From: Clostridiales bacterium
GTDB taxonomy: Bacteria > Bacillota > Clostridia > Christensenellales > Pumilibacteraceae
Direction: 5' to 3'
Assembly: GCA_015055625.1 (NCBI GenBank)
Contig: SVHU01000002.1
Location: 62,001-126,000, forward strand
Length of the DNA: 64,000 bases
Shown here: positions 1-64,000 of the stretch, one piece after another
Numbering within the stretch: the first letter of the stretch is position 1
Layout of the letters: every line of letters starts with the position of its first letter
The notes under the pieces: generated by a model
The model's input: only the letters and a program-made list of their open reading frames with translations
Databases searched by the model: none
Told to the model about the DNA's origin: nothing
Translations under genes and position numbers: made by a program

Positions 1-1343
1 GAAGCAAACACTTGCGCAGTTGAATTGTTTGCTATTGCTTTTGCAATGCAACCACTACCCGTCATAAGATCCAAAACTTTATCTCCACTCTTTATGTTCT
101 TAAGTGCGTGTTCTACAACAACTTCGGTATCAAGACGAGGAATAAGCACGTTTTCGTTCACTTTGATTTTAAGCCCATAAAACTCGCTTTCGCCCAAGAT
201 ATAATCAAGTGGCGTTCCATCTATACGCTTATTAACAATTTCCATAACCGCCTTGTACTCTTCCTTATTTAAGGGCTCACGCAAGGCAAGCTCGGCTCTT
301 TTAATCTTCAGCACATGGCAAAGTATCCAATCAGCTTCCGCTTCGTCCGCATCCGTTTCGCTAAGCTTTTGAGTAATGAACTTTCTGAGCGCGCCCACTT
401 CATACTGACCAAAGACAATTAGAGGTTTATCGGGGTTTGCATCATACGTTCTTACAGTATTAAACGCAAGAATTGCAACCTCTGCCATATCGCTCTCGGG
501 CGGATAAGTTGTAAGACGCTGAAGAGCAAGACCGGGGGCGCGGAATATATCCACAAACCAGTTGTCGGGAAGTTTTGCTAAGCCTTGTAAAAGCTCGAAC
601 GAAAATCCTGCGATTATCGGCAAAAGTCCCAAACGTACTGCAATTCTAAGCCACTTATCTTCCATTACCCAGCCAATTCCGCAAAGCGAGAATATAAGTG
701 TGGAAAGAGCGATGATAAGAATACTCATAACCATTACAAAGAACAAGAAAGTCGTTCCGCAACGATTATGGCGAGTACTGCACTTTTGAACGTTATCAAC
801 AGTAAGATCCATACCCTTTTCAAAACAGTTTATCGTTCTGTGTTCTGCTCCGTGATACATAAACGTTCGCCTGATGTCTTTCATTCTTGACACGAGCAAT
901 AGATATACTATAAATATAAGAATCCTAATACCGCCCTCAATAAGAGATACGAGATACGCATCTATATCAACTTTGAAAAGCGCTTCAATTCCGTTTACTG
1001 CAAGCGATGGCAATACGAAAAATAACGCGATTGCAAACAGCACGCCAATAACGCCGGATATTCCCATTGCAACAGAACCGGGCGTGTCTTCTTCGGGGAA
1101 AGCTACCTCTGCGCTCTCATACACGGTCTTTGTTCCGCTTATAAGAGAACGAACAAAGGATATGCAACCTCTGACGATAGGCACCTTTGCCCAAAATCCT
1201 ATACTTTTAAGCTTTTTAACTTTAACTTCCACATATCCGTCAGGATTTCTTACCGCCATTGCTTGCGTAGTTCTGCTTTGCATCATTACGCCTTCGATAA
1301 GAGCCTGTCCGCCTATGGCAACACATTTTTGTTTTTCTTTCAT
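1..1343 (-). CDS. prmC: DUF1385 membrane protein fused to PrmC-type release-factor glutamine methyltransferase (partial, runs off left edge)
   Basis: A single open frame of 447 residues reads from ATG 1343 (AAGGA site just upstream) to the window edge with no stop. Residues about 1-290 are a DUF1385 (YqhQ-like) protein: N-terminal GGQALIEGVMMQ, several hydrophobic segments and the YHGAEHRTINCFE motif. From about residue 305 the frame continues into the helical N-domain of PrmC and then the methyltransferase fold, with LDYILGESEFYG, VLIPRLDTEVVVE and the SAM-binding DLMTGSGCIAKAIA. PrmC methylates the GGQ glutamine of release factors; the DUF1385 part has no established biochemical role. The NPPY catalytic motif lies beyond the edge. 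In many Firmicutes the two genes are neighbours; here I see them as one reading frame. Domain assignment is confident; that the product stays one polypeptide is inferred. Confidence 0.9.
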   Translation of the reverse strand, partial: MKEKQKCVAIGGQALIEGVMMQSRTTQAMAVRNPDGYVEVKVKKLKSIGFWAKVPIVRGCISFVRSLISGTKTVYESAEVAFPEEDTPGSVAMGISGVIGVLFAIALFFVLPSLAVNGIEALFKVDIDAYLVSLIEGGIRILIFIVYLLLVSRMKDIRRTFMYHGAEHRTINCFEKGMDLTVDNVQKCSTRHNRCGTTFLFFVMVMSILIIALSTLIFSLCGIGWVMEDKWLRIAVRLGLLPIIAGFSFELLQGLAKLPDNWFVDIFRAPGLALQRLTTYPPESDMAEVAILAFNTVRTYDANPDKPLIVFGQYEVGALRKFITQKLSETDADEAEADWILCHVLKIKRAELALREPLNKEEYKAVMEIVNKRIDGTPLDYILGESEFYGLKIKVNENVLIPRLDTEVVVEHALKNIKSGDKVLDLMTGSGCIAKAIANNSTAQVFA

Positions 1344-1380
1344 TTTGTTTTCCTTGTTTTTTTATAAGATAATCAATCCT

Positions 1381-1612
1381 GTGGGCAGACCCACTGTCAA
1401 TATGAGGGCGGTGGGCAGACCCACTGTCAACATGAAGAGCTGACGATAAATATTTACCAATGTTTACTCAAAGCACAACATTTCGGATCCAACGGTGCGG
1501 AGGCGCACTGCCGATATGAGGGGGCGATTCGTGAATCGGTGCGTAGGCGCACTCCCAAGCAGACCCACTGTCAATATAAGGGCGATTCGTGAATCGGTGC
1601 GTACAGCAAGTT
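1381..1612. repeat. Mosaic array of short hairpin cassettes (repeat island 1)
   Basis: Several short inverted repeats are strung together. Cassette A, GTGGGCAGACCCAC, occurs at 1381-1394 and 1411-1424. A variant with arms GTGCG/CGCAC occurs at 1495-1508 and 1539-1552. Cassette B, CGATTCGTGAATCG, occurs at 1525-1538 and again near 1582-1595. The linkers (TGTCAATATGAGG-like) are also repeated. The same cassettes recur near 32.4-32.7 kb. The arm changes G-C to C-G on both sides, so the hairpin is kept although the sequence drifts. No coding frame here has a credible start and product. The 638 bases between the DUF1385-PrmC gene and rpmE hold only these repeats, the next two elements and the rpmE terminator. 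Confidence 0.85.
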
Positions 1613-1640
1613 AAGAAACCAACTATACTCAATTATTTAC

Positions 1641-1682
1641 TTTACTCAAAGCACAACATATTGGATCCAACGTCCACGTTGG
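1641..1682. repeat. Interspersed repeat with terminal hairpin
   Basis: The block beginning ACTCAAAGCACAACATATTGG ends in a perfect hairpin, CCAACGT-CC-ACGTTGG (1667-1682). A related block without the hairpin lies at 1461-1493, and another at 32767-32802 ends in GCAACGT-C-ACGTTGC, where the basal pair is swapped from C-G to G-C. It sits between the hairpin cassettes and the duplicated structured element, so it belongs to the same repeat island. Confidence 0.75.
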
Positions 1683-1782
1683 TGCGAGCAAGACAAAGAT
1701 TTACACGTTCTTGCGCAGGGCGTGTGCTAGGCGCACACAACCAAGTAAGGTTGTGGAAATATGCTGTATTGCGAAGTAAATA
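1683..1782. repeat. Structured 100-bp element, copy 1 (candidate RNA)
   Basis: This block is identical over 100 bases to 1799-1898 (period 116). Its core at 1703-1756 can fold into a long hairpin: CAC/GTG, a GTT/GTT internal loop, CTTGC/GTAAG, an asymmetric internal loop GCAGGGC/AACCAA, then GTGTGC/GCACAC closed by TAGGC. A diverged copy near 52.3 kb has the same loops but different, still complementary, helices. The strand of any RNA is unknown; the fold is symmetric enough to work on either. No protein frame is convincing. It does not match any repeat or ribozyme consensus I could recall. Confidence 0.8.
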
Positions 1783-1798
1783 GCTATGACGGCTTAGT

Positions 1799-1898
1799 TG
1801 CGAGCAAGACAAAGATTTACACGTTCTTGCGCAGGGCGTGTGCTAGGCGCACACAACCAAGTAAGGTTGTGGAAATATGCTGTATTGCGAAGTAAATA
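1799..1898. repeat. Structured 100-bp element, copy 2 (tandem duplicate)
   Basis: An exact 100-base copy of 1683-1782, separated from it by a 16-base spacer. The foldable core is at 1819-1872. Perfect identity implies a recent duplication or gene conversion, because the rest of the island is diverged. Confidence 0.85.
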
Positions 1899-1923
1899 AG
1901 GCGTCATAATGGCGTTATAATAA

Positions 1924-1963
1924 AGAAAACCATACCCGATAACGCATTATGGGCATGGCTTTT
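1924..1963 (-). terminator. Intrinsic terminator of rpmE
   Basis: On the minus strand AGCCATGCCC (from 1960) pairs with GGGTATGGT (1937-1929) and is followed by a T-rich tract. It lies 20-60 bases past the rpmE stop codon. Confidence 0.8.
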
Positions 1964-1981
1964 CCTGTTTTACGGTTGAAA

Positions 1982-2185
1982 TTATCTTGCGCGACGACGA
2001 TTAAACTTGTCGATACGTCCACCGGTTTCTACCTGCTTCTGCTTACCGGTATAGAAAGGATGACACTTAGAGCAAACGTCTACCTTAAGAACGTCGCCCT
2101 TTTTAGTAGATCCTGTTACGAAAGTAGCGCCACATGCGCAAACTGCGGTAACCTCATGATAATCGGGATGTATATTCTGTTTCAT
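1982..2185 (-). CDS. rpmE: 50S ribosomal protein L31
   Basis: A 67-residue protein beginning [19 protein letters not shown], the standard start of bacterial L31. It keeps the zinc-ribbon cysteines: Cys16 and Cys18 in CACG, and Cys38 and Cys41 in [11 protein letters not shown], so it is the zinc-binding (C+) paralogue type. L31 bridges the ribosomal subunits. An AAGGAG site lies 8 bases before the ATG. It has its own promoter and terminator and lies just downstream of dnaA in the same direction. Length is normal for the family. Confidence 0.97.
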
Positions 2186-2218
2186 AGTACTTCTCCTTAA
2201 AACTTTTCTTGCTATGGT

Positions 2219-2247
2219 ATTATATAACTTTTAGCATTCTTTGTCAA
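2219..2247 (-). promoter_or_regulatory. Sigma-A promoter of rpmE
   Basis: On the minus strand TTGACA (2247-2242) is followed after 17 bases by TATAAT (2224-2219). Both hexamers are perfect consensus, and the site is about 35 bases upstream of the rpmE ATG. Confidence 0.85.
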
Positions 2248-2310
2248 GTAATTTAGTTTAACATTTAAATAAATAATACGTACAATTTATGTATTTTTAC
2301 CTAAAAGACT

Positions 2311-3660
2311 TTATTTTTTGTAAATCATATTCTTAATATCGGTAATTGCTTTATCAAAACGTTCATCTTTACCTAAAAGCGAAGCCACTTTGTTTTTTGC
2401 GTGCAATACCGTAGTATGATCTCTTCCTCCCATTATCTCTCCTATTGTAGTGAGGGGAAGAGGCAACATTTCGGATATTACGTAAATACAAATCTGTCTT
2501 GGCTCTACTATCTTTTTATCACGCTTTTTACCAAGCAAATCTTCCTTTTTAACGTCAAAATACTTGCACGTACAATCTATTACGTCCTCAGCTCCTACTG
2601 CCTCTTCGGTAGGCTCTGAATAATCCTTAAACGTTTCTTGAGCAAGTTCGACAGTTATGGGTTTGTTGTAAAGTTTGCCAAGCAATATAACTTTGTTAAG
2701 CATACTTTCCATCTCTCTAATATTAGTTGCAAGTCGCTGAGCCATGTACGTCAGAACGTCGTTAGCTATTACGACCTTTTGAGCAAGCGCTTTCTTTTGT
2801 AAGATAGCAATTCTTGTTTCCATATCGGGTTGCTGAATATCAGCTATAAGCCCCCACTCAAATCTACTGCGAAGCCTATCTTCTAGGTCAGGAATCTCGC
2901 TCGGCGCGCGATCGGAAGCGAATATAATCTGTTTTCCAGCTTGAGTCAGGTCATTAAAGGTATGGAAAAGCTCATTTTGCGTTTCGGGCTTTTTAGACAC
3001 AAACTGTATATCATCCATCATCAAAACGTCTAAATTGCGGTATTTTTCCCTAAACTGCTTACCAAAGTCCGAAGAATTTCCGCCCTTGCGAACGCTCATA
3101 ACGTATTCATTAACAAACTTTTCACTAGGTATGTACAAAACCTTAAGATTGGGCTTTTGCTTGCGGATTGCGTTCCCGATAGCTTGCATAATATGTGTTT
3201 TACCAAGACCAACTCCCCCATAGATAAACAATGGATTATAGTGCTGACCAGGCTCTTCAGCAACTGCGCGCGCAGCTGCGTACGCAAGCTGATTACACTT
3301 TCCTACAACAAAATTATCAAACGTATATTTTGGATTAATTACGTTTGCTTCTACCTTTGCAGGAAGATCTTCTATCTTTTCTTCCACAAATTCTTCGCGC
3401 TTTTCATACTCTCCATTTACAACGATTTCTACATCGGTAATAAGAGTATTGAGTGATTTAAGAACACTTACAATAAGAGTTTTAAACTCTCTATTTACCT
3501 TTAGTTTATTGCTTTCGCTTGGAGCGCAAAGTATTAGTTTTTCGCCCTCTATGTCCACGGCTTCCAATGTTTTGATCCAAACGTCATAGGTTATCGTAGA
3601 CGATATTTCACGCTCTAGTATTCCCAAAACGTCTAACCATATTTTTTTCACTTCGTTCAT
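2311..3660 (-). CDS. dnaA: Chromosomal replication initiator DnaA
   Basis: A 449-residue AAA+ ATPase that binds DnaA boxes and melts oriC. Domain I occupies about 1-75, a short charged linker 80-105, then the ATPase with Walker A GGVGLGKTH (148-156), Walker B VLMMDDIQF and sensor residues. The C-terminal DNA-binding domain IV carries GGRDHTTVLHAK, the DnaA signature. The start codon overlaps the rsmI stop by ATGA (3657-3660), implying translational coupling. Its place as last gene of tilS-trmN-rsmI-dnaA is unusual, because dnaA normally heads a dnaA-dnaN operon beside oriC; no dnaN is in the window. Confidence 0.97.
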   Translation of the reverse strand: MNEVKKIWLDVLGILEREISSTITYDVWIKTLEAVDIEGEKLILCAPSESNKLKVNREFKTLIVSVLKSLNTLITDVEIVVNGEYEKREEFVEEKIEDLPAKVEANVINPKYTFDNFVVGKCNQLAYAAARAVAEEPGQHYNPLFIYGGVGLGKTHIMQAIGNAIRKQKPNLKVLYIPSEKFVNEYVMSVRKGGNSSDFGKQFREKYRNLDVLMMDDIQFVSKKPETQNELFHTFNDLTQAGKQIIFASDRAPSEIPDLEDRLRSRFEWGLIADIQQPDMETRIAILQKKALAQKVVIANDVLTYMAQRLATNIREMESMLNKVILLGKLYNKPITVELAQETFKDYSEPTEEAVGAEDVIDCTCKYFDVKKEDLLGKKRDKKIVEPRQICIYVISEMLPLPLTTIGEIMGGRDHTTVLHAKNKVASLLGKDERFDKAITDIKNMIYKK

Positions 3661-4475
3661 TCTCTGTTCTCCTTCATCCTAATAGCCTCAGCGTAAATAA
3701 TCGATTTAGCTACGTTTCTATCAGAAGCAACTGCTTTGATTGCTTCCTTTTCCGTCTTACCTAAAGTTAGATAATGTTTGATATGTTCTTCTATCGTAAG
3801 CTCGCTAAGTGATTCGCTTTGAGGTCGAGCTCCCTCTACTACAATTACAAACTCGCCCTTACGCATAAAATCCATTTCTTCGCCAAGCGTTCCTACACAA
3901 ACTTGCTCGTACAGCTTGCTTATTTCTCTTACAACCGCAACCTTTCTCGCGCCCAAGTTTTCGTAGAGCGTGTTAAGGTCTTTGTCAATATCATGAGGCG
4001 GAGAGTAAAACACAAGCGTTGCTTGCAAATCCTTAAAAAGCGCTAAAGTCTTCTTTCTTTCACCCTCTTTTTCCGGCAAAAAGCCTACCATACAAAAGCG
4101 CGAGGTATCTAAAGAAGAGAGAACTACGGCGTTAATGCAAGCGCAAGGCCCGCTTATTACCGTATATTCCAAGCCCTGCTTTTGCGCTTCCTTTACAATC
4201 GTTGCGCCAGGATCTGAAATAAGGGGCATTCCTGCATCTGATATAAGGGCTACGTTTTTACCATCTTTGAGCATTTCGATAATGCTTTCACGTTTTTCGC
4301 GCTCGTTGAATTTTTGATAGGATATCAACGGTTTTTTAATATCGTAATAAGACAGGAGAATACGCGAATGTCTTGTATCTTCGCAAAGGATAACGTCCAC
4401 GCTTTTGAGGGTTTCAACCGCGCGGTATGTTATTTCCTGTATGTTGCCAATGGGCGTTGCTACGATGTATAACAT
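3657..4475 (-). CDS. rsmI: 16S rRNA (cytidine1402-2'-O)-methyltransferase
   Basis: A 272-residue tetrapyrrole-methylase-fold protein. It begins MLYIVATPIGNIQEITYRA, the typical RsmI start, and contains ILCEDTRHSRILL, the LISDAGMPLISDPG loop and the TLVFYSPPHDI segment. Together with RsmH it modifies C1402 in the ribosomal P site, using SAM. It is 19 bases downstream of the TrmN6-like gene and its stop overlaps the dnaA start. Length matches the family. Confidence 0.95.
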   Translation of the reverse strand: MLYIVATPIGNIQEITYRAVETLKSVDVILCEDTRHSRILLSYYDIKKPLISYQKFNEREKRESIIEMLKDGKNVALISDAGMPLISDPGATIVKEAQKQGLEYTVISGPCACINAVVLSSLDTSRFCMVGFLPEKEGERKKTLALFKDLQATLVFYSPPHDIDKDLNTLYENLGARKVAVVREISKLYEQVCVGTLGEEMDFMRKGEFVIVVEGARPQSESLSELTIEEHIKHYLTLGKTEKEAIKAVASDRNVAKSIIYAEAIRMKENRE

Positions 4476-4493
4476 TGTTTTCTCCTTGATTTT

Positions 4494-5183
4494 TTAGCAG
4501 TACGCAACTATTTTACGTTGCTTTTTTACCTCTATCCCCTCTGCTCCGTCCTTAATACACTTGAGCAAAAAGATGTGTGGAGGCTTGTTGTCGTCGGGCG
4601 TAAGAACCTGTAAAACCTTAGGTTCCAGACGGTGTTTTTTGCAACCTGCAATAACCTCCGCCATACGCTCGCATTGATGTACAATATAGAACTTTCCGCC
4701 TTTAGAAAGCAGGTATGACGCAGTTGCGATAACCTCGTCAAGCGTTACTTTTATCTCGTGACGGGATATTGCCACCGTATCGGTAAGGCTAACCTCTCCG
4801 CTATCCGCTTTTCTGTATGGAGGGTTTGAAACTACTATCGTCTGGCTTCCGCAAGCAAGGTGTTTTCCTATCTCCTGCATAGGAATATTTAGCACTTTTA
4901 TCTTGTCTTCAAGTCCGTTTAATTCAACGCTACGAACAGACATTTCGGCAACGTCTTTTTGAATTTCCACCGCGGTAACGTTAATATTTTTCTTACCTGC
5001 TAGCAATATAGAGATTATTCCGCTGCCACTTCCAAGATCCACCGCCTTATCCCTATATCCTCCGCTTACAAAATTTGCAAGCTCAACAGCGTCGCTTCCG
5101 AACCTGAAAAAGTCGGAGTTTTGTATGATTTTCAGCTGATTGTACTGCAAATCGTCAATACGTTCATTAGTTTTCAGTTGCAT
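4494..5183 (-). CDS. TrmN6-like tRNA1(Val) adenine N6-methyltransferase
   Basis: A 229-residue class I SAM methyltransferase. The N-terminus MQLKTNERIDDLQYNQLKIIQN is typical of the YfiC/YabB group, the SAM loop is AVDLGSGSGIISILLA (about 47-62), and the catalytic NPPYRKADSG motif fits an N6-adenine enzyme. In Firmicutes this family lies beside rsmI, as here. By family the target is tRNA1(Val) A37; that substrate is inferred. The gap to tilS is 28 bases, so it is co-transcribed. Confidence 0.85.
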   Translation of the reverse strand: MQLKTNERIDDLQYNQLKIIQNSDFFRFGSDAVELANFVSGGYRDKAVDLGSGSGIISILLAGKKNINVTAVEIQKDVAEMSVRSVELNGLEDKIKVLNIPMQEIGKHLACGSQTIVVSNPPYRKADSGEVSLTDTVAISRHEIKVTLDEVIATASYLLSKGGKFYIVHQCERMAEVIAGCKKHRLEPKVLQVLTPDDNKPPHIFLLKCIKDGAEGIEVKKQRKIVAYC

Positions 5184-5211
5184 AACTCCTTCCTCTTTCT
5201 TTTTGTTACTA

Positions 5212-6504
5212 TTATTTTTCGTATATAAATTCGTACTTTTCGATAGTGTTTTCGTCCACTTTTATCTTGTCGGACAGCTCAATATTTGCAACAAGCAAAA
5301 CTTCGTTTTCACAAGCCAATATGGGAATAAAATCACGCTTTCTGAGCGGAATTTTTTTATCGATGAAATAATCCTTTAGTTTTTTAGTTTTGCCGTTATA
5401 CGGCTTAAAAACGTCGCCGTCCTGTCTGAACCTGATTACCGCATTTTCGGGAATTTTATCAGCATCGAAAATAAGCTTACCCTTTTGCGGTTTTTCGTCC
5501 GTTTGAAGCACGGTTACCATGCCTTCGTAAAATGGCGTAAACCCAAGTCCGTACTCTTCCACACATTCGGGCTTTTCTACCTCTTTGTATATCGCAACGT
5601 AGTCATACTCTTTGCTTGCGATATACGAATGAGGCAAACATATTTTACAACCGTTTTCCATATTTGCAAGAGCACAAACTTCACTTATATGTTTGCTTTC
5701 CATATCATAGCTAAAGCCTGCAAGCGCAAACGCTTTCATTACGTATCTTGACGCTATTGCGTTATTATCAAAGCATTTGATTGGAACTAAAAAAGCGTCT
5801 TCGTCGCAAATTATTTCGTCCGTATTAACAAACTTGTTTACAAACTCTTCATTTTCTTTAGCAATATCGGAAAGTCTAAGTAACGCATCGCTATCATAGC
5901 GTTCGTCAATCATCGGAATAAGCACGTTTCGCAGGTAATTGCGATTGTAAACAGTTTGAGCGTTTGTTGCGTCGGTAACATAATCAATACCGTTTTCCTT
6001 AACGTACTTTTCAATCTCAGCTCTGCTTGTATACAAGAGCGGACGCACAATATGCCCGTCACATTCCGTCATTCCTACAAGACCGCTAATAGAGCAACCG
6101 CGTAAAACGTGCATTAGTATACTTTCTTTTCTATCGTCTTTGTGGTGTCCGAGCAAAACGTAAGTGTTATTTTCCTTTGCAAACTGCTCGTAAATAGCGT
6201 GTCTGAAAATCCTAGCTTCGCTCTCTTCGCTACGTTTGCTTTGACTGCAAAGCGCAGGAATATCAGCGCTGAACAAACAAAACTTTACTCCCAGCTTTTC
6301 ACAAGCATTTTTAACAAACTCAGCATCGTCTAGCGACGCTTGTCCTCGAATCCCATGCTCTACGTGAAGAACGGTAATTTTGTCCGCGCCCAAAGTTTTT
6401 ACGGCAATGTTAAGCAAAGTCATAGAGTCAGCTCCTCCGCTTACTCCAATTCCCACTATGCTCTTGTTTTGTGCATATTTAAGAATGATTTCGCTTGCCG
6501 TCAT
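5212..6504 (-). CDS. tilS: tRNA(Ile)-lysidine synthetase
   Basis: A 430-residue N-type ATP pyrophosphatase that converts C34 of the AUA-decoding tRNA(Ile) to lysidine. The PP-loop is GVSGGADSMTLL (about 20-31), followed by HVEHGIRG and LLGHHKDDRKES. The C-terminal region carries the FRQDGDVFKPYNGKTKKLKDYFIDKKIP motif block typical of the TilS C-domain. It is first in the operon that ends with dnaA. A promoter, a dyad and a terminator-like hairpin lie upstream, so expression of the whole operon may be attenuated. Confidence 0.95.
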   Translation of the reverse strand: MTASEIILKYAQNKSIVGIGVSGGADSMTLLNIAVKTLGADKITVLHVEHGIRGQASLDDAEFVKNACEKLGVKFCLFSADIPALCSQSKRSEESEARIFRHAIYEQFAKENNTYVLLGHHKDDRKESILMHVLRGCSISGLVGMTECDGHIVRPLLYTSRAEIEKYVKENGIDYVTDATNAQTVYNRNYLRNVLIPMIDERYDSDALLRLSDIAKENEEFVNKFVNTDEIICDEDAFLVPIKCFDNNAIASRYVMKAFALAGFSYDMESKHISEVCALANMENGCKICLPHSYIASKEYDYVAIYKEVEKPECVEEYGLGFTPFYEGMVTVLQTDEKPQKGKLIFDADKIPENAVIRFRQDGDVFKPYNGKTKKLKDYFIDKKIPLRKRDFIPILACENEVLLVANIELSDKIKVDENTIEKYEFIYEK

Positions 6505-6536
6505 TTTTCTCCTCTCACTATCTAATCTTACTGCAT

Positions 6537-6580
6537 CCTCTTAAAAGAGGGCAAAAAAAACACGGCAAAACCTTGCCGGT
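6537..6580 (-). terminator. Attenuator-like intrinsic terminator in the tilS leader
   Basis: On the minus strand CGGCAA-GGTT-TTGCCG (6578-6563) is followed by TG and eight T residues, a classic intrinsic terminator. It lies between the promoter at 6616-6644 and the tilS ATG at 6504, so transcription must read through it. A second perfect palindrome, CCTCTTAAAAGAGG (6537-6550), overlaps the end of the U-tract and could form a competing hairpin. The regulating signal is unknown. Confidence 0.75.
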
Positions 6581-6615
6581 AATTTTAGCTAGTAATACTT
6601 TATTAAGGTATATTT

Positions 6616-6644
6616 ATTATACAAAATAAAAACTTTTAAGTCAA
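6616..6644 (-). promoter_or_regulatory. Sigma-A promoter of the tilS-dnaA operon
   Basis: TTGACT (6644-6639), a 17-base spacer and a perfect TATAAT (6621-6616) on the minus strand. The predicted RNA start is near 6609, giving a leader of about 105 bases before tilS. Confidence 0.85.
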
Positions 6645-6663
6645 GTTTTTTACCACTCCGTTA

Positions 6664-6695
6664 TATTGTGGTTGCATCTTTAGTTATCCACAATA
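6664..6695. promoter_or_regulatory. Dyad containing a consensus DnaA box
   Basis: TATTGTGG (6664-6671) and CCACAATA (6688-6695) form a perfect 8-base inverted repeat with 16 bases between. The right half includes TTATCCACA (6684-6692), the exact DnaA-box consensus. It lies 20-50 bases upstream of the -35 hexamer of the operon that contains dnaA, a suitable place for autoregulation. A single box does not make this an origin. Confidence 0.6.
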
Positions 6696-6865
6696 CATAG
6701 TCTTTTGCTTTTTGTTTGTTTTTGCGATTACTTTGTTATTTTCGCTATTTTTTTTCAGATACTTTTGCAAGATAAAACATCATTTTGTCGCATTTAGAGC
6801 AATACGTTAACGTTTTTTTGATACATTATTAAATTTTTTACTATGCACGTTTTGACAAAAAAATA

Positions 6866-6900
6866 AGCGTTACGACAAACTTTTTCACTTGCGTAACGCC
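6866..6900 (-). terminator. Intrinsic terminator after rpoC
   Basis: GGCGTTACG (6900-6892) pairs with CGTAACGCT (6874-6866) on the minus strand and is followed by TTATTTTTTTG. It ends the rpoBC transcript 30 bases past the rpoC stop. Confidence 0.9.
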
Positions 6901-6929
6901 TAATTTTTTTATGGAATTTTTTCTAAAAT

Positions 6930-9900
6930 TTATTCAGCTACTTTTTCCGTTTCAGTTTCTGAATGAGCTTCTTCCATCATGAAAGAACTTTCTTCAGCTG
7001 GATAAACGTTCTTATAAGCTTTCATACCCGTACCAGCAGGAATAAGCTTACCGATAATAACGTTTTCCTTCAAGCCGATAAGCGGATCGATCTTGTTCTT
7101 GATTGCAGCCTCGGTAAGAACTCTTGCAGTTTCCTGGAAGGACGCAGCGGAAAGGAACGAATCGGTTGCAAGAGCAGCCTTGGTAATTCCAAGCAAGGTA
7201 TACTTAGCAAACGCAGGCTTTCCACCACTTTGAACTGCTTTGAGGTTTGCCTCTTTAAACAAGCTTTCGTCAACCATTTCACCAGGAAGAAGATCGGTGT
7301 CACCACTATCTTCAACTCTTACTTTTTTAAGCATTTGGTGAACGATAATTTCGATGTGTTTATCCGAAATTTCTACTGACTGAGAACGGTATACGGACTG
7401 AACTTCCTTAACGATGTATTCCTGAACTTCTTTATGGCCCTTAGTCTTGATGATATCATGAGGATCAATAGGACCTTCGGTAAGAGGATCGCCTGCTTTT
7501 ACAAACGCACCAGTCTTAATTTCAGGCTTCATCTTTGCAGAATATGGAATAGAATAGGTGCTTTCTTTGCCTTCAGCATTCTTAACGATTACGTCACGGC
7601 GACCATTGTTCTCTACGAACTTAACTTCACCAGACTCAGTTGTAATGGTTGCAACACCCTTAGGTCTTCTTGCTTCGAAAAGTTCTTCAACTCTGGGAAG
7701 ACCTCTTGTAATATCTTCACCCGATGCAATACCACCCGAGTGGAATGTACGCATTGTAAGCTGTGTACCGGGTTCACCGATAGACTGAGCTGCAATAATA
7801 CCAACAGCTTCGCCCACTCTTACTGGATTTCTTCCCGACATGTCTTTTCCGTAGCACTTTACGCAAACACCGTGTAAGCATCTGCAGGAAAGTACAGAAC
7901 GCATGCTAACCTTAAAGGGAGGCTTTGTAGGATCTTTGTGAGGATCGTTATACCACTTCATGTAGATCTTGTCTACCTTTTTAGCGGTAGCGTCATCGAT
8001 CATAACATCGGTAGGAGCAATAACTTCGCCAGTTTCTTTATCGATAATAGGCTGAGCAAGATATCTACCCGAAAGTCTATCTGCAAGCGATTCTACGATA
8101 GAGTCGCCGTCCTTGATAGGCTCTACGTCAATACCGGTTTTTGTCATACAGTCTTCTTCTCTTACGATAACGTCCTGAGATACGTCTACAAGACGACGGG
8201 TAAGATAACCAGAGTTTGCTGTCTTAAGAGCTGTATCGGCAAGACCTTTACGTCCACCGTGAGAAGAAATGAAGTACTCAAGTACTGACAAGCCTTCACG
8301 GAAAGAAGAACGAATAGGCGTTTCGATGATTTCACCCTGAGGGTTAGCCATAAGTCCACGCATACCAGAAAGCTGACCGATCTGATCTTTACTACCACGG
8401 GCACCTGATACTGCCATCATGTTGATGGGGTTATAGTTATCCATGTTCTTAAAGAGCGCATCTGTAACATCCTTGTTTGCTGCCGACCATCTGTCAACAA
8501 CCAATCTATGCTTTTCTTCATCGGTAAGTTCACCTTCGTTATATCTTTGCTCAATATTGATTACGTCGTTTTCCGCATCGTCAAGAATCTTCTTCTTTTC
8601 GTCGGGAATATGCATATCGAAGACGGAGGTGGTGATAGCACCGATTGTAGAATACTTATAACCAAGAGCTTTGATGTTGTCAAGAACTCTTACAGTTTCG
8701 GTTGCGCCTGAAATATTGAAGGTCTTATCAACGATAGTTTTAAGCTCTTTCTTTCCTACTCTATAATTAATCTCGAGAGCAAACTCGTTGCCAGGAACAG
8801 AACGATCAACAATGCCAAGGTTCTGAGGAATGTACTCGTTGAAGATAATACGTCCAACAGTTGTTTCGATAATTCCGGACTTTTCAACTCCGTCAATAAC
8901 CTTAGACATTCTTACCTTAATTGCAGACTGAAGCTGAATCTCGTGATTGAAGTATGCCATCTTTGCTTCGTCAACGTCAGCAAACGACATTCCTTCGCCC
9001 TTACATCCGGGCTTATCCATAGTCATATAGAAGCATCCAAGTACCATATCCTGAGTGGGGGTACATACGGGCTTACCATCGGAAAGCTTAAGAATGTTGT
9101 TGGAAGAAAGCATTAAGAACCTTGCTTCTGCCTGAGCCTCTATCGAAAGAGGTACGTGAACTGCCATCTGGTCACCGTCGAAGTCTGCATTGAACGCTGA
9201 ACATGCAAGGGGGTGAATCTTAATTGCTCTACCCTCTACCAAGATGGGTTCGAAAGCCTGAATACCAAGTCTGTGAAGAGTAGGCGCACGGTTAAGAAGA
9301 ACGGGATGCTCTTTGATAACCTTTTCCAATACTCCCCAAACTTTATCATCCGCTCTTTCTACCAAACGCTTAGCGTTTTTGATATTGTGAGCAGAATTAT
9401 CAGCAATAAGCTCGTGCATTACGAAAGGCTTGAAAAGTTCGAGAGCCATTTCCTTGGGAAGACCGCACTGATACATCTTAAGTTCGGGTCCTACAACGAT
9501 AACCGAACGTCCAGAGTAGTCAACACGCTTTCCGAGCAAGTTTTGACGGAAACGTCCCTGCTTACCACGAAGAAGTCCAGACAAAGATTTAAGTTCTCTA
9601 TTGCCAGCTCCGCTTACAGCCTTTCCTTTTCTACCGTTGTCAATAAGAGCGTCAACGGATTCTTGAAGCATACGCTTTTCGTTTCTTACGATAACATCGG
9701 GAGCGCTAATCTCCAAGAGTTTTTTAAGTCTATTATTTCTAGAAATAACACGTCTATATAAATCGTTAAGGTCGCTTGTTGCAAATCTACCGCCGTCAAG
9801 CTGTACCATAGGACGAAGCTCGGGAGGAAGAACGGGCAACGCGTCAAGCACCATCCAGCTGGGCTTTGCGCCACTCTTGTGGAACGCATCGAGAATTTCA

Positions 9901-10532
9901 AGACGCTTAACAGCCTTTACTTTCTTTTGTCCACTAGACTTACTTACGATGTCTTTGAGTTCTTTCCACTCTTTGTCAATATCGATATCGTCCAAAAGTT
10001 GCTTGATAGCGTCACCACCCATTGCTACTTTGAACGAATCTTTACCGTAAAGATCCTGAAAATCTCTCACTTCTCCGTCGGTAAGAATTTGCTTATACTC
10101 AAGAGAAGTTTCGCCTGGATCTGTTACGATGAAGTTAGCATAATAAACTACCTGCTCGAGCGCCTTGGGCGACATATCAAGCAGAAGACCGATACGGCTG
10201 GGCACTCCTCTAAAATACCAGATATGAGTTACGGGGGTAGCAAGTTCGATGTGTCCCATACGTTCACGTCTTACCTTTGCTCTAGTTACTTCTACGCCAC
10301 ACTTGTCGCAGATAACGCCCTTATATCTAACTCTTTTATATTTTCCGCAGTGGCATTCCCAGTCTTTAGTAGGTCCAAAGATCTTCTCGCAGAAAAGTCC
10401 GTCCTTTTCGGGCTTTTGCGTACGATAGTTAATGGTTTCGGGCTTAGTTACCTCGCCTTGCGACCAATCTCTGATCTTATCGGGACTGGCAATAGATATT
10501 TGCATTGAATCGAAGTTATTTAATTCAAACAT
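6930..10532 (-). CDS. rpoC: DNA-directed RNA polymerase subunit beta'
   Basis: A 1200-residue beta' subunit, the clamp and half of the active site of RNA polymerase. The N-terminal zinc ribbon [20 protein letters not shown] is at about 60-79, the catalytic [12 protein letters not shown] motif chelates magnesium, and the second zinc site is in [13 protein letters not shown]. Bridge-helix and trigger-loop regions ([20 protein letters not shown]) are intact. Length is normal for Firmicutes. It follows rpoB by 27 bases and is followed by a strong terminator. Confidence 0.98.
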
Positions 10533-10559
10533 TTATTCAATCTCCTTATTTTCGTCGTT

Positions 10560-13500
10560 TCAGTTCAAATCGCCGAAATCGTCATCGCCGAGGATATCAT
10601 CTTCCTCAATGCCATCAAAAGTGTCGTCGGGTAATACTTCGTCATCAAAAACGTCAAAATCAATTTCTCCGCTTTCTTCCTCGAAAATGTTACCAGAAAC
10701 ATCTTTGCTTTCGTCATCTTCGCCGAGATCTTCTGCAAACGCGTTAGCGCTGAAGTCAATTTCGTCTTCAAACGTGGGATCGGGAACGAAACGCTTGGGC
10801 TTTTCGGGTCTTTCATCGTAGATATCTCTCTCGTCTTCCATAAGCTCTCTAATGCTAATTTCCTGCTTTTCTTCGTTAAGAACCTTAACGTCAAGAGCAA
10901 GTGCTTGCAATTCTTTGATAAGAACTTTGAAAGATTCGGGGATACCAGGTTCGTGACGGTTATTACCCTTTACGATAGATTCGTAAGTCTTGGTTCTACC
11001 TACTACGTCGTCGGATTTTACAGTCATAATTTCCTGAAGAACGTTTGCCGCACCGTATGCATAAAGCGCCCAAACTTCCATTTCTCCAAATCTCTGTCCA
11101 CCAAATTGAGCTTTTCCGCCCAAAGGTTGCTGAGTTACGAGTGAGTAAGGTCCGATAGAACGTGCGTGAATCTTATCGTCTACCAAGTGGTTAAGTTTAA
11201 TCATGTACATATAACCTACGGTTGAACGGTTCTCAAACGGTTCGCCGGTACGTCCGTCGTACATCTGTACCTTTCCGTCTACTTCGCCGTTTTCGTTTAC
11301 GCCGAGGTTATTTTCTTTTAAGAGCTTTTCAATGTCGCTCTCTAATGCTCCGTCAAAGACGGGAGTTGCAACCTTCCAGCCGAGCATCTTTGCAACAAGT
11401 CCCAAGTGAACTTCAAGAACCTGTCCAATGTTCATACGAGAAGGAACTCCGAGGGGGTTAAGAACGATCTGAAGGGGTGTTCCGTCAGCCATGAAAGGCA
11501 TATCTTCTTGAGGAAGAACTCTAGAAATAACGCCCTTGTTTCCGTGACGGCCTGCCATCTTATCGCCGACACCAATCTTACGCTTTTGAGCAATGTAAAC
11601 ACGAACAAGCTTGTTTACACCAGGAGCCATTTCGTCCTTGTTTTCTCTCGTAAATACTTTTACGTCAACGACAATTCCACCCTCACCGTGAGGAACTCTA
11701 AGCGAAGTATCTCTAACTTCTCTTGCCTTTTCGCCGAAGATTGCTCTAAGAAGTCTTTCTTCGGGAGTAAGCTCGGTTTCTCCCTTGGGAGTTACTTTAC
11801 CTACTAAGATATCGCCGGATACAACTTCTGCGCCCACTCTTACGATACCGTTTTCGTCAAGGTTCAACAAAGCGTCGGTACCAACGTTGGGAATATCACG
11901 AGTAATTTCTTCCTCGCCAAGCTTTGTATCTCTTGCTTCGTGCTCGTACTCTTCGATATGGATAGAAGTAAAGAGGTCGTCTTTTACAATTTTTTCACTG
12001 ATAAGGATTGCGTCTTCGTAGTTATAACCTTCCCAGCTCATAAAGCCGACAAGAATATTCTTACCAAGAGCAAGCTCAGCGTCTTTTGTAGAGTGTCCGT
12101 CAGCAATAACTTGTCCTGCTTTTACGATATCGCCCTTGTTAACGATGGGCTTCTGGTTAATACAGGTTCCCTGGTTGGAGCCGACAAACTTTCTTAAGGT
12201 ATATTCAGCAACGGTCTTATCTCCAACCAAAGTGCGCTTGCAGTTCTCGATAATTTCAAGACTGTTATCGCTAAGGTTCAAGCCGTTGTTTTCGTCTTCT
12301 TCAATACGGATGGTTTTTGCATCAACGTAAATTACTTTACCACCCTTTCTTGCACAAACCATTACGCCAGAGTCGTATGCAATCTTATTTTCGATACCCG
12401 TTCCTACAACAGGTGTTTCGCAAGTAAGAAGAGGAACTGCCTGACGTTGCATGTTAGATCCCATGAGCGCACGGTGAGTATCATCGTTCTCAAGGAAAGG
12501 AATAAGCGCGGTTGCTACCGATATCATCTGACGGGGAGAAACGTCAAGATAGTCGATTTCTTCGTTGTGGAATTCACCGATATCCTCCTGACGACGAGCA
12601 AGAATACGCTCGTGAGTAAACCACATGGATTCCTCGTCAATTTCTTCGTTAGCCTGAGCAATTGTATATCTATCTTCCTGATCCGCGTCAAGATATTCTA
12701 CAATGTCGGTAATCTTATGATTTTCTTTATCTACCTTTCTATAAGGAGCGGTAATGAAACCGTACTCATTGATCTTTGCATAAGAAGTAAGAGAGGTAAT
12801 AAGACCGATGTTCTGTCCTTCAGGCGTTTCGATAGGACACATCTTTGAATAGTGCGAATAGTGAACGTCACGAACTTCGAAAGATGCTCTTTCTCTATTA
12901 AGACCACCAGGTCCTAACGCAGAAAGTTTTCTCTTGTGCGTAAGCTCTGCAATAGGGTTTGTTTCGTCCATAAACTGTGAAAGCTGAGAAGATCCGAAGA
13001 ACTCCTTGATTGCGCTTGCAACAGGACGAATATTTATAAGAGATTGAGGAGTTGGAGGCTCTGCGTCGCCCTGAATTTGCATTCTTTCTCTTACTACTCT
13101 TTCAAGTCTTGCAATACCGATACGGAACTGATTTTGCAAAAGTTCACCAACAGAACGAACACGACGATTGCCGAGGTGGTCAATATTATCACAAGTTCCA
13201 ACTTCATAACGCAAGCCTGTAATATAGTTAATTGTAGAAATGATATCGTCAATAAGAATATGCTTAACAACGAGCATATCAACATTCTGCTTAGCAAGAT
13301 CTTTAAGAGTTTCTACGTCGCCTTCCGATGCTTCGAGAAGTTTTTTAAGCATGGGATAGTAAACAAGCTCGGTAATTCCAATATCTCTTGCAGGACAACC
13401 AATATAAGCAGAAAGGTCTACGTGGTTATTACCAATTACGTAGTGTCCCTGCATTTCGTGAGTTGCGGGGTTTTCTACCTCAATAGCAACCTCGTTAATA

Positions 13501-14540
13501 CCGCAGTTCTGAATTCTAATAGCAGTTTCTTCGTCGATATAATCGCCCTTAGCTACGATAACTTCGCCATCGGGTGAAATTACGTCTTCGTATGCAATTT
13601 GGTCGGTAATTCTCTTAAAAAGCGCAAGCTTCTTGTTGAACTTATATCTACCAACCTTACACAAATCGTACTTACGACGCTCAAACATAAGGCTTCTAAT
13701 ATACTGACGAATAGAATCCGTGTTTGTAATTTCGCCAGGACGAAGCTTACGATTAAGTTCTTTCAACGCATCTTCTTCCGTCTTATTCTGGTCGTTTTCA
13801 CAAGTAGAACGAATAAGAGGCTCGTTGTGGAAAAGCTCACAGATTTCTTCGTCGGTAATAAAGGATCTACCCTTAAACGGCTCTAAAATTTCAAGCTCGT
13901 CATCTTCATATTCGGTATTTGCTGCAGAACAAAGAGCACGTAAAAGAACGGACGCTTGAACTTTACGTTCTCTATCCACGTGTACCCACAATACACCCTT
14001 GTCGTCTTCTTGCCATTCAAGCCACGCGCCACGAGTAGGGATGTTTGTAGAGGTAAAGTATTTAGTTCCAGTCTTGATGTCCTTTGTAAAATCAAAATAT
14101 ACGCCTGGAGAACGCACTAACTGTGATACAACAACACGTTCTGCACCGTTGATAATAAACGAACCGTTGGGAGTCATAAGAGGTATTTCACCCATGAATA
14201 CGTCATGCGATACCATTTCTCCAGTGTCTTTGTTTACAAGACGCACCTTTACTTTAAGAGGTACAGAATAAGTAGCATCTCTATCTTTACACTCTTTCTC
14301 GGAATACTTGGGGGTCATTTCAAGCCAATGATCCTCAAACCACAATTCCATCTTGTTGCTATAATCTCTGATGGGTGAGAAATCCTTGAAAACCTCTCCA
14401 ATGCCGTTCTTCATAAACTCAAGATAAGAATCCTTTTGCACTTCCACAAGATATGGCATTGCGCAAACGTCTTTTACCTGAGCAAAAGAATGACGTTCCG
14501 TGTTTCCGTACTTAACTTTTTTAATAGTTCTGTCGGCCAT
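10560..14540 (-). CDS. rpoB: DNA-directed RNA polymerase subunit beta
   Basis: A 1326-residue beta subunit. The rifampicin-binding segment [16 protein letters not shown] and [15 protein letters not shown] matches the usual sensitive pattern (His and Ser positions kept). The conserved [13 protein letters not shown] and [23 protein letters not shown] motifs are present. The C-terminus after about residue 1235 is an acidic tail of some 90 residues rich in Asp and Glu, ending DDDFGDLN. It heads rpoB-rpoC; rplJ and rplL, which often precede it, are absent and it has its own promoter. Confidence 0.98.
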
Positions 14541-14659
14541 TAAACTTCTCCTTGTTTGAAAATTGTCTTTTTCGGATGTTTTTGCTATATAACCGTAGGT
14601 TCGCGTCGATTTTTTAGCCTTAAATTTGGCATTTTCCCGACACTTCCGCAGAATACAGC

Positions 14660-14697
14660 ATTATATAATAATATCACAAAATTTCAAGCATTGTCAA
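14660..14697 (-). promoter_or_regulatory. Promoter region of rpoBC
   Basis: TTGACA (14697-14692), an 18-base spacer and TATTAT (14673-14668) on the minus strand; an overlapping TTGAAA-16-TATAAT reading ends at 14660. The leader to the rpoB ATG is about 115-120 bases and has no obvious L10-binding structure. The rest of the 324-base gap is AT-rich without a gene. Confidence 0.75.
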
Positions 14698-14864
14698 GCA
14701 TTTTTAAATAAATATTTTTTAGAAAATTTTTCAACAAATTTTTAAGGATTTCTTTTTATAAACAAAAAAATGCAACCCTTTATTTTTTCACGTTAAAAGA
14801 TTGCGTTCAGGCTATCAAATTTGTATAAAATGAGGATATCATCGCTCCTCACACCCGTATTAGT

Positions 14865-15950
14865 CTAGTGATTTTGCTCCGCGCGTTTTTTTCTTCTTAC
14901 GCTGTTTACGTGACGTTCAAAATCTCCGTTTTTAATAAGTTCTGTCAGAACGAACTGCTCGAAAGAAGGTACTGTGCAAGAATAGAATCCTAATTTTTCA
15001 TCAAACTTAGATACAAGTTTTCTTGGAATAACCATATACCCCACTCTTAGTGATGGCGACACCGTGAGCGAAAACGTATTCATGTATATAACGTTATCGT
15101 TTCCCAGCGCAAAAAGCGTTTCTTCAGGTTTTGTTGACACCGAAAACTCAGACTCAAAGTCGTCTTCTATAATATACCTTTGCGGTCTTTTACTTGCCCA
15201 CCTTGCGTACTCGTGGCGTTTAGACGCGTTTGCAGTTACGCCAGTTGGAAAGCTTCGATATGGCGAAACGTGTAACACGTCGGCTTTAGTTTTTTGAAGC
15301 GCTCCGCTCTTTATGCCGTTATTGCCCAACGGAAGTAATTCACACTCAACCCCCTCCGCTCTATACACCTTTTCGATTTTTTCATAAGACGGATCTTCTA
15401 TACCATAGACAAGATTTTTACCCAAAAGCCCCGCAATAAGCCCATATAAATATTCAGCTCCAGATCCTACAATTATTTGCGAGGGCTCTACGTAAATACC
15501 TCTATTTCGCGCCAAATATCTTGCAAGCGTCATTCTAAACTCCATGCAACCTTGCGATGGGGATTTTTCCAATATTCGCTCACCATAATCATTAATCACC
15601 TTACGCATAGTTTTTGTAAGGACCGAAAAAGGAAACTCTTGCCTGCCACCACTTGTTTGCGTAACATGTTCTATAACAGCATTGCTTTCGCTCGACATAA
15701 AACCGTCTAACGCAGAAAACGTCACGAAAAATCCACTACGTTCACGCGATTCCACATACCCCTCGTCACAAAGCAGTCCATATGCATGTTCTACCGATAT
15801 TACACTTATGCCCGTATCGCTTGCTACCACTCTCTTAGACGGAAGCTTATCACCTTGCTTGTACACGCCATTTACTATATCTTTTTTTAACGCCTCATAC
15901 AACTGAAGATATATAGGCTTTGAAATTTTTGCATCGATTTTGATATTCAT
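14865..15950 (-). CDS. MocR/PdxR-like GntR regulator with degenerate aminotransferase domain
   Basis: A 361-residue protein. Residues 1-75 are a GntR winged helix (YLQLYEALKKDIVNGVYKQGDKLPSKRVVASDTGIS); the rest is a fold-type I aminotransferase domain as in PdxR, the PLP-sensing regulator. Two features are odd. The Schiff-base lysine motif, normally TFSKTLxPSLR, reads TFSLTVSPSLR, with Leu295 encoded by CTC. The protein also stops about 80-100 residues short of the usual 450-480, just after the FERHVNSVRRKKR helix. It is divergent from a pyridoxal kinase gene, so a role in vitamin B6 control is likely, but the mode of PLP sensing cannot be canonical. It could also be a decaying gene. Confidence 0.85.
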   Translation of the reverse strand: MNIKIDAKISKPIYLQLYEALKKDIVNGVYKQGDKLPSKRVVASDTGISVISVEHAYGLLCDEGYVESRERSGFFVTFSALDGFMSSESNAVIEHVTQTSGGRQEFPFSVLTKTMRKVINDYGERILEKSPSQGCMEFRMTLARYLARNRGIYVEPSQIIVGSGAEYLYGLIAGLLGKNLVYGIEDPSYEKIEKVYRAEGVECELLPLGNNGIKSGALQKTKADVLHVSPYRSFPTGVTANASKRHEYARWASKRPQRYIIEDDFESEFSVSTKPEETLFALGNDNVIYMNTFSLTVSPSLRVGYMVIPRKLVSKFDEKLGFYSCTVPSFEQFVLTELIKNGDFERHVNSVRRKKRAEQNH

Positions 15951-15974
15951 CTGGTTATATAAAATTCTCCTGTT

Positions 15975-15996
15975 TTGACTATTTTAATATGGTCAA
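15975..15996. promoter_or_regulatory. Inverted-repeat operator candidate between pdxR-like gene and pdxK
   Basis: TTGACTATTTT (15975-15985) faces AATATGGTCAA (15986-15996), a 22-base palindrome with 9 of 11 matching positions per half. It overlaps the TTGACT hexamer of a possible rightward promoter (TTGACT-17-TTTATT). A leftward promoter with TATAAT near 16004 also lies here. The position suits a shared operator for the divergent pair. Confidence 0.6.
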
Positions 15997-16050
15997 TTTT
16001 ATTATATAATAACTTTTGTAAAAAATCAAGCACATAAAGGAGTTTATATT

Positions 16051-16884
16051 ATGGCTTACAAAAAAGTTCTTACAATACAAGATATTTCATGCGTTGGACA
16101 ATGCTCTCTTACGGTAGCTTTGCCTATATTGTCTGCGTGCGGACACGAAACATGCATACTCCCTTCCGCTGTTCTTTCTACTCACACGGGCGGATTTAGC
16201 GGTTTTACTTTTAGAGATCTTACCGACGATATGCCTGCAATTGTCGAGCATTGGAAAAAGGAGAAAATCAGCTTTGACGCGATTTACACAGGGTACTTGG
16301 GAAGTATAAAACAAGTGGGAATCGTAAAAGACATCTTAAACACAATGGGGAAAGAAAAGTGCGTGAAAGTTGTTGATCCTGCTTTTGCCGATCACGGAAA
16401 ACTTTATTCCATTTTCGATATGGACTATGTAAACGCAATGAAGACGCTTTGCCCATGTTGCGATATACTTGTTCCAAATCTTTCGGAAGCTTGCTTTTTA
16501 AGCGGTGTAGAATATAAAGAAGACTACGACGAACAGTATATCCTTCAAATTCTTATTCGTCTTTCCGCTCTTGGTTGTAAGACAATTCTTATGACAGGCA
16601 TTAGCTTTAACAAGGAAAAAACAGGCATATTGCTTTATGATAACGGCAAAATTCAACGTTATGAACATGAAAAAATGCCAAAGGGCGCGCATGGTACTGG
16701 CGACATTTACGCATCTGCATTTGTTGGCGCTTTGCTTAGAGGCAAAAAGCCACTAAAAGCAGGTTCTATCGCGGCAGACTTTACCGTTCAGTGTATTAAA
16801 AACACACAAGGCGACAAAAAACATTGGTACGGCGCAAAGTTCGAAACAGCCCTTCCCACCCTTATGCAACTTTTAGACAAATAA
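16051..16884 (+). CDS. Pyridoxal/pyridoxamine kinase
   Basis: A 277-residue ribokinase-superfamily kinase. The opening MAYKKVLTIQDISCVGQCSLTVALPILS and THTGGFSGFTFRDLTD match Firmicute PdxK/PdxY-type enzymes that phosphorylate vitamin B6 vitamers to PLP precursors. The catalytic anion hole is AHGTGDIYASAFVGALL (about 210-226), with the base Asp in GTGD. AAAGGAG lies 9 bases before the ATG. It is divergent from the pdxR-like regulator, which supports the B6 assignment over a hydroxymethylpyrimidine kinase role. Length is complete. Confidence 0.9.
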   Translation: MAYKKVLTIQDISCVGQCSLTVALPILSACGHETCILPSAVLSTHTGGFSGFTFRDLTDDMPAIVEHWKKEKISFDAIYTGYLGSIKQVGIVKDILNTMGKEKCVKVVDPAFADHGKLYSIFDMDYVNAMKTLCPCCDILVPNLSEACFLSGVEYKEDYDEQYILQILIRLSALGCKTILMTGISFNKEKTGILLYDNGKIQRYEHEKMPKGAHGTGDIYASAFVGALLRGKKPLKAGSIAADFTVQCIKNTQGDKKHWYGAKFETALPTLMQLLDK

Positions 16885-16888
16885 CAAT

Positions 16889-16928
16889 AAAAAACGGAGT
16901 AAAGCTTTATAATCTTGCTCCGTTTTTT
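16889..16928 (+). terminator. Intrinsic terminator after pdxK
   Basis: AAAACGGAG pairs with CTCCGTTTT and is followed by a run of T, five bases past the stop codon. Confidence 0.85.
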
Positions 16929-16951
16929 ATTTATTCTTAGCTTATTTTACA

Positions 16952-17003
16952 ACAAAAAAAACAGTAGCAATTGTCGAATTTGACATATACGTTACTGTTT
17001 TTT
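16952..17003 (-). terminator. Intrinsic terminator after the sensor kinase
   Basis: On the minus strand AACAGTAAC pairs with GCTACTGTT and runs into a long T tract, 10 bases past the kinase stop. Confidence 0.8.
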
Positions 17004-17012
17004 CGTTACAAA

Positions 17013-18260
17013 TTATTTTTTATCAGCTTCAATAGCGTTATACTTTAGTGGAAGAATTATCGTGAAAGTAGAGCCTTTTCCTACCTCGCTTTCCACTTTT
17101 ATTTTTCCACCTAAAACCTCGATTATGGACTGGCTTATAGTAAGACCTAACCCACAACTATTACCATCCCTTCCTCTTACGTTATCGCACCTATACAGCC
17201 TATCGAAAATTCGTCTTTGATCTTCTTCCTTAATTCCCACACCAAAGTCTTGCACGCTAATAAAAACTTTATCTCCGTCCTTCCCACAAGAAAGAATTAC
17301 ATCGGTATTTTCTGGAGAATACTTTATAGCGTTATCTACCATTGCTCTAACACATTCTGTAAGTAACGAATAATCAGAAATAACGCGTCCTTCATCTAAA
17401 ACATTTGCTATCACGTTATGTTTTACGTCCGCCATTTTATATCCGTCTATAATACGATTGAGAATTTCGGAACACGCGAACTCTTGCTTATTTACAATAT
17501 ATTTTCCGATCTTTGCAAGGAACAATAGTCTTTCGACTATTTTTTTCATATTGTCCGCTTCCATTGCAATGCTTTCTATGCTCTCGTCTAACACGTCTTT
17601 ATCATCTTTGCCCCATCTCATTAATAAGGTTGAATAACCTTGAATAACGGATATGGGCGTTCTTAACTCATGACTTGCGTCGGACACAAACTTTTTTTGT
17701 CGACTAAATGCTTCGTCAACGTCTGTCAAAAGTCTATTTATTGCAACAGCAAGCTCCTTAAGTTCATTTTCGCTACCCTCTTCATCTAGACGCATACTTA
17801 GATTTTCGGACGTTATACCCTTTACCTGCTTTATAATTCGTCTAAGAGGAGCTAAGGTAAATCTTAACGAAAGAAAAGATAGGAACGTTACGAAAAAAAC
17901 TATCAAAACACTAACTACAACGGCGGTAACTCTAAGCTGTATAACAAACAATTGCTCCGCGTCTATTCCGTTTTGAGAAAAATACATTTCCACGGAAAAG
18001 ACTAGTATTAGCGAAAGTATGGCAACGGAAAAAGAAACTAGTAAAAAGTTTATCGCTGTTGTTCGTATAGTAATATTAAGCAAGGTTTTTTTCACCTTTC
18101 CCACACTATGACCGATAGACAAGAAAAACTTTTTTATCGCCCTACCAAACGCCGAGCCCTTCTTTTGTTCGGACTTATCTTTTATAATACGTTCGATAGT
18201 TTCCTCTACGTTCTCTTCTACCTCGATTGCGTTTTTGGGATTTTCATTCATGTTATTCAT
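17013..18260 (-). CDS. Two-component sensor histidine kinase
   Basis: A 415-residue membrane kinase. I chose ATG 18260 because it overlaps the response-regulator stop (ATGA); an upstream in-frame TTG adds only six residues. A basic cytoplasmic N-terminus precedes TM1 (about 68-92), a very short external loop of some 20 residues, TM2 (114-136), a HAMP linker, then HisKA with the phosphoacceptor His197 in SDASHELRTP, and the ATPase with NAIKYSPEN, DFGVGI and GLGLTIS. The small sensor loop suggests a signal in or near the membrane. It is the partner of the regulator just upstream. Confidence 0.92.
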   Translation of the reverse strand: MNNMNENPKNAIEVEENVEETIERIIKDKSEQKKGSAFGRAIKKFFLSIGHSVGKVKKTLLNITIRTTAINFLLVSFSVAILSLILVFSVEMYFSQNGIDAEQLFVIQLRVTAVVVSVLIVFFVTFLSFLSLRFTLAPLRRIIKQVKGITSENLSMRLDEEGSENELKELAVAINRLLTDVDEAFSRQKKFVSDASHELRTPISVIQGYSTLLMRWGKDDKDVLDESIESIAMEADNMKKIVERLLFLAKIGKYIVNKQEFACSEILNRIIDGYKMADVKHNVIANVLDEGRVISDYSLLTECVRAMVDNAIKYSPENTDVILSCGKDGDKVFISVQDFGVGIKEEDQRRIFDRLYRCDNVRGRDGNSCGLGLTISQSIIEVLGGKIKVESEVGKGSTFTIILPLKYNAIEADKK

Positions 18261-18910
18261 CGAATTATGTACCCACAACCTCTAATCGTCTCTATCAAAG
18301 TAATGCCGAATGCGTCGTCGATCTTGGTACGCAAATACCTTACGTACACGTCGACTACGTTTGTATTTCCAACGTAATCATACCCCCACACCACGTCTAA
18401 AGCTTGTTCTCTAGTTACGACTTTATTACGGTTAGTAAGCAAAAATACGAGTAAATCAAACTCCTTTTTAGTAAGCTCGATAAGAGTATCATTATAACGC
18501 ACCTGATGGCTCTTTACATCCACTGTAAGGGCACCAAGCTCAAACTGAGCGTTATTCTTTTTGATATTAACTCTAATTCGCGCAAGTAACTCCTCTATCG
18601 CAAAAGGCTTTGTCATATAATCGTTCGCACCTATATCCAAACCATTCACTTTGTCCACAATTTGATCCCTTGCGGTAAGAATAATAACTGGAGTATCCTT
18701 GCTTTGTCTAAGCCTACGCAACACTTCTATTCCATTTAAAGATGGCAACATTACGTCCAAAACTATTAAATCATAGTCATTTTCGAGCATATTATCAAGC
18801 GCTTCTCTACCATCGGCAATTATTGTAGTTTTATATCCCTCATGCTGAAGCTCTAACGATACGAAACGAGCAATTTTATACTCGTCCTCAACTATAAGAA
18901 TATGATTCAT
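18257..18910 (-). CDS. OmpR-family response regulator
   Basis: A 217-residue regulator. The receiver has acidic residues at VEDE, the phospho-acceptor Asp52 in DLIVLDVMLP and Lys101 in YMTKPF. The C-terminal winged helix (about 125-217) ends with RTKIDDAFGITLIETIRGCGYII, typical of OmpR/PhoB proteins. It is translationally coupled to the kinase. The target genes are unknown; the adjacent membrane protein gene is a candidate. Confidence 0.95.
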   Translation of the reverse strand: MNHILIVEDEYKIARFVSLELQHEGYKTTIIADGREALDNMLENDYDLIVLDVMLPSLNGIEVLRRLRQSKDTPVIILTARDQIVDKVNGLDIGANDYMTKPFAIEELLARIRVNIKKNNAQFELGALTVDVKSHQVRYNDTLIELTKKEFDLLVFLLTNRNKVVTREQALDVVWGYDYVGNTNVVDVYVRYLRTKIDDAFGITLIETIRGCGYIIR

Positions 18911-18982
18911 AGGCTCCTCCTTTTGTATGTTCTGGCATAAAAATATGCAATACGTATGCGTTTTTTTGATACTTTTTAATAA

Positions 18983-19765
18983 TTAATAGATAAAAAGCGA
19001 GCATCCTACAAGAGCAAGATATATACCCGTTATTTGAAGATACACAACAACATCCACTAACGCCGTTCCTGCCAATATAAGCAAAACCGAAGCAATAACG
19101 GAAAGTCCGCTAAATACGATTTTTACAATGTTGGTTCTACTCTTATCTTTCTTAAACGCGGATGAAAGCAATGCGATAAACGCAATAAGGGCGCTAATAC
19201 ATCCTGCAACTAAGAAGGCATACTTTTCAATTGCTCCTCTAAAAACAATTATTAACACAGCTACTATTACAGATAACAAACCAACTCCCAAAGGCTTGAT
19301 TTTTCGCTTAAACGGAGCTTTGAGCATAACGCCGTCTATAAATGATTTTACACCCAACGCAAAGCCCGTAACACACATAAGTACGGTAATAATTGCAAGC
19401 GGATGAATGCTTTGCTCTGCAATAAAATAGTTCCAAATAAGCACTCCACCAACTAGAACAAAGGGGAAAGCGAGTACAGATAAAAGGAAGGAAACTTTGC
19501 TTTTGCGAGGCTTCTTCTCTTCATCTTTATCAAGTTCCTCTTCAACGTCTTTTTTTACGTTCTCTCCTTTTTTGCGCTTATTAAGCTCTTCTTTATTCTT
19601 TTTTTCAAACTCTTTAGACAACTCGTTTACCGCATTGTTGATAGATTTTGTATCAGCGTCCTTTGCTGTTGACGCAAGCGCGGATTCCGCATTTTGCTTG
19701 GGATTAACTTCAACATCATCTTCAGCAACAAAAAGTTCGTCTAAAAGCTTTTCTTTTCCGTCCAT
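18983..19765 (-). CDS. Hypothetical membrane protein with charged N-terminal region
   Basis: A 260-residue protein of unknown function. Residues 1-90 are highly charged (many Glu, Lys, Asp; likely coiled coil, e.g. NELSKEFEKKNKEELNKRKKG). The remainder has about seven hydrophobic segments with short loops, consistent with an integral membrane domain. It sits one base after the AraC-like gene and 72 bases before the response regulator, so it is probably part of the same transcript. I do not recognise a named family. Confidence 0.75.
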   Translation of the reverse strand: MDGKEKLLDELFVAEDDVEVNPKQNAESALASTAKDADTKSINNAVNELSKEFEKKNKEELNKRKKGENVKKDVEEELDKDEEKKPRKSKVSFLLSVLAFPFVLVGGVLIWNYFIAEQSIHPLAIITVLMCVTGFALGVKSFIDGVMLKAPFKRKIKPLGVGLLSVIVAVLIIVFRGAIEKYAFLVAGCISALIAFIALLSSAFKKDKSRTNIVKIVFSGLSVIASVLLILAGTALVDVVVYLQITGIYLALVGCSLFIY

Positions 19766-19766
19766 A

Positions 19767-20564
19767 TTATTCTACCTCCTTAAATTCAGGCGTATTCTTT
19801 TTAGTTACGGCACCGTCTGCAATAGGCGATACTCCGTAATAATCTTTATAAACCGATACGAAACCTTTTACGGAATAGCCGATTTTCTTGGCTATATCGC
19901 TTAAAGTCTCGCCACTTCTTGCAAGCTCACGCGCCTTGGCGAATTTTTCTTTTCTAAAAACCTCAGAAGGCACTTCTAGATTGCATCTTGCAAAGAGTCG
20001 AACCATATTACTTTCACTCATTCCCGTTTTTTTCCTGAACGAAGCAAAGCTTCCTGCAAGTATCTCGGGCTTTTTCATTAGTTCGAGCGCTGATACAACT
20101 ACTGTTGGCAACGCTTGCTGACCGTACTTATCTTTTCGTACGGTTTCGGCGATACAGCTGACTACGACCTGTTTTATCATAAAGGTTCTGCTATATCCAT
20201 CGCCTGCATTTTCCGCATCGGTAAGGATTTCAAAAAACTCATCTCCTCCACCGTTGAGCGAAATTATTAGGCTTTCTGCGTTTAACCATTTATCATTAAG
20301 AGCAGGAGAAAACAAATCGAGCGTCTTTTTGATAAACGAGTCGGAAACTGCAACACACTTATATGCATTAAAACCCTCGGGAAGAGAACATTTCTCTTTT
20401 GGTCGCAAAATAAGCAAATCACCGTCGGTTACGAAAACACCAGTCGAAAGCGTTACGAACGCAGTTCCTTTTATAAATACAAATTGCCAGTCGGCGCATT
20501 GATTTGTTAAGCTTCTAAGTGCCAACGTTTCTCCGTAAAATTTGCGCTTTCCCGTTTTTTTCAT
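19767..20564 (-). CDS. AraC-like helix-turn-helix regulator
   Basis: About 265 residues from ATG 20564, chosen because AAAGGAG lies 7 bases upstream; the frame is open 48 bases further without a site. The N-terminal part (ADWQFVFIKGTAFVTLSTGVFVTDGDLLILRPKE) resembles a cupin sensor. The C-terminal part has two helix-turn-helix-like segments (GMSESNMVRLFARC and TLSDIAKKIGYSVKGFVSVYKDYYGVSP), the second matching the AraC signature. It lies between alaS and the membrane protein gene. The ligand is unknown. Confidence 0.75.
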   Translation of the reverse strand: MKKTGKRKFYGETLALRSLTNQCADWQFVFIKGTAFVTLSTGVFVTDGDLLILRPKEKCSLPEGFNAYKCVAVSDSFIKKTLDLFSPALNDKWLNAESLIISLNGGGDEFFEILTDAENAGDGYSRTFMIKQVVVSCIAETVRKDKYGQQALPTVVVSALELMKKPEILAGSFASFRKKTGMSESNMVRLFARCNLEVPSEVFRKEKFAKARELARSGETLSDIAKKIGYSVKGFVSVYKDYYGVSPIADGAVTKKNTPEFKEVE

Positions 20565-20617
20565 TATATTGCTCCTTTGTTTTTTACCAATTTTCTCGAT
20601 ACGTATGCGCAAAACGG

Positions 20618-22414
20618 TTAATTTTCCAATACCGCCTTAATTCTTCTAACGCCTGCTGACGAGGATTGTTCTTTTACAATCTTAAACTTTCCAAGCTCGC
20701 CCGTACGTTTTGCATGAGGTCCTCCACAAATTTCTTTAGAGAACTTGCCCATTGTATAAACTTTTACTTTCTCGCCATACTTTTGAGTAAAAAGACCGAC
20801 AGCACCTTGCGCTTTTGCATCTTCTACCGACATCTCTTCACAAACGATTTCTACGTCTGCTTCGATTGCCTCGTTTACTAATTTTTCAACTTCCGCAATT
20901 TCTTCCTTGGTCATAGGACGGGGGAAAGTAAAGTCGAAACGCAAACGCTCTTCGGTAATATTAGAACCCTTCTGGTTAGCGTTCTCGTCGTTAAGAACAG
21001 TTTTGAGCGCTCTATGCATAAGGTGAGTTGCTGTATGAAGTCTTGCGGTAGCTTCGGTATTATCTGCAAGTCCACCCTTAAACTTCTGTTCTGCGCCAGC
21101 ATGACTCTTTGCCTGATGCTCAGCAAACGCTTTATTAAAGTCTTCCACGTTTACTTTTAAGCCCTTTTCCTGAGCAAGCTCGATAGTCATTTCGATAGGG
21201 AATCCGTAAGTATCATAAAGACGGAATGCTGCTTTACCAGAAAGCGTATCACCAACAAGGTAATGCGCTACCTTTTCAAATTCCTTTTCTCCCGAAGCGA
21301 TAGTCTTCTCGAATCTCAATTCTTCGGTATTAATCTCGTTGATAATTCTCTCGTTGTTTACGTTAAGCTCTGGATACACTTCCTTATACTCGTCAACGAT
21401 AACCTGAGCGATAGAAGAAAGCTTACCCACCTCAATACCAAGCTTTTTAGCGAAACGGATAGCACGTCTTAAAAGTCTTCTTAAGATATATCCCTGATCC
21501 ACGTTAGAAGGAGAAACACCCTTTTCGTCGCCAATCATAAATACGGACGTACGAATGTGGTCAGCGATAATACGCATAGCCTTAGTAACCTCTTCGCTTT
21601 CACCGTACTTAGAGCCCGAAATTGCTTCGATCTGTCCGATAATGGGTTTGAAGACATCGGTTTCGTATACGGATTTTTTGCCTTGCAAGGTTGCAAGAGT
21701 TCGCTCTAATCCCATACCCGTATCAACGTTTTTCTGTTTTAAGGGTTCATACTTACCATCTGCGGTCTTATTAAACTGCATAAACACGTCATTCCAGATT
21801 TCGAGATATTTTCCGCAATGACACGCAGGAGAACACTCGGGACAGCACGCAGGCTTACCCGTATCGATAAACATTTCAGTATCACTTCCGCATGGTCCTG
21901 TAACACCTGCAGGTCCCCACCAGTTATGCTCTTTGGGAAGATAGAAAATTCTTTCTCTCTTAATTCCTGCGTTTGCCCACAAATCGGCGCTTTCTTCGTC
22001 ACGAGGACAATCGCTATCGCCCTCAAAAACAGTTACTGCCAATCTTTCGGGATCAATGCCAAGATATTTTTCGCTAGTCAAAAACTCATAAGACCAAGGA
22101 ATCATTTCTTTCTTGAAATAATCGCCAAGCGACCAGTTTCCGAGCATCTCGAAGAAGGTACAGTGGCTTGCGTCGCCAACGTCGTCGATATCTCCAGTTC
22201 TTACGCACTTTTGAACGTCGGTAAGTCTTGTTCCGCCAGGGTGCTTTTCACCCAAAAGATAGGGAACAAGGGGATGCATACCAGCGGTAGTGAAAAGTAC
22301 CGTAGGATCGTTGTCGGGAATAAGGGAAGCCGAGGAAATTACCGTATGGCCCTTGTCCTTAAAAAAGCCCAACCACATATTTCTTAATTCTTTTGCTGTA
22401 ATATCAGTTTTCAT
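20618..22414 (-). CDS. alaS: Alanyl-tRNA synthetase, short form lacking the C-terminal domain
   Basis: A 598-residue class II synthetase that charges tRNA(Ala). The catalytic core begins KELRNMWLGFFKDKGHTVISSASLIP and has a cysteine-rich insertion (ACCPECSPACHCGKYLEIWN). The editing domain keeps its zinc ligands, HTATH (460-464) and Cys563/His567 in CGGPH. The protein ends at VRRIKAVLEN, the end of the editing domain. The DHHA1/C-Ala domain, about 250-280 residues in most bacteria, is missing, and the next gene follows too closely to encode it in frame. It is 16 bases downstream of the HAD phosphatase gene. Confidence 0.95.
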   Translation of the reverse strand: MKTDITAKELRNMWLGFFKDKGHTVISSASLIPDNDPTVLFTTAGMHPLVPYLLGEKHPGGTRLTDVQKCVRTGDIDDVGDASHCTFFEMLGNWSLGDYFKKEMIPWSYEFLTSEKYLGIDPERLAVTVFEGDSDCPRDEESADLWANAGIKRERIFYLPKEHNWWGPAGVTGPCGSDTEMFIDTGKPACCPECSPACHCGKYLEIWNDVFMQFNKTADGKYEPLKQKNVDTGMGLERTLATLQGKKSVYETDVFKPIIGQIEAISGSKYGESEEVTKAMRIIADHIRTSVFMIGDEKGVSPSNVDQGYILRRLLRRAIRFAKKLGIEVGKLSSIAQVIVDEYKEVYPELNVNNERIINEINTEELRFEKTIASGEKEFEKVAHYLVGDTLSGKAAFRLYDTYGFPIEMTIELAQEKGLKVNVEDFNKAFAEHQAKSHAGAEQKFKGGLADNTEATARLHTATHLMHRALKTVLNDENANQKGSNITEERLRFDFTFPRPMTKEEIAEVEKLVNEAIEADVEIVCEEMSVEDAKAQGAVGLFTQKYGEKVKVYTMGKFSKEICGGPHAKRTGELGKFKIVKEQSSSAGVRRIKAVLEN

Positions 22415-22430
22415 AATTATATATTGCTCC

Positions 22431-23069
22431 TTAAAGTTCTTTAAGTAAAATTCTTTTCAAGTCTTGTACGGAATCTACCGTATAATCCGCATACGTTTCG
22501 CTGTTTTTAGTAAAACCGAAGCCGTACGTTACCGCAACGGAAGTTACTTCCGCTTTTTTTGCCGACGTGATATCATAGGTTGAATCGCCCACCATTACCA
22601 CGTTCTTTCCGCTTATCGCGCGCTTTATAAGTTCGCTTTTATCCGAATCCTTTTTGCCTTCGCCGTCAGGGCCAACTACCTTATCCACGTACTGCATAAG
22701 CCCCGATTCTTGCACAACCATTCTAAGCTGAGCTGTCGGTTTTGCCGATACTATCGAAACTTTTACGCCCGATAGGTACAAGGTTTTTATCAAATCCTCT
22801 ACCCCACCAAACAGCTTGAATTTTTTGTAACCGCCCTTGTTTGAATAGCCATACACGTAATTGCTTATAGCTTGCGTAGCGGTACTCTCGTCCATGCCAA
22901 GCACGCAGGTAAACGCCCAGACAAGCGAGGGTCCAATAAACGTTCGTAACGTTTTTTCGTCGGGAACAGGATATCCTACGCTATCGATTGCGTACCTGAG
23001 GTTTTCTAATATGCCCTCGGACGAATCGACCAAAGTTCCGTCCCAATCGAACAAAGCGTTATCTATCAT
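22431..23069 (-). CDS. HAD-family phosphatase, phosphoglycolate phosphatase-like
   Basis: A 212-residue HAD hydrolase. Motif I is DWDGTLVDSS with the nucleophilic Asp, motif II lies in KVSIVSAKP, and motif IV is MVGDSTYDITSAKKA. The helical cap between motifs I and II is of the Gph/PpaX type. Such enzymes dephosphorylate small metabolites such as 2-phosphoglycolate; the true substrate cannot be read from sequence. Its ATG overlaps the glnS stop (23066-23069). Confidence 0.85.
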   Translation of the reverse strand: MIDNALFDWDGTLVDSSEGILENLRYAIDSVGYPVPDEKTLRTFIGPSLVWAFTCVLGMDESTATQAISNYVYGYSNKGGYKKFKLFGGVEDLIKTLYLSGVKVSIVSAKPTAQLRMVVQESGLMQYVDKVVGPDGEGKKDSDKSELIKRAISGKNVVMVGDSTYDITSAKKAEVTSVAVTYGFGFTKNSETYADYTVDSVQDLKRILLKEL

Positions 23070-24685
23070 TTTTTATATCCGTCCTTCAAACTTACTACCT
23101 GATTGAAGACATAACCCTGTTCTTTGTTATCTCTGCAGAAATATCCCTGACGCATAAACTGATAGGACTGCAAGGGCAAAGAAGATGCGAGATACTTTTC
23201 TATCTTTGCGTGTTTAACCTCTACCGAATTGTGGTTCATACGCTCGGAAAAGTCCTCGTGAACGCCGTCGTAGGGTAAAAGCAAATAGTCGTAAAGTCTA
23301 ACGGTTGCATCGATTGCATCGTCAGCATTTACCCAGTGGATAACGCCCTTAGCCTTAACTCCGCTCTTATCCTCTCCAGAATGTGAGCCCTCTACAAGTT
23401 CTGCATATACTCTTACAACCTTTCCGTCTTCCTCGTCATAGCCTACACATTTAACGATATATGCTCCCTTAAGTCTTACATAACCGTCGGGAATAAGACG
23501 CTTATACTTGGGAGGAGGAACAACCTCGAAGTCTGCTCTTTCGATATATAATTTTTTACCAAAGGTTACCTTTCTTGCACCTGCGGTTTCATCGTTGGGA
23601 TTAATATCGAAATCAACCTCTTCGCTATATCCGTCTTCGCGGTTTGTGATAATCATTTCGATAGGATCAAGTACAGCCATAGCACGCTCTGCTTTTGCGT
23701 TAAGCTCATCGCGGATACAGCTTTCTAACTGTCCAACCTCTACCTCGCTGTTAGCTTTAGCAACGCCTATTCTCTCGCAAAACTCTCTAAGGGACGTGGG
23801 AGTATATCCTCTACGTCTAAGTCCTGCGATTGTAGGCATACGAGGATCGTCCCAACCGTCTACAAAGCCCTCGTCAACAAGCTTTTTGAGATAACGCTTG
23901 GACATAATGGTTCGTTCAATGTTAAGACGCGCAAACTCGTACTGGTGAGGCTTATGCTCGAACTCACACTCGTTTATAACCCAATCGTACAAAGGACGGT
24001 GATCCTCAAACTCGAGAGTACAAATAGAGTGCGTGATATTTTCAGCAGCGTCCTCGATAGGATGCGCAAAGTCATACATAGGATAGATGCACCACTTGTC
24101 GCCAGTGTTGTGATGGTAAGCTTTGAGCACACGGTAAATGATGGGATCTCTCATATTAATGTTTGGAGAAGCCATATCAATCTTTGCTCTTAAAACAAGC
24201 GCGCCGTCTGCAATCTTGCCGTTTTTCATATCCTCGAAAAGCGCTAAACTCTCTTCGATAGGACGGTTTCTATGCTTGCTTTCCACACCCGGCTCGGTTA
24301 ACGTTCCACGCATTTGTTTCATTTGTTCGGGAGTGATGTCATCCACGTATGCTTTGCCTTTTTTTATGAGCTTAACCGCACATTCGTACATAAGCTGAAA
24401 ATAGTCGGACGCATAGTAAATTTCGCCTTGCCATCCAAGCCACTTAACGTCTTCGATGATGGACTTAACGAAATTTTCGTTTTCCTTGATAGGATTGGTA
24501 TCGTCAAAACGGAGATTACAAATTCCGTTATACTTTACCGCAGTGCCGTAATAGTTAAGGCAAATAGACTTTGCGTGTCCAATGTGCAAGTAGCCGTTAG
24601 GCTCTGGAGGAAAACGCGTAATAATCTTGTCTACCCTTCCTTCGGCAAGGTCCTTTTCGATTATTTCTTCAATAAAATTACCCAT
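23066..24685 (-). CDS. glnS: Glutaminyl-tRNA synthetase
   Basis: A 539-residue class I synthetase. RFPPEPNGYLHIGHAKS carries the HIGH signature, and TIMSKRYLKKLV is the KMSKS equivalent. The GlnRS-specific DDTNP and the C-terminal beta-barrel anticodon-binding region (residues about 340-539) are present, distinguishing it from GltX. Possession of GlnRS means Gln-tRNA can be made directly rather than only by transamidation. It is in the metK-recD2-glnS-HAD-alaS run, 10 bases after recD2. Confidence 0.95.
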   Translation of the reverse strand: MGNFIEEIIEKDLAEGRVDKIITRFPPEPNGYLHIGHAKSICLNYYGTAVKYNGICNLRFDDTNPIKENENFVKSIIEDVKWLGWQGEIYYASDYFQLMYECAVKLIKKGKAYVDDITPEQMKQMRGTLTEPGVESKHRNRPIEESLALFEDMKNGKIADGALVLRAKIDMASPNINMRDPIIYRVLKAYHHNTGDKWCIYPMYDFAHPIEDAAENITHSICTLEFEDHRPLYDWVINECEFEHKPHQYEFARLNIERTIMSKRYLKKLVDEGFVDGWDDPRMPTIAGLRRRGYTPTSLREFCERIGVAKANSEVEVGQLESCIRDELNAKAERAMAVLDPIEMIITNREDGYSEEVDFDINPNDETAGARKVTFGKKLYIERADFEVVPPPKYKRLIPDGYVRLKGAYIVKCVGYDEEDGKVVRVYAELVEGSHSGEDKSGVKAKGVIHWVNADDAIDATVRLYDYLLLPYDGVHEDFSERMNHNSVEVKHAKIEKYLASSLPLQSYQFMRQGYFCRDNKEQGYVFNQVVSLKDGYKK

Positions 24686-24695
24686 AAAAAACTCC

Positions 24696-26975
24696 TTAAG
24701 TTTCTAAAGTTTCGTTATTGTTTTGTATATTAAGTCCGAACGCATTGTCGAACTTTTCCTCGTACGTAGTCGGTTTTTTGTCGCCATAGAGAATTTTACG
24801 CTTATCTATCGCCTCGTCTATAAACTTAACCAGCGCCGAATAGCGCTTTGCTACGTAGTCGTTGTTGACCATTTTTTTTATATTGTATTCTTCGCCTATT
24901 AAAACCACTGTTTTTTTAGCTCTCGTGATTGCCGTGTACAGTAAGTTTCTTGTCATTATCATGGGGCTTCCCGATACAATTGGCATTATTACCGCATCAA
25001 ACTCGCTACCCTGACTTTTGTGTACGGTTATTGCGTACGCAAGCGTAAGCTCGCTTATATCCTCTCCGCCGTACGTTGCTCTTCGTCCGTCTTCAAACGT
25101 TACTACAAGCGTGCGCGCGGTTTTATCCACTTCGGTAACCGTACCGATATCGCCGTTGAATACGCCTTTACCCTCCACAACCTTGTAGCCTTGAACTATT
25201 TTCCATTCCAGCTCGTAGTTGTTTTGAGTGTGCATAACCTTATCGCCTACCGCAAACTCGTAATCTTCCGTTTCAATCTTGTCGATTCGTCTTGGATTCA
25301 GTTTGTTTTGCAGTTGTCTGTTAAGGTTTATAACGCCTGCGCTTCCCAGTTTTAGAGGGCATAGTACTTGAACTTTGTCTGGCGTAACGCCCAGATACTT
25401 GGGAATACGCTCGGATGCAACCGCCGTTGTTAAAGACGCAATCTCGTCGGGTAGATTTGCTCTCATAAAGAAGAAGTCTTTATCCTTCACGCCAAGAGAT
25501 GGCATTTCGCCTCTGTTTATAGCGTGAGCGTTTGTAACTATCAAACTTTGCATGGATTGGCGGTAGATGTGAGTTAAGCTTACCGCGGGAACTACTCCGC
25601 TTGCTATCAAGTCCGCCAAAACGTTACCAGCGCCTACCGACGGAAGCTGATCCTTATCGCCAACCATAACAAGCCTTGTTCCCTTTGGGATTCTTGTAAG
25701 AAGCGTTCTGAACAAGAATATATCTACCATAGAAAACTCATCCACAATTATTACGTCGGCATCAAGCGGTTCTTTACAATTGTTCTCACTATCAGGTGTA
25801 ATTCCCAGTACTCTGTGAATAGTACCTGCGTCAAAACCCGTTGCTTCGCTCATTCGCTTGGAAGCTCTACCTGTTGGCGCCATACAAACCACTTTTTTAC
25901 CCATCGTCATATAAAGGTGGATAATACATTTTATTATCGTGGTTTTTCCTGTTCCGGGACCACCCGTTATAATAACCGCTCCGCTGTTTATCGCAAGATT
26001 AATTGCTTGCTTTTGCGACTCGTGGAAGGTTATGCCCTGAATTTTTTCAAAGGTGGCTAGCTCCGAGCTTACGTCATAGTCGATAAAGTTTCCGTCGTCT
26101 ACAATAGAACTTATCAGATATCCTGCCTCGTGTTCTACCTTATACACCGAATACAGCATTACCGATACGCCGTTTTCTGTATCTATAAGTCTGACCTTGC
26201 GCAAAACCGACAAATCGTCTATCGCTTTTTCCACAAGCTCGCTATCAACGGTAAGAAGCTTGGACGCAAACGCAATGAGTTCTTCTTTGGGAAGATACGT
26301 ATTGCCGTTTCCTCTAACGCTTTCTTTTAGCGCGTAGATAACGCCTGCTCTCACCCTAAACTCGCTATCGTGGCTTATACCCATATTTTGGGCGATTTTG
26401 TCCGCGGTAAGAAAGCCTATTCCGTCTACGTCTTCCACCAAAATATATGGATTGGAAGACACTGAGTCCACGGTTTCCTTATCGTAAACTTTATAAATTT
26501 TGAGCGCCATATTGAGTGTTATGCCATACTTTTGCAAAAACATTATTGCGTCTTGCATAACCTTAATGCTCATATACGCTTCGGCAATTTCCTGAGCTTT
26601 ATTCTTACTTATTCCCGATACTTTTGCAAGCAGGTGAGGAGTAAACTCTATTACTTCGAAAGTTTTTTCTCCAAAGTAAGACGCAATTCTGAGCGCAAGC
26701 CTTGGTCCTATGCCTCTGATTATTCCGCTACCTAAGTACCTGACGATACTGTCGATACTGTCGGGCGTACATATAGTAACGTTTGTTACGTCGAACTGTC
26801 TGCCATACTTGGGATGAACGATAAATTTTCCGTCCAGCGACATGGTCTGACCTTCTACAACCGCAGGGAAAGTTCCCTTGCAAACAATAGGATCGCCCTC
26901 TACGTCCATTACGACGATAGAGAAGCCGTTTTCCTCGTTACGGTAGATAATGTCAACAACGTCGCCTTTTATCAT
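24696..26975 (-). CDS. recD2: RecD2-type SF1B DNA helicase
   Basis: A 759-residue RecD-like 5'-3' helicase. The N-terminal extension (about 1-290) has an OB-like domain and helix-hairpin-helix segments (GIGPRLALRIASYFGE, VSGISKNKAQEIAEAY), the hallmark of RecD2 as opposed to RecBCD RecD. Helicase motifs follow: Walker A ITGGPGTGKTT, DEFSMVD, GDKDQLPSVGAG and AITVHKSQGSEF. RecD2 works in DNA damage tolerance outside RecBCD. Its start shares an A with the metK stop (TAATG). Confidence 0.93.
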   Translation of the reverse strand: MIKGDVVDIIYRNEENGFSIVVMDVEGDPIVCKGTFPAVVEGQTMSLDGKFIVHPKYGRQFDVTNVTICTPDSIDSIVRYLGSGIIRGIGPRLALRIASYFGEKTFEVIEFTPHLLAKVSGISKNKAQEIAEAYMSIKVMQDAIMFLQKYGITLNMALKIYKVYDKETVDSVSSNPYILVEDVDGIGFLTADKIAQNMGISHDSEFRVRAGVIYALKESVRGNGNTYLPKEELIAFASKLLTVDSELVEKAIDDLSVLRKVRLIDTENGVSVMLYSVYKVEHEAGYLISSIVDDGNFIDYDVSSELATFEKIQGITFHESQKQAINLAINSGAVIITGGPGTGKTTIIKCIIHLYMTMGKKVVCMAPTGRASKRMSEATGFDAGTIHRVLGITPDSENNCKEPLDADVIIVDEFSMVDIFLFRTLLTRIPKGTRLVMVGDKDQLPSVGAGNVLADLIASGVVPAVSLTHIYRQSMQSLIVTNAHAINRGEMPSLGVKDKDFFFMRANLPDEIASLTTAVASERIPKYLGVTPDKVQVLCPLKLGSAGVINLNRQLQNKLNPRRIDKIETEDYEFAVGDKVMHTQNNYELEWKIVQGYKVVEGKGVFNGDIGTVTEVDKTARTLVVTFEDGRRATYGGEDISELTLAYAITVHKSQGSEFDAVIMPIVSGSPMIMTRNLLYTAITRAKKTVVLIGEEYNIKKMVNNDYVAKRYSALVKFIDEAIDKRKILYGDKKPTTYEEKFDNAFGLNIQNNNETLET

Positions 26976-28159
26976 TAAAGTCCCAATTCCTTTTTGATTT
27001 CTTCTACTTTGTCAAGCTGTTCCCAAGGAAGATAATTCTTTCCGAAATGTCCGTAGTTGGTCGTGCTTGCATAAATGGGATTTTTAAGTCCCAAATTATT
27101 GATTATGCTATACGGTCTGAAATCAAACACCTTGTTTACCACGCTTACAATCTGCTCCTCGCTGAACTTGCTCGTTCCAAACGTATCAACGCATACCGAT
27201 ACAGGCATAGCTTTTCCTATTGCATAAGCAACCTGAAGCTGAACTCTGTCCGCAACGCCTGCGCCAACGAGGTTCTTGCACACGTAACGCGCATAGTAGC
27301 ACGCAGAACGGTCTACCTTTGTGGGATCCTTTCCGCTGAACGCTCCACCGCCGTGAGGGCACATTCCGCCGTAAGTGTCAACAATTATCTTTCTGCCCGT
27401 AAGTCCGCTATCGCCCTGAGGTCCGCCGATTACAAAGTTGCCCGTGGGGTTGATAAAATACTTGGTATCCTCTTTAAGCATATTTTGAGGTACTACCGCT
27501 TTTATTACGTGCTCGATAATATCCTTTTCGAGCTTATCGTGAGCAACAGCAGGAGCGTGCTGAGAAGATACGACTACCGTGTCTACATACTCAGGTACGC
27601 CGTTTTTGTAAGCAACGGTAACCTGAGCCTTTCCGTCTGGACGGAGATATGCAAGCGTTCCGTTCTTTCTGACCTCGGTAAGACGAGCTGTAAGCTTGTG
27701 GGCAAGAGAGATGGGAAGAGGCATTAGCTCCTCTGTTTCCTTGCACGCATAACCGAACATCATTCCCTGGTCGCCTGCGCCTACCGACGATGCGATATCG
27801 TCCTCGCTCATACGTTTCTCTAAAGCATTGTTTACGCCCATTGCAATATCGGGGGATTGTTCGTCAATACTGGTAATTACAGAACAGGTCTTGCTGTCAA
27901 AACCCATATTAGCGTCGGTGTAACCGATTTCTTCCACAACCGAGCGCACGATTTTAGGAATATCGATATAGCTTTCTGTGGTAAATTCGCCCATTACGAA
28001 AACAAGGCCCGTAGTACAACAAACTTCGCACGCGATATGCGAGTTTGGATCGTGACGGAGAGCCTCGTCGAGAACCGAGTCGGCTATTTTGTCGCAAATT
28101 TTATCGGGATGTCCTTCCGTAACGCTTTCACTTGAAAAAAGTCTGATTTCGTCTTTCAT
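26975..28159 (-). CDS. metK: S-adenosylmethionine synthetase
   Basis: A 394-residue enzyme making SAM from methionine and ATP. It has the [16 protein letters not shown] start, the [12 protein letters not shown] hexapeptide region and [17 protein letters not shown], all canonical. It leads an operon with recD2. The leader from the promoter at 28235-28264 is about 75 bases and contains no SAM-I riboswitch that I can see. Length is normal. Confidence 0.97.
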
Positions 28160-28234
28160 AAGTTCCTCTTCTTTCCCGTCTTTTTGCTCGCTTCTTACGC
28201 GTGCGCATACGGGTGCATTATAGTATACTTTATT

Positions 28235-28264
28235 ATTTTACACTATTTACTAGCTACAAGTCAA
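28235..28264 (-). promoter_or_regulatory. Promoter of the metK operon
   Basis: TTGACT (28264-28259), an 18-base spacer and TAAAAT (28240-28235) on the minus strand. Confidence 0.7.
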
Positions 28265-28284
28265 GAATTTTGCTTATGCAAAAC

Positions 28285-28326
28285 CATAAAAAAACGCACT
28301 GCCGTACTTTTTTTACGACAATGCGC
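28285..28326 (-). terminator. Intrinsic terminator of the FAD oxidoreductase gene
   Basis: CGCATTGTCGTA (28325-28314) pairs, with two G-U pairs, with TACGGCAGTGCG (28306-28295) on the minus strand and is followed by seven T. Confidence 0.9.
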
Positions 28327-28345
28327 ACTTATTAATTTTGCTCCA

Positions 28346-29692
28346 TCAATCAAACAGATACGCGCCCTGTTCTTTCAGAACAGTTTTGAGCTTGTCTATC
28401 GGCGCATCTTTTGCTTTCACGTTCTCTTTTATCGCAAGGCTAGCTCCCACTCCTACCGCCTGTCCCGTTGCCATAGCAGGGGGCATAACGCGAACAGCGC
28501 CGTGAGCAAACCTGTCCGAAGAAATTATCTTTCCTGCGCCCAAAAGATTATCAAAATCCTTATGTACCAACGCTCTATACGGAATAGTATACGGCTTATC
28601 GTTTTCAAACGCTTTATAATTTACTGCGCCCTTTGTGTGCACGTCCACCGACGAGGCTACAACCGCTATTGCGTCTTCAAACACGGTAGAGGAATGTATT
28701 TCGTCAAGAGTTAGTTTATGCTCGCCCTTCATTCGTCGTGACTCTCTTACGCCTAACGTTTCCGAAGTTTGAAGCAAACGGATATTTTGCAATCCAGGCA
28801 CGCGACGTTTGAGCATATCGAAAATTATAAAAGCCTGTTTTCTTCCCTCAATCTCCGCCTTTGCAATAAGTTCAGGATCGGTAACGTCAAACGGCTCGTC
28901 TATCTGACACATATTAACAGCCCAAACTCCATTCATTTGCTCGTAAAGCCTTACTTTTTTCGTTCCGCAAGGAAATCTTCCCTCTTTCTTTTCGTCCTCG
29001 ACAATCTCCATAAAAGCTCTGCCTCTTGCGTCCTTGTCAAGAACGGCTTTATCCATCGCTTGCTTGTCAACTCCGTCTATGAGCATAAACGTAGAAACAG
29101 GCTGAAGCTGTTTGCTTTCGTCCGAAAATTCATACTCACCACCTGCTAAATAACATAAATTCGCATCTCCGCTACAATCGATAAACTGCTTTGCTTCTAT
29201 CTCATAAAACCCATTAGTTGTCGCAAAAACACACGAACGTATGCGCTTTTCCTCAACATTTACGCCCACTAACATAAAGTGATACTTTAGCTGAACACCG
29301 CTTTCTTCACACATTTGTTCCATAACAAACTTAAGCTTTTCTCTATCGTAAGGAGTTGTACCTAAATGCCCTTTTAGCTTATACCCAGAGTAGCTGTCGC
29401 ACTTTCTGCACTCGGACGGATCTTTTGCTCCGTCTATTTTTATAAGGCGGTCAATGGTTTCTTTGAAAATTCCTCTTATAATTTGTTGTTCGCCTTTTGC
29501 GTCGTAACAAGTCATAAAGGGCGCGACAAGCCCTGCCGTCGCTGTTCCACCAAGATATCCGCCTTGCTCTGCTAATATTACGTTCATTCCGCACCTTGAA
29601 GCAGATACCGAAGCGGAAAATCCTGCTACACCTCCACCAACTACAAGCACGTCGCATACAAATTTCTTTTTAATCTGCGCGGTAAATTCCAT
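28346..29692 (-). CDS. FAD-dependent oxidoreductase (FAD_oxidored family)
   Basis: A 448-residue flavoprotein. The N-terminal dinucleotide fold is VLVVGGGVAGFSASVSASRCGMNVILAEQ (about 15-43), followed by GGTATAGLVAPF, the motif of the family annotated as FAD-dependent oxidoreductase (pfam12831-like). A second FAD segment, FIDCSGDANLCYLAGGEYE, follows. The substrate is unknown. An AraC-type regulator is transcribed divergently with overlapping promoters, which suggests induction by a small molecule, perhaps a sugar derivative or organic acid. AAAGGAG is 6 bases before the ATG. Confidence 0.85.
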   Translation of the reverse strand: MEFTAQIKKKFVCDVLVVGGGVAGFSASVSASRCGMNVILAEQGGYLGGTATAGLVAPFMTCYDAKGEQQIIRGIFKETIDRLIKIDGAKDPSECRKCDSYSGYKLKGHLGTTPYDREKLKFVMEQMCEESGVQLKYHFMLVGVNVEEKRIRSCVFATTNGFYEIEAKQFIDCSGDANLCYLAGGEYEFSDESKQLQPVSTFMLIDGVDKQAMDKAVLDKDARGRAFMEIVEDEKKEGRFPCGTKKVRLYEQMNGVWAVNMCQIDEPFDVTDPELIAKAEIEGRKQAFIIFDMLKRRVPGLQNIRLLQTSETLGVRESRRMKGEHKLTLDEIHSSTVFEDAIAVVASSVDVHTKGAVNYKAFENDKPYTIPYRALVHKDFDNLLGAGKIISSDRFAHGAVRVMPPAMATGQAVGVGASLAIKENVKAKDAPIDKLKTVLKEQGAYLFD

Positions 29693-29761
29693 TACACTTC
29701 TCCTTTTATTAATCGCTTTAATTCCGAATTATTTATTCTTGATTTATTATAACTGTTTATG

Positions 29762-29790
29762 TTGACAAGCGCAATAGAAAATATTATAAT
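29762..29790 (+). promoter_or_regulatory. Consensus promoter of the AraC regulator, overlapping the divergent promoter
   Basis: TTGACA (29762-29767), 17 bases, TATAAT (29785-29790): a perfect match to consensus. It overlaps an apparent upstream in-frame ATG, showing that the longer reading is not the translated start. The divergent FAD-oxidoreductase promoter (TTGCGC-17-TATAAT on the minus strand) lies over the same bases. Confidence 0.85.
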
Positions 29791-29827
29791 GTTATATATA
29801 AAATCTACCAAATTTTGCGAGGAAAAA

Positions 29828-30589
29828 ATGATTGCAACACTTGCAGACAGCTATCTTACAACACGTGAAGAGTTTGAACTTACGAGCGGATACCAGCCGA
29901 TTGACAGCCTTTTTTATGTTAAAAGCGGAAGTTTTAGCTATAAAACCCAAAACGGAGAGTACACAGCAAACGCCGGCGATTTTATAATATTTAACAAGTC
30001 TACAAAGATGGAACGAACGGTTTTAGACAGGATTGAAATGCTGTATATCAAGTTTTATCCAAACAAGAACGAGCTTTATAAAACCATTCTAACAAAACCG
30101 ATTAAGGCGGAAGGACGACTAAAAGAAGATTTGGAAATTATAGAGCAATTATCCGCAAACCACACAGGGCAAACATTGCAATTTAGAAACCATTATTTTA
30201 ACGATTTATTGATAACGTTGCTCACAAAATCCGACAAAACAGCTCCGCAAACCGCCATTCCGATACAAACCGCGATTGACAGCGCGATAGAATTTATTGA
30301 AAGTAATCTAAAGCATAAAATCACGGTTGCAAGCGTTGCAAACGCAGTAGGCTTATCCGTAAGCTCACTGGAAAGCAAGTTTGTTTCCATTACGGGAAAA
30401 TCTGTGTACGACTACGTTATTGGAGCAAGATTGCGCCTATCTTTACAACTTTTAACAACAACAGCTCTTACTGTAACCGCAATTTCCGAAAAATGCGGAT
30501 ATGATAACGTTTTCTATTTTTGTAATGCGTTCAAAAAGTCTATTGGTTGCACGCCTGCACAATACCGAAAAAGAAACTCCGGAATTTAG
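29828..30589 (+). CDS. AraC-family transcriptional regulator
   Basis: About 253 residues from ATG 29828, chosen for the GAGGAAAAA site just before it and because an upstream ATG lies within the promoter. The N-terminal half (PIDSLFYVKSGSFSYKTQNGEYTANAGDFIIFN) is a cupin sensor. The C-terminal half has the two AraC helix-turn-helix motifs: KITVASVANAVGLSVSSLESKF and ALTVTAISEKCGYDNVFYFCNAFKKSIGCTPAQYR. Likely regulates the divergent FAD oxidoreductase. Ligand unknown. Confidence 0.88.
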   Translation: MIATLADSYLTTREEFELTSGYQPIDSLFYVKSGSFSYKTQNGEYTANAGDFIIFNKSTKMERTVLDRIEMLYIKFYPNKNELYKTILTKPIKAEGRLKEDLEIIEQLSANHTGQTLQFRNHYFNDLLITLLTKSDKTAPQTAIPIQTAIDSAIEFIESNLKHKITVASVANAVGLSVSSLESKFVSITGKSVYDYVIGARLRLSLQLLTTTALTVTAISEKCGYDNVFYFCNAFKKSIGCTPAQYRKRNSGI

Positions 30590-30631
30590 GCTTCATAATC
30601 AGGAATAGAATGGAATTTATAATAGATAAAG

Positions 30632-30660
30632 TTGACAAATAGAAAAAAATCATATATAAT
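30632..30660 (+). promoter_or_regulatory. Promoter of proS
   Basis: TTGACA (30632-30637), 17 bases, TATAAT (30655-30660), both perfect. The short leader contains the palindrome TTTACCTT/AAGGTAAA at about 30683-30700, directly before the AAAGGAG site. No T-box is present. Confidence 0.85.
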
Positions 30661-30713
30661 GCTAAGGAAAATAATTTAAGTTTTACCTTTTAAGGTAAAT
30701 AAAGGAGATTTTT

Positions 30714-32153
30714 ATGGCTAAGGAAAAAGAATTCGTCAAAGAAATTGCCGATATGAACGAAAACTTTCCCCAATGGTACACCGACGTTGTGCTCAAAACT
30801 CAGCTTGTAGACTACGGCCCTGTAAAAGGCACGATGGTTATCCGTCCTTACGGCTACGGAATTTGGGAAAACATTCAAAGAGAGCTTGACAGAAGATTTA
30901 AGGAAACGGGACACGAAAACGCATACTTCCCTATGTTTATTCCTTATTCTTATCTTGTAAAAGAGGCTGAACACGTAGAAGGATTTGCTCCCGAAGTTGC
31001 GCTCGTTACACACGTTGGCGACACTGAGCTTCCCGAAAAATTGGTTGTTCGTCCCACATCCGAAACCATTATTTGCGATATGTACTCAAAGTGGGTCCAG
31101 TCCTACCGCGATTTGCCCGTGCTTATCAACCAGTGGGCTAACGTTGTAAGATGGGAAAAGACCACTCGTCCTTTCCTTCGTACTTCAGAGTTTTTGTGGC
31201 AGGAAGGTCATACGCTTCACCGCACTGAAGAAGAAGCAAGAGAAGAAACGCTCAAAATGCTTGGCGTTTATGAAGAGTTTGCTAAAAACGTGCTTGCTAT
31301 TCCCGTATTTACAGGCAGAAAGTCAGAAAAGGAAAAGTTTGCAGGCGCGAAAGAAACGTATTCTATGGAAGCCATGATGCAGGACGGAAAGAGCTTGCAA
31401 GCAGGTACTACACACTTTTTCGGAACAAACTTCTCCGAGGCGTTTAACATCAAGTATCTTGACAGCGACGGTGTCCAAAAGTCGCCATACCAGACTTCTT
31501 GGGGCGTTTCCACACGTCTTATCGGCGCGCTTATTATGACTCACGGCGACCAAAGAGGTCTTTGCTTGCCTCCCTACGTTGCTCCCATTCAGGCAGTTAT
31601 TATTCCCATTGCTATGCACAAACCTGGCGTTGTAGAAAAGGCGGAAGAAGTAAAAGCTATGCTTGCAAAGGCAGGTATCAGAGTTAAGCTTGACGCGTCT
31701 AACCAAACTCCCGGTTGGAAGTTTAACGAATACGAAATGAAGGGCGTTCCTGTTCGTCTTGAACTTGGTCCTAGAGATATCGAAAACGGCGTTGTTACCT
31801 ACTCTCGTCGCGATAAAGTGGGCGAAAAGTTCACTATGTCGTTAGAAAATCTTACCGAAGAGCTTCCCAAGCTTTTGGCGGATATTCACGAGAATATGTA
31901 CAACAAGGCGCTTGCCTTCAACAACTCTCACGTAAAAACTGTTTCCACTAAAGCGGAAATCAAGGAAGCCGTTGATACAGGCAACTTCGCTCTTGGTATG
32001 TGGTGTGGCGATAGAGCTTGCGAAGATTCGCTTAAGGAAGAAATGCAGGTTACTACGCGTAATATGCCTTTCGATCAAACTCCTGTTGGCGATAAGTGCT
32101 GTGTTTGCGGAAAGTGCGCAAACAAGAAGATTTACTTTGGTAGAGCATATTAA
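30714..32153 (+). CDS. proS: Prolyl-tRNA synthetase, archaeal/eukaryote-like type
   Basis: A 479-residue class II synthetase. It lacks the INS editing insertion of the ordinary bacterial ProS and has the eukaryote-like layout: motif 1 around VKGTMVIRPYGYGIWENIQRELD, motif 2 RTSEFLWQEGHTLHRT, motif 3 in THGDQRGLCLPPYVAP. The C-terminal zinc domain has GDRACED and CCVCGKCANKKIYFGRAY, ending in the conserved tyrosine. This type is common in some Firmicutes. It has its own promoter and terminator. Confidence 0.95.
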   Translation: MAKEKEFVKEIADMNENFPQWYTDVVLKTQLVDYGPVKGTMVIRPYGYGIWENIQRELDRRFKETGHENAYFPMFIPYSYLVKEAEHVEGFAPEVALVTHVGDTELPEKLVVRPTSETIICDMYSKWVQSYRDLPVLINQWANVVRWEKTTRPFLRTSEFLWQEGHTLHRTEEEAREETLKMLGVYEEFAKNVLAIPVFTGRKSEKEKFAGAKETYSMEAMMQDGKSLQAGTTHFFGTNFSEAFNIKYLDSDGVQKSPYQTSWGVSTRLIGALIMTHGDQRGLCLPPYVAPIQAVIIPIAMHKPGVVEKAEEVKAMLAKAGIRVKLDASNQTPGWKFNEYEMKGVPVRLELGPRDIENGVVTYSRRDKVGEKFTMSLENLTEELPKLLADIHENMYNKALAFNNSHVKTVSTKAEIKEAVDTGNFALGMWCGDRACEDSLKEEMQVTTRNMPFDQTPVGDKCCVCGKCANKKIYFGRAY

Positions 32154-32230
32154 TATAAGGTTAGCTCCCAATACTGTTATTTAAGATAAGTATTTTGATA
32201 TAAATAACAATTATTTCTTAAGAATTTACG

Positions 32231-32261
32231 AAAAGCGTGGCTTAGTTGCTACGCTTTTTTT
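32231..32261 (+). terminator. Intrinsic terminator of proS
   Basis: AAAAGCGTGGC, loop TTAGTT, GCTACGCTTTTTTT: a strong hairpin with U-tract about 80 bases past the stop. Confidence 0.9.
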
Positions 32262-32291
32262 GTATGATTGTTTTGAGATTACTTCGCTTTC

Positions 32292-32390
32292 AGCTCGTAA
32301 TGACAGGGGGAAAGGAATAATTGCAGAAAAAAGCTCGCAATGACAGGGGGAAAGGAATAATTGCAGAAAAAAGCTCATAATGACGTTGTG
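32292..32390. repeat. 40-bp tandem repeat
   Basis: A unit that begins AGCTCGTAATGACAGGGGG and ends in an A-rich stretch is repeated with period 40 at 32292, 32332 and 32372 (third copy partial). The bases before it (GAGATTACTTCGC) resemble a widespread bacterial intergenic palindrome family, so this is probably a remnant of such an element with internal duplication. Confidence 0.8.
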
Positions 32391-32436
32391 GGGAGAAAAC
32401 AATTATTAAAGTGAACTATATTGGCTGTAATATTTC

Positions 32437-32456
32437 GGGCGATTCGTGAATCGCCC
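32437..32456. repeat. Hairpin cassette B, complete copy
   Basis: GGGCGATTCGTGAATCGCCC is a perfect 20-base palindrome-like hairpin followed by CCTACAT. The same cassette recurs at 32710-32729 and, without the outer pairs, within the array. Confidence 0.85.
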
Positions 32457-32491
32457 CTACATCTATACCGTATACGGATTAGCCACGCCTG

Positions 32492-32558
32492 GTCATTTCG
32501 AGCGGTAAGCCTAGGAATCTCTTGGGATCTCTCCGCGCGCTACGCTTCGGTCGAGATG
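32492..32558. repeat. Dispersed palindromic element of the GTCATTTCGAG...CTCGAGATG type
   Basis: The element starts GTCATTTCGAGCGG and ends GCTTCGGTCGAGATGG, with imperfect terminal complementarity and an inner GGAATCTC/GGGATCTC pair. It resembles a palindromic repeat family that I recall from intergenic regions of many bacteria. No coding content. Confidence 0.6.
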
Positions 32559-32729
32559 GTGGGCAGACCCACTGCCAATATGAAAGTTGCTGTAATTCGG
32601 GCGATTCGTGAATCGGTGGGCAGACCCACTGTCAATATGAGAGTTGCTGTAATTCGGGCGATTCGTGAATCGGTGGGCAGACCCACTGTCAATATGGTTG
32701 TAATATTTCGGGCGATTCGTGAATCGCCC
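32559..32729. repeat. 57-bp tandem array of hairpin cassettes (repeat island 2)
   Basis: Cassette A (GTGGGCAGACCCAC) occurs at 32559, 32616 and 32673, an exact 57-base period. Each is followed by TGTCAATATGA-like sequence, GTTGCTGTAATTC and cassette B (CGATTCGTGAATCG), the last of which (32710-32729) is the full GGGCGATTCGTGAATCGCCC. Downstream at 32767-32802 is the AAAGTACAACATATTGG block with a GCAACGT/ACGTTGC hairpin. The 849 bases between proS and the MATE gene contain only repeats and the proS terminator; no gene is supported. Confidence 0.88.
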
Positions 32730-33002
32730 CTACATAAGAACTAACGGTTTCTAATTGTTTGCTTTGCTAAAGTACAACATATTGGATGCAACGTCACGTT
32801 GCTTCGTGAATCGCCCCTACATCATAACTAATAAACTATTAGCTTTTACTTTAATAAACAATATATCTAAGGAACACTTCGCTCCGTTTGCGTCGGTCAA
32901 CAAGTGAAAATCTTACGCAAATATTTTTTTATCAACTAATTGACAAACACTATATATTATTATAGAATAATAGAAACCAAAAAACAAATAGGAGAATATC
33001 GC

Positions 33003-34334
33003 GTGCGATTTACCACTAAGGACATACTAAAAATAATTGTACCAATTGTACTAGAACAGCTTCTTGCCATAACGGTAGGAATGTTCGACTCTATTATGGT
33101 TTCGTCGCAAGGAGAATCCGCGGTATCGGGCGTATCGCTTGTAGATTCCGTCAACGTCTTTTTGACTATGTTCTTCTTTTCGCTCTCAGCGGGTGGCGCG
33201 ATAGTTTTATCTCAACTTTTAGGAAAAAAGGACACGCAAACTGCCAACGAAGCATCGAAACAGATTATTTACATAACCGTTATAATTGCGTTAGTTATTG
33301 GAATTTTGGTCGTATTCCTTCGCGCTCCGCTTCTTAACCTTATTTTTGGAAAAGTAGAGTCTTCCGTTATGGAAAACGCAAAAATTTACTTCCTTTTAAC
33401 GGGAATAAGCTATCCATTTGTTGCTATTATGGGCTCTACAAACGCGATTTTTAGAGCGCAAAAAAAGTCGAATATCACGCTGTACTCTTCTATCGTTTCT
33501 AACGTAATCAATATCGCAGGCAACGCCCTTCTTATTTATGGATTTGGTATGGGTGTGCTTGGCGCAGGTATTGCAACGCTATTTTCTAGAGTTGTTACCG
33601 CTGTCCTTACGCTTATTCTCGTTTGTAATAAAAAGAAAAACCTAATATACGTCGACAAGCTATTTAGGTTTAGGTTTAATAAAAACCTTATAAAAAGAAT
33701 TTGCGGAATTGGCATACCAAACGGCTTAGAAAACTCTTTCTTTCAGCTAGGAAAGTTACTCGTTTCTAGCCTTATTTCAGGATTTGGAACGGCAAGCATT
33801 GCAGCAAACGCTGTTGCTCAAACGCTCACAAACTTCCATTTTACGACAGGAACTGCAATAAACACAGGACTTACTACCGTGGTGGGAATTTGTATAGGCG
33901 CAGGCGAAAAAGAGCAAGCAAAAAAGTATACTAAACACATAACGTTAATGGTTTATATAGCATACTTCGCTTTCTCCATTATTTTTGCTTCAACCGTAGA
34001 CCTTTTCTCTAGCGTTTACAATCTTTCTTCGCAAGCTAGCATTATTTGTAAAAACATAATATATTTCAACTGTATTACCGCAACCGTCATTTGGCCACTG
34101 TCATTTACTCTTCCATCAGCGTTTAGGGCGGCAAGCGACGTTAAGTTTACTATGATTATTTCCATTGCTTCTATGTGGGTATTTAGGGTAGCAGGAAGCT
34201 ACTTTATCCACTACGTATTCGGTCTTGGCGTGTACTCGGTATGGATTGCAATGGTTGTAGACTGGATTTTCAGAGCAATAATTTTCGTTCCACGCTTTAT
34301 TAAAGGAACGTGGCTTACAAAATATAAACATTAA
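33003..34334 (+). CDS. MATE-family multidrug efflux transporter
   Basis: About 443 residues from GTG 33003, chosen for the GGAGAATATC site directly before it; an upstream TTG in frame has none. The protein is almost entirely hydrophobic with about twelve transmembrane segments, starting KDILKIIVPIVLEQLLAITVGMFDSIMVS and with the second-half repeat KRICGIGIPNGLENSFFQLGKL, the MATE duplicated fold. Such carriers export cationic compounds in exchange for Na+ or H+. The natural substrate is unknown. It stands alone after the repeat island. Confidence 0.93.
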   Translation: MRFTTKDILKIIVPIVLEQLLAITVGMFDSIMVSSQGESAVSGVSLVDSVNVFLTMFFFSLSAGGAIVLSQLLGKKDTQTANEASKQIIYITVIIALVIGILVVFLRAPLLNLIFGKVESSVMENAKIYFLLTGISYPFVAIMGSTNAIFRAQKKSNITLYSSIVSNVINIAGNALLIYGFGMGVLGAGIATLFSRVVTAVLTLILVCNKKKNLIYVDKLFRFRFNKNLIKRICGIGIPNGLENSFFQLGKLLVSSLISGFGTASIAANAVAQTLTNFHFTTGTAINTGLTTVVGICIGAGEKEQAKKYTKHITLMVYIAYFAFSIIFASTVDLFSSVYNLSSQASIICKNIIYFNCITATVIWPLSFTLPSAFRAASDVKFTMIISIASMWVFRVAGSYFIHYVFGLGVYSVWIAMVVDWIFRAIIFVPRFIKGTWLTKYKH

Positions 34335-34344
34335 AACCTCAAAA

Positions 34345-34370
34345 AAAACGTAGCTTGATTGCTACGTTTT
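34345..34370 (+). terminator. Intrinsic terminator of the MATE gene
   Basis: AAACGTAGC, loop TTGATT, GCTACGTTTTT. It also lies just past the stop of the convergent small membrane protein gene and may serve both. Confidence 0.88.
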
Positions 34371-34378
34371 TATTGTTT

Positions 34379-34723
34379 TTAGTTCTCTTTATAATCATCT
34401 AATACTTTGTCTAAATTCTCATCTTCTCTGTCCCCTGAAAACTGGGAATTTCTTACATTATATAGTTTATCTCTAATAGATTTCAAATCATACATTATAG
34501 ATAAGCAAAGGCTTCCTATTAAAAAGAATAAGCCAGACGAAGCTAAACCTCCTATTAACCAACCAACAGCAGAGCCAACCCAGACACTTGCTTCTTTTTC
34601 ATATTCTCCACTTTGTGCAAGACAATATGCAAAAGAGAACATAGAAGCACAAACTAACGCTACCGTAATTACTACTAAAACTATTTTTGCAATATAATAA
34701 ATCCTATCATTATTCTTAAACAT
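34379..34723 (-). CDS. Small two-TM membrane protein, unknown function
   Basis: A 114-residue protein with two long hydrophobic segments, about 10-35 (IAKIVLVVITVALVCASMFSFAY) and 46-78, and a charged C-terminal tail (REDENLDKVLDDYKEN). It is supported as a gene by an AAAGGAGG site 8 bases before the ATG and by a promoter at 34750-34779. No family is recognised. The genes on either side do not suggest a role. Confidence 0.75.
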   Translation of the reverse strand: MFKNNDRIYYIAKIVLVVITVALVCASMFSFAYCLAQSGEYEKEASVWVGSAVGWLIGGLASSGLFFLIGSLCLSIMYDLKSIRDKLYNVRNSQFSGDREDENLDKVLDDYKEN

Positions 34724-34749
34724 AATCTAACCTCCTTTATAACACTTTT

Positions 34750-34779
34750 AGTATACATCTCACATATAACCTTTGTCAA
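34750..34779 (-). promoter_or_regulatory. Promoter of the small membrane protein gene
   Basis: TTGACA (34779-34774), 18 bases, TATACT (34755-34750) on the minus strand. Confidence 0.75.
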
Positions 34780-34866
34780 TAAATATCAATTTAATTTCTC
34801 CAAGAATTAAAATGTATTTTCCACTTTCCTCTAATATGCGCATATTTACATATGTTCATATATAAT

Positions 34867-34898
34867 AAAAACGGACTTGAAAACCAAGTCCGTTTTTA
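34867..34898. terminator. Terminator downstream of galT
   Basis: A perfect hairpin ACGGACTTG/CAAGTCCGT flanked by AAAA on one side and TTTTT on the other. On the minus strand it ends the galT transcript 60 bases past the stop. Confidence 0.88.
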
Positions 34899-34957
34899 TG
34901 CTACTATTTATTAATTTTACCGTTTTTTATATAACGTATGCGAGTTTTGGGTACTTA

Positions 34958-36487
34958 CTACGCTTTTACAATGCCAACGGATGCAAGGAATTTATCGAAC
35001 GCTTCAACGCCTTGAGCATCCTTTTTGAATACTGCAGTATTATCTAAGATATGCTCGCAAACGTCGTTGATTTCTTCCTTGATAGCAAGAGAAGCTTCTA
35101 CGTCAGAGCAATTTGTTCCATGCTCTTTGATAAGCTTTTTAATCATCTTTGCGTGGATCTTCATATCTGGGGCAAGCTCTTTTTCCTTATATTCTTTCTC
35201 GCCCTTAAGATAGCTTTCAACTTCCTTCAACTGTCTGTCAAGACGACCGGGAAGAATGAACATACCCATAGCTTCGATAAGACCAATACTTTCGCTCTTG
35301 ATATTCTGATATTCGGGATGAACGTGATATACACCGTCGGGATACTTTTCGCTGGTAAGGTTGTTACGAAGGATAAGTTCTACGATATATCTTCCGTCGG
35401 GAGCCTTTCTTGCGATAGGAGTAAGGGTATTATGCTGTCCGTTTTCGTCCTTTGCGATAATCTCTACGCTTTCGTCGCTATACTCTTTCCAGCCTTCGAT
35501 TATCTTGCCTGCATACGCAACAAGAAGTTCTTTATTGGAAGAAATAAGACGGATAACGCTGTTGTACCAATCTACTACGTAGGTATCAACGTACTTGAAC
35601 TCTTCGTCGGTGGACTTATAACGAGCAAGCGAGGGAGCTTTATGCATAGGAAGACTTTTAAGCCCGCCCTGGAAATGGTCGTGAGTAAGGATTGATCCGC
35701 CAACGATAGGAAGAGCTGCGTTACAACCGATAAAATACTGAGGAGCATAGTCGATAAAGTCGAGAAGCTTTCTAACAGTTGCAGGAATAACCTTCATGGG
35801 AGTATGCTCTGCGTTGATTGCAATACCGTGCTGATTAAAGTATGCATATGGCGAGAACTGCCAGAACCATTCTTCTCCACCCAAATTAAGGGGGATATAA
35901 CGCAAGTTCTGACGCAAAGTGCCATGACCTGCAAAGCCTACGTTTTCCTTACAAATTGCGCATGCAGGATAGGTGCTAGCCTTTTGTCCTACAAGCTTTG
36001 CCGTATCCTTATTGCTCTTTTCGGGCTTGGAAAGGTTAATAGTAATTTCAAGCTTACCCTTGGTGGACTTAGCTTCCCAATGCTTGTTTCTGCTGATTGC
36101 GGTAAGCTTAATATAATCGTTTTTGATAGAGTAGTCATGAAGCCACTCGAAAGCTTTTGCGGGGGAATGGGCGTGAAGATCGTCGAACATATCAACTACT
36201 TCGCTGGGCTTTAAGGAAACAAGTCCCATAAGCTTGGTTGCAAAATAATCTTCTTCGCCTTCTTTAATTACGCCGTTAGAAAGAGCGTAAGAAACGAGGG
36301 GAGCGATAATTTCGTCGGGGCAATTCATTTCGTCGATAGCGTCTTCGTCGATTTCGTACTGAGTGTAAGAATCTACTTTAAGAAGATCTAAAACCGAGTT
36401 ACGAACGTACATTTCGTCCAAGTCGTCCAAAAGCAAATGGCTTTTTGCGTACTGAATAAGATTTTCAACTGCTACATCAATAATCAT
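34958..36487 (-). CDS. galT: UDP-glucose--hexose-1-phosphate uridylyltransferase, class II
   Basis: A 509-residue enzyme of the Leloir pathway that exchanges galactose-1-phosphate with UDP-glucose. It is of the Firmicute class II type (pfam01087/02744-like), with the active-site region GGSILTHDHFQGGLKSLPM and YPACAICKENVGFAGHG. Length is typical for class II. No galK or galE adjoins it here; it is followed on the same strand by small TM protein and preceded by RNA-modification genes, so it appears to be monocistronic or loosely grouped. Confidence 0.93.
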   Translation of the reverse strand: MIIDVAVENLIQYAKSHLLLDDLDEMYVRNSVLDLLKVDSYTQYEIDEDAIDEMNCPDEIIAPLVSYALSNGVIKEGEEDYFATKLMGLVSLKPSEVVDMFDDLHAHSPAKAFEWLHDYSIKNDYIKLTAISRNKHWEAKSTKGKLEITINLSKPEKSNKDTAKLVGQKASTYPACAICKENVGFAGHGTLRQNLRYIPLNLGGEEWFWQFSPYAYFNQHGIAINAEHTPMKVIPATVRKLLDFIDYAPQYFIGCNAALPIVGGSILTHDHFQGGLKSLPMHKAPSLARYKSTDEEFKYVDTYVVDWYNSVIRLISSNKELLVAYAGKIIEGWKEYSDESVEIIAKDENGQHNTLTPIARKAPDGRYIVELILRNNLTSEKYPDGVYHVHPEYQNIKSESIGLIEAMGMFILPGRLDRQLKEVESYLKGEKEYKEKELAPDMKIHAKMIKKLIKEHGTNCSDVEASLAIKEEINDVCEHILDNTAVFKKDAQGVEAFDKFLASVGIVKA

Positions 36488-36573
36488 TTTTTTATTTCTC
36501 CTTTTATATTGTTGGCATTATTTACGGTTTTTGCGAATACGTATGCCACAAAACGTAACCGCTCCGTTATTTC

Positions 36574-37287
36574 TTAGTTGGGTTTTACGATGTTTACGTA
36601 CTTGTCAAGAGGAAAGCAGTTCCAAGGCGTTTTTTCCTGAGGAGGGCTTACCTTAAACACAAACGGCTCTTTGCTTATAGGGTGATAGAAGCGTAAGCTA
36701 TATGCCCAAAGCGCGAGGTTATGACCTTTTGCAAGCGTATCTCCGCCGTACTTAGCATCGCCGAATATAGGTGTTCCCAAGGACTTTAACTGAACGCGAG
36801 CCTGATGACTTCTGCCTGTTATGAGCTTAACGTCCACAAGCGCAACCTTTGCATTATCCTCTAGCACCTTATAGTCAAGTATTGCTTTTTTAGCACCCTC
36901 GATAGCGGCAGGAACAACCTTTACCATATTGTTAGCGGTGTCTTTTACAAGCCAGCTTTCAATTCTACCCTGTCTTTCGCGAGGGGTAGAAACGGTAACT
37001 GCGAAATAGCTCTTTTCAAAACTTCCATCCACAAGTTGCTCGGAAAGACGTTTTGCGCACTTACTGGTCTTGGCGAAAACCATAACGCCACCGGTAGGTC
37101 TGTCCAATCTGTGAACAAGTCCCACAAAAGCTTCGCCGGGTTTGTTTTCCTTGACTTTGATATATTCTTTTACCATATCGAGAAGGCTGGTATCTCCGCT
37201 ACTATCGCCCTGAGTGGGTACGTTTTGCGGTTTTACTACCACGATAAGGTGATTATCTTCGTATAATACGTCTAATTTAGTTTCCAT
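36574..37287 (-). CDS. RluA-family RNA pseudouridine synthase
   Basis: A 237-residue protein. HRLDRPTGGVMVFAKTSKC holds the catalytic aspartate of the RluA/RluD family, and TGRSHQARVQLKSLGTPIFGDAKYGG is the second conserved block. There is no S4 domain, so it resembles the short RluA/TruC-like members; whether it targets rRNA or tRNA cannot be said. It is 6 bases after the adjacent methyltransferase gene and belongs to the ileS transcript. Confidence 0.9.
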   Translation of the reverse strand: METKLDVLYEDNHLIVVVKPQNVPTQGDSSGDTSLLDMVKEYIKVKENKPGEAFVGLVHRLDRPTGGVMVFAKTSKCAKRLSEQLVDGSFEKSYFAVTVSTPRERQGRIESWLVKDTANNMVKVVPAAIEGAKKAILDYKVLEDNAKVALVDVKLITGRSHQARVQLKSLGTPIFGDAKYGGDTLAKGHNLALWAYSLRFYHPISKEPFVFKVSPPQEKTPWNCFPLDKYVNIVKPN

Positions 37288-37293
37288 AGGGCT

Positions 37294-38169
37294 TTATCCT
37301 TTGAAATTTTTTTGCCACAATCCAGAGCATCCGCAAGGCAACAACAATTCGCCTTTGCTCTTGTCGGAAATGGGCAGACATACTTCATAAGAAGTGGTTT
37401 TTCCGTTATAGTCCGACATTGCGATAGATAAAAGATTGCTTATTACCGTGGGCTGAAGTCCTGTTGTGTAGGAATTTATGAGGAAGAATACCGGCTCTTC
37501 CAGCACTTGTTTTACAAGCTCGATAAGATCGTACAAGCTATCCTCAATCTTCCAAACTTCGCCGTTTGGACCTCTTCCGTAAGAAGGTGGATCCATAATA
37601 ACTGCGTTATACTTCTTTCCGCGCTTTATCTCTCGCAAAATGAATTTTTTACAATCGTCTACTATATATCTTATACGGTCGGTAGGAATTTGAGAAAGAT
37701 TAGCGTTCTGCTTGCATCTGTCCACCATTCCTTTCGCCGCGTCTACGTGCGTTACGAATGCGCCTGCTTTTGCGCAAGCCACCGTTGCTCCGCCCGTGTA
37801 TCCGAAAAGATTGAGCACCTTAACCTCTTTCTTTTCGTTTTTGATTATTTTTGAACAAATATCCCAGTTTATTGCCTGTTCGGGGAAAAGTCCGGTATGC
37901 TTAAAGCCCATTGGTTTTACCAAGAACTTCAACTCTCCGTACGACACAACCCATTCGTCCTTGAACGGCTTTTTAGTACGCCATCTTCCACCGCCCTCAC
38001 TGTCGCGATAGTAATGCGCGTTAAGCCCCTTGTACGAAGATAGGTCGAAAGGCGGTTGCCATATAACCTGAGGATCGGGACGAAGCAAGTATACGTCGCC
38101 CCATCTCTCCAGCTTTTCGCCGTTACCCGTGGCAATAACTTCGAAATCCTGCCACTTGTCAGCTATCAT
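37294..38169 (-). CDS. Class I SAM-dependent methyltransferase, RlmI-like
   Basis: A 291-residue methyltransferase. The SAM motif is VLNLFGYTGGATVACAKAGAFVTHVDAAKG (about 117-146), and DPPSYGRGPNGEVWKIEDSL is the catalytic loop of the Rlm-type family related to RlmI/RlmK. By analogy it may methylate 23S rRNA, but specificity is inferred only. The start overlaps the ileS stop (38166-38169, ATGA), so it is translationally coupled to ileS. Confidence 0.85.
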   Translation of the reverse strand: MIADKWQDFEVIATGNGEKLERWGDVYLLRPDPQVIWQPPFDLSSYKGLNAHYYRDSEGGGRWRTKKPFKDEWVVSYGELKFLVKPMGFKHTGLFPEQAINWDICSKIIKNEKKEVKVLNLFGYTGGATVACAKAGAFVTHVDAAKGMVDRCKQNANLSQIPTDRIRYIVDDCKKFILREIKRGKKYNAVIMDPPSYGRGPNGEVWKIEDSLYDLIELVKQVLEEPVFFLINSYTTGLQPTVISNLLSIAMSDYNGKTTSYEVCLPISDKSKGELLLPCGCSGLWQKNFKG

Positions 38170-41100
38170 AGTTTTGCCACCGCAATCTTAACGATTTTAC
38201 CGTTTACATCCCACTCTTTTGCGTTTTCGTCGCTAGCAAAAGCAATAACGTCGGCAAGCACGTCGGACTTAATTCTGTCCTCATAATCCTTTAATGCAAT
38301 TACAAGCTCTTCGTCGCACTCAACCGTTACTTTTACGTGGTCTACAACGTTAAAGTCAGAGTCCTTTCTCATTTGCTGAACCTTGGACACAAACTCACGC
38401 ATATAACCCTCTTTGATAAGTTCGGGGGTAATTGTGGTATCCAAAATTACAGTTACACCATTGTTTTCCTGAGCAACAAAGCCTTCTTTCTTCTTTGCAG
38501 AAATAAGCACGTCGTCGCGAGAAAGCTCGATAGTCGTTCCGTTTGCATCAAACACGTAGTTACCGTTCTCTACTGCCGAAACTACTGCGTCGGGGTTAGA
38601 AGCAAGCTCGTTTCTGATAGCGCCCAAAAGCTTTCCATACTTAGGTCCTAAGGTCTTAAGCTGTGGCTTAACTTCGTACGATACGTATCCGCTAGCCTTA
38701 TCAACCTGTTCTGCCTTTTTAACGTTAAGCTCGTCAGCGATAACCTCGATAAGCTCGTCGGAAATCTTGTCTTCTACACCTGCAATAAGAATACCGTTAA
38801 GAGGCTGACGGTTCTTGATATTTTCGCTGTTTCTTGCAGCACGTCCAAGTACCGCGATATTGATTATTGCGTCCATATCCTTTTCGAGCTTCTTGTCAAT
38901 ATACTTGTCGTCAGCAACAGGGAAAGCGGTAAGGTGAACGGATTCTTCAGCATTCTTGAAAGGTACTCTTACGATATTCTGATAGATGCTCTCTGCAATA
39001 AAGGGAGTATAGGGAGCAGAAAGACGAACGAGAGTTTCGAGCACGGTGTAAAGCGTCATAAACGCTGCAACCTTATCTTCTCCCATTCCGCTACCCCAGA
39101 ATCTATCTCTGCATCTTCTTACGTACCAGTTAGAAAGCTTGTCAGTAAAGTCGCTGATTGCTCGAGCGGACTCAGTAATCTTGTAAGAAGCGAGGCAATC
39201 GTCAACGTAAGATACAAGCGAATTGAGTTCGGAAAGCACCCACTTGTCCATAAGGGTAAGAGCGCACTTGTCAAGCTCGTACTTGCTAGGATCAAACTCG
39301 TCGATGTCTGCATAGAGAATGTAGAACGAATATGTGTTCCAAAGCGTGCCTAAGAACTTACGCTGAGCTTCGGATACTGCTTCGTTATAAAATCTTGAGG
39401 GAAGCCAGGGGTTAGAACCTGTGTAGAAATACCATCTGACAGCGTCTGCACCCTGCTTGTCGAGCACGCTCCAAGGATCTACTACGTTACCCTTGTGCTT
39501 ACTCATTTTAATACCGTTCTTGTCGTTTACGTGTCCTAAAACTATACAGTTCTTAAAGGGCGCTCTATCGAAAAGAAGGGTAGAAATTGCTATAAGCGTA
39601 TAGAACCAGCCTCTAGTCTGGTCGATAGCTTCGCTGATAAACTCAGCAGGATAGGTTTTTTCGAAAAGCTCTTTGTTCTCGAAGGGGTAATGAAGCTGAG
39701 CAAAAGGCATAGAACCAGAGTCAAACCAACAGTCGATAACTTCAGGCGTTCTCTTCATTGTTCCACCACATTCGTCGCACTTAAAAGTAATTGCGTCAAC
39801 GTAAGGCTTATGAAGTTCAATATCGCCTTGTATTCCGCCTTTTTCCTTAAGTTCAGCCTTAGATCCGATAACGTGGATTTTGCCACAGTCGGAACATACC
39901 CATACGGGAAGGGGCGTACCCCAATATCTTTCACGTGAAAGTCCCCAGTCAATAACGTTTTCGAGGAAATTTCCCATTCTTCCGTTTTTGATGTTTGCAG
40001 GAATCCAGTTGATAGAATCGTTATTTTTCAAAAGCTTGTCTTTTACTGCCGTCATCTTGATAAACCAAGTAGAACGAGCGTAATACAAAAGGGGCGTATC
40101 ACATCTCCAGCAGAATGGGTAAGAGTGCGCGTACATAGGAGCTTTGAGCAAAAGACCGCGCTTTTTAAGATCGTCTATGATCATTTTGTCAGCCTGTTTA
40201 CAGAACACTCCGTCAAACGGCGTTCCTCCGCACATCATTCCTCTATCGTCAAGCTTCTGGATAAAGGGAAGACCGTACTTTGTGCAAACTCTGTTATCGT
40301 CGTCACCAAACGCAGGAGCGTTGTGAACAACACCGGTACCATCTTCTAAGGTTACGTATTCGTCGGTTACAATGCGATAGCCGTCGCCCTTAACGTCGGA
40401 AAAAGTATAAAGGGGCTCGTAATGCATTCCTTCGAACTCTTTACCTTTCTTAACTTCCTTAATTTCGTATTCGTCAAAATATCTCTCGATAAGGGCTTTT
40501 GCCATTACGAAAGTTGCGCCTTTTGCGGTAAATACCGCATATTCATGCTCGGGGTGGAAGCAGAGTGCGATATTGCTGGGAAGAGTCCAAGGCGTGGTTG
40601 TCCAAGCAAGCACGTAAGCGTCGCTATCTACAAGCTTAAACGCAGCAACAGCCGAACGTTCTTCTACGTCCTTATATCCCTGTGCTACTTCGTGGGAAGA
40701 AAGCGCAGTTCCGCAACGAGGACAATAAGGCACGATTTTGTGTCCCTTATAAAGTAAGCCTTTTTCGTAGATGGTCTTAAGCGCCCACCACTCCGACTCG
40801 ATATAATTGTCTTCATAGGTGATATACGGATTTTCCATATCCGCCCAATATCCTACTCTATCCGACATTTTTTCCCATTCGCCCTTATACTTCCAAACGC
40901 TTTCCTTACACTTTTTAATAAAGGGCTCTATGCCGTACTTTTCGATATCCTGTTTTCCGTCCATACCGAGAACTTTTTCTACTTCGAGCTCTACGGGAAG
41001 TCCGTGTGTATCCCAACCAGCTTTTCTGGAAGCGTGGTAGCCTTTCATACTCTTGTAACGAGGAATAATATCCTTGATTACTCGGGTAAGAATGTGTCCG

Positions 41101-41267
41101 ATGTGGGGCTTACCGTTTGCGGTAGGCGGTCCGTCATAGAACGTAAATTCGGTGTCGTCTTTGGTTTTCTCTTCTACCTTGTCAACGATTTTGTTATCCT
41201 TCCAAAACTGAAGAATCTGAGCTTCTCTCTGAACAAAATCAAGGTTCGAATCAATTTTCTCGTACAT
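38166..41267 (-). CDS. ileS: Isoleucyl-tRNA synthetase, eukaryote-like (type 2)
   Basis: A 1033-residue class I synthetase. The HIGH motif lies in PPTANGKPHIGHILTRVIKDIIPRYKSMKGYHASRKAGWDTHGLPVE, and the signature loop is KMSKHKGN. CPRCGTALS and the CWRCDTPLLYY segment are typical. KMSKHKGN and the overall length place it with the type 2 enzymes, often less sensitive to mupirocin; HIGH itself is unaltered. It is transcribed downstream of the SRP RNA gene and has no T-box leader. Confidence 0.95.
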   Translation of the reverse strand: MYEKIDSNLDFVQREAQILQFWKDNKIVDKVEEKTKDDTEFTFYDGPPTANGKPHIGHILTRVIKDIIPRYKSMKGYHASRKAGWDTHGLPVELEVEKVLGMDGKQDIEKYGIEPFIKKCKESVWKYKGEWEKMSDRVGYWADMENPYITYEDNYIESEWWALKTIYEKGLLYKGHKIVPYCPRCGTALSSHEVAQGYKDVEERSAVAAFKLVDSDAYVLAWTTTPWTLPSNIALCFHPEHEYAVFTAKGATFVMAKALIERYFDEYEIKEVKKGKEFEGMHYEPLYTFSDVKGDGYRIVTDEYVTLEDGTGVVHNAPAFGDDDNRVCTKYGLPFIQKLDDRGMMCGGTPFDGVFCKQADKMIIDDLKKRGLLLKAPMYAHSYPFCWRCDTPLLYYARSTWFIKMTAVKDKLLKNNDSINWIPANIKNGRMGNFLENVIDWGLSRERYWGTPLPVWVCSDCGKIHVIGSKAELKEKGGIQGDIELHKPYVDAITFKCDECGGTMKRTPEVIDCWFDSGSMPFAQLHYPFENKELFEKTYPAEFISEAIDQTRGWFYTLIAISTLLFDRAPFKNCIVLGHVNDKNGIKMSKHKGNVVDPWSVLDKQGADAVRWYFYTGSNPWLPSRFYNEAVSEAQRKFLGTLWNTYSFYILYADIDEFDPSKYELDKCALTLMDKWVLSELNSLVSYVDDCLASYKITESARAISDFTDKLSNWYVRRCRDRFWGSGMGEDKVAAFMTLYTVLETLVRLSAPYTPFIAESIYQNIVRVPFKNAEESVHLTAFPVADDKYIDKKLEKDMDAIINIAVLGRAARNSENIKNRQPLNGILIAGVEDKISDELIEVIADELNVKKAEQVDKASGYVSYEVKPQLKTLGPKYGKLLGAIRNELASNPDAVVSAVENGNYVFDANGTTIELSRDDVLISAKKKEGFVAQENNGVTVILDTTITPELIKEGYMREFVSKVQQMRKDSDFNVVDHVKVTVECDEELVIALKDYEDRIKSDVLADVIAFASDENAKEWDVNGKIVKIAVAKL

Positions 41268-41316
41268 GTTTTACTCCTTTCTCTTCGTAGTAAATTTTTC
41301 CGTTTATAGTAATTTT

Positions 41317-41346
41317 GAGAGAAGTCCATTCCTTTGTCCTTCTCTC
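41317..41346 (-). promoter_or_regulatory. Leader hairpin before ileS
   Basis: GAGAGAAG (41346-41339) and CTTCTCTC (41324-41317) form a perfect 8-base stem with a 14-base loop, 50 bases before the ileS ATG and just past the SRP RNA terminator tract. There is no T-box specifier or AGGGTGG motif and no U-tract, so its role is unclear. Confidence 0.5.
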
Positions 41347-41360
41347 AAAGCGTTACTTCA

Positions 41361-41630
41361 AAAAAAACTGCGCATCCGTTGTTGTCACCTTACACAATAC
41401 CGCCTCCCCACCAGTTAGCTCCACCGAAGCTACCCTGTGGCACACGTTACGGTCTACTTAGTGCTGCTACATCACATCCTGACACGGTTCATAGTGCAAC
41501 GTTGCACAAGACCCCGGGATCATCACCACTTAGTGGTAACTGCATACCATATAAGATGCCTAGACGGCCTTCAGCCTTACTGTAGCGGATTGTAAGAAGA
41601 GGGCACCGCTAGCTCCCCGCCTAGCGCAGT
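41361..41630 (-). ncRNA. ffs: Signal recognition particle RNA, large bacterial (Bacillus) type
   Basis: On the minus strand about 270 bases from the predicted start near 41630 to a T-run at 41367-41360. The 5' part (GGCGGGGAGCTAGCGGTGCC, then ACAATCCGCTACAG and GGCTGAA) is the Alu domain of large SRP RNAs. The S-domain has CCGTGTCAGG and AGCAGCACTAAGTAGA, and TGTGCCACAGGGTAGC returns on the 3' side. It scaffolds Ffh for targeting of membrane and secreted proteins. The apical part between CAGG and AGCAGC is only AUGUGAUGU, not the usual stable GNRA hairpin. Confidence 0.93.
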
Positions 41631-41636
41631 ATTTAT

Positions 41637-41665
41637 AATATAACATAATAATAAAATAAAATCAA
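41637..41665 (-). promoter_or_regulatory. Promoter of the SRP RNA gene
   Basis: TTGATT (41665-41660), 17 bases, TATATT (41642-41637) on the minus strand, with the RNA start expected 6-8 bases later. Confidence 0.75.
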
Positions 41666-41705
41666 GTCTTTTTTATCCTAAAATAAATAAAAACAAAGTC
41701 GAAAA

Positions 41706-41757
41706 AATAAAAAAATTTCCCCGCTTTTTTGCTAAAAACAATAGACAGGGAAACTTT
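41706..41757 (-). terminator. Terminator downstream of the AEC transporter
   Basis: GTTTCCC (41754-41748) pairs with GGGGAAAT (minus strand, 41722-41715) and is followed by TTTTTTATTTTTT. Confidence 0.75.
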
Positions 41758-41860
41758 TTTATTGATTTAATATTGTTTTTCACTTACGTTTTCGTCCTGT
41801 TTTTAACACAACAAAGGCTGTGTTTTGCAACGAAATACCTCATACGTATGTAAGTTTTTG

Positions 41861-42853
41861 CTACAAGGCGACAAAACCCATAACAGATAGGACGGTTACG
41901 AACAACGGTATTGTAAGGATAGAGAACAGCGTTGTTTGAAGCGTTATTTTTACCGCGGTATACTTATCGCCGTTGAAAATTTCGGCAAACGTCATAGTCA
42001 TAGTAGCTGTTGGCATTGCCACGCAAATAAGTATGCTCGTTACCATTTTTGCATCAATGCCAAAGGCTGGAATTATGCTTATTATCCACATAAGTAGAAG
42101 CGCAATAATTGGGAAAACAAGCAATTTTAACGCCGACACTAAGTACACTCTACCACTGTTGAATATTTCCTTAAACTTTACGTCGGCAAGGCGTATTCCC
42201 ATAATAAGCATAGGAAGGGGCGCGTTAAAATTGTTAAAATAATCGCAAAACTGCATTATAGCTTGTATTGCATCATTTGTAGATGCGGTAAGATTGAGGT
42301 TCAGGAAGAATATAGGAAGCGCGATTACAAGCACAATCGTGGGAAGATTGAGGAACGCTTTTTTTACCGATACGTACTTTTTGTCGCCCGTAATTACGTA
42401 TACTCCAATCGTCCAAAGCACAATATTGAACACTATCATATAGATAAGCGCGTAAATGGTTATTTGCGAATCGTCAAACAGTACTTTTATTACGGGAATA
42501 CCCATAAATCCGCAGTTTGAAAGCGCTGAACCGATAGTGCAAACCTTGCCTGCTTCTACGTTTTTATCTTTAATAAACACTACTTTTGCAAGCAATAACA
42601 AACCGAGATTAAACACTATTGCAAGCACAAACGCTATACCCATATTCAGTAAAAGTTCGCTACTAAACGACGCTTCTATAAACGAATACAGCGAAAGCAT
42701 AGGCTGTGATATGTAAATAATGAGTGCGCTTATTACGGCTATTGAATTTTCGGGTAATTTCTTTAGTTTTTTAAGCACAAACCCCGGTACCGCCATTGCT
42801 ACAAGCAATCCAACGCGGATAAGCGAGGTTAAAAACACTTCTAATATTTCCAT
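41861..42853 (-). CDS. AEC-family transporter (auxin efflux carrier type)
   Basis: A 330-residue membrane protein with about ten transmembrane helices in two similar halves. The segment CTIGSALSNCGFMGIPVI matches the broken-helix motif of the AEC family, and the C-terminal half has ICVAMPTATMTMTFAEI. In bacteria AEC carriers move organic acids such as malate or malonate. It lies next to an AraC regulator and a glycyl-radical enzyme, so it may handle the substrate or product of that enzyme; this is inferred from position only. Confidence 0.87.
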   Translation of the reverse strand: MEILEVFLTSLIRVGLLVAMAVPGFVLKKLKKLPENSIAVISALIIYISQPMLSLYSFIEASFSSELLLNMGIAFVLAIVFNLGLLLLAKVVFIKDKNVEAGKVCTIGSALSNCGFMGIPVIKVLFDDSQITIYALIYMIVFNIVLWTIGVYVITGDKKYVSVKKAFLNLPTIVLVIALPIFFLNLNLTASTNDAIQAIMQFCDYFNNFNAPLPMLIMGIRLADVKFKEIFNSGRVYLVSALKLLVFPIIALLLMWIISIIPAFGIDAKMVTSILICVAMPTATMTMTFAEIFNGDKYTAVKITLQTTLFSILTIPLFVTVLSVMGFVAL

Positions 42854-42874
42854 TGCTATTCTCCTTTCTTAGCA

Positions 42875-42904
42875 AGTATAACACAATAACTACGCTCTTG
42901 GCAA
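42875..42904 (-). promoter_or_regulatory. Promoter of the AEC transporter gene
   Basis: TTGCCA (42904-42899), 18 bases, TATACT (42880-42875) on the minus strand. Confidence 0.65.
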
Positions 42905-42985
42905 GTTTTAACGAGATAAAAAAACAATTTAACTCGTTGCTTATAATTTTTTTCTCGTAATGGATGGGATGATTCGGTAATTGGT

Positions 42986-43024
42986 TGTTTGCTAAAGCGC
43001 AATAATTGATAGTGTGTCTGCCCA
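42986..43024. repeat. Degenerate copy of the dispersed repeat
   Basis: TTTGCTAAAGCGCAATAATTG followed by ATAGTGTGTCTGCCCATC. On the minus strand this reads GATGGGCAGACACACTATC, a mutated form of cassette A plus its TGTCAATAT linker, and the first part matches the AAAGYACAACAT block. The hairpin is no longer perfect. Confidence 0.6.
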
Positions 43025-43025
43025 T

Positions 43026-43817
43026 CTATTTGGAGGAAACGTAATTTTTTGCAAAGTCGGTAGGGGATTGACCAAACTCTAACTTGAACTGATGCGAAAA
43101 AGCATAGATATCCGTATACCCGCACATTTCGGCAATTTTAGAAATAGAATACTCGCCGTACTTGATAAGCTCGCTTGCGTAGTTCATTTTTAGCGAAATC
43201 ACGTAACGTTTGGGCGAAACTTTGAATTTTTGCATGAACAGTTTTTTTACATACGAATAACTTACGTTACAAAGCTCACTCAGTTTTTCAGCACTAATGC
43301 GCTCTGGAGAGAGAAAATTTGCGTGGATATAATCTATCGCAGGCTTTATTTTTTCATACTGAACAGACGACACGTACTGCGTTTTTTTAAGCTCGGCAAA
43401 AATCTTATAAAGAAGCGATATGCACTCGAAATAATACTGCTCGTCCTTTTGCACCCACTTTAGGAACAGTTTCTTAAAAAGCGCGCCTACTTTCTCGTTT
43501 TTTACAAGCATAGTTTCGGCAATGCTTCCAACTTCTCTATCCGCGTTAAAGCAAATAAGAATACAATCGCCCTGCTCTTCTCTATCCACTATATACTCTT
43601 TATTTTCACCCTTAGGTAAAAAGCGAACGGTATTTGCACTCGTTTGTAGAACTTGCCCGTTAAAATACACGGTCGCTTTGCCAGAGTAATGGAAAATAAT
43701 CTCATTAGTCGTAAGCTCTTTTGATCTAAACTTAGTTATTTTTTCTGGGTATTCGTTTTTATCAACGTAGCATACCCTAGTTATTTGTGTTATTACAAAA
43801 TTATCTATCATACGCAC
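43026..43817 (-). CDS. AraC-family transcriptional regulator
   Basis: A 263-residue protein with an N-terminal cupin (ELTTNEIIFHYSGKATVYFNGQVLQTSANTVRFLPKG) and a C-terminal AraC DNA-binding domain: ISAEKLSELCNVSYSYVKKLFMQKFKVSP and YSISKIAEMCGYTDIYAFSHQFKLEFGQSPTDF. It is divergent from the glycyl-radical enzyme gene and upstream of the AEC transporter on its own strand, so both are plausible targets. The inducer is unknown. Confidence 0.9.
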   Translation of the reverse strand: MRMIDNFVITQITRVCYVDKNEYPEKITKFRSKELTTNEIIFHYSGKATVYFNGQVLQTSANTVRFLPKGENKEYIVDREEQGDCILICFNADREVGSIAETMLVKNEKVGALFKKLFLKWVQKDEQYYFECISLLYKIFAELKKTQYVSSVQYEKIKPAIDYIHANFLSPERISAEKLSELCNVSYSYVKKLFMQKFKVSPKRYVISLKMNYASELIKYGEYSISKIAEMCGYTDIYAFSHQFKLEFGQSPTDFAKNYVSSK

Positions 43818-43906
43818 TCCTTACGTCTTTATTTTAGCAAACATACGATAGAAAAGTCAATACGTTTTGAAATGTTTTGTGTCTAAAATTACAAATATAA
43901 TCTTTT

Positions 43907-43935
43907 TTGCATTGTGCTAAAGCATACAATATGAT
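43907..43935 (+). promoter_or_regulatory. Promoter of the glycyl-radical enzyme gene
   Basis: TTGCAT (43907-43912), 17 bases, TATGAT (43930-43935). The weak hexamers fit a promoter that needs an activator such as the divergent AraC protein. Confidence 0.55.
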
Positions 43936-43983
43936 AAAGTGATATTGCGACAATAAAATCGTAATTATTTTAGGAGCAACACT

Positions 43984-46104
43984 ATGAATGATAGAATTAA
44001 ACATTTATTAGAGCTTACGCTAAACGGCGAAACTTACGCACATCCTATCCCTACCAAATTTGATAGAGAAGACGTGTTTTTACCAAAGTTTGAAAGGGAA
44101 AGTAAACAGCTTTGTGAATATATACTAAATCAAAAGCCAATCATCAATAAATACTCTCTAATGACGGGATTCTTCAATACCGACAATTCGGTTGTTGGAG
44201 ATATGTTCAGACGTAAGGGTCACAAAGGATGGCAATCCATTTCCCGAGAATTTTACTGCCAGCCCCTTAACAACCTAGTTACGCTAGAGTGGCAACACGC
44301 TACGGCTGACTACACTAAGGCTCTTACAATTGGTATGAACGGCATACTAAAAGAGGTAGATGAGTCTATTGAAAAGTTTGAGGGCGAGAAAAAAGAGTAC
44401 TTAATAGCACTTAAAAAAGTGGGTGAAACACTTATTGATTGGGCGCGTATTTGCTCTAAAGCTACACGCGAATTTGCAAAGACAGTGCAAGAGGAAGAAT
44501 ATAGACAAAACCTCGAAAGATTAGCAAATTCGCTACAACGTATCCCTGAAAATCCGCCACAAAACTTTTATGAGGCTGTACTTACCGTGTATTTTTGGTT
44601 TGCTACCGACCCCGATAGCTTGGGCACTCTTGACAGATATCTTGCACCGTTTTACTTTGCTGACATTGAAAAGGGGGTTCTTACCAAAGAAGAGGCAACC
44701 GAATTTTTGCAAGAACTTTTCCTTATGGTGCAAATCGCTACTCCGCACAACGATGCGCGTTTTACCAGAGGTGGAGAATCGCATTTCTGCGTAGGCGGTT
44801 ATACAGAGAACGGCGAAGACGGCTTTTCAGAGTTTTCCAAACTTATTATCGAAGCTCTTTTAGATCTTCCTACATGGATTCCTCAAGTTACGTTTAGATG
44901 GACTAAAAAGACAGGGAGAGAAAACTTTTATTGGGTAATGGATAAAGAACGCAAAGACCCCAATAAGCGCATTGCATTCCAAAACGATGATAAGCGCATA
45001 AAATGCTACACCGAGTACTGCGGGTTTAAGTATGAAGACGCTGTAAAATACACCACGCTTGGTTGTAACGAACCTTCTTTTGCCGGTGGTCCTGCGGGAG
45101 CTACCACAAAGGGTAATATTGCAAAATGCATTGAAACTCTATTCCACACAAAAACCGATACTATTGAAAACACAAAAACGTTTGACGATTTTTACAAACT
45201 TTTCGAGCAGGAAATGACGAGCGATCTCGCTACGATTATTGCGTATGACAGAAAGTTCATTTCCAAGCGCGCAGAAGACTTTAATTATCTGTCGGCGCTA
45301 TTGTTTAAGGGCTGTGTAGAAAAAGGATTAAGCCCCACGCAAGGCGCAAGCGATACAGTTGTTTCCTCACCCATACTTATGGGCGCAACCACCGCGATTG
45401 ACTCGCTTATTATCGTAAAACAGTTTGTATACGACGAAAAAATAGTATCAATGTCCACTCTTATCGACGCGGTAAAGAACAACTGGGAAGGCTACGAAGA
45501 GCTACTTCTGCTCATTAAGAAAAAGGGCGACTTTTTCGGCAACGATACTCCTCGATCTAACGAGATTGCACAAAGATTTTACGCAAGTATTTATCACTTC
45601 TTGAAAGATAAAAAGAACCTGTTTGGATATCCCATTCTTATAGGCGACTTGTTTGGATACAATCAGCACCACGTTTGGTACGGCGCCAATATGCTAGCTA
45701 CTCCAGACGGAAGAAAGAGTGGCGATAGCGTATCGTTTGGACTTCAGCAAACGTTAGGCAGGGATAGGGACGGGCTTACGTCGTATCTTCTCTCTATTGC
45801 AAAAGCAGACCCCAACGGAATATGTTGCGGAAGCACTGTTACCAACGTTACGATTGACGAACAGCTTGTAAAAAATGACGATAACTTTGATAAACTTGTT
45901 TCGCTTTTTGAAACGTATTTTATGCTTGGCGGTGTGCATTTCCAGCTAACGTACGTATCTAAAGAAGACTTGCTAAAGGCAAAAGAAACGCCTGATAAGT
46001 ATAAAAACCTAAGAGTTAGAGTATCGGGCTTTTCGGATTATTTCGTACGCCTTAACTCGGACATTCAGGACGGAATAATAGACAGAACACAACATTCTAA
46101 ATAG
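43984..46104 (+). CDS. Glycyl-radical enzyme of the pyruvate formate-lyase family, function unknown
   Basis: A 706-residue enzyme. The active-site thiyl cysteine is Cys361 in TTLGCNEPSFAGG with Glu363 two residues on, as in dehydratase/lyase-type members (GCxE). The C-terminal glycyl-radical loop is RVRVSGFSDYFVRL, with Gly682 as the radical site. It is shorter than CutC, HypD and glycerol dehydratase (about 780-850). It lacks the CC active-site pair of true pyruvate formate-lyase, so it is not PflB. The activating radical-SAM enzyme, usually adjacent, is absent here. TAGGAGC lies 9 bases before the ATG. Substrate unknown. Confidence 0.88.
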   Translation: MNDRIKHLLELTLNGETYAHPIPTKFDREDVFLPKFERESKQLCEYILNQKPIINKYSLMTGFFNTDNSVVGDMFRRKGHKGWQSISREFYCQPLNNLVTLEWQHATADYTKALTIGMNGILKEVDESIEKFEGEKKEYLIALKKVGETLIDWARICSKATREFAKTVQEEEYRQNLERLANSLQRIPENPPQNFYEAVLTVYFWFATDPDSLGTLDRYLAPFYFADIEKGVLTKEEATEFLQELFLMVQIATPHNDARFTRGGESHFCVGGYTENGEDGFSEFSKLIIEALLDLPTWIPQVTFRWTKKTGRENFYWVMDKERKDPNKRIAFQNDDKRIKCYTEYCGFKYEDAVKYTTLGCNEPSFAGGPAGATTKGNIAKCIETLFHTKTDTIENTKTFDDFYKLFEQEMTSDLATIIAYDRKFISKRAEDFNYLSALLFKGCVEKGLSPTQGASDTVVSSPILMGATTAIDSLIIVKQFVYDEKIVSMSTLIDAVKNNWEGYEELLLLIKKKGDFFGNDTPRSNEIAQRFYASIYHFLKDKKNLFGYPILIGDLFGYNQHHVWYGANMLATPDGRKSGDSVSFGLQQTLGRDRDGLTSYLLSIAKADPNGICCGSTVTNVTIDEQLVKNDDNFDKLVSLFETYFMLGGVHFQLTYVSKEDLLKAKETPDKYKNLRVRVSGFSDYFVRLNSDIQDGIIDRTQHSK

Positions 46105-46105
46105 C

Positions 46106-46151
46106 AAAAAACACGCTGTACTTACCTTTTAAGTACAGCGTGTTTTATTTT
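46106..46151. terminator. Bidirectional terminator between the glycyl-radical enzyme and beta-helix genes
   Basis: AACACGCTGTACTTA and TAAGTACAGCGTGTT form a 15-base perfect stem with A-run and T-run flanks, serving the two convergent genes. Confidence 0.92.
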
Positions 46152-46156
46152 TAATA

Positions 46157-48547
46157 TTAGATAACCAACGACTCGGTGTTAGATCCGATTGTAAAATCGT
46201 ATTCCCCTGAAGTTAGTCCGTTCACAATCAAAATCGAGTTTGCTTGCTTTGTAAGAGTTGTTTCAAATACAGCAACACCATCTTTTTTGATTGAAATCGT
46301 AGTTCCTACACTTAGCATTTTGTCAAGCGCAATTAGTAAACTTTTTGATGTTACGCTACTAAAGTTTACTGCTTTATCTTTGAGCGCTACTGCTCCTATT
46401 TTTCCGCCAGTTACTATTGCTGTTCCGTTATAATTGAGCACTTTAGCGCCAAGCGACGAACCAACTATTGAAAGTTCTCCTCCCGAAATTTTAACGTTAC
46501 CTTTACTATCAAGCGCATTATCTTCCACATCCAAGCTAATTGTTCCGCCCGCTATATTTATAAAGCATGCATGATCGTTTGCAACAGGTGTAGTGGTAGT
46601 TTCATTTATACTATCTCCCACTTCTTCTGTTGCCTTAAGACCGTCTTGCACTGACTTAATCGTAACCGTTCCGCTCTTTATCGTAACTGATTCGCCCTTA
46701 AGTCCGTCCGAGCAAACAAGCGAAGTGATTGTAGCATTATCTACAACTATTGCCTTATCCACGTCGATAGCATCTTTATTTGACGAAAGGTTTAATACGC
46801 CACCGCCTATATGAACTGACGAAGATCCGTGAAGAGCATCCTCACTTGCATCAATGGTAATGCTTCCACCGCTTATAAACATATCACCCGTTGCCTTAAT
46901 GCCCTTTGCAGACGTTAGTAACGGATCAGAAACAACAGTACTTCCACCACCTGACTTGATATTAATAGTTCCGCCAAGCACCTCAAAAGCTCCGCTAGCT
47001 TGTATTCCGTCCTTTTTAGACGTAATATTAAGCGATCCGCTGTTCATAAAGAAGTATCCCTTAGTTGCATCTTCGAGATTTTCTATTGTTGCACCATCGT
47101 TGTTTACAGACGTTAACGTTACGTTTGCATTCGTTATACTAAAGCAATCGTTTGCATCAATAGCTCTTGCAGTTGCGTTTACAGTAAGCGTACCGCCTGT
47201 TACTCTAAGATTATCCTTTGCAACGATACCCTTTTTAACGCTTGTTATAGTCAAACTTCCGCTTCCCTTAATTGTAAGATTAGCTCTTGTAAAAATGGTA
47301 GCGTCTACTCCATCTTCATCAGTTTCGGGAAATGCTCCAGTAGAATCAAACGAGTTTTCCCCCTCTAAGTACAAGAACACTTTCTTTGCGCTCTTTACGT
47401 ACAAAGGAGCTTTTCCGTTGTTAGTAAGTTTTGCATTTTGCAAAACAATGTATACATTATCGGATTTTACGGTATCATTTACTACTATTTGAGCTGTTGA
47501 AGTTATCTTGGAATTACCCTTGATATAATACGAACCTGCAGAACTTATTGTGATAACACCGCTAGAATCCACTTTTGCATTTGCGCCGTTAGAAGTTGCT
47601 CCACTTGCCGATAGCGTTACCGTTACGGGGCTTATTGGAGTGTGGCTTGCTTCTAAATCCTTATTAGAGAAAGCATCAGCCTCTAAGGGCACGTTTACTA
47701 AAGCTGGGTATGCTGTGTTTAGCGTTGGAATACCAGTATTTCCTACAACGGAAGTAGTAAAGGTAAACTTGGGTTTGTGGATAATAAAAGTTGCGGTAAG
47801 TACTCTATCCTGATATCCATCTAAGCTGATTGTGGCAACAACCTCATACTCGCCCTCTTCCGTAACTCCGTCTGTGTTTATACCATTATACGTGTACTTT
47901 ACGCTTGCGCCTTGTGGCAAGCCTTCGACTTGAAGCGAATGTTTTTGTCCGTCGTAAATAATTGTATCGCCTTTTAACGAAACGCCTATTATTTCGTCTT
48001 TTTGAGCAATCAACAATGTTGCGAAAAGGTTTTTAGTTTTATACCCCTTTTTAGAAACAACAGCCATAACGTCATAGCTACCAATCTCAACAGCTCCATC
48101 TATTCTTTCGCCGTTATAAGTATAAATTATGGTTGCCCCCTCTGGCGCACCCTCGACTTGAAGCGAATGTTTTTGTCCGTCATAAACAAATTCTTTATTG
48201 TCTAGTCTTATACCAACCATTTCTTGTGGTTCTAAAATCGTAAGCGTTGCAGTAAGAGTTTTCGTTGTGTAACCGGATTTACTCACCTTTGCTACAACAT
48301 CGTACACACCCTCTTCCATAACCCCGTCGGCTTTTATTCCATTAAACGTGTATGACACGCTTGCGCCGTCAATTAATCCGTCCACTTCTAGCGTATATTT
48401 ATCGCCAGTATAAACTACGGTTTTATCATCCATCGACAAGCCTGAAAACTGCTTAGAGGACGACGAACACGCAAAAACTGGCGCGCACGCGATTGCAAGC
48501 GCTATTAACGAACATAATATTATTTGCCAAAACTTATTTCTTTTCAT
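46157..48547 (-). CDS. Secreted carbohydrate-binding/beta-helix lipoprotein (DUF4353-like) with three N-terminal repeats
   Basis: A 796-residue exported protein. The signal peptide (residues 1-26) ends VFAC, a possible lipobox with Cys27. Three repeats of about 75 residues follow (about 36-108, 111-185, 187-262), each with V-Y-x-G-x-K/H-x-L-x-V-x-G, Y-x-Y/F-N-G and G-x-Y-x-V-x-A-x-V-S, resembling MBG/Ig-like surface modules. From about 285 a long region rich in VTLSASGA, KGSGSLTIT, ITSKKDGIQASG and GGTINIKSGGG steps looks like a right-handed beta-helix as in DUF4353 proteins. It lies downstream of DUF4956 and VTC genes, a grouping seen in other Clostridia. Likely anchored outside the membrane; role unknown. 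Confidence 0.85.
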   Translation of the reverse strand: MKRNKFWQIILCSLIALAIACAPVFACSSSSKQFSGLSMDDKTVVYTGDKYTLEVDGLIDGASVSYTFNGIKADGVMEEGVYDVVAKVSKSGYTTKTLTATLTILEPQEMVGIRLDNKEFVYDGQKHSLQVEGAPEGATIIYTYNGERIDGAVEIGSYDVMAVVSKKGYKTKNLFATLLIAQKDEIIGVSLKGDTIIYDGQKHSLQVEGLPQGASVKYTYNGINTDGVTEEGEYEVVATISLDGYQDRVLTATFIIHKPKFTFTTSVVGNTGIPTLNTAYPALVNVPLEADAFSNKDLEASHTPISPVTVTLSASGATSNGANAKVDSSGVITISSAGSYYIKGNSKITSTAQIVVNDTVKSDNVYIVLQNAKLTNNGKAPLYVKSAKKVFLYLEGENSFDSTGAFPETDEDGVDATIFTRANLTIKGSGSLTITSVKKGIVAKDNLRVTGGTLTVNATARAIDANDCFSITNANVTLTSVNNDGATIENLEDATKGYFFMNSGSLNITSKKDGIQASGAFEVLGGTINIKSGGGSTVVSDPLLTSAKGIKATGDMFISGGSITIDASEDALHGSSSVHIGGGVLNLSSNKDAIDVDKAIVVDNATITSLVCSDGLKGESVTIKSGTVTIKSVQDGLKATEEVGDSINETTTTPVANDHACFINIAGGTISLDVEDNALDSKGNVKISGGELSIVGSSLGAKVLNYNGTAIVTGGKIGAVALKDKAVNFSSVTSKSLLIALDKMLSVGTTISIKKDGVAVFETTLTKQANSILIVNGLTSGEYDFTIGSNTESLVI

Positions 48548-48656
48548 TGTTTTATCCTTTTGATTGGGAAAATTATTAGTCTTTTTATAATATATACAAC
48601 TTACACAAGCATTTTATTGTATGATGTTATAAATTTGAATATAATCATTTAAGACA

Positions 48657-48692
48657 ATTAACAACGGGCACAAATATTGTCCGTTGTTAATT
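48657..48692. terminator. Strong hairpin between DUF4956 and the beta-helix gene
   Basis: AATTAACAACGG and CCGTTGTTAATT form a 12-base perfect stem. The T-tract is only on the plus-strand side, so as a minus-strand terminator for DUF4956 it is atypical; it could instead protect or process the message. Confidence 0.6.
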
Positions 48693-48708
48693 CTTTTTCT
48701 ATTGAATA

Positions 48709-49431
48709 TTAAAGTACTGGTACTTCCAAAATATCCTCTTCAATCATAACTTCCAAGTTACCATTTCTGCAACGAATTGCATCGATAAGCTCTTTTTCTT
48801 CCTCTTTGTTGTTAAGAACAATACGATATGTAATTTTGAACATACTTCCCATATTGGTGGTTTTAACCTTTACGGTTTCACACGCTGAAGTGTATCTTTC
48901 CCACAAATCGTCAAACATATGAGTATAGTTGAGATCTTCAGGAATAGTTACTCTCATAAGACGCGTAACCTTCTTTTTCTTATGCTCCCAAATATTAATC
49001 ATACTAAACAAGAAGAATCCGCCAGTAAGTAAAATCATAAAGATTATTCCGTAAGCAACGTATCCCATACCGAAAGCAAAACCACCCGACATGGTAATAA
49101 AGATTGCGCCGATTTCTTCCGCGCTACCTTGAGCTGAACGGAAACGAACAAGCGAGAACGCACCTGCAACGGCAAGACCTACGCCAGCTGCTCCCGAAAT
49201 TGTTCCTAAATGACCGTTTACGGTAATGATGATAATTGAAACTATACAAGGCAAAAGCGCACTTACGACAAAGAACTTCTTTGTGGACTTAATCTTGTAG
49301 GACACTATCCACGAAAACAAAAATCCACACGCTAAAGCGGCAATTACACTTATAAAAATTTCAATAGCGCGATTATCCGCGTTTTGAAAAACCGAATCAA
49401 ATAAAGTATACTTATCAAATAACGTTACCAA
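48709..49431 (-). CDS. DUF4956 membrane protein
   Basis: A 240-residue protein with four hydrophobic segments in its first 150 residues, including GAAGVGLAVAGAFSLVRFRSAQGSAEEIGAIFITMSGGFAFGMGY, the conserved DUF4956 core, and a cytoplasmic C-terminal domain ending EVMIEEDILEVP. Translation starts at a TTG inside the VTC gene end, with GGAGG 8 bases before it, so it is coupled to the VTC gene (17-base overlap). DUF4956 commonly accompanies VTC-domain polymerases; a channel or membrane partner role is inferred. Confidence 0.87.
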   Translation of the reverse strand: MVTLFDKYTLFDSVFQNADNRAIEIFISVIAALACGFLFSWIVSYKIKSTKKFFVVSALLPCIVSIIIITVNGHLGTISGAAGVGLAVAGAFSLVRFRSAQGSAEEIGAIFITMSGGFAFGMGYVAYGIIFMILLTGGFFLFSMINIWEHKKKKVTRLMRVTIPEDLNYTHMFDDLWERYTSACETVKVKTTNMGSMFKITYRIVLNNKEEEKELIDAIRCRNGNLEVMIEEDILEVPVL

Positions 49432-50143
49432 CTTTCTCTACCTCCAAGGTGTTTTGCTTTAATATTTCTCTTGCGTATGCAGTTCCATACTTTGAAAAAG
49501 ATGCTTTGTACAGTTTATGCTTACTCAAAATTTTAACTAACCATAAGGGAAATGCGTCAACCGACGACTTAACTTCCCACATAATTTTTCCACCGTCCAA
49601 CAAGTGTATACCGTCTAATCCGCTAGATAAATTAAGTCTGTCCGTGCGGTATCTTACATTTCTATCAAACGTCATTCTAAGATCAGTTCCGTCCTGATAA
49701 TACGCCGTTCTATCATATAGTATCATCATTGACGGACGTAAATTTTTGTAAAAACTCCTACAATACTCGAGTTCTCTACCTATTTGTCCCTTATCACTCT
49801 TAAGTCCACTAATAAAAAAATCTCTAGCTTCTTTATGAGGCAAGGAAATTCTACGCTTAAAAACTACGCCGAACGCTTTTTTCTTTATCTCTAAGTAAAC
49901 TTTATCATTTTCGCTTGCCAAACCGTAGCTTCTCACCCTTATTTTTTCCTTATATTCGGGCTTGTCAATAGATCTGCGAATAAGTAGATAATCAGGGGTA
50001 TCATAGTACAAACTTTGGATCGTGCTTTCGCCGTATTTATCCATTTTCATATACGGAGAAATTTCCTCCAAAACAGTTTTATGCTGTTCGGGAGTAAGTA
50101 TAAACTTGATTTCGTAACGTTTAAATACGAACTCACTCATCAT
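49415..50143 (-). CDS. VTC-domain polyphosphate polymerase
   Basis: A 242-residue protein with the VTC tunnel-fold signature. Residues that bind phosphate and metal in yeast Vtc4 have clear counterparts: Glu11 and Lys13 (RYEIKF), Lys67/Arg69/Arg71 (KIRVRSYG), Glu85/Lys87 (YLEIKKK), Arg145 (ILYDRTAYY), Arg161, Glu190 (IMWEVKSS) and the Lys218 region (SFSKYGTAY). The core appears catalytically competent to make inorganic polyphosphate from NTP. There is no SPX or TM domain of its own; the coupled DUF4956 protein may supply the membrane part. Confidence 0.9.
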   Translation of the reverse strand: MMSEFVFKRYEIKFILTPEQHKTVLEEISPYMKMDKYGESTIQSLYYDTPDYLLIRRSIDKPEYKEKIRVRSYGLASENDKVYLEIKKKAFGVVFKRRISLPHKEARDFFISGLKSDKGQIGRELEYCRSFYKNLRPSMMILYDRTAYYQDGTDLRMTFDRNVRYRTDRLNLSSGLDGIHLLDGGKIMWEVKSSVDAFPLWLVKILSKHKLYKASFSKYGTAYAREILKQNTLEVEKVGNVI

Positions 50144-50176
50144 TTTCTCCTACATGCTTAATTGTCTATCTTCTAG

Positions 50177-50205
50177 ATTATACACTATTTTAATTTATTT
50201 TGCAA
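50177..50205 (-). promoter_or_regulatory. Promoter of the VTC-DUF4956 operon
   Basis: TTGCAA (50205-50200), 17 bases, TATAAT (50182-50177) on the minus strand, followed by AGGAGAAA before the VTC start. Confidence 0.75.
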
Positions 50206-50277
50206 TAGTTTTTGTTAAAATAATAATAAAATTATTAATTAATTTATCGCAAAAATTTTATTTTGATTTTTTAGCAT

Positions 50278-50320
50278 ACAAAAAACGCCAAACGCTATAT
50301 TTTAGGTCTGACGTTTTTTA
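50278..50320 (-). terminator. Terminator of the glycogen/GH13 transcript
   Basis: AAACGTCAGAC pairs with GTTTGGCGTTT on the minus strand (one or two G-U pairs) and runs into TTTTTT, directly after the GH13 stop. Confidence 0.85.
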
Positions 50321-50323
50321 TTT

Positions 50324-52126
50324 TTAACATTTAATTATTATTGCGCTATACGGAGAAAGCGCGCTTACGTCGCTGTTTGTAACCTCATCGTGTACAATTT
50401 TATCCAACACGTACTCAGTTTTTTGAGCATTTGCAATAACCTTGATAGTTTCACCGTTAGCTATTCTTTCATAGATAAGTAGTCCATTTTTTGCAATTAT
50501 CGGATTGTATAACCCCTCTGCTAAAACGTTTGCGTTGTCGCTTCTTACCTTACCTAAAGTACGGAAAAACTCGATAAGATCTTTATCTTCCTTACCCCAT
50601 GGATAGCATCGTCTGTTAAACGGATCTTCATAACCTTCAAGCCCAGCTTCGTCGCCGTAAAAAACCAGCGGAACACCAGGGAGAGTATACTGTAACACAG
50701 TGGCAAGCTTTAACTTTTCTATTGCTTGTGCTCTATCGCTAATATGCCTTGTAGCCCTTTCATCGCGATCGGAAGGAACTTTGTCAGTTGAAAGGGCGGT
50801 TAAAGCTCTTACAGTATCGTGAGTTCCTATCATATTCATAAGCGAATCGTTAACATCTTTGGGATAGTGGTCAACAATCGAAATAACCGTTCGGTTTAGT
50901 CTTTGAGCATCGCCGTTTAGTATAAACTCCAAAATATCCGCCTTGAAAGGATAGTTTGTTACGCTTTCTAGCTCTCTGCCCCAAAAATACTTACGGCGCA
51001 CAGAGTACGCAACCTTGGTTACAGCGTCTTCCCAAACCTCGCCTAAAACGATTGCTTTGGGATTTATGGTTTTTACACGCTTGGTAAGGTTTTGTAAGAA
51101 TATATCGGGAAGCTCGTCCGCAACGTCCAATCTCCATCCGCCTATACCCATTTTTGTATACTTGGCAATAATTCCGTTTTCGCCGTTAATATAATCGTTG
51201 TACGTTTCCTCGGTTTCCACAACGTTTGGAAGCGTATTTATACCCCACCAACACTCATAATCGTCGGGATATGAGCGGAACGTATACCATTTGTAGTACG
51301 GACTGTCCTTACCCGAGTACGCACCAAGCGTAGGATAGTTGCCGTACTTATTAAAATACAAGCTATCGTCGCCAGTGTGAGAAAACACTCCGTCGAGCAT
51401 AATCTTTATTCCTCTATCCTTTGCCTTTTTTATAAGGTTTTTCAGATCTTCTTCCGTTCCAAAATCGGGATCAACCATAGAATAGTCGCCAGTATCGTAC
51501 TTGTGGTTAGATTTTGCCTTGAAAATAGGATTAAGGTATATGCACGTTACGCCCAAGCTTTTAAGATAGTCGAGCTTGCTTATAACTCCCGAAAGGTTTC
51601 CTCCGAAAAAGTCGTTATTTCTGACTACACCCTTTTTATCGGGCTTATAATAAGGAACACCGTACCAATCATCTCTATACACCGCGTCCGCTTGCGTTTT
51701 ATTACGTTCTACCGCGCAAAATCTATCCACCATTATTTGGTAGATAAGTCCGCCTCTTAGCGTATCGGACGACTCGTACACTCGCTCTCTTGCAAGCATA
51801 ATCCAATCCTCGCCGTAATGGAACACGGGAGTAAGGTCGGGGGAAGCGAAAATATTAAAGTATCCTCCGCCATACTGACGCACTTCAAAGTGATAGAAGT
51901 ATAGTCCTACGCTTGTAATGGGCATATCCACACAATAGCAATCGTTTTCGGTATACATACGGTAGTACATCTTAGCTTCGTTCTCTTTTTTCAGAACAAA
52001 GTATACGCTTTCGATATCGTCGCGCTCCGTTATGCGGATTTTTATTATAAAGTTTTCGTTTACCGTAACTGCGCCCACAGGTAATTTATACTCGGGACTA
52101 TACGGCTTGTAAAATAATTCTCTCAT
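50324..52126 (-). CDS. Glycoside hydrolase family 13 alpha-amylase/neopullulanase-like
   Basis: About 600 residues from ATG 52126; an in-frame TTG at 52165 lies inside a strong hairpin and is less likely. An N-terminal beta domain (about 1-125) precedes the TIM barrel with GGLIYQIMVDRF, LNPIFKAKSNHKYDTGDY, the nucleophile Asp in GWRLDVADE, the acid/base Glu in VLGEVWED and MIGTHDTVRA. There is no signal peptide, so it acts inside the cell, probably on maltodextrins released from glycogen. It is the last gene of the glycogen run, separated from glgP by a hairpin. Confidence 0.93.
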   Translation of the reverse strand: MRELFYKPYSPEYKLPVGAVTVNENFIIKIRITERDDIESVYFVLKKENEAKMYYRMYTENDCYCVDMPITSVGLYFYHFEVRQYGGGYFNIFASPDLTPVFHYGEDWIMLARERVYESSDTLRGGLIYQIMVDRFCAVERNKTQADAVYRDDWYGVPYYKPDKKGVVRNNDFFGGNLSGVISKLDYLKSLGVTCIYLNPIFKAKSNHKYDTGDYSMVDPDFGTEEDLKNLIKKAKDRGIKIMLDGVFSHTGDDSLYFNKYGNYPTLGAYSGKDSPYYKWYTFRSYPDDYECWWGINTLPNVVETEETYNDYINGENGIIAKYTKMGIGGWRLDVADELPDIFLQNLTKRVKTINPKAIVLGEVWEDAVTKVAYSVRRKYFWGRELESVTNYPFKADILEFILNGDAQRLNRTVISIVDHYPKDVNDSLMNMIGTHDTVRALTALSTDKVPSDRDERATRHISDRAQAIEKLKLATVLQYTLPGVPLVFYGDEAGLEGYEDPFNRRCYPWGKEDKDLIEFFRTLGKVRSDNANVLAEGLYNPIIAKNGLLIYERIANGETIKVIANAQKTEYVLDKIVHDEVTNSDVSALSPYSAIIIKC

Positions 52127-52144
52127 AATAGTTTCTTGTAAAAA

Positions 52145-52183
52145 ATGAGTTAAGAAAGGGGACAAATAAACCCCCTTTCTTAA
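52145..52183 (-). terminator. Strong hairpin between glgP and the GH13 gene
   Basis: TTAAGAAAGGGG and CCCCTTTCTTAA form a 12-13 base stem on the minus strand with a 9-base loop, followed by CTCATTTTTT. It lies directly before the GH13 ATG and may terminate most glgP transcripts or stabilise the upstream mRNA. Confidence 0.75.
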
Positions 52184-52271
52184 AATGTTGTTAATATTGT
52201 TTTGAATTTGAAATTAAGAATAACTAAAAGTTAAGTTTTGCTTCAGTAGGCACACCCAAAAAAAAGGATTT

Positions 52272-52370
52272 ATTGCGAGTTAGAGAAGCAAACGAGGTTC
52301 TACCTGCAGGGCGTGTACTTAGCGTACACAACCAAAGGTAGGTTCTCGCTTGCGCACTATAACGACGCAA
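52272..52370. repeat. Structured element, diverged copy 3 (candidate RNA)
   Basis: This is related to 1683-1782. The core (52293-52348) folds as CGAG/CTCG, GTT/GTT loop, CTACCT/AGGTAG, loop GCAGGGC/AACCAA, GTGTAC/GTACAC with loop TTAGC. All helices differ from the other copies by paired changes, while the internal loops are identical. An outer TTGCG/CGCAA pair is also possible. It sits in the 3' region of glgP. The 216-base gap otherwise holds only the hairpin before GH13. Confidence 0.78.
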
Positions 52371-52381
52371 GAAAGACTTTT

Positions 52382-54796
52382 TTATTCTTCTACGGTTTCT
52401 AAGTTCCAGATATTCTTAGCATACTCGCGAATACTTCTGTCAGATGCAAAAATTCCGGACTTTGCAATGTTGTTAAGAGCCATCTTGTTCCAACGCTGTT
52501 TGTCGGCATACGCTTTATCCATATCGGTATAAGCGCGCATATAGTCGCCAAAATCCTTAAGACACATATAGGGATCTGCAACGAAGTTAGAACCAGTTAC
52601 AAGATAGGATGCAATATCAGCAAAGGACTGACCTGCAAAACCGATATTAAGCGCGTCGATAATTCTACGAAGTCTGGGCGAAGAAGAATACAATGCTGAT
52701 GCGTTGTAGCCTTGCTTCCACTGTTCGTCAACCTCGTGCGACTTAAGACCAAAGGTAAAGATATTGTCGTTGCCTACGTTTTCCATAATTTCTACGTTTG
52801 CGCCGTCTACCGTACCTAAAGTGATTGCACCGTTAAGCATAAACTTCATGTTAGAAGTTCCACTCGCTTCCTTTCCTGCAAGCGAGATTTGTTCGCTGAT
52901 TTCGGAAGCGGGAATAAGGTGTTCGGCCTTTGTTACGTTGTAGTTTTCTACAAAGTAAACGTCAAGTTTATCTTTGATATTCTTTTGACTTCTAATCTCT
53001 TGAGAAAGACAATTAATAAGGCAAATTATACGCTTTGCGTGATAGTATCCGCCTGCCGCCTTTGCTCCGAAGATAAAGGTTTGTGGGGTAACTTCCTTGT
53101 TGGGATTTTCCTTAATATCAATATAAAGATCAATTATCTTAAGCACGTTAAGAAGCTGTCTTTTATACTCGTGAAGACGCTTGATCTGAGTGTCAAATCT
53201 AGAGTTAGGATTGAGCGTTACACCCATAGTCTTTTTAACGTACTTAGCGAAATCATCCTTATTGCTCTGCTTAATTTGACCGATTTTCTCGAGTACGTTT
53301 GCGTCATTTTCGAACTCAAGAAGCTTTATGAGCTGGCTTGCGTCCTTTTTGTAACCGTCGCCGATAAGAGAATCGATAAACTTAGTAAGAGCAGGGTTTG
53401 CCTGACAAAGCCATCTTCTGTGAGCAATACCGTTTGTAACGTTGGTAAAGCGAAGAGGAAGAATGTCGTGGAAATCCTTGAATACGCTGTCCTTGATTAT
53501 CTCGGAATGAAGAGCGGATACGCCGTTAATGGAGTGAGAACCGATAACTGATAGGTTAGCCATTCTTACCTGACCGTTGCCAAGAACGCACATTCTTGCA
53601 ATCTTGTCTTCGTAGCAGTCGGTATGCTCTCCGCAAAATCTTGCGTCAATTTCCTTGATAATCTTGTATATACGGGGAAGTCTTGTCTTAACAAGATCCT
53701 CGCCCCACTTTTCCAAAGCTTCAGCCATAACCGTGTGGTTGGTGTAAGCAATGGTGTTTATAGTCATATACCACGCTCTCTCCCAAGCATATCCATACTC
53801 GTCCAAAAGCAGACGCATCATTTCGGGAATTGCAAGAGCAGGGTGTGTATCGTTAATGTGAATAGCAACTTTTTCGTGAATATTATCAAGCGTTCCGTAT
53901 ACTTTGAGGTGATCCTTGAAAATGGACTGCAAGCTTGCGCTACAAAGGAAATACTGCTGTGTAAGACGAAGCTGTTTTCCCTCGAAGTGATCGTCGGAAG
54001 GATAGAGAACTTTGGTTATAAGCTGAGCTTCATTCTCCGCTCTCATAGCCGTTACGTAGTCGCCTTGCGTGAACGACTTCATATCGAAAGTATTTTGCGT
54101 GGTTGCTCTCCATAAACGGAGAACTGAAACGCCGTTACTATCATATCCGCTAGTCATAACGTCACATGGAATTGCTTCTACTACCGTTGCATCAACGTGC
54201 TCAGTCTTTAGCTTTCCGCTTTCCCAATGTTCGATAACTCTTCCGCCAAACTTTACGGTAAAGTGCTTGTCGGATCTAGGCATCATCCAAGCTTCTCCGC
54301 TGTCAAGCCATAAATCGGGAAGCTCAACCTGCTGATTATCTACTATCTTTTGCTTAAAAAGTCCATACTCATAACGAAGCGAGAATCCCATCGCAGGGTA
54401 GTTTTCGGTTGCAAGAGCGTCCATAAAGCACGCTGCAAGTCTACCAAGACCGCCGTTACCCAAGCCAGCGTCAGACTCAAGTTCATACATCTCGTCAAGA
54501 TCGGTTCCAAAGCCCTTAAGAGCTTTTCTGAACTTGCTTTCAATGCCAAGATTAAAAAGATTGTTTCTCAAGCTTCTTCCGATAAGGAATTCCATGCAAA
54601 GGTAATAAACGCGCTTTTTCTGCTTTCTTGCAATCTCCGCGTTATTTACCTGTTTTTTCTTAAGCAAAATGTCACGAATTACAATAACTGCAGCCTTGTA
54701 CATTTGCATAGGCGTTGCGTTTTTGTGTGACGTTGCAAAATACTTAGTTAGTTTGTCTTCGATTAGTTCTTGAATTTTTGTTATAGTTATATCCAT
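52382..54796 (-). CDS. glgP: Glycogen/starch phosphorylase
   Basis: An 804-residue GT35 enzyme releasing glucose-1-phosphate from glycogen ends. It has the RVYYLCMEFLIGRSLRNNLFNLG start, NGGLGRLAACFMDALA, the IKRLHEYKRQLLN segment and, near the C-terminus, the PLP-lysine motif EASGTSNMKFMLNGAITLGTVDGANVEI. Length is normal. It follows glgA on the minus strand, in a biosynthesis-plus-degradation cluster. Confidence 0.97.
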   Translation of the reverse strand: MDITITKIQELIEDKLTKYFATSHKNATPMQMYKAAVIVIRDILLKKKQVNNAEIARKQKKRVYYLCMEFLIGRSLRNNLFNLGIESKFRKALKGFGTDLDEMYELESDAGLGNGGLGRLAACFMDALATENYPAMGFSLRYEYGLFKQKIVDNQQVELPDLWLDSGEAWMMPRSDKHFTVKFGGRVIEHWESGKLKTEHVDATVVEAIPCDVMTSGYDSNGVSVLRLWRATTQNTFDMKSFTQGDYVTAMRAENEAQLITKVLYPSDDHFEGKQLRLTQQYFLCSASLQSIFKDHLKVYGTLDNIHEKVAIHINDTHPALAIPEMMRLLLDEYGYAWERAWYMTINTIAYTNHTVMAEALEKWGEDLVKTRLPRIYKIIKEIDARFCGEHTDCYEDKIARMCVLGNGQVRMANLSVIGSHSINGVSALHSEIIKDSVFKDFHDILPLRFTNVTNGIAHRRWLCQANPALTKFIDSLIGDGYKKDASQLIKLLEFENDANVLEKIGQIKQSNKDDFAKYVKKTMGVTLNPNSRFDTQIKRLHEYKRQLLNVLKIIDLYIDIKENPNKEVTPQTFIFGAKAAGGYYHAKRIICLINCLSQEIRSQKNIKDKLDVYFVENYNVTKAEHLIPASEISEQISLAGKEASGTSNMKFMLNGAITLGTVDGANVEIMENVGNDNIFTFGLKSHEVDEQWKQGYNASALYSSSPRLRRIIDALNIGFAGQSFADIASYLVTGSNFVADPYMCLKDFGDYMRAYTDMDKAYADKQRWNKMALNNIAKSGIFASDRSIREYAKNIWNLETVEE

Positions 54797-54924
54797 AACG
54801 CTCCTCGTTGTGTTTTAGGTTACGTGCGTTTTCTGCCACACGCCCGTCTTTCTTCCACTACCCGCAGGATAAAGACGAAAAAACTTCGGTTTTTTATTAA
54901 GTTGTAAAAGAATGACAGTGATTC

Positions 54925-56502
54925 TTAGCCAAGAATCTCTCTATAAAAATCGAGATATACGCCTGCACTCTTGTTCCACGAAAAATCAGTCGTGATAGCG
55001 CGTTTAACAAGTCCGCTCCACTTTGCTTTATAATCTCTATAAAGTCCGATTGCTCTTTCGATTGCGCAAAGCATTTCGTCGCTATTGTAGTTGTCGAATA
55101 CGAATCCGATACCCTTATCACCGTTTTCGCAGTCAATAATAGAATCCTTAAGTCCACCAGTCTTTCTTACTACGGGGATTGTTCCATATCTGCACGCCAT
55201 CATCTGAGAAAGTCCGCAAGGCTCGCTCTTTGAAGGCATAAGGAAAATATCCGCGCCCGCATAAATCTTGTGTGCCAAGTCTTTATTGAACGAAATAATA
55301 CTGCGTACCTTGTTATCGTAGATGTTCTGAATGTACTTAAAGTACTCTTCGTGGTCAATTTCACCTGTTCCCAAAACAATAAACTGAACGTCGTTTTTGA
55401 GGATATCGTTCATTGCTCTTCTTACGATGTCAATGCCCTTATGAGAAGCAAGACGGGTAATCATTGCAATAATGGGCACGTCGCGGTTTACGGGAAGACC
55501 GAGCATTTTCTGAAGCTCTTCCTTGCCAATATCTTTTTTATCAAGAGAGTTCTTGTCATAGTTTACAAACAAAGCCTTGTTAGTCTTAGGATTGTAAGTG
55601 TCTACGTCTACGCCGTTAAGGATTCCGCGAAGTTTATCTTCGTTCTTAAGGAGTATTCCCTCAAGTCCGTGAGCATATTCAGCAGTCTTGATTTGCTCTG
55701 CGTAGGTGGGAGAAACGGTGCTTACGTAATCGCTGTAATCGATTGCGCCCTTCATAAGGTTGATGCATCCGTTAAACTCGATAGACATATACTCTTTGTA
55801 CGAAATTCCGAATACGTCTTCTAAAATTGCGGGCGAGAACTGTCCCTGATACTCAATGTTGTGAATGGTAAATACGGTCTTGATATTCTCGTAGCCCTCT
55901 TTGTACATATAGTAAAGCTTGTAGTATACGGGAACAAGAGCCGACTGCCAATCGTGAGCGTGAAGAACGTCTACTCTCCAATCAAAGTAAGGCATAAGCT
56001 CGAGTACAGCTCTGGAGAAGAATGCAAATCTTTCGCCATCGTCGCCGTAGCCGTAAAGCCCACTACGCTTAAAGTAGTACTCGTTGTCAATGAAGTAATA
56101 GGTTACTCCGCCATGCTCGTACTTAAAAAGTCCGCAGTACTGATTTCTCCAAGCAACTGGAACGGTAATGTGGGTAATAAAGGTAAGCTTTGCTCTATCT
56201 TCTGCCGACAAGCTTTGGTAAAGAGGAATAATAATTCTTGCTTCGATATCCGCAGAATTATTGATAGAACGTGGCAACGAACCTATTACCTCGCCAAGTC
56301 CGCCAGTTCCTGCAAAGGGGAAAGCTTCGGAGGCTACGTAAAGTACGTGCTTCTTGTTTACTGCAACAACAGGAGCTTTTTTAGCTACCGTTTTTTTGGT
56401 AGTAGTCTTCTTGGTTGCAGTGGTTTTTGTTGCCGGCTTCTTTGTTGCGCCGGTTGTCTTTTTTGCTGTTTTTTCTTGTGTTTCTTTCTTTGTTACAGCC
56501 AT
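54925..56502 (-). CDS. glgA: Glycogen synthase with Lys/Thr-rich N-terminal tail
   Basis: A 525-residue GT5 enzyme that adds glucose from ADP-glucose. The GT-B core starts at residue about 52 with HVLYVASEAFPFAGTGGLGEVIGSLP and has HDWQSALVPVYYK, HNIEYQGQF and the C-terminal KSEPCGLSQMMACRYGTIPVVRKTGGL. The usual KTGGL lysine is replaced by Gly (AGTGGLGEV), a change I recall from other Clostridia. Residues 1-51 are an extra tail of about 16 Lys and 14 Thr with no acidic balance, unlike normal GlgA of about 475. AAGGAG lies 9 bases before the ATG, so the tail is translated. Confidence 0.95.
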   Translation of the reverse strand: MAVTKKETQEKTAKKTTGATKKPATKTTATKKTTTKKTVAKKAPVVAVNKKHVLYVASEAFPFAGTGGLGEVIGSLPRSINNSADIEARIIIPLYQSLSAEDRAKLTFITHITVPVAWRNQYCGLFKYEHGGVTYYFIDNEYYFKRSGLYGYGDDGERFAFFSRAVLELMPYFDWRVDVLHAHDWQSALVPVYYKLYYMYKEGYENIKTVFTIHNIEYQGQFSPAILEDVFGISYKEYMSIEFNGCINLMKGAIDYSDYVSTVSPTYAEQIKTAEYAHGLEGILLKNEDKLRGILNGVDVDTYNPKTNKALFVNYDKNSLDKKDIGKEELQKMLGLPVNRDVPIIAMITRLASHKGIDIVRRAMNDILKNDVQFIVLGTGEIDHEEYFKYIQNIYDNKVRSIISFNKDLAHKIYAGADIFLMPSKSEPCGLSQMMACRYGTIPVVRKTGGLKDSIIDCENGDKGIGFVFDNYNSDEMLCAIERAIGLYRDYKAKWSGLVKRAITTDFSWNKSAGVYLDFYREILG

Positions 56503-56549
56503 ATATATTCTCCTTATAAAAGTGTAATGCTATTTTTTATACTAGGCTA

Positions 56550-56700
56550 GGTCACAATAAACGGTTGATTAATTTTATGATTTAACGAGGAAAACACAAG
56601 ACAGACAAGTGTTATTGCAAGGACGCATACCTGCATAGTCTGTAACCGCGCAAAACGCGCAGTATTTCGTAGTGTTTTTCCGTTAAAAATCAACCGTATG
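56550..56700 (-). ncRNA. Candidate structured leader upstream of glgA
   Basis: On the minus strand, nested arms close a region of about 150 bases: ACGGTTGAT (56697-56689) with ATCAACCGT (56569-56561), then TTAACG with CGTTAA, then GAAAAACAC with GTGTTTTC. Inside are two or three small hairpins, one with GCGC-GTTTT-GCGC enclosed by CTG/CAG, another with TGCAGG/CCTTGCA. It lies between glgD and glgA, starting 14 bases past the glgD stop and ending about 45 bases before the glgA ATG. It matches no riboswitch class I can name. Confidence 0.55.
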
Positions 56701-56713
56701 TTGGGACAGAGCC

Positions 56714-57826
56714 TTATACTATGGAATCCTTGGTAATAAAATACGGATGTGTGGGATGTCCGCTAAGAAGTCTTCCCTTTAGCACGTGAACTTGCTTGTC
56801 AGCAATTACGCAATTAAGCTGAGTTCCCTCGCCAACTTCCGTGTTTTGCATAAGAATAGAATCTTTTACTACCGCTCCTTTCGCTACGTGTACGCCACGG
56901 AAAAGAATGGAATTTATTACCTCGCCTTCAATTACGCAACCGTCCGCAATAAGCGAATTCTTAGCGCTTCCGCCCTCTTCGAATCTGCAAGGCGCGCTGT
57001 CGCGTACGTTTGTAAAGATTGCACCGCCCTCTCTGAACAAAGCATCGCGGTTTTCCTTTACTAAAAGCTCCATATTGTGCTTGTAATAGTTTGCAAGACT
57101 GTCAATGCTTGCGTAATATCCCGTGAACTCGTATCCGTAAATACGGTACATATCCACGCCCTTGATCATAACGTCACGCGAAAAGCTCGTATACTCTAAG
57201 TCTTCCGCATTTTCTAAGATGTTAAGCAAGAACAAACGGTTAATAACGAAAATGTTAGAGAACTTGTTTACTTCTACGTCGTGCTTTTTGCTGATAACAG
57301 TCTTAATAACTCTGCCGTCGTCGTCTAAAATAAACTGCGTTCTTACTTTGTTATCGTCGTTTGGAAGATATTTCTTTCTGTATACTACGGTGATATCTGC
57401 GTGCTTTTCGATATGGTACTCAATAACCTTTTGATAGTCGATATTACAAACGTTATCACAGTCGGTCATAACAACGTAATCTTCGTTGCAAGTCTTCAAA
57501 AATCCAATTGCATTAGAAAGGGCTTCAAATCTGGAGTTGTAAACCTTTGACTCTCTGTTTCCAAAAGGAGGAAGAATCATAACGCCACCATTTTTACGGG
57601 ATAAATCCCAACTCTTACCAGAGCCTACGTGATCCATAAGCGATTGGTAATTGCTCTTTGTTATTATACCCACCTTAGTGATCTCGGAGTTCGTCATATT
57701 GGAAAGAGCAAAGTCTACAAGACGATATCTGCATGCATACGGTACTGATGCAAGAGTTCTATTAGAGGTGAGCTCTTTTATTTCTTTATCGTGAATGTTG
57801 CTGAAAATAATACCTACTGTTTTCAT
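56714..57826 (-). CDS. glgD: Glucose-1-phosphate adenylyltransferase regulatory subunit GlgD
   Basis: A 370-residue nucleotidyltransferase-like protein with a left-handed beta-helix C-terminus. It begins [39 protein letters not shown]; the GGxGTRL pyrophosphorylase loop of GlgC is absent, as in GlgD subunits of Firmicutes, which modulate GlgC. The glgC stop overlaps its ATG by ATGA. Length is typical. Confidence 0.95.
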
Positions 57827-59004
57827 AATGACTCTATCACCTCTCCGCTTTTGATTTTACTGTTTTTTGCAATGGTTTGATTTCTTCCTACAAGCGCAAT
57901 ATTGTACTTGTCGGAATTTTCGTCGCCTATAACTACTCCGTCTTCAATTTTTACGTTCTCATCAATCATTCCGTAATTTATAACTACGTTATCGCCAATC
58001 TTAGTGCCTCGCATAATTACGCTGTTTGTTACAACGCTGTTCTTGCCGATATAAACGTCCTCGGAAATAACGCTATTGCTAACCTCACCGTAAATTTCGC
58101 ATCCTGCAGTATATATCGAATTATTGATATACGCGCTCTCGCCTACGTATGCAGGAGGAAGCGGTTCGTTACGCGAATAAATCTTCATTTCGGGCGCATT
58201 GAGCGAAATTGCAGGATCATTGCCAAGCAAATCCATATTTGCTTCCCACAACGAAGTTACGGTTCCTACGTCTTTCCAATATCCCGAGAACGAATAAGCG
58301 AACATTCTCTTACCCTTTTCAAGCATATAGGGTATAATATTTTTACCAAAGTCATTTACAGACTTTTCATCCGCCTCGTCGCGCTTAAGCTGAGCAACAA
58401 GCTCGTCTTTTTTGAAGATGTAAACGCCCATGGAAGCATGATTACTCTTGGGATTTTTGGGCTTTTCCTCAAAGTCGGTAATACGCTTGCTCTCGTCAAA
58501 GCTCATAATACCAAAACGAGTTGCCTCTTCCATCGTTACGTCAATAACGGCAATAGTACAATCTGCATCGTTACGGATATGTTCGTCAAGCATAAGTGAA
58601 TAATCCATTTTATAAATGTGGTCGCCACTTAAAATAAGCACGTTTTCACAATCGTACTTTTCGATAAAATGTAAGTTTTGATAAATAGCATTCGCAGTTC
58701 CGCTATACCATTGAGCTCCGCTCTTTGCCTGATAAGGAGCAAGAGTATAAACTCCGCCATAAGCGCGGTCTAAATCCCAAGGCTTACCGCTACCAATATA
58801 TTCGTTGAGAATTAAAGGCTCGTACTGAGTAAGAACGCCTACCGTGTCTATACCCGAGTTTGTGCAGTTAGAAAGCGGAAAATCGATAATTCGATACTTT
58901 GCGCCGAACGAAACCGCAGGTTTAGCTATTTTGCTTGTAAGCGCGTAAAGTCTTGTTCCTTGTCCGCCTGCCAGCAACATTGCGATACATTTTTTCTTTT
59001 TCAT
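57823..59004 (-). CDS. glgC: Glucose-1-phosphate adenylyltransferase catalytic subunit
   Basis: A 393-residue enzyme making ADP-glucose, the committed step of glycogen synthesis. [40 protein letters not shown] is the pyrophosphorylase signature, followed by [11 protein letters not shown] and the [10 protein letters not shown] sugar-binding region. The C-terminal hexapeptide helix gives [21 protein letters not shown]. Its start shares an A with the glgB stop, and its stop overlaps glgD. Confidence 0.97.
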
Positions 59005-60872
59005 TATTTGTTCCCCCTTTGCTTGTTCTTGTGCGTAAGATACATGCCCGACATGGGAGGAATATCAAGCGTTAGACTGTATTCCTTTTTGTGCGAGTAT
59101 ATAGGTTGCGCCGTATGTCTTTTTCTGCTCTTTTTCCAGTCTGTTGCAGTAGAGACCAACGCCTCGGTATAAATGCCCTCGTCCACACCGAAACGATAAT
59201 TTTTATATTCCATATTCGAAAAATTGAGTACAACGACAACTTCGTTACCTTTGCCGTCCTTTCTTGAATATATGCTAACGTTTTGAGATTTATCGTCTAC
59301 AACAAGCCACTCGTACCCGTCAAAACTACGTTCTATCGTATACATTGCCGAGTGAGTTTTGTAAAAACGGTTCAACTCCGCAGTAAAAGCTTTCATGCTT
59401 TGATGATGCGGATATTCCAAAAGCAACCAGTCAAGTTCCTTTTTGTAATCCCATTCTATAAACTGTCCGAACTCAGTGCCCATAAATAGTAACTTCTTGC
59501 CAGGATGTGCGTACATATTCATCAAAAAGTTTCTTAGCCCTGCAAACTTATTGTCGTACAGTCCGGGCATTTTGTTAATTAGCGAACACTTGCCGTGCAC
59601 TACCTCATCGTGAGATATGGGAAGCACGTAGTTTTCGCCAAACGCATAAGTTAGCGAGAAGGTAAGTTTATCGTGCAATCCGCCCCTGTACACAGGATCG
59701 GATTTTGCATAAACTAAGATATCATTCATCCAACCCATATTCCACTTAAAGTTAAATCCAAGACCACCAAAAGCCACAGGATCGGTCATATGAGGCCAAG
59801 AGGTAGATTCTTCGGCTATCATAAGTACGTCGGGGTGTTTTTGGAACACTTTAGTATTAAGCTTTTGAATAAAAGCAACCGATTCGATATTTTCTCTACC
59901 GCCCTTAAAGTTTTTCTCCCACTCTCCGTCCTTTCTGCCGTAGTCCAGATATAGCATACTTGCAACGGCGTCCACTCTTAGTCCGTCTACGTGGTATATG
60001 TCAAACCACATCATTGCGCTAGAGCATAAAAACGTTTGCACTTGTGCCTTACCATAATCAAAGCATTTTGTTCCCCACTCCTTATGCTCGCGTCTAAAGT
60101 AAGACACGGGCTCATAGAGCGAATGACCGTCAAACTCGGACAAACCAAAATCGTCTTTAGGAAAATGTCCTGGGACCCAGTCGATTATTACCGCAATATC
60201 CGCTTCGTGACATTTCTCGATTAGATATGCAAAATCGTGGGGAGTTCCGTATCTTGCGGTTGGAGCATAATACCCCGTAACCTGATACCCCCACGAACCG
60301 TCGAACGGATGTTCCGATATTCCCAAAAGTTCGAGGTGAGTATAGTTCATTTCCGTCATATACGGTACTATCTCATCCGCAAACTTTCTGTAAGAGAAGA
60401 AATTTCCGTCCTCGTACTTGCGCCACGAGCCTATATGAACCTCATACGTATTCATTGGCGACGTGTACACGTTTTTTCTCTTACGTCTTTTTATGTATTT
60501 TTCGTCTTTTATGCAAATTTTGGACAAGTCGAAAACTTTGCTATTTGTTCCGCCCTCAGTTTCGCTATGAAACGCATACGGATCAGCCTTATAAATTCCA
60601 CCTTTTGTGTCGGTAACGATATAATACTTGTAATTGGAGTACTCTTCGACGTTTTCCACGTCTACAACGAATATTCCCGATCCTGTTCGAAACATTGGCG
60701 TTGCGGTATTATCCCAAAAATTGAAATCACCCACAACATATACGTCTATCGCTCTTGGCGCGTACACTCTAAAGGTAGCCTTTTTCGTATCAGAATTATA
60801 AATACAACCTAAGTAGTTGTAAGCATCATATAGTTCACCGTCGCTAAATTGTTTTTGTATAAACTCGTCCAA
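59004..60872 (-). CDS. glgB: 1,4-alpha-glucan branching enzyme
   Basis: A 622-residue GH13 branching enzyme. An N-terminal CBM48 domain ([20 protein letters not shown]) precedes the barrel with [33 protein letters not shown], the nucleophile in [17 protein letters not shown], the Glu in [10 protein letters not shown] and [12 protein letters not shown]. It starts at TTG 60872, with AAAGGAG 9 bases upstream and no better ATG. First gene of the glg operon. Confidence 0.96.
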
Positions 60873-60971
60873 ACTTACTTACTCCTTTTAGTAGTTGTTT
60901 AGAGCATATTGAAAGTAAAACTAAGCAAGTTGGCGACTCATGCCCTTTTATATATATAAAAATTTTTATAT

Positions 60972-61000
60972 ATTATAACATACTTTCTCTTCTTTTTCAA
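60972..61000 (-). promoter_or_regulatory. Promoter of the glycogen operon
   Basis: TTGAAA (61000-60995), 17 bases, TATAAT (60977-60972) on the minus strand. The 300-base gap to glnA also holds the divergent glnA promoter; nothing else is evident. Confidence 0.78.
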
Positions 61001-61101
61001 GGGAGTTTATAATATTTATTGCAGTTTTTTACAATTTTTTGCAGTTTTTTTTAAAATTAAGACTTGTAATCACGATTATTAGGCAAATTCTCGCCAATCG
61101 A

Positions 61102-61129
61102 TTGACTTTTATTTGATTTTGACTATAAT
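61102..61129 (+). promoter_or_regulatory. Promoter of glnA
   Basis: TTGACT (61102-61107), 16 bases, TATAAT (61124-61129), about 45 bases before the glnA ATG. Confidence 0.75.
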
Positions 61130-61172
61130 TAATACTATCCGATTAATTGCGGACAACCTTAAGGAGATTTTT

Positions 61173-63254
61173 ATGATTAACGTTCCCGAACTTTTTTCTT
61201 CGTACGTTTTTAACGACGGAGAAATGCGTAAAAGAATGAGCGAGGAAGACTATTCTTCCTTCAAAAAAACCGTAAGCGCGGGTTTACCTTTGGACAAGGA
61301 ACTCGCTTCCGCTGTCGCCGAAGCTATGAAAAACTGGGCTATCGAACACGGCGCTACACACTTTACGCATTGGTTCCAACCTATGACTGGTATTACCGCC
61401 GAAAAACACGACAGCTTTATCTCGCCAATAAGCGAAGGTAAGGTTATTATGAAGTTCTCGGGAAAAGAGCTTATCAAGGGTGAAGGCGATGCATCTTCTT
61501 TCCCAAACGGAGGATTGCGCTCTACTTTTGAAGCACGTGGTTACACGGTTTGGGATCCTACAAGCTTTGCTTTTGTAAAGGACGGCGCGCTTTGTATTCC
61601 TACGGCGTTTTGCGCATACTCGGGACAAGTGCTTGATAAAAAAACTCCCCTGCTCCGTTCTTCTAAGGTTATATCTCAACAAGCTAAAAGATTACTTACC
61701 GCGCTTGGCAAACAAACCGACAACGTAACCGTTACGGTAGGCCCTGAGCAGGAATACTTCCTTATTGACAAGGATATGTACCTTAAGAGAAAAGACCTTA
61801 TCTTTACGGGACGTACGCTCTTTGGCGCAAATCCCCCCAAAGGTCAGGAAATGGACGACCACTACTACGGCAACATTCGCCCAAGAGTTTTGGCGTTTAT
61901 GGAAGACTTGGATAAAGAACTTTGGAAGTTTGGCGTGCTTGCAAAAACCAGACACAACGAGGTTGCGCCCGCTCAGCACGAGCTTGCTCCCATTTATACT
62001 GTTATTAATGTTGCGGCAGATCAAAATCAGCTCACCATGGAGATGATGAAAAAAATCGCCGAGCAACATAACCTAATTTGCCTTCTTAACGAAAAGCCTT
62101 TCGCTGGCGTCAACGGTAGTGGTAAACACGACAACTGGTCGCTTTCTACCGCTGAGGGAGAAAACCTGTTAGAGCCAGGCAAGAATCCTCAGGACAATCT
62201 TCAGTTCTTGCTTTTCTTAACCGCAGTTATGGCAGGCGTAGACAAACATCAGGACTTACTCCGTCTATCGGTAGCGTCTGCAGGCAACGATCACAGACTT
62301 GGTGCGTCAGAAGCTCCTCCTGCAATCGTTTCGATGTATCTTGGCGACGAGCTTATGGCGGTTATGGAATCGATAAGCACGGATACGCCTTACGTAAAAG
62401 CGAAGTCTAAAAAGATGAACATGGCGGACGGACTTATTCCTGAGTTTAAGAAGGATACGACGGACAGAAACCGTACTTCTCCGTTTGCATTTACCGGAAA
62501 CAAGTTCGAATTCCGTATGGTAGGAAGCGAATTTAACATTTCTTGTCCAAACGTTATGATAAACACCGCAGTTGCGGAAACTTTAGACTACTTTGCTACC
62601 GAGCTTGAAAAGAGCGACGACAAGCAAAAGACGGCTAAGGAACTTATTAAGAATACGTACAACGAGCATAAGCGCATTGTATTTAACGGAAACGGATACT
62701 CCGAAGAGTGGAAAGAAGAGGCTGCTAAGCGGGGACTTTTGAATATTGACAACACTCCCGAAGCTTTACTCCGCTATCCCGACAAAAAGAACGTTGAACT
62801 TTTGGGTAAGTACGGCATATTTACCGAAGAAGAGATCCACGCCAGAATGGAAATTCTTCTCGAAAACTACTGCAAAACGCTCAATATCGAAGCTCGCACA
62901 ATGATAGAGATGACTAACAAGGAAATCTTGCCTGCGTGTATGGAATATATGAGAATGCTTTCGGACGAGATCAGCAAAAAAGCAAGCATTTGTATTCCTG
63001 CTCTTACCGAAACCGACCTTCTCAAAAAAATCAGCGTGCTTGTAGACAAGGCGTATGACACCGTTAAAATTTTAGAAATTGCAACGGACAGAGTGGGCGC
63101 TAACAAAAATGCTCACACCGCCAGCGTAAACTACCGCACTGCTATTTATCCCACTATGAACGAACTCAGAAAACACTGCGACGAGCTGGAAAAAATAGTG
63201 GGTAAAAAATATTGGCCTTTCCCCACCTACTCAGATTTGCTTTTCTCGGTATAA
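61173..63254 (+). CDS. glnA: Glutamine synthetase type III
   Basis: About 693 residues from ATG 61173, chosen for the AAGGAG site 7 bases upstream; the in-frame ATG upstream overlaps the promoter. It is a GSIII (GlnN) enzyme: MFSSYVF-like start in ELFSSYVFNDGEMRKRM, HFTHWFQPMTG, GPEQEYFLID, NEKPFAGVNGSGKHDNWSL and the C-terminal EYMRMLSDEI region. It makes glutamine from glutamate and ammonia using ATP. The size, roughly 690-730, separates it from type I (about 440-470). Confidence 0.96.
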   Translation: MINVPELFSSYVFNDGEMRKRMSEEDYSSFKKTVSAGLPLDKELASAVAEAMKNWAIEHGATHFTHWFQPMTGITAEKHDSFISPISEGKVIMKFSGKELIKGEGDASSFPNGGLRSTFEARGYTVWDPTSFAFVKDGALCIPTAFCAYSGQVLDKKTPLLRSSKVISQQAKRLLTALGKQTDNVTVTVGPEQEYFLIDKDMYLKRKDLIFTGRTLFGANPPKGQEMDDHYYGNIRPRVLAFMEDLDKELWKFGVLAKTRHNEVAPAQHELAPIYTVINVAADQNQLTMEMMKKIAEQHNLICLLNEKPFAGVNGSGKHDNWSLSTAEGENLLEPGKNPQDNLQFLLFLTAVMAGVDKHQDLLRLSVASAGNDHRLGASEAPPAIVSMYLGDELMAVMESISTDTPYVKAKSKKMNMADGLIPEFKKDTTDRNRTSPFAFTGNKFEFRMVGSEFNISCPNVMINTAVAETLDYFATELEKSDDKQKTAKELIKNTYNEHKRIVFNGNGYSEEWKEEAAKRGLLNIDNTPEALLRYPDKKNVELLGKYGIFTEEEIHARMEILLENYCKTLNIEARTMIEMTNKEILPACMEYMRMLSDEISKKASICIPALTETDLLKKISVLVDKAYDTVKILEIATDRVGANKNAHTASVNYRTAIYPTMNELRKHCDELEKIVGKKYWPFPTYSDLLFSV

Positions 63255-63268
63255 AAACAATGATTATA

Positions 63269-63305
63269 AAAAATCACGTAGCCCTAAATTGGTTACGTGA
63301 TTTTT
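63269..63305. terminator. Bidirectional terminator between glnA and addA
   Basis: AAATCACGTAGCC pairs with GGTTACGTGATTT (one G-U), with A and T runs outside, between two convergent genes. Confidence 0.9.
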
Positions 63306-63319
63306 GTTTTTGTACGTTT

Positions 63320-64000
63320 TTACTCAATACGTATTATCTTTTTTAGTTCCTCTTCAGGATCTATAAAGCTATCTTTTTCAAACGAATACAGCTCTACTTT
63401 ATCCACTTTTAATCCTATTATCTCGCCTGCGGCTTTTGCGTAAAATGCTATCTGCTTTTCGTACTCTAACATAGTTTTTTCTTGAGAGAGCGAATATGCG
63501 GAAGTAGTTTTATAATCCACTACCGTAGCAACTCCGTCGCGGATTATAAGAAGATCGATAATACCCTGAACAAGACGGCTACCCTCGTTGTAAATAAAGC
63601 TCTTTTCCTTATACGCCTTACCGTTTTCAAGCAATGGTTTTACAGCATTATACGCAGAGTGTATTTTTTCTTTTTTAACAAGTTCAAAATCCGCAATACC
63701 TGCGCTTTCTACCTTGCTGTAAGCGTCCTCAAAGTCAAGATTAAAGTCCAAAAGCTCCATTGTTTTATGATACGCGTTACCTTTTTTGATAGGATCTTCC
63801 TTGCTTTTAGGTTTATAAGCCCTCTCTTCGTCCACCTGAGGAAGCTGTTCGCTATCGCTTTCTGCCCACTCGCTTGCTATTTGCGTTACCGAAGTTTTAA
63901 GAATATCGTTAGACGTAGACGCGTAAACTTCCTTCATTTTATCAAAGCGAGCTTGTAGCGCTGTAACAAACTCTTCATCCGCAAGCTTTATAACGTCGCT
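63320..64000 (-). CDS. addA: ATP-dependent helicase/nuclease subunit A, C-terminal nuclease part (partial, runs off right edge)
   Basis: An open frame of about 226 residues from the window edge to the stop, continuing unbroken upstream of the first internal ATG (DEEFVTALQARFDKMKEVYAS). It is the PD-(D/E)XK nuclease domain of AddA: RAYKPKSKEDPIKKGNAYHKTMEL, then LVQGIIDLLI with the metal-binding Asp and VVDYKTT with the D-Y-K motif. AddAB processes double-strand breaks in Firmicutes in place of RecBCD. The helicase part lies outside the window. Confidence 0.88.
   Translation of the reverse strand, partial: SDVIKLADEEFVTALQARFDKMKEVYASTSNDILKTSVTQIASEWAESDSEQLPQVDEERAYKPKSKEDPIKKGNAYHKTMELLDFNLDFEDAYSKVESAGIADFELVKKEKIHSAYNAVKPLLENGKAYKEKSFIYNEGSRLVQGIIDLLIIRDGVATVVDYKTTSAYSLSQEKTMLEYEKQIAFYAKAAGEIIGLKVDKVELYSFEKDSFIDPEEELKKIIRIE

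Follow-up and report, generated by a model that had tools for sequence, protein, structure and literature searches.

Enterobacterial repetitive intergenic consensus (ERIC) elements, also named IRU or RU-1, have an orientation-dependent effect on mRNA stability (RNase E), and sequences of the REP/RAYT kind are palindromes tagged with GTAG/CGTC and accompanied by a linked RAYT gene. What mobilises ERIC and why its hairpin is conserved are standing questions in the available literature. The described hosts of ERIC are Enterobacteriaceae/Vibrionaceae (PMC10969869), and its termini are 5'-TA-3' with a target duplication (PMC2229807). REPs measure 20-40 nt (PMC3733652), and the pneumococcal SPRITE and RUP and the R-family repeats of P. 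fluorescens are MITE-like sequences of small size that form hairpins and are over-represented where two genes converge, co-option as a terminator having been suggested for SPRITE (PMC3049150, PMC2718517). The hairpins analysed in this work are, as a whole, best explained as MITEs, mobile DNA elements that are non-autonomous, belonging to an ERIC-like superfamily, a reading to which we assign a probability of about 0.78.

The stretch analysed (the window) comprises 64,000 nt of the 2.5 Mb draft genome of a Clostridiales bacterium, in which an initial annotation had described an unrecognised structured element in three copies. Two of them are identical over 100 nt as described (1683-1782 and 1799-1898, starts 116 nt apart), and the diverged copy at 52272-52370 was also confirmed, with its helices as given. 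Nevertheless, the set was incomplete, as a fourth relative of a longer kind (type II) is present (Table 1). The hairpin at 52256-52386, which contains copy C, has a folding energy of -50.4 kcal/mol compared to -26.0 ± 3.2 kcal/mol for shuffled sequences (z = -7.6), far beyond chance. An Rfam scan of the window matched only an unrelated large bacterial SRP RNA (41368-41629, minus strand; RF01854, 149 bits), and no tRNA was found in it.

Table 1. Elements and neighbouring genes in the window; R1 and R2 are the two covariance models described in the text.
Feature	Position	Strand	Basis
Copy A, ERIC-like element type I, in tandem with copy B	1678..1784	+	R1 92.5 bits, R2 85.4 bits
Copy B, ERIC-like element type I	1793..1900	+	R1 108.3 bits, R2 100.5 bits
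Opposing neighbour of copies A and B, 67-aa protein	1982..2185	-	translation
Copy C, ERIC-like element type I, including the A/T-tract outer stem	52260..52383	+	R1 109.3 bits over 52268-52375; fold
Glycogen phosphorylase, opposing neighbour of copy C	52382..54796	-	PF00343, E 2e-297
Target-site duplication TTATACTA to the left of the type II element	56537..56544	.	exact 8-bp repeat in L295
Type II element, 169-bp MITE (locus L295), same core at 56589-56680; ends GGCTAGGTCACAAT / TTGGGACAGAGCC	56545..56713	+	R2 40.8 bits; sequence
Target-site duplication TTATACTA to the right of the type II element; holds the opposing gene's stop codon (56714-56716)	56714..56721	.	sequence, exact 8-bp repeat in L295

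In the own genome, a covariance model built from six copies (R1) matched 25 hairpins with scores of 51 bits or more and a further group scoring near 42 bits, whereas a plain sequence search recovered a handful. The genome holds a dispersed family of about 25 hairpins of the type I kind and about 20 longer relatives. R1 gave 31-32 matches in each of two congeners and more in other families of the order. An exact sequence pattern yielded true copies only within the same genus, so a structure-aware search was needed. Rfam, at both gathering and E-value thresholds, matched no family and gave no sensible sub-threshold match, in agreement with the initial annotation; a phage collection had no match to the element, and a literature search by consensus letters returned nothing relevant.

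On the plus strand, the core consists in order of a variable outer stem (P1, flanked by A and T tracts in type I copies), a tandem G.A loop (CGA/GAH), a helix P2 of 6-7 bp, an AAGG/ACGCM loop, a helix P3 with arms of about 18-20 nt, a second tandem G.A loop (GGMG/RACC) and a helix P4 with an apical loop mostly of 5-6 nt. P1, P2 and P3 vary among copies while the loops are kept. P3 occupies 18-21 nt in nearly all 5' arms and its sequence is free, with a mean identity of 31% vs. 71% in the conserved blocks. The constants of the family are AAGG/ACGC, GGMG/RACC and the CGA/GAH loop; the GTT/GTT loop earlier taken as constant corresponds to G.U, U.U and U.G within a helix of about 18 bp and is missing from other copies.

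The loop pattern GCAAGACAAGG...ACGCMGTATTGC matched Pseudomonas, Halomonas, Salinicola, Sideroxydans, Gallionella, Nitrosomonas, Desulfobacterales, a Lysobacterales MAG and many Clostridia. A second model of 80 sequences that included no enterobacterial member (R2) was run on 398 sampled genomes from the phylum of the window and on 398 from Pseudomonadota; at E <= 1e-4, relatives were found in 43 of the former and 62 of the latter. They also occur in Desulfobacterales. The phylum-wide counts are estimates, as long stems also score well under a hairpin model. The conserved loops were present at nearly all R2 loci listed, and about 30 loci were checked by eye. Judged from sequence, the same folded core is scattered over at least three bacterial phyla, and its carriers in Clostridia, Pseudomonas, Halomonadaceae, Gallionellaceae and Desulfobacterales lie far outside the range known for ERIC. 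Many relatives, which the initial annotation had proposed to seek with a covariance model in Clostridia, were found in the genome, in Clostridia and in further phyla.

The apical part of the core resembles that of ERIC, and R2 was therefore tested on enterobacteria. R2 ranked six enterobacterial ERIC loci first (E-values of 8.6e-9 in Enterobacter, 3e-8 and 3.4e-6 in Pantoea, 5.9e-5 in Klebsiella, 1.3e-3 in Rahnella and 3.4e-3 in E. coli), the best non-ERIC match having an E-value of 0.43. On 200 kb of E. coli K-12, assembled from four stretches of which one had been picked for an ERIC expected beside rpiA, R2 gave just two matches up to E = 10 (0.020 and 0.023); BLAST with ERIC identified both as ERICs and detected no third one there. 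The ERIC beside rpiA was absent from K-12, and the two that were matched sit elsewhere in the 200 kb. BLASTN between the window copies and ERIC reached a best E-value of 0.87 through 7-nt words only, with no recognisable nucleotide identity. Thus, an element that could not initially be matched to a known class belongs with ERIC according to a model blind to ERIC, through homology of the core. Of the two kinds of match that the initial annotation had set against a new structure, that to an insertion element largely came true, with ERIC, whereas none was found in Rfam. There is good support for placing the window hairpins, as a clostridial branch, in a superfamily of ERIC-like mobile hairpins that are non-autonomous. 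They are not assigned to ERIC sensu stricto, from which they depart in nucleotide identity and host range.

The ends of the elements support a mobile structured element, one of the options offered by the initial annotation. Type II copies of the own genome, including that of the window, measure 169-174 bp between the ends GGCTCTGTCCCAA and TTGTGACATAGCC, and 13 out of 15 are flanked by exact 8-bp duplications of the target (7 bp being exact in one of the 13). One type II derivative lacks the core but retains the ends and the duplication. Copies ended by GAGGGTGTTTACAAA, nearly all from Salinicola, have exact 3-bp TNA duplications in 13 of 17 cases; a Salinicola genome also has TAGGGTTTGTACGAAAAG-type ends around the core, and Pseudomonas copies have TAGCAGGCCGTTGAAAAAC ends at TA/YTAR. 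In type I copies, TA was seen at both ends in several loci, by inspection and without a clean empty site. Type II and GAGGGTGTTTACAAA-ended copies have both the terminal inverted repeats and the target-site duplication by which a MITE is recognised. As one core is bounded by different ends and duplications (8 bp, 3-bp TNA and, by inspection, TA), the core constitutes a module distinct from the ends that take part in transposition. Copy C is absent from the corresponding site of congener G001, where an unrelated hairpin stands instead, and in congener G002 this site has a shredded remnant. An exact-end search for an autonomous element with type II ends returned just MITE copies, the unpaired ends in the own genome being contig ends, and no transposase with matching ends was found. 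In G002, the type II element is very abundant (about 40 places), often at contig ends, and probably breaks the assembly.

Other repeats were observed in and around these elements. A 26-nt hairpin repeat (GGTGGGCAGACCCACTGTCAATATGA and variants; window positions 1381-1436, 1495-1520, 1555-1580 and 32559-32698) likewise shows changes that compensate each other in the stem (GTGGGC/GACCCAC, GTGCG/CGCAC). At three loci of the own genome and a congener it interrupts the ERIC-like element or takes the place of one half of it, and it looks like a second, REP-like mobile unit. Four ERIC-like elements of Pseudomonas and Salinicola have 15-73 extra nt inside the hairpin, and a GGACCGGGCTGGCG-type insert recurs, perhaps as a further nested repeat. 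The window also contains a dense short-repeat cluster (32292-32822) with 40-nt tandem copies and GGGCGATTCGTGAATCGCCCCTACAT units, and a coding repeat (47866-48417) of three diverged copies at 228-nt spacing inside an ORF on the minus strand (46157-48547).

Regarding placement, 66 of 146 copies have an opposing stop codon no more than 40 nt from their right end, compared to 12 of 146 for the mirror case at the left end, although not all 146 copies are independent. Copy C runs up to the stop codon of the glycogen phosphorylase gene, and that of the gene opposing the type II element (56714-57826) is inside the right target duplication. The protein opposing copies A and B is, by eye, presumably ribosomal protein L31 (rpmE); a terminator-like hairpin of rpmE itself is seen in the sequence between this gene and copy B, with both copies beyond it. 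At ERIC loci of Pantoea, Enterobacter and Rahnella, an opposing stop codon likewise lies against the right end. The elements could be non-mobile transcription terminators or 3'-end hairpins selected by the host and copied by ordinary duplication, in agreement with their convergent position directly behind stop codons and with the A/T tracts flanking the type I stem. However, proteobacterial copies occupy the same place without U tracts, many copies are flanked by the exact 8-bp and 3-bp duplications, and simple terminators would not need internal loops conserved phylum-wide, all of which makes this explanation improbable. A simple terminator scan gave no call at copy C, although TTTTTT follows its stem. 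The strand bias with respect to replication, examined by hand in complete Salinicola and Pseudomonas genomes with the origin assumed near base 1, was about even and gives no support to a lagging-strand-only role.

The compensatory change in a conserved structure that had been noticed among the three copies proved genuine, with 39 out of 40 pairs varying on both sides among 101 aligned members. On these 101 distinct sequences the structure had a covariation score of 0.635, while shuffles scored 0.171 and slid versions 0.094 or less, although absolute values lean towards the structure because the alignment was fitted to the model. Regarding the molecule that pairs, the cells of P2 and P4 were Watson-Crick in 1065 cases, G.U in 2 and A.C in 3 (a single conserved G.U beside the apical loop being disregarded), P3 had G.U and A.C in equal amounts (69 vs. 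70) and thus no strand preference, and P1 alone showed an RNA-like excess of G.U (48 vs. 13 A.C). This pattern fits pairing at the DNA level at least as well as RNA, and so speaks against a selected RNA, one of the options of the initial annotation.

Alternatively, the elements could be independent regulatory RNAs of a new class, with transcription from the plus strand and dispersal by duplication. This would agree with the excess of G.U in P1, with the better folding of the plus strand as RNA in 63 of 71 copies and with its mismatches, which are overwhelmingly purine-purine (330 A.G, 24 C.T). Nevertheless, P2 and P4 switch between Watson-Crick pairs almost without G.U, P3 is indifferent to strand, many copies are flanked by target-site duplications, the gene upstream is frequently oriented away from the element, a search by eye showed no conserved promoter, and the mRNA of the neighbouring gene carries the minus strand of the element. 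An independent regulatory RNA is therefore not supported, and we consider it as improbable as the terminators.

Two internal-loop positions co-vary non-canonically, exchanging A.G with C.A: columns 30/158 have C.A in 62 sequences and A.G in 24, whereas columns 58/121 have A.G in 70 and C.A in 13. This joint exchange is what sheared-type pairs on the plus strand would allow, and it argues that a folded single strand matters, though not that this strand is RNA. It also bears on the idea that the compensatory changes come from quasi-palindrome correction, that is, hairpin-templated repair, and not from selection on the fold. The equal G.U and A.C of P3 and the almost exclusive Watson-Crick pairs of P2 and P4 are as templated correction would give, but such a process should erase mismatched loops, which are the best conserved parts of the element, and the two positions exchange together; this origin seems slightly less probable still than the two preceding alternatives.

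For mobile elements of the ERIC-like superfamily, the following course may be proposed. Host insertion-sequence transposases would act in trans on the terminal repeats and insert the elements at TA-containing or TNA sites; most of the insertions that persist would be those directly after a stop codon, since there the hairpin can replace or add to the 3' end of the gene, and type I copies, which have an A/T tract at either end, may serve as bidirectional terminators. The core could be kept because its plus strand folds into a hairpin with sheared G.A-type modules read by some factor, either as single-stranded or extruded DNA or as RNA of a 3'-UTR; our leading guess is that the folded plus strand is recognised by a putative host factor. 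A bolder view, put forward tentatively and with the odds somewhat against it, is that the ERIC core is an ancient hairpin module conserved in at least three phyla, with non-canonical pairs that co-vary in its tandem sheared-G.A loops, and carried by MITEs with unrelated ends (TA/YTAR, 3-bp TNA, 8-bp target duplications). A conserved host factor, and not any single transposase, would recognise it in the form of folded DNA, single-stranded or extruded, ERIC then being one branch of a general class of bacterial elements. The wide range provides hundreds of sequences for comparing essential positions, different ends and any partner protein. It is also a warning that hairpin searches in Clostridia and Pseudomonadota will catch these elements as apparent new RNAs or terminators.

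Among known systems, integron attC and HEARO were dropped because neither fits a variable outer stem plus core. REP/BIME sequences, associated with RAYT transposases, are likewise dispersed intergenic palindromes, but the elements described here measure about 110 nt or more, contain several internal loops and carry target duplications; their size argues against a REP/RAYT system, and a search for a protein partner revealed no recurring gene family around 80 loci from several phyla. SPRITE, RUP and the R-family share with this family the small, hairpin, MITE-like character and the convergent intergenic placement; SPRITE is by description an 18-bp duplex plus a U-rich tract, and no match to the core was established for any of the three. 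Compared to ERIC, the clostridial P3 is longer than that of E. coli, the R2 alignment of ERIC having a 7-nt gap in the 5' arm, and in contrast to the TA termini of ERIC, type I ends carry A/T tracts and type II has 8-bp duplications and other ends. Despite these differences, the family fits the single stem-loop of about 70-127 bp of ERIC, intergenic and multicopy, and both share a long imperfect hairpin with an apical GGAGC-TAC..GTA-GTGAC, GACAAG/AACGCAG loops in register and, at several loci, the abutting of an opposing stop codon in the same orientation.
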